Shown here: piece by piece, positions 1 through 12,166 of the stretch
Layout of the letters: each line of letters opens with the position of its first letter
How positions within the stretch are numbered: position 1 is the first letter of the stretch
Assembly: GCA_002162915.1 (NCBI GenBank)
Contig: MABB01000130.1
Span: 1 to 12,166 of the forward strand
Direction of reading: 5' to 3'
Source: Rhodospirillales bacterium 47_12_T64
GTDB lineage: Bacteria > Pseudomonadota > Alphaproteobacteria > Kiloniellales > Kiloniellaceae
DNA: 12,166 bases
Notes under the pieces: generated by a model
The model's input: only the letters and a program-made list of their open reading frames with translations
The model's database searches: none
Told to the model about the DNA's origin: nothing
Made by a program: the position numbers and the translations under genes

Positions 1-710
1 TAGCTCTTTCAAGACAGATGGCACTCGGCCGACAAATGTCGATCATTGCCAATAATGTCGCCAATATGAACACTAATGCCTATAAGAACGAAGGCATGAT
101 GTTCGTTGAGCACTTAAATAAAACGAAAACAGGTGAAAACCTTAGTTTTACCCAGGATTTACGTTTAGTACGGAACCTTGCCGAGGGGCAAATGCATACG
201 ACAGATAATCCCCTTGATGTTGCGATCTCAGGCGAAGGCTATTTTGTCGTCGATAACGACGGAGACACCCGATATACCCGTGACGGATCATTCAGGCTTA
301 ACGCGGAAGGCGAACTCGTTACATCCGAGGGACTTCTTGTTATGAGTGACGGCGATGCTGCAATCTCCTTCCCGACCAATGCGACAGACATCTCAATTAC
401 CAGAGATGGCACAATCACATCGAGTGCTGGAACTGCCGGTAAACTAAAAATCGTTACTTTTGAAAATGAACAGCTACTCGTTAAAGAAGCAGGTAGCCTA
501 TTCACACCGGCTGACAACCAAGAGCCAATTGACGAAGCTCCAGGAGAGATTATCCAGGGAGCAATAGAAGGATCCAATGTCCAGGGGATTATTGAGATCA
601 CACGAATGATTGCCTCAACCCGCGGGTATGAAGCCACGGCAAAATTTATCAAGCAAGAACATGAACGACAACTCAAGGCGATACAAAGCCTTGGAAACCT
701 CAGAGCCTAA
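1..710 (+). CDS. flgF: Flagellar basal-body rod protein FlgF (5' partial)
   Basis: FlgF is a proximal rod subunit of the flagellar basal body, exported by the flagellar type III system and placed in the periplasm. The reading frame is open from base 3 and already encodes ALSRQMALGRQ before the first ATG at 18. FlgF proteins normally carry such an ALSRQMAL-type segment a few residues after their start, so the true start lies just upstream of the window and 18 is an internal Met. The rod-family N-terminal motif IIANNVANMNTNAYKNEG follows. The middle holds the GEGYFVV and TRDGSF motifs of the FlgE/F/G fold, and the C-terminus (GAIEGSNVQ, ITRMIASTRGYEA) is the conserved rod helix. About 235 residues are visible. 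flgG starts 12 bases after the stop, so the two are co-transcribed. FlgF rather than FlgG is supported by the N-terminal motif, the lower similarity to canonical FlgG and the gene order. Confidence 0.94.
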   Translation, partial: ALSRQMALGRQMSIIANNVANMNTNAYKNEGMMFVEHLNKTKTGENLSFTQDLRLVRNLAEGQMHTTDNPLDVAISGEGYFVVDNDGDTRYTRDGSFRLNAEGELVTSEGLLVMSDGDAAISFPTNATDISITRDGTITSSAGTAGKLKIVTFENEQLLVKEAGSLFTPADNQEPIDEAPGEIIQGAIEGSNVQGIIEITRMIASTRGYEATAKFIKQEHERQLKAIQSLGNLRA

Positions 711-722
711 GGGAACAGCAAC

Positions 723-1508
723 ATGAGATCTTTAAGCATTGGCGCAACTGGAATGCTGGCCCAACAACTCAACGTTGAGGTTATTTCAAATAACATCGCC
801 AACTTGAACACAACAGGCTATAAACGCCAACGGGCTGAATTCAGTGATCTGCTTTATCAAAACCTTCGCAGGGTCGGGACAAATTCTTCGGATACAGGAA
901 CAATTGTTCCCACAGGCATCCAGCTTGGACTTGGTGTAAAACCAACCGCAACCTATCGCATCACAGAACAGGGCGCGATGCAGATCACCGATAATTCTCT
1001 CGACGTTGCCGTGAACGGGGAAGGCTATTTTAATGTTGAACTTCCAAGCGGCGAGACCGGCTATACACGCGCAGGTGCGTTTCAACTGTCGCCAAATGGG
1101 GACATTGTAACCCCTGATGGTTATACCGTTCAGCCCGGAATTAATATTCCGACAAATGCGGTCTCTGTCTCTATCAATGCTTCAGGCGAAGTGTATGTAA
1201 AGCTTGATGGCCAGATTGCTCCAACGCTTGCAGGGCAGTTTGATCTCGCAACATTCCCAAACGAAGCGGGACTGGAAGCGATTGGAGATAATTACTTCCT
1301 GGAAACGCCAGCATCAGGAACTCCCACAACTGGTTCTGCAAACTCAACCGGGTTTGGTAGTATCCTCCAGGGCGCGCTTGAATCTTCGAACGTCAACGCT
1401 GTTTCAGAAATCACAAACCTTATCACGGCTCAAAGAGCTTACGAGATGAACTCCAAGATCATCACAGCATCCGACGAAATGATGCGCTCCGTGACAAATA
1501 TCAGATAA
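723..1508 (+). CDS. flgG: Flagellar basal-body distal rod protein FlgG
   Basis: FlgG builds the distal rod that crosses the periplasm and passes through the P and L rings. The 261-residue length is the usual family length. The N-terminus MRSLSIGATGMLAQQLNVEV followed by ISNNIANLNTTGYKRQRAEF is the classic FlgG signature. The central GEGYFNVELPSG and YTRAGAFQLSPNG motifs and the C-terminal LQGALESSNVNAVSEI / LITAQRAYEMNSK helix complete the protein. The ATG at 723 is preceded by a short purine-rich stretch (AAGGGAACAGC) at suitable distance. It sits between flgF and flgA, 22 bases before the latter, in a four-gene basal-body operon. Nothing in it is truncated or unusual. Confidence 0.98.
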   Translation: MRSLSIGATGMLAQQLNVEVISNNIANLNTTGYKRQRAEFSDLLYQNLRRVGTNSSDTGTIVPTGIQLGLGVKPTATYRITEQGAMQITDNSLDVAVNGEGYFNVELPSGETGYTRAGAFQLSPNGDIVTPDGYTVQPGINIPTNAVSVSINASGEVYVKLDGQIAPTLAGQFDLATFPNEAGLEAIGDNYFLETPASGTPTTGSANSTGFGSILQGALESSNVNAVSEITNLITAQRAYEMNSKIITASDEMMRSVTNIR

Positions 1509-1530
1509 TCACGCGTTTAGGAGAAAAATA

Positions 1531-2511
1531 ATGCATATATTTAAAGCTCTTCTACTCGCTGCAAGCCTTACTTTTATCGGTCAGGCAAGCAATGCCGAAA
1601 CAGATATAAATTCTGTACCGACGATCGTGAACCTAAACAAAGACATCATTGTTGAAGGTAACATTGTTTATCTAAGTGATATTTTTTCCGGGTTAACTCA
1701 CGAGCATCAAAAACCTATTGCACGCTCTCCCGAACTTGGTCGAGATGTAGAACTCTCCGCCAGATGGTTATGGGCGTTAGCACGGCAGAATGAAGTTGCC
1801 TGGCAACCAAGTTCTCATCTCGACACCACATCCGTCACCCGGGCAAGCCAATCAATTGATGCAACTGATATACGTAACACTGTTGAAGGCGCACTTTTGG
1901 AAAGAGGCCTGACCGATAATAAAAAGATCGAGTTCGATCGCAAAGATCGGGACCTTAAAATTCCTGCCGAAATTGCACCGACACTTCGTGTTGAGAACGT
2001 CAGTTACAGACCCGGCAGAAACCGCTTCACCGCCCAAGTCGTCATTCCTGCGTCGGGAAAACCCTACATCAAGAAAACCATATCAGGCTATCTGATAGAG
2101 ATGGTAAACGTGCCCGTACTGAAAAGTCGTCTTTCAAAAGGTGATCTCATCACGGAACAAGATATTCATTGGATCACAGTCAAAGAATCAAAACTGGCCA
2201 AGAATGCGATTACCGAACTAGACGATCTCATTGGCATGACACCCAAGCACAGTATTAAAGACAAGACAATCGTCAGGACCAGCGACCTGGAAACGCCTAA
2301 AGCCGTGAACAAGAACGGACTTGTCACCATGCTGCTCCATAGTGGATCTCTTGTCCTTAGAACTCAGGGGCGTGCACTTGAAAGTGGAGCGTTGGGTGAA
2401 GTAATCCGTATCGTGAATACACAATCCAATACTATCGTCAATGGAACAGTGACGGGCGCCGGACTGGCCACAGTCGCATTGATCAACAAAACCATCACTG
2501 GTGTTAACTAA
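1531..2511 (+). CDS. flgA: Flagellar P-ring assembly chaperone FlgA
   Basis: FlgA is a periplasmic chaperone that helps FlgI polymerise into the P ring around the rod. The 326-residue product starts with a Sec-type signal peptide (Lys5, hydrophobic residues 6-18, likely cleavage after SNA at about residue 22). The N-terminal half (about 30-150) is poorly conserved. A SAF/ChapFlgA segment follows at about 188-255, with the typical pattern VPVLKSRLSKGDLI and DLIGMTPKHSIKDKTIVRT, and the C-terminal beta domain contains VTMLLHSGSLVLRTQGRALE and GEVIRIVNTQSN. The start is supported by TAGGAGAA seven or so bases upstream of the ATG. The protein is longer than the enterobacterial FlgA (about 220 residues), which is common in alphaproteobacteria. 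It lies directly upstream of flgH with an 11-base gap. Confidence 0.95.
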   Translation: MHIFKALLLAASLTFIGQASNAETDINSVPTIVNLNKDIIVEGNIVYLSDIFSGLTHEHQKPIARSPELGRDVELSARWLWALARQNEVAWQPSSHLDTTSVTRASQSIDATDIRNTVEGALLERGLTDNKKIEFDRKDRDLKIPAEIAPTLRVENVSYRPGRNRFTAQVVIPASGKPYIKKTISGYLIEMVNVPVLKSRLSKGDLITEQDIHWITVKESKLAKNAITELDDLIGMTPKHSIKDKTIVRTSDLETPKAVNKNGLVTMLLHSGSLVLRTQGRALESGALGEVIRIVNTQSNTIVNGTVTGAGLATVALINKTITGVN

Positions 2512-2522
2512 GGAGCTCAGCT

Positions 2523-3275
2523 ATGACATACTTTCTGAAATCCAACTTAAGCAAGTATATGATTGCAGGTGTCCTCGGCTTTTCATTGACCGCTTGTAAT
2601 GCAATTTCCCGAATTTCTGAGATTGGGGAAGCACCCAAGCTGAGCAAGATTGAAAGCCCTGCAGCTCCCCAACCAATCTCGCTGCCCATGCCAGCACCTC
2701 AGATTGCGACAAGAAAACCAAATTCATTATGGCGCCCCGGATCTCGAGCCTTCCTAAAGGACCAAAGGGCAGATGAAATTGGTGACTTGCTGACTGTCGT
2801 CATTCAAATTGACGATAAAGCTGAAGTCTCAAATACAACAGAGAGAACCCGAGCCAATGCAGAAGGCGCAGGTTTGACCAATTTTCTCGGCTATGAGACC
2901 GAACTTGGCGGCATCTTTAATGATAACCTGAATCCAGCAACTCTTATAGATGGCGAAAGCACCAGCGCATCCAAAGGTGTCGGCACCGTGGACAGGAATG
3001 AGACGATCAACTTACGTGTCGCGGCTCTGGTTACCCAGGTCATGCCAAATGGCAATCTTATTATCTCTGGCCGTCAGGAAGTCAGGGTCAACTTTGAAAT
3101 GAGAGAACTTCTTGTATCAGGTATGATCCGTCCGGAAGACATCACCTCAACCAACACGATCAGCTACGACCAGATTGCCGAAGCAAGAATTGCCTATGGT
3201 GGCCGTGGTCAGTTGAGCGACGTACAACAGCCGCGTTACGGTCAACAGTTATACGACATAATCTTCCCGTTCTAA
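2523..3275 (+). CDS. flgH: Flagellar L-ring lipoprotein FlgH
   Basis: FlgH forms the outer-membrane L ring, the bushing through which the rod turns. The 250-residue product has a lipoprotein signal peptide: Lys7 and Lys11, a hydrophobic core at about 12-23 and a lipobox LTAC with the lipidated Cys at residue 25. A Pro-rich linker (about 43-65) follows. The FlgH core then shows SLWRPGSRAFLKDQRADEIGD, DLLTVVIQIDDKAEVSN, NLRVAALVTQVMPNGNLIISG and the conserved end GRGQLSDVQQPRYGQQLYDI. The ATG is preceded by AAGGAG at good spacing. It is the last gene of the flgF-flgG-flgA-flgH group visible here and is followed after 28 bases by a strong hairpin terminator, so transcription should end here. Confidence 0.97.
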   Translation: MTYFLKSNLSKYMIAGVLGFSLTACNAISRISEIGEAPKLSKIESPAAPQPISLPMPAPQIATRKPNSLWRPGSRAFLKDQRADEIGDLLTVVIQIDDKAEVSNTTERTRANAEGAGLTNFLGYETELGGIFNDNLNPATLIDGESTSASKGVGTVDRNETINLRVAALVTQVMPNGNLIISGRQEVRVNFEMRELLVSGMIRPEDITSTNTISYDQIAEARIAYGGRGQLSDVQQPRYGQQLYDIIFPF

Positions 3276-3303
3276 GCTGAAAAGAGTGGAAAACAATAAA
3301 GCC

Positions 3304-3337
3304 AAAAGGGCCAGCTAAGTTATTAGCTGGCCCTTTT
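3304..3337. terminator. Perfect 15-bp hairpin, probable bidirectional terminator
   Basis: AAAAGGGCCAGCTAA (3304-3318) and TTAGCTGGCCCTTTT (3323-3337) are exact reverse complements separated by the four-base loop GTTA. The stem has a GC-rich centre and ends in a T run when read on either strand. It lies between the convergent ends of flgH (+, ending 3275) and the dksA-like gene (-, ending 3386), so it probably terminates both transcripts. Confidence 0.88.
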
Positions 3338-3385
3338 CTATAACCTGTAATCAGTAGTCAAAAAAACAGAGATTACTTACACACC

Positions 3386-3802
3386 TCAATCGTCTCGATG
3401 GACTTTCTCCATGCGCTCATGTTGTTCTTGTGCTTCCAAAGTCATTGTTGCTATTGGACGCGCTTCAAGCCTTTTGATGTTAATTGGATCACCTGTGATC
3501 TCGCAAAATCCATATTCATTTTCATCAATACGGCGTAGAGCTTCATCGATTTTCCCAATTAATTTACGTTCTCGGTCTCGTGTTCTGAGCTCCAGAGCGC
3601 GCTCCGTCTCAGATGAAGCACGATCAGCGAGATCTGGCTCTTGAAGTGTTTCGTTTTGAAGCGTCTGTAACGTTGCAGAAGATTCAGCTAGCAGTTCTTC
3701 CCTCCAGGCCAGAAGTTTTTGTTTAAAAAACTCCTGCATGACTGGATTCATAAACTCTTCGCCTTCTAAAGGACGATAATCGAGCGGAAGAGGTATAGTC
3801 AT
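3386..3802 (-). CDS. dksA: DksA-like RNA polymerase-binding protein with degenerate zinc site
   Basis: DksA binds in the RNA polymerase secondary channel and, with ppGpp, adjusts initiation at stress and growth-regulated promoters. The 138-residue product has the alphaproteobacterial DksA start (LPLDYRPLEGEEFMNP), a coiled coil at about 24-95, and the coiled-coil tip DLADRA with both Asp and the Ala needed for activity (about Asp57, Asp60, Ala62). The C-terminal globular part (YGFCEITGDP ... RLEARPIATMTLEAQEQHE) keeps only one of the four zinc cysteines. The pattern is Cys100, Thr103, Thr121, Ala124, whereas E. coli has four Cys. Single-Cys variants of this kind are known in alphaproteobacteria. 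The ATG at 3802 is preferred because GGGGG lies just upstream, whereas the ATG at 3814 (four extra residues) has no visible ribosome site. It is downstream of fliX on the same strand, with a candidate promoter of its own. Confidence 0.93.
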   Translation of the reverse strand: MTIPLPLDYRPLEGEEFMNPVMQEFFKQKLLAWREELLAESSATLQTLQNETLQEPDLADRASSETERALELRTRDRERKLIGKIDEALRRIDENEYGFCEITGDPINIKRLEARPIATMTLEAQEQHERMEKVHRDD

Positions 3803-3835
3803 GGCAACCCCCATAAATTAGCAATTTCGGCGTGC

Positions 3836-3863
3836 AGTATAGGCGATTTAAGTACAACGACAA
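3836..3863 (-). promoter_or_regulatory. Candidate sigma-70-type promoter for the dksA-like gene
   Basis: Read on the minus strand, TTGTCG (3863-3858) is followed after 16 bases by TATACT (3841-3836). Transcription would start near 3829, about 26 bases before the preferred dksA start codon. The match to -35/-10 consensus is fair and the position is sensible, but no experimental support is possible here. Confidence 0.4.
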
Positions 3864-3875
3864 GTTAGTCCTGAA

Positions 3876-3901
3876 GAATTAATTCAATTCTCTATTAATT
3901 C
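3876..3901. repeat. Palindrome and repeated ATTAATTC motif between fliX and dksA
   Basis: GAATTAATTC (3876-3885) is a perfect 10-bp palindrome, and its ATTAATTC part (3878-3885) recurs exactly at 3894-3901, 16 bases away. The block lies about 45-70 bases upstream of the inferred dksA transcription start. It could be an AT-rich UP element or an operator, or just chance in AT-rich spacer DNA. Confidence 0.4.
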
Positions 3902-3917
3902 TTTAAAAAACAACTCA

Positions 3918-4334
3918 CTAACGCCCCAGTTTCGCTAACTCGACAGCGGCACGCACCTCTACTTCATTCAAAGCTTCAAGGAGTCGTGGATCATCGATTT
4001 GTTCTCTTTGCTTGGCAATCAGCGATTCGATTTTCTCTAGACGCCAAACTGGTATTGTCCCCAAGAGCAGGCCTATTCGTAATTCTTCTAATTCATCAAG
4101 GATATCTTCGGCGTGACGTTTCGCTTTTTGCTTACCCGTTAAGGCATCAGGGACTTCTTGTATTGATAGCAAGCCCCCCAATCCAGCAACAGAGGTTACT
4201 CCTCCAGCGTCCGACGCGGCTTCCCCCGCACCAGTCTCCAAGGCATCACTAAAGCTACCAGAAACCCCACTCGCTTTTTGCTTTGAGCGCGTGCCAGATG
4301 TTGGTTTTACAGAAGAACCCGTTCTTATCTTCAT
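3918..4334 (-). CDS. fliX: Flagellar assembly regulator FliX
   Basis: In Caulobacter, FliX is a trans-acting factor that links completion of early (class II) flagellar structures to activity of the sigma-54 activator FlbD. This 138-residue product has a low-complexity Ser/Gly/Ala-rich N-terminus (about 1-55) and a conserved helical C-terminal half, from LTGKQKAKRHAEDILDELEE through LRIGLLLGTIPVWRLEKIES to ALNEVEVRAAVELAKLGR. That pattern and length are those of the FliX family. The ATG at 4334 is chosen because the ATG 11 bases upstream is out of frame and meets a stop after four codons. The ribosome site is weak (GGA seven bases upstream). The gene is divergent from flgI and 115 bases upstream of the dksA-like gene on the same strand. 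The location beside a sigma-54 flagellar promoter fits the role. Confidence 0.9.
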   Translation of the reverse strand: MKIRTGSSVKPTSGTRSKQKASGVSGSFSDALETGAGEAASDAGGVTSVAGLGGLLSIQEVPDALTGKQKAKRHAEDILDELEELRIGLLLGTIPVWRLEKIESLIAKQREQIDDPRLLEALNEVEVRAAVELAKLGR

Positions 4335-4410
4335 TTTGTGTCCATTTTATTTTCTGTTTTCCCAAAATCGTCAACTGAGTAGCAACTGTTAAAAAAAGTG
4401 ACTATGTCTC

Positions 4411-4423
4411 GGCAAGTTTTACC
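4411..4423. promoter_or_regulatory. GGCAA-N3-TTACC near-palindrome, candidate activator site
   Basis: GGCAA (4411-4415) and TTACC (4419-4423) form an inverted repeat with one mismatch. Its centre is about 133 bases upstream of the inferred sigma-54 start, a normal distance for an enhancer bound by an NtrC-family activator. The GGCAA/TTGCC-type arms recall FlbD (ftr) sites of Caulobacter, but I give that from memory and the match is imperfect. Confidence 0.35.
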
Positions 4424-4451
4424 AAGTCAGCCCATACATTGTTACCCAGCT

Positions 4452-4479
4452 AAGGAACAGAAGTAAAACTATGTTCCTT
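4452..4479. promoter_or_regulatory. Perfect 8-bp inverted repeat upstream of the sigma-54 promoter
   Basis: AAGGAACA (4452-4459) and TGTTCCTT (4472-4479) are exact reverse complements with a 12-base spacer. The centre is about 85 bases upstream of the inferred flgI transcription start, in the zone where sigma-54 activators usually bind. No T run follows and it lies upstream of the promoter, so a terminator is unlikely. Confidence 0.45.
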
Positions 4480-4523
4480 TAAAAATTGGCAGTTCTAAGC
4501 CATTCGTCAAGGCTTATCTATAT

Positions 4524-4539
4524 TGGCACGAAATTCGCA
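4524..4539 (+). promoter_or_regulatory. Sigma-54 (-24/-12) promoter for the flgI operon
   Basis: TGGCAC-N5-TCGCA matches the RpoN consensus TGGCAC-N5-TTGCA at all but one base. The invariant GG (4525-4526) and GC (4537-4538) are separated by exactly ten bases. Transcription should begin at about A4550, giving a leader of about 65 bases to the preferred flgI ATG. Sigma-54 control of mid and late flagellar operons is well known in Caulobacter and other bacteria. Confidence 0.85.
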
Positions 4540-4614
4540 TACCGTATAGAGAACATTTAGTAATGGCCCCGAAAAACACTTTCACTTAGGCCGAACATCA
4601 CAGTGAGTAGTATA

Positions 4615-5757
4615 ATGCGCTTATTCAATTGTCTCAACGTCTTGACCAGAACAGTCGCTCTAATCAGTGCCCTGTTTATGGTTCACGTCGTATCGACAGG
4701 AGAAGCCTCTGCTCAATCGCGCATTAAAGATATCACAAATTTTGAAGGCATAAGAGATAACCTTCTAGTAGGTTACGGATTAGTCGTTGGCCTTAATGGC
4801 ACAGGCGATGACATCGATGACGCCGTATTCACCAGGGAAAGTCTTATTGGTGTACTCCAAAGACTTGGGGTTAATGCACGTGACGACGACCTCGACACAA
4901 AAAACGTCGCCGCTGTTATGATTACCGCTAATCTACCTGCTTTTGCGCGCCAGGGAACACGAATTGACCTGACAGTGTCTGCGATCGGTACAGCAGACAA
5001 TCTTCAGGGCGGAACACTACTTGTTACTCCTCTGATGGGTGCAGATGGTGAAGTATACGCCGTTGGTCAGGGACCTATCGCAATTAACGGCTTCAGCGCC
5101 GCCGGAAATGCAGAGACCATCACCCGTGGCGTCCCCACTGTGGGCCGGATATCAAACGGAGCTATTATCGAGCGCGAAATTGATTTCGATTTAAAAGAGT
5201 TGCAAAGCATCAAAGTCGCTCTGAAAAACCCTGACCTGACAACTGCACGCCGTATCGCACAGGTAATTAACTCCAAACTCGGTGGCAATTCAGCCATCAG
5301 CACAGATCCTTCAACGGTTCAAGTGGATGTTCCAGAACGGTATAAGGGCAACACTGTTGCCATGCTGACCGACATAGAACTCCTTCTGGTAAGCGTCGAT
5401 ACACCGGCCAAAGTCGTTATTGACGAAAAATCCGGTGTGATTGTTATTGGCAATGATGTCCGCATTAGCACTGTCGCTATTGCCCAAGGCAATCTGACAA
5501 TTCGCATCACAGAAACCCCGCAAGTCAGCCAACCTAACGCTTTTTCAAACACAGGTAATACTGAAGTTGTTGATCGGACTGAAATTCAGGTCGAAGACGA
5601 CAGCGACCATCGTCTTGCCGTTCTTCCCTCTGGTGTCACGTTGCAAGAAGTCGTAACTGGCTTAAACGCCCTGGGCGTTGGACCACGCGACATGATTGCA
5701 ATCTTGCAAAGCATAAAGGCAGCTGGCGCACTTCAAGCTGATATCGAGTTACTATAA
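4615..5757 (+). CDS. flgI: Flagellar P-ring protein FlgI
   Basis: FlgI subunits form the periplasmic P ring around the rod in the peptidoglycan layer. The product from the ATG at 4615 is 380 residues, close to the family norm. It has a signal peptide with hydrophobic residues at about 12-27 and likely cleavage after ASA at about 33. The mature protein starts with SRIKDITNFEGIRDNLLVGYG, a hallmark of FlgI, and continues with GLVVGLNGTGDD, GGTLLVTPLMGADGEVYAVGQG and the C-terminal LQEVVTGLNALGVGPRDMIA and AAGALQADIELL. A GTG at 4603 in the same frame would add four residues. The ATG is preferred because it is the stronger codon and has GTGAG at workable spacing, but both are possible. The stop overlaps the next ATG (TAATG), so flgJ is translationally coupled. 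Confidence 0.96.
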   Translation: MRLFNCLNVLTRTVALISALFMVHVVSTGEASAQSRIKDITNFEGIRDNLLVGYGLVVGLNGTGDDIDDAVFTRESLIGVLQRLGVNARDDDLDTKNVAAVMITANLPAFARQGTRIDLTVSAIGTADNLQGGTLLVTPLMGADGEVYAVGQGPIAINGFSAAGNAETITRGVPTVGRISNGAIIEREIDFDLKELQSIKVALKNPDLTTARRIAQVINSKLGGNSAISTDPSTVQVDVPERYKGNTVAMLTDIELLLVSVDTPAKVVIDEKSGVIVIGNDVRISTVAIAQGNLTIRITETPQVSQPNAFSNTGNTEVVDRTEIQVEDDSDHRLAVLPSGVTLQEVVTGLNALGVGPRDMIAILQSIKAAGALQADIELL

Positions 5758-6080
5758 TGATTATAGATACAAACACATACATGGATAGTGCCTTTGGTAA
5801 CTCGATTGCCAATAAGGCTAATGCCCTCGCGAATGTTAATCCTAAAAACGAGGAAGCCGCCATGGCGACAGCAAAAGATTTCGAAGCTGTCTTTATTTCT
5901 CAAATGCTTTCCCCAATTTTCGAAAGCCTCCCGACCGATGGTCCTATGGGTGGCGGCCAAGGCGAGAGAATGTTTCGCTCTCTCATGGTTCAAGAGTACG
6001 GCAAGACCCTCTCTGAATCAGGCGGCATTGGAATTTCAAATGCCGTATATCGCGAAATCATCAAAATGCAGGAGGTTTAA
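5757..6080 (+). CDS. flgJ: Rod-binding protein FlgJ, single-domain (CheL type)
   Basis: This 107-residue protein corresponds to the N-terminal rod-binding/cap domain of FlgJ, which promotes rod polymerisation in the periplasm. The conserved core is AAKDFEAVFISQMLSPIFES-like (here residues about 38-60, ATAKDFEAVFISQMLSPIFE), followed by GGGQGERMFRSLMVQEYGKTL and GGIGISNAVYREI. The C-terminal peptidoglycan hydrolase domain of enterobacterial FlgJ is absent, as is usual in alphaproteobacteria, where the short protein is often called CheL and a separate muramidase is used. The start overlaps the flgI stop by one base, and the stop is followed at once by the next ATG at 6081. It is a complete gene and not a truncated remnant, since the alphaproteobacterial family has this length. 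Confidence 0.92.
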   Translation: MIIDTNTYMDSAFGNSIANKANALANVNPKNEEAAMATAKDFEAVFISQMLSPIFESLPTDGPMGGGQGERMFRSLMVQEYGKTLSESGGIGISNAVYREIIKMQEV

Positions 6081-6551
6081 ATGTCTGTAGCATTAAAAAC
6101 GAAAGAATTTCCTGAAACAACAGTTCACAGCGTAATTGCGACTGTTAAAGGCCTAATTTCAGTAATGAGCCGTGAAATAGACCTTCTTCGAGCCATGCAG
6201 ATTAAGGAAATGAGTGGGTTGCAGGAAGAGAAACTGACCCTTGTGAATGCTTATGAGCAGGGCACCTCTCGACTAAAAAATGACCCCTCTTTCATGCAGC
6301 ATCTAGACCCTCTTCTCAAAAGCGAATTGCGTGATGTTATTCAACAACTCAACTCGACAGTGAAAGAGAACGAAACGGCATTACTCGCCGCAAAAACGAG
6401 CAATGAACGTCTCATGCAGGCGGTTGTCGAAGCAGTACAGCAGCAAAAGAGTAAAAATAGCACCAGCTATTCTCAAACAGGTATCCTGGCTGCTCAATCA
6501 GCTCAATCTACACAAACTGCTACTCCAATGCATTTAAACCAATGCCTTTAG
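6081..6551 (+). CDS. flgN: FlgN-like flagellar export chaperone
   Basis: The 156-residue product is predicted to be mostly helical, with an extended amphipathic region at about 15-130 (VIATVKGLISVMSREIDLLR, LQEEKLTLVNAYEQGTSRLK, ELRDVIQQLNSTVKENETAL) and a Ser/Gln/Thr-rich tail. This is the build of FlgN proteins, cytosolic chaperones that bind the C-termini of FlgK and FlgL before export. The paired Leu/Glu-Lys pattern REIDLLR...LQEEKLTLV matches the FlgN helix 1-2 region. FlgN diverges fast, so position carries weight: it is directly upstream of flgK and flgL, the expected cargo. The ATG follows the flgJ stop with no gap and has GGAGG five bases upstream. An unrelated small flagellar protein of similar helical type cannot be excluded. 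Confidence 0.75.
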   Translation: MSVALKTKEFPETTVHSVIATVKGLISVMSREIDLLRAMQIKEMSGLQEEKLTLVNAYEQGTSRLKNDPSFMQHLDPLLKSELRDVIQQLNSTVKENETALLAAKTSNERLMQAVVEAVQQQKSKNSTSYSQTGILAAQSAQSTQTATPMHLNQCL

Positions 6552-6569
6552 TAACAGCGTGTTACTAAA
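6547..6569. repeat. Perfect 10-bp hairpin at the flgN-flgK junction
   Basis: TTTAGTAACA (6547-6556) and TGTTACTAAA (6560-6569) are exact reverse complements with a three-base GCG loop. The left arm contains the flgN-like stop codon (TAG, 6549-6551). The sequence after the stem is A-rich and not a T run, so a classical terminator is unlikely. An mRNA-processing, stabilising or binding site is possible. Confidence 0.6.
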
Positions 6570-6595
6570 AATTTAAACGCTGAATTGAGGACATC

Positions 6596-8473
6596 ATGTC
6601 TCTATCCGTAGCCCTAAACAACGCCCTGAGTGGCTTGAGAGTAAACCAAAGTGCTTTGGCTATTACCTCAACAAACCTGGCAAATGTGAATAACCCCAAT
6701 TATACCCGCAAAGTACTTTTGCAGGAAACACAGGTTATTGCCGGCGTTGGGTCTGGGGTAACTGCGGATACAATTCGACGAAATGTAAACACGCTCATTC
6801 AACGTGATTTTAGAGAAGAAACAGCAACGCTTTCTTCAATCCAAACTGAAAACAGTTATCTATCACGTATTCAGCAAATGTTTGGTACTGTTGCCAACAA
6901 AAATTCGGTTGGGGATTTAATTGATACTTTTTCAGCGTCCTTAGAAAACCTTGGCAACAGCCCGGAAATTTCAGCCAACTATTTCACTTCTGTTAACAAT
7001 GCAACCACACTTTCCGATCGCATACAGGATATGGCCAATACAGTTCAGAGCGAACGCATTCGGGCCGATCAAGAGATCAATCAAGCAGTACAAGACATTG
7101 AGTTACAGATTGCAATTATTGCTGAAATCAATGGAACTATTCCTGGACAGACCGCTCAGGGGTTACCGACGGCTGATTTAGAAGACAAACGAGATCAAGC
7201 CATCAACACCCTTGCTCAATATATGGATATTCAGTATTTCCAAACCGAAAAAAATCAAATTAATGTCCTCACAAAAAGCGGGCACACCCTCATAAGTGGT
7301 AGTTTCAAAGGCGATCTGTCCTTCAGACCAACCACTCTAATAACAGCTAGCGAATCTTATCCCGCGATATTGGATGGAATTCATCTTAATGATGGAGGCA
7401 ATTCCAGTGCTGCAAATGACATTACTTCCGGCATAACCGGAGGAAAACTCGAAAGTCTCTTTAAAGCTCGGGATACTATTCTTCCTGCCGTAACCAACCA
7501 ATTAGACCAAATGGCTGAAAAGTTACGGGATGAAGTTAACCGTATCCATAATAGAGGTGCCAATACCCCACTTGGCAATGGAACAGGCGCCCTAGACACG
7601 GCAGCACTTCTGGGATCTCGCAGCTTCTCAAACACCGCCCAAGCGATGACTTTGGGAAGTGATGTTAATATGATTCTCCTCGATATAAACGGGGCCGCTG
7701 TAGGCACAATGGGTACAATTAGTGCCGGAGCAACCACCCCGGCAGCCGTGCAAGCTCAGATAAATACATTTTTAGGGGCAAACGGAACAGCCGGATTTGA
7801 TGCAAACGGCCGTTTGGAGATTAAGCTAGATAGTAGTGTAAGGCTCGCCTTTCAAGACACGGGTGCCTCAACAAACGGCGGCGACTCTATTATCCAGTAC
7901 GATGCAGATGGCGATACGGTTAATGAAAATTATAATGGATTTTCAAACTTCTTTGGTCTGAACGATTTCTTCATTACGCCCCAGCTATCCACAACAGTGC
8001 CGGCTGTCGCAGGACAGGGTAATCAAACGGGTATTTCCTCTGGAATAATTGTGCGTTCAGACATTATTGAACAGCCTTCAAACATTTCCCGAGGCAGCTT
8101 AACGGGAACACCGCCCAACCTTGTATTGGGACCAGGTAATAATGATGTCGCTCTGGAGTTAGCTGGCGTATTCGAAACGAACCTTACCTTTAACGGCGTC
8201 ACAAATGGTCCGGACATAACATCGACAACACTCGGTGGATATGCAGGGGTAATGCTTTCCTATAGCGCGACCATAACACAGGCATCTGACAATTCACTAT
8301 CATTCCAAACCTCGTTGACTGGCGATTTGGAAATTAAAATGCAAAACGAGTCCGGTGTGAACATGGATGAAGAACTTGCAAATTTGATCGTTTTTCAAAA
8401 CGCCTATAACGCCGCAGCCAGAGTAATAACAATTACCAGTGAAATGCTCGACACGATTATAGAGCTCGCATAA
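6596..8473 (+). CDS. flgK: Flagellar hook-associated protein 1 FlgK
   Basis: FlgK is the first hook-filament junction protein, secreted and assembled on the finished hook. The 625-residue product starts with the family signature (SVALNNALSGLRVNQSALAI then TSTNLANVNNPNYTRKVL) and continues through the FlgK coiled region (QDMANTVQSERIRADQEINQ, LPTADLEDKRDQAINTLAQY). A variable central region, about residues 300-560, should form the exposed domains. The conserved end (ESGVNMDEELANLIVFQNAY, ARVITITSEMLDTIIELA) packs against the N-terminal helix in the D0/D1 core. The ATG has GAGG eight bases upstream. It lies 44 bases after the flgN-like gene and is followed by flgL after 11 bases. Length and motifs are normal. 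Confidence 0.97.
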   Translation: MSLSVALNNALSGLRVNQSALAITSTNLANVNNPNYTRKVLLQETQVIAGVGSGVTADTIRRNVNTLIQRDFREETATLSSIQTENSYLSRIQQMFGTVANKNSVGDLIDTFSASLENLGNSPEISANYFTSVNNATTLSDRIQDMANTVQSERIRADQEINQAVQDIELQIAIIAEINGTIPGQTAQGLPTADLEDKRDQAINTLAQYMDIQYFQTEKNQINVLTKSGHTLISGSFKGDLSFRPTTLITASESYPAILDGIHLNDGGNSSAANDITSGITGGKLESLFKARDTILPAVTNQLDQMAEKLRDEVNRIHNRGANTPLGNGTGALDTAALLGSRSFSNTAQAMTLGSDVNMILLDINGAAVGTMGTISAGATTPAAVQAQINTFLGANGTAGFDANGRLEIKLDSSVRLAFQDTGASTNGGDSIIQYDADGDTVNENYNGFSNFFGLNDFFITPQLSTTVPAVAGQGNQTGISSGIIVRSDIIEQPSNISRGSLTGTPPNLVLGPGNNDVALELAGVFETNLTFNGVTNGPDITSTTLGGYAGVMLSYSATITQASDNSLSFQTSLTGDLEIKMQNESGVNMDEELANLIVFQNAYNAAARVITITSEMLDTIIELA

Positions 8474-8484
8474 GGAGATAATTG

Positions 8485-9405
8485 ATGATACGCGTTTCAA
8501 GTTATGCACAAAATCAGCTCTTGCAAACGAACATGGGGACGACTCAGGCTAAGGTTTCGGATAGAACAGTCCAAATAGCCAGTGGGAAAGTAACGCAAGA
8601 GTACACCAACATATCTTCTCAGGCTCTTGAACTCGCAAGTTTACAGCGCGACAACGTAAGAACCACACAGTTTGAGCGAAATATTCAAACAACGAAAACC
8701 AGACTGGAGATCATGGATACCAACATGACCACCATGGCTTCACGCATCACAAATTTACTCAGTGATGTAGCTAATGGTCTTAATGGATCCAACATTCAAG
8801 AAATCCCGCTTGATCAGTTTGCAATCAGCTTTAGGCAAGAAATCACGGCCTTAATGAACGCACAACATGAAGGTAGATATCTTTTTGCAGGCAGCCTGAC
8901 AGACACCCCCCCCGTTGACGTTAATGATGTGGCCTATACACCTCAAGCAGGTCTGCCTGGCACCTTTACTGCCGATTTTGATTATTACCAGGGTGACAAC
9001 GTCAAGCTCAGTAACAGAATTGATCAAGACGCTACTCTGACTTACGGCATTACCGCCGACGATCCCACATTTGAAAACATCCTGCGTAGTTTGGCATATG
9101 TTGAATACGCAGGGGTAAATGATGACACAACCGTGTTACAAGAAGCCTACGATTTACTTCAAACCTCGCTTGATGGCGTCGCAACTTTTCGAAGTCAAAT
9201 GGGTGCTCAGCTCTCTATTCTGGAAGGTTCTGAAAAAAAACACGGTGATTTCAAGACTTATGTTCAGAATACAATTTCCGGAATCGAAAATATCGATGTC
9301 GCCGAAGCAACCAGTAGATTAGCCTTTGATCAAGTTCAGCTTCAGGCCTCTTATATCAGCCTGACCAGGATCAATGAAATAACACTTTTAAATTACCTTA
9401 GATAA
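8485..9405 (+). CDS. flgL: Flagellar hook-associated protein 3 FlgL
   Basis: FlgL is the second junction protein, a flagellin homologue linking FlgK to the filament. The 306-residue product begins IRVSSYAQNQLLQTNMGTTQ, with the flagellin-like segment VSDRTVQIASGK and helices LQRDNVRTTQFERNIQTTKT and RLEIMDTNMTTMASRITNLL. The EGRYLFAGSLTDTPPV segment is typical of FlgL/FlaA N-terminal domains. The C-terminal helix ISGIENIDVAEATSRLAFDQ / LQASYISLTRINEITLLNYL matches the FlgL D0 end. The ATG at 8485 is preferred over an in-frame TTG three bases upstream, because GGAG at 8474-8477 is seven bases from it. An eight-C run lies inside the gene at 8906-8913. Confidence 0.95.
   Translation: MIRVSSYAQNQLLQTNMGTTQAKVSDRTVQIASGKVTQEYTNISSQALELASLQRDNVRTTQFERNIQTTKTRLEIMDTNMTTMASRITNLLSDVANGLNGSNIQEIPLDQFAISFRQEITALMNAQHEGRYLFAGSLTDTPPVDVNDVAYTPQAGLPGTFTADFDYYQGDNVKLSNRIDQDATLTYGITADDPTFENILRSLAYVEYAGVNDDTTVLQEAYDLLQTSLDGVATFRSQMGAQLSILEGSEKKHGDFKTYVQNTISGIENIDVAEATSRLAFDQVQLQASYISLTRINEITLLNYLR
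8906..8913 (+). repeat. C8 mononucleotide tract inside flgL
   Basis: Eight consecutive C residues encode part of Thr-Pro-Pro in FlgL. Such tracts can slip during replication and would shift the frame in the first half of the gene. Here the frame is intact. Confidence 0.9.
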
Positions 9406-9470
9406 GTCTTTGTGATTTCACGCTTACTATTCGTTAATCATGGTTGCCTATTGTGACTGGAGAGACCATT

Positions 9471-9980
9471 ATGTTGGATATAGACCCTATTTATAAAGCT
9501 CAGGATTTCGCCGGGATCACAATGCCGAAGACCGAGGAAGTAACAAATAATATAATTACCCTGAAAACCCGCTTTGGCGTGATGGAAATTGATCGAGACA
9601 AAACCATCAAGATGCCCCGTGGAATGATCGGGTTTTCAGAGTATAAAGAGTATGGCCTAAGTGTATCACCGATACCTGTATTAGACGGTTTTATGCTATT
9701 GCAGTCTATTGATGAAGCAGACCTTACCTTCATTCTCAAGCCTTATGATCTTTCAAGTGGCTTGATATCTGACGAGAACCTTGCCAGCGCGATCCAACAA
9801 CTTTCGATCCTGCCCGATGATCTTGGGGTTATGTTGGTTACGACTTTGCGTCGTATGCCCGACAAACTGAAAAAGTCCGTTAATATGCGCGCACCCCTTT
9901 TCATCGACACCAGTAAACGACAGGCTTGGCAATACATTTTCAACAATGAAGATTACGATGTCCGCCATGAAATTGATTAA
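9471..9980 (+). CDS. fliW: Flagellar assembly factor FliW
   Basis: FliW binds flagellin and the translational regulator CsrA. In Bacillus and Campylobacter it frees or sequesters CsrA according to how much flagellin is in the cytoplasm. The 169-residue product contains the FliW pattern throughout: LKTRFGVMEIDRDKTIKMPR, GMIGFSEYKEYGL, MLLQSIDEADLTFILKPYDL, and the C-terminal KKSVNMRAPLFIDTSKRQAW / YIFNNEDYDVRHEI. A non-conserved extension of about 28 residues precedes the domain. The ATG at 9471 is chosen because GGAGAG (9459-9464) lies six bases upstream; an in-frame TTG at 9444 has no such site. It follows flgL by 65 bases with no visible terminator, so it is probably the last flagellar gene of this operon. 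CsrA itself is not in the window. Confidence 0.9.
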   Translation: MLDIDPIYKAQDFAGITMPKTEEVTNNIITLKTRFGVMEIDRDKTIKMPRGMIGFSEYKEYGLSVSPIPVLDGFMLLQSIDEADLTFILKPYDLSSGLISDENLASAIQQLSILPDDLGVMLVTTLRRMPDKLKKSVNMRAPLFIDTSKRQAWQYIFNNEDYDVRHEID

Positions 9981-10004
9981 ACAGAGCTATTAGTTTTAGA
10001 AATT

Positions 10005-10256
10005 ATGCACACCCTTAAACGGTTAATGAACGTCTTCTCAACGGTTCTTGAGATAGACGATGAAACTACGATTAAAAATCTGGAATATAACACCATACCC
10101 AAATGGGATTCTGTTGGGCATATGCAATTAATTGCAGCTATCGAGACAGAATTCGATATCCTCATGGAAACCGAGCAAATCATCGATATGAACTGCTTCG
10201 ATATGGCTTGTTCTATTTTGGGAGACCATGGGATTGACAACATTACTCGAAAATAA
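10005..10256 (+). CDS. Acyl carrier protein (non-housekeeping type)
   Basis: The 83-residue product has the four-helix acyl carrier layout. Helix 1 is LMNVFSTVLEID, and the attachment motif is WDSVGHMQL, with Asp35-Ser36, the serine that would receive the 4'-phosphopantetheine arm. Helix 2 is MQLIAAIETEFDI and helix 3 is about 65-73. The WDS-(V/L)-x-H variant is usual in carrier proteins of accessory pathways, whereas FabF-type AcpP has DSLD. No good ribosome site is seen before the ATG, but residues 4-18 form helix 1, so a later start would damage the fold. The gene starts 24 bases after fliW and overlaps the next reading frame by 29 bases. It likely carries an acyl chain made or activated by the two genes downstream. 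The final product is unknown. Confidence 0.88.
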   Translation: MHTLKRLMNVFSTVLEIDDETTIKNLEYNTIPKWDSVGHMQLIAAIETEFDILMETEQIIDMNCFDMACSILGDHGIDNITRK

Positions 10257-10983
10257 AGTTGCACTGGTAACTGGCTCTTCAAGAGGAATTGGTAAAGAAA
10301 TCGCCTGCCTTTTTGCAAAGAACAAAGCCAAAGTCATCCTTCACGGTGTCACAGAAGAACACTGTCAGGCAACAGCCCAGGAAATAGAAAACATCACAGG
10401 TGACAGGCCGCCAGTCTTTGCGGCCAATCTTTCTGATCTTCCCCAAGTCGAACAGATGTTTAAGGAGATTTTTAAGCAGGTAAAGGGCTTGGATATTCTG
10501 GTCAACAATGCAGGGGTTTTAGAAGATCGCCTGATTGGTATGATCAGCGCGGATAACCTGGAAACAATTTTTAGCGTCAATACCTTTGGAACTCTCCACT
10601 GTTTACAGCTTGCCTCCAGATTGATGAGAAAAAGTACCGCTCCGTCAATTATCAACCTTTCGTCAATAATCGGCGTTCAAGGAGCAGCAGGCCAAACAGC
10701 TTACGCAGCATCGAAAGCCGCTGTAATCGGGATAACGAAATCCGCAGCAAAAGAACTGGGGCCGCAAGGCATTCGGGTGAACGCACTTGCTCCCGGCCTG
10801 ATTGAAACCAACATGATCGAGCATCTTAGTGATCGTGCGATAGGATCACATATTGAAAACACCCCACTAGGTCGGCTGGGTTCTCCGAACGATGTTGCAA
10901 AAGCTGCCCTGTTCCTGGCCAGCGATCTGTCCTCTTTTATCACAGGTCAGACTCTACAGGTTGATGGAGGTTTAAGAGTTTGA
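10228..10983 (+). CDS. Short-chain dehydrogenase/reductase, FabG-type
   Basis: This 251-residue classical SDR is an NAD(P)H-dependent oxidoreductase, most similar in build to 3-oxoacyl-ACP reductases. The cofactor-binding TGSSRGIG lies at 15-22 and NNAG at 93-96. The active-site residues are Asn118, Ser146, Tyr159 and Lys163 (YAASK), followed by RVNALAPGLIETNM and the C-terminal ITGQTLQVDGGL. All catalytic residues are present. Placed beside an acyl carrier protein and an acyl ligase, it probably reduces a carrier-bound 3-oxoacyl group, but sugar or alcohol substrates cannot be excluded. GGGAG at 10220-10224 serves either the ATG at 10228 (short spacing) or the in-frame TTG at 10234 (better spacing). 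Its beginning overlaps the ACP gene by 29 bases and its end overlaps the ligase start by four. It should not be named fabG without checking for the housekeeping copy elsewhere. Confidence 0.9.
   Translation: MGLTTLLENKVALVTGSSRGIGKEIACLFAKNKAKVILHGVTEEHCQATAQEIENITGDRPPVFAANLSDLPQVEQMFKEIFKQVKGLDILVNNAGVLEDRLIGMISADNLETIFSVNTFGTLHCLQLASRLMRKSTAPSIINLSSIIGVQGAAGQTAYAASKAAVIGITKSAAKELGPQGIRVNALAPGLIETNMIEHLSDRAIGSHIENTPLGRLGSPNDVAKAALFLASDLSSFITGQTLQVDGGLRV
10966..10970 (+). promoter_or_regulatory. Ribosome binding site that fixes a TTG start for the ligase
   Basis: GGAGG lies nine bases upstream of TTG at 10980. The ATG at 10985 is in another frame and stops after eight codons. The frame beginning at the TTG stays open to the window end. 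Confidence 0.7.
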
Positions 10984-12166
10984 AATGCCTAGAAACAGCA
11001 TTTCAAAATAACACTTCAAAAGTCGCTTTAGTCTCCGCAGACACGGGTGACGTATTTTCTTTTACTGACCTCCTTCATCACCGGGACAATCTTCTACAAA
11101 TATTCCCTAGAAAGCAGGGAAATTTAATTTTTATACAATCTCAGAATACCTACCGTTCTGTTGCGACGGTTTTGTCCCTACTCTCTTCAAATAACACAAT
11201 CTGCCTCTTAGATCCGTCGATGACATCACGGACACTGGAAAAATATAGAACCACGTTTTCACCGGATATTATTATTTCAGACCAATCCGTTAATAATAGT
11301 ATCCCAGGCTATTTTTCCACCCCTCATCCCTATTCAGAGGAACTGAAAATACTCTGTAAGGAGAGCGACTTATCCCGCCAGCTCCCCTTACAATTGCGCC
11401 TGATTTTGCCAACTTCAGGGTCCACTGGCTCTTTAAAATTTGTAAAACTAGCCGAGGAGAACCTGACCATAAACGGACAGGACATCTGTAACGCTATGCA
11501 GATTTCCTCAAATGATCGCGCTTATGCACATTTACCTTTTCATTATTCCTATGGCTTATCTGTCTTAATCAGCCACGCCCTGGCTGGGGCAACATCTGTC
11601 GTCACGTCAGCCAGTATTATGGAAAAAAAATTCTGGCAGGAAATGCGTCATCATAAATGCAACTTTTTCCCCGGAGTTCCCTTCCATTTTCAAACACTAC
11701 TCAGGTTTGGGGTTGAGCGCTTAAGAATTCCAGATGTAACCCGCTTCTCTGTTGCAGGAGGGACCTTGGATGGAGCCCATCAAGAACAGTTTCTCAAGCA
11801 ACTTTCTGCAGATAGTGACTTCTACATTATGTACGGTCAAACTGAAGCATCACCGAGAATTTCGACCTTTAACCTTCGAAAATATGCAAAAAAACTTGGC
11901 TCTGTGGGGCAAGTAATTGGATCAAGTAAAATTTCAATAGAGCCGAACCAAGGCGAAATCCTACTTTCTGGCCCCAACGTTATGCAGGGTTACGCAACGG
12001 AGCGTAACGATCTCTATTTACCGGACCAGATGAACGCGCGGCTTTCAACCGGAGATTTGGGATACTTGGATGAGGAAGGCTTTCTCTACATTACCGGGCG
12101 ATTAAAGCGTATAGCCAAGCTATACGGTCTCCGATTGAATCTCGACGACATGGAAAACCACTTGTC
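10980..12166 (+). CDS. AMP-forming acyl/aryl ligase, ANL superfamily (3' partial)
   Basis: The frame is open from TTG at 10980 to the window end, giving 395 visible residues. ANL enzymes activate a carboxylate with ATP to an acyl-adenylate and pass it to CoA or a carrier protein. The ATP loop is LPTSGSTGSLKFVKL at about 142-156. The A5 motif YGQTEAS is at 285-291, STGDLGYLDEEGF at 356-368 with the ribose-binding Asp359, and the hinge region GRLKRIAKLYGLRLNLDDME at 373-392. The C-terminal subdomain with the catalytic Lys is cut off by the window. The loop differs from the usual TSGSTGxPKG in having Leu and Phe where Pro and Gly are common. The start overlaps the SDR stop (TTGA), which implies coupled translation. 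The substrate is unknown; a fatty or hydroxy acid destined for the nearby carrier protein is the simplest guess. Confidence 0.88.
   Translation, partial: MKCLETAFQNNTSKVALVSADTGDVFSFTDLLHHRDNLLQIFPRKQGNLIFIQSQNTYRSVATVLSLLSSNNTICLLDPSMTSRTLEKYRTTFSPDIIISDQSVNNSIPGYFSTPHPYSEELKILCKESDLSRQLPLQLRLILPTSGSTGSLKFVKLAEENLTINGQDICNAMQISSNDRAYAHLPFHYSYGLSVLISHALAGATSVVTSASIMEKKFWQEMRHHKCNFFPGVPFHFQTLLRFGVERLRIPDVTRFSVAGGTLDGAHQEQFLKQLSADSDFYIMYGQTEASPRISTFNLRKYAKKLGSVGQVIGSSKISIEPNQGEILLSGPNVMQGYATERNDLYLPDQMNARLSTGDLGYLDEEGFLYITGRLKRIAKLYGLRLNLDDMENHL

Follow-up and report, generated by a model that had tools for sequence, protein, structure and literature searches.

The locus behind fliW

The window analyzed in this study, which is 12,166 nucleotides in length, is from the incomplete MAG of a marine Kiloniella (Rhodospirillales bacterium 47_12_T64). 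The contig on which it lies reaches 15096, i.e., 2.9 kb past the window. The genes considered are as follows:

6596..8473, + strand: flgK (TIGR02492, above its cut-off), flagellar context
8482..9405, + strand: flgL (flagellin/FlgL-type, 307 amino acid residues; ORF and profile matches), flagellar context
9444..9980, + strand: fliW (PF02623, 1.7e-17)
10005..10256, + strand: ACP gene, ORF of 83 amino acid residues, with Ser36 in a W-D-S-x-x-H-M motif
10228..10983, + strand: SDR reductase gene, ORF of 251 amino acid residues, FabG-like at the subfamily level
10980..12166, open at the window end, + strand: ANL (AMP-forming) acyl ligase gene, 395 amino acid residues in the window (PF00501)
12368..13432, + strand, outside the window on the same contig: LuxE gene (PF04443, 3.8e-44)
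13438..14691, + strand, outside the window on the same contig: LuxC gene (PF05893, 6.5e-22)
14768..15094, - strand, outside the window on the same contig: partial sugar-1-phosphate nucleotidyltransferase gene

As described in the first-pass annotation, the genes for ACP, SDR and ANL ligase follow fliW on the same strand and overlap, of which the ACP and SDR ORFs share 29 bases and the SDR and ligase ORFs share 4 bases. By-eye comparison with the start in K. laminariae suggests that the SDR gene may start alternatively at TTG 10234. The end of fliW (9980) is separated from the ACP start by 24 bases, in which the sequence scan listed no terminator-like site, in agreement with that annotation. 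The window stops within the ligase gene at a run of 45 N, beyond which the reading frame continues to contig position 12371. The extension to the right that had been recommended revealed further acyl and sugar genes, which are those for LuxE, LuxC and the partial nucleotidyltransferase. Thus, the view that the three genes in the window constitute the whole system was rejected, and five adjacent genes, encoding ACP, SDR, ANL ligase, LuxE and LuxC, are located behind fliW. Neither luxA, luxB nor luxD was found beside the LuxE and LuxC genes on this contig, where the neighbor is the opposing nucleotidyltransferase gene.

The gene identities proposed from the window were confirmed for SDR (PF13561, 3.1e-65) and for the ligase (PF00501, 6.2e-33). 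ACP showed no Pfam or NCBIfam match at 1e-3, and its E value against PF00550 (0.015, below the family cut-off) is weak when taken alone, but its identity is backed by an alignment of 14 sequences, including that of the window, in which W34, D35, S36, H39 and M40 are invariant, and by its match to the putative ACP of a solved structure (PDB 2lml, 2.3e-4). The designation of SDR as FabG-type holds at the subfamily level, where it passes the models NF005559 and NF009466, but not at the equivalog level, as the FabG equivalog cut-offs were missed among the 25 matches listed (best, 255.9 vs. 296 bits). S146, Y159 and K163 of SDR are invariant in 12 relatives. The ligase was under the cut-off for all 25 matches listed. 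Moreover, C245 of LuxC (12/12) and C345 of LuxE (11/11) are invariant, and each aligns with a cysteine in 7xc6, the LuxC-LuxE complex; we take these to be the catalytic ones.

Distribution of the module and its association with flagellin genes

In K. laminariae, the same five genes are found in the same place after fliW, and are followed by a transposase-like stretch. The five-gene set is missing from 7 of the 9 Kiloniella genomes, so that the comparison among relatives called for by the first-pass annotation supports linkage to fliW in two species only. These two species are not sisters, and in both the module begins 12–24 bases from fliW. Linkage in 2/9 genomes argues against a fixed link and for a variable slot. 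In Kiloniella, the region after fliW runs through sugar enzymes to a TPR/GT41 glycosyltransferase, FliS, FliD, FlaG and flagellins; on its gene content, it is a variable sugar-modification locus. Within the fetched stretch, 4 relatives that lack the module carry flagellins at this locus, and those of K. laminariae are on a second contig that was placed by synteny. The flagellin cluster of K. laminariae also contains genes for a NeuD/PglD/VioB-type acyltransferase, a DegT aminotransferase and RmlA, of which the DegT and NeuD/PglB/VioB-family genes score below equivalog cut-offs. Given that DegT aminotransferases are also encoded in 6 of the 7 Kiloniella genomes without the module, their presence is not tied specifically to it. 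No acyltransferase, glycosyltransferase or flagellin gene is reached before the end of the MAG contig, and searches of the incomplete MAG returned no match for GT41, VioA-like DegT or NeuB; one NeuB match was found in genome G002, on another contig.

Because ligase searched alone matched 41 of 41 genomes at E <= 0.001, LuxE was used as the marker of the module. Of 29 loci scanned with module profiles, 25 were counted; L083–L085 and L088 were excluded because no module-type ACP was labeled near their LuxE. In L084, LuxE and LuxC are fused (821 amino acid residues); the ORFs in L083 (825 residues) and L085 (820 residues) were scanned over their first halves. L077 was counted because its ORF of 877 residues contains both ligase and LuxE. 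LuxC accompanied ACP, ligase and LuxE in 23/25 loci, and a strongly matching SDR was present in 15/25; LuxE and LuxC thus look like the core of the module and SDR like an optional part. Three SDR-less loci carry FabA-like dehydratases instead, and Fe-ADH was found in the relatives L116 and L085. In addition, 15 of the 25 loci are near an acyltransferase gene, of either PseH (7) or NeuD type (8).

Flagellin genes were within 20 kb of the module in 8 of 14 genomes, compared to 0.39 expected; the corresponding chance value of 4e-10 presumes independent genomes, which these are not. Six of the 8 linked genomes belong to one family, and by family the link was observed in 3 of 8. This count drew on 22 LuxE genomes other than that of the window, of which 8 were excluded, namely, the weakly matching G291 and seven members of a single genus, five of which have open frames of 822–833 residues at LuxE. 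Among these 8, the flagellin search covered G057, G065, G100 and G291, the other four being G069, G092, G188 and G204; no flagellin was found on the LuxE contigs of the four searched, which changes the count to 8/18. In G566, from another alphaproteobacterial family, the genes for ACP, SDR, ligase and LuxE are beside flagellin and FlbT genes as well as DegT and hexapeptide acyltransferase genes, with no LuxC within 20 kb. The link to flagellin, which the first-pass annotation had offered as conjecture, is therefore supported by the Kiloniella locus and by G566. Given that the Kiloniella stretch behind fliW leads to TPR/GT41, FliS, FliD and flagellins, there is good support for a function in the glycosylation of flagellin.

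A proposed pathway and its alternatives

The tetronate (2,4-dihydroxybutanoate) pathway of V. cholerae O1 and the viosamine island of P. syringae serve as templates for the acyl part and the sugar part, respectively, of a putative pathway. Using ATP, LuxE would activate a small carboxylic acid and pass it as a thioester to the cysteine of LuxC, which would convert it to an aldehyde. SDR would then convert the aldehyde to an alcohol, yielding a short hydroxy acid that the ANL ligase would adenylate and load on ACP. From ACP, a PglD/NeuD/VioB-type N-acyltransferase would transfer the acyl group to the amino group of a 4-amino sugar, and the acylated sugar would be added to flagellin by the TPR/GT41 (FlmG-like) transferase. 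The substrate, the order of the steps and the flagellin sugar as acceptor are putative. A role in the flagellin glycan is likely, and synthesis of an acyl-ACP for N-acylation of a sugar is reasonably probable. That the three genes in the window are the front of a five-gene short-acyl module in a flagellin-glycosylation locus of Kiloniella, working as proposed, is slightly favored, and a tetronate-like short hydroxyacyl group is suggested tentatively as the product.

The family names of the enzymes, together with the 'liposugar' suggested for Aeromonas and Enterobacteriaceae (PMC7874193; PMC4875605), point instead to a fatty acid, which would be activated and, by LuxE and LuxC, converted to a fatty aldehyde, or ACP would carry a medium or long acyl group, and the flagellin glycan would be lipidated. 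The FabA-like dehydratases that adjoin three related modules are consistent with such a route, and would fit more readily with an acyl-ACP chain than with an aldehyde step. However, no ketosynthase ORF, including one for ketosynthase III (VioS), was found after fliW on the MAG contig, nor in K. laminariae to the contig end. Moreover, the ligase profile is nearer to those of small-acid ligases, with oxalate-CoA ligase at 8.4e-52 and the first match named fatty-acyl-CoA synthase at 1.2e-38, and LuxE and LuxC are far below the curated Lux cut-offs (77.7 vs. 550 and 37.3 vs. 750 bits, respectively). We consider a fatty-acyl modification unlikely.

The RmlA, DegT aminotransferase and NeuD/VioB-family acyltransferase of the K. 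laminariae flagellin cluster would also fit a viosamine-type 3-hydroxyacyl group, for which the ligase, instead of VioS, would load a 3-oxo acid on ACP, SDR would convert it to the 3-hydroxyacyl form and a VioB-like enzyme would transfer it to a dTDP-4-amino sugar, with LuxE and LuxC acting separately. In P. syringae, the reductase gene vioR is required for the 3-hydroxybutanoyl sugar (PMC3927599). The higher frequency of LuxC than of SDR among the module loci, however, makes this route improbable. Finally, related modules in stretches without labeled flagellin (a SAR86 contig with DegT and dehydratase, and several alphaproteobacteria) and the O-antigen role of the V. cholerae O1 pathway raise the prospect of another surface polymer, such as an LPS O-chain or capsule, with a coincidental place behind fliW, but this is quite improbable given the shared position close to fliW in two non-sister species, the lack of a terminator-like site in the fliW-ACP gap of the window and the GT41 and flagellins to which the locus leads in relatives.

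Comparison with known systems

Five-gene sets similar to the proposed Kiloniella short-acyl module have already been described, and 'liposugar' is the only product proposed in the portions of the reports available. The flagellin island of Aeromonas Group II, in which orf1-orf2-orf3-luxE-luxC are found (PMC7874193), is the exact counterpart, with the same five enzyme classes and linkage to flagellar genes. In the available text, pse genes surround the Aeromonas set and the glycosyltransferase fgi-1 (GT2) comes after it, whereas the Kiloniella set follows fliW, and neither adjoining pse genes nor a GT2 gene after luxC was found on its contig. The flagellin islands of many Enterobacteriaceae strains possess Acp, FabG, CaiC, LuxE and LuxC (PMC4875605), i.e., the same enzyme classes in another host group; the portion available gives neither fliW nor the product.

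The flagellin glycan of Aeromonas AH-3 contains unexplained masses of 102 and 376.14 (PMC7874193). By arithmetic, a C4H6O3 acyl group (102.03 Da) fits both, the proposed conversion being that of Pse5Ac7Ac (316 Da) with this acyl group to a 376-Da pseudaminic acid; the matches are nominal or to two decimals, and other formulas also fit. The luxE-luxC module is described under Aeromonas Group II (PMC7874193). A. caviae Sch3 is reported to have Pse5Ac7Ac (PMC9290775), whereas the AH-1 paper gives Pse5Ac7Ac9Ac for A. caviae, and reports a 403-Da sugar for AH-1 with one figure legend that names an unexplained '376 Da sugar' (PMC4691044). Because of this conflict and this legend, the mass contrast between strains presumed to carry and to lack the module is at most suggestive. 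More speculatively, the ACP-SDR-ligase-LuxE-LuxC module would be a tetronate-type short hydroxyacyl pathway rather than a fatty-acid system, C4H6O3 would be both the 102-Da residue of AH-3 and the acyl group of its 376-Da Pse, and Kiloniella would place such an acyl group on a flagellin amino sugar. Among the literature matches listed, in a coverage outside which most subscription journals lie, none mentioned flagellin together with 'tetronic acid', and a single study, on the gut, combined flagellin with 'dihydroxybutan' (PMC7553750).

The first-pass annotation had likened the locus to the P. aeruginosa flagellin glycosylation island. The published list of counterparts matches orfA, B, C, D and E of PAK to vioA, acp, vioS (KAS III), vioR (reductase) and vioB, respectively (PMC3927599). 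The likeness holds for ACP and the acyl-ACP reductase, and VioA- and VioB-type counterparts are found at the family level in the K. laminariae cluster. It fails for the remainder, as the seven genes of the PAK/viosamine set, as listed in the available text, include the ketosynthase VioS in place of the ligase, LuxE and LuxC of Kiloniella (PMC3927599). The sfmABCDE operon of S. oneidensis was set aside, as its five genes, in the text available, include an acyl-ACP reductase and no ligase, LuxE or LuxC (PMC3765264). Compared to the homologous LuxC-LuxE of bioluminescence (PDB 7xc6), with which the cysteines are aligned, Kiloniella adds ACP and ANL ligase.

The tetronate genes RfbK–RfbO (VC0248–VC0252) of V. 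cholerae O1, among them RfbL, RfbK and RfbN, are described as serving the O-antigen. They encode a carrier protein, a CoA/ACP ligase for 2,4-dihydroxybutanoate and a LuxE-domain protein, and their product N-acylates a 4-amino sugar. RfbM is an Fe-alcohol dehydrogenase, where the window has SDR, and RfbO is an acyltransferase. The Kiloniella module resembles this set by domain class only, in its carrier protein, its ANL ligase and its putative LuxE/LuxC reductase. The enzymes of the module are found repeatedly in the flagellin islands and surface-sugar clusters of several families of proteobacteria, and our results place the module in an alphaproteobacterium, in a post-fliW slot whose content varies among the species of one genus. 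If the short-hydroxyacyl reading is true, a likely product would be named, the two unexplained masses of a studied flagellin glycan would be accounted for and the chemistry of flagellin would be tied to that of the O-antigen.

Gene run behind fliW and its proteins

The window covers the first 12166 bases of a 15096-base contig (C58), and flgK, flgL and fliW lie upstream of the genes listed here.

Genes behind fliW in the window and on its contig
10005-10256, + strand: ACP (ORF call)
10228-10983, + strand: SDR (ORF call)
10980 to window end, frame open, + strand: ANL ligase (ORF call)
contig 12368-13432, + strand: LuxE (PF04443, 3.8e-44)
contig 13438-14691, + strand: LuxC (PF05893, 6.5e-22)
end of contig, opposite strand: partial sugar-1-phosphate nucleotidyltransferase (weak HddC-type match)

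ACP and SDR overlap by 29 bases and SDR and ligase by 4 bases, and a scan of the 24-base gap between fliW and ACP revealed no terminator-like site, confirming the first-pass annotation that these three genes directly follow fliW with no terminator. The three-gene cassette that it described is present but belongs to a larger set. Extending the contig rightward recovered the remainder of the ligase, whose frame picks up again past a 45-N run at the window end, as well as LuxE, LuxC and the opposing nucleotidyltransferase fragment. ACP, SDR, ligase, LuxE and LuxC are referred to as the module.

The source assembly measures 1.48 Mb with a completeness of 77.6%, while the 8 other Kiloniella genomes are listed at 4.2-4.9 Mb, suggesting that either the genome is much smaller or the bin unusually patchy. 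C58 does not include the acyltransferase, glycosyltransferase or main flagellins of this assembly, and its single, partial flagellin match is on contig C30. DksA and FliX genes were also observed at 3386-4334 of the window, on the minus strand within the plus-strand flagellar run and upstream of a flgI-like gene.

The ACP had no library match at 1e-3. The motif W-D-S-x-x-H-M was common to the 14 aligned ACP sequences; that of the alphaproteobacterium G566, outside this alignment, has W-N-S instead. S146, Y159 and K163 of the SDR were invariant among 12 aligned sequences, as were C245 of LuxC (12/12) and C345 of LuxE (11/11), and both cysteines align with those of the LuxC-LuxE complex 7xc6. 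Among the best 60 of 64 matches to the ligase profile, adenylation domains of gramicidin synthetase and CoA ligases for oxalate, succinylbenzoate and coumarate ranked above the first match named fatty-acyl-CoA synthase. The window ligase alone fell below the cut-off of every NCBIfam model among the best 25 listed, of which the third-ranked was 2-oxoglutaryl-ACP ligase.

The fliW locus in Kiloniella

Similar to the window, K. laminariae DSM 19542 possesses the five module genes in identical order, starting 12 bases past fliW, on contig C36. By ligase and by LuxE, the module was found in these two of the nine Kiloniella genomes, which are also the only LuxE carriers among the 61 genomes of the order. 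The next gene after fliW encodes an RmlA-like nucleotidyltransferase in six of the seven module-free genomes, and an opposing methyltransferase follows fliW in G003. In G005 (stretch L067), one of the six, the RmlA-like gene in this slot is present only as pieces in different frames. The two carriers stand apart, on supported branches, in the FlgL+FliW tree, so that no fewer than two events (gains, losses or exchanges) are needed. Their LuxE proteins, in contrast, group as sisters (support 100/100). Thus, the slot behind fliW behaves like a variable modification locus.

Six of the seven module-free stretches extend further (the contig of G006 is too short). In all six, a WbqC-family protein is followed by a TPR/GT41 protein, FliS and FliD on the strand opposite fliW; FlaG was reached in five and flagellin in four (Pfam-checked for one). 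GT41 matches were found in eight of the nine Kiloniella genomes, with none in the incomplete source assembly. The GT41 control search also matched in Caulobacter, whose FlmG, with TPR repeats and a GT-B domain, is described as glycosylating flagellin (PMC7591256).

Contig C36 of K. laminariae stops 325 bases past LuxC. Contig C7 opens with what looks by eye like a fragment of a transposase. Next come two GT41-type proteins, a NeuD/PglD-type acyltransferase, FliS, FliD and FlaG, followed by flagellin, a DegT aminotransferase, a second flagellin and, on the opposing strand, RmlA. G003 has GT41, FliS, FliD, FlaG, flagellin, DegT, flagellin and RmlA in matching order and orientation; it lacks the acyltransferase, and its fliW is on the same contig as these genes. 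Based on this synteny, C7 very probably continues C36. The end of C36 looks by eye like the beginning of an IS3-type transposase; the transposase-like fragments (L097:224-520 and L025:13780-14105, by eye) lie where two K. laminariae contigs face each other and probably caused the assembly break just behind the module. DegT genes were found in six of the seven module-free Kiloniella genomes as well. As for the proposed linkage to the flagellar genes in relatives, the module itself lies behind fliW in only two of nine Kiloniella genomes, which speaks against a fixed link and for a variable slot. The genes downstream of the three in the window belong to acyl and sugar metabolism, in favor of the link.

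Module loci in other bacteria

At the phylum level, 23 of 398 sampled genomes contained LuxE relatives, and at the class level 10 of 385 did, the source genome counted in both. ACP, ligase and LuxE co-occurred in 25 of the 29 loci scanned with module profiles. LuxC was present in 23 of these 25; L116 stops at LuxE, and L110 has no LuxC within 20 kb. A strongly matching SDR was found in 15 of the 25, and an N-acyltransferase was nearby in 15 (PseH in 7, NeuD-type in 8). The order PseB-PseC-PseF-PseI-PseG-PseH-ACP-SDR-ligase-LuxE-LuxC was shared by L071, L077 and L080, of which L071 and L077 each have one extra gene and L077 a fused ligase-LuxE; L078, L079, L086 and L087 are variants of this arrangement.

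Flagellin lay within 20 kb of the module in 8 of 14 genomes measured, compared with 0.39 expected, although six of the eight belong to one family. In G566, which is from another family, ACP, ligase and LuxE face an SDR, DegT and a hexapeptide acyltransferase, beyond which lie a TPR protein, flagellin and FlbT; LuxC is absent within 20 kb there. Some other stretches contain no flagellar gene; one of these is a SAR86 contig that encodes a polysaccharide-type dehydratase along with a DegT aminotransferase. Given that module loci are found both with flagellin, as in Kiloniella, G566 and others, and in stretches without flagellar genes, the module would thus be a surface-sugar tool held by flagellin loci more than once. 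The suggested link to flagellin is supported by these counts and by the Kiloniella fliW locus, which leads to TPR/GT41, FliS, FliD, FlaG and flagellins.

In each of the LuxE genes of G186, G378 and G386, the matched region is interrupted by a single stop codon, reflecting either gene decay or an alignment that overruns the true end of the gene. ORF pairs at L074:11867-13653 and L075:4002-5809, in or beside the module, read by eye as split transketolases. The 611-residue ORF at L110:13112-14947 matches DegT only in residues 261-600; either its N-terminal part has no family assignment or its start is wrong.

Candidate product and known systems

The presence of two adenylating enzymes in one run needs an explanation. 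The candidate product, which is concrete and testable, is a short hydroxyacyl group for N-acylation of an amino sugar, as in V. cholerae O1, in which tetronate is reported on the amino group of perosamine (PMC3441752). As the V. cholerae pathway suggests, LuxE and LuxC would reduce a carboxylate, for which malate would give the right skeleton. An alcohol dehydrogenase would then act, a place that the SDR would fill in the window, and the ligase would load the finished acid. Comparable gene sets were found among the sampled loci. L116 contains ACP, ligase, an Fe-alcohol dehydrogenase and LuxE; L085 an Fe-alcohol dehydrogenase, a LuxE-type ORF and ligase; and L084 a fused LuxE-LuxC, ligase and a GDP-mannose dehydratase. 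Judged by gene content, the SDR is optional in the module. Given this and the FabA-like dehydratases near three SDR-less modules (L075:7928-8470, L109:4223-4711 and L115:511-981), products may differ among modules; alternatively, the SDR may have an acyl-ACP as its substrate.

The test case is the Group II strain Aeromonas AH-3, which is reported to carry a 376.14-Da linking sugar and an unidentified 102-Da residue (PMC7874193). By mass arithmetic, C4H6O3 is 102.032, exchanging one acetyl of Pse5Ac7Ac for C4H6O3 gives 376.148, and the whole AH-3 glycan sums to 1491.490 compared with the reported 1491.5. The same source describes an AH-3 fgi-1 deletion that retains the 376-Da sugar, as the short-hydroxyacyl model expects. 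A. caviae Sch3 is reported to carry Pse5Ac7Ac (PMC9290775) and AH-1 a 403-Da sugar, with one AH-1 figure legend also mentioning a 376-Da sugar (PMC4691044). The fit of the AH-3 masses to a C4H6O3 acyl group is suggestive, not proof.

For the Aeromonas Group II set, which has the five enzyme classes of the module, a liposugar was suggested (PMC7874193). Flagellin islands of Enterobacteriaceae are described with the same enzyme classes as the module (PMC4875605), and the viosamine island of P. syringae with an ACP, a ketosynthase and a reductase that have homologs in PAK (PMC3927599). This kind of gene set is already known, and Kiloniella adds one more member, located at a different site.
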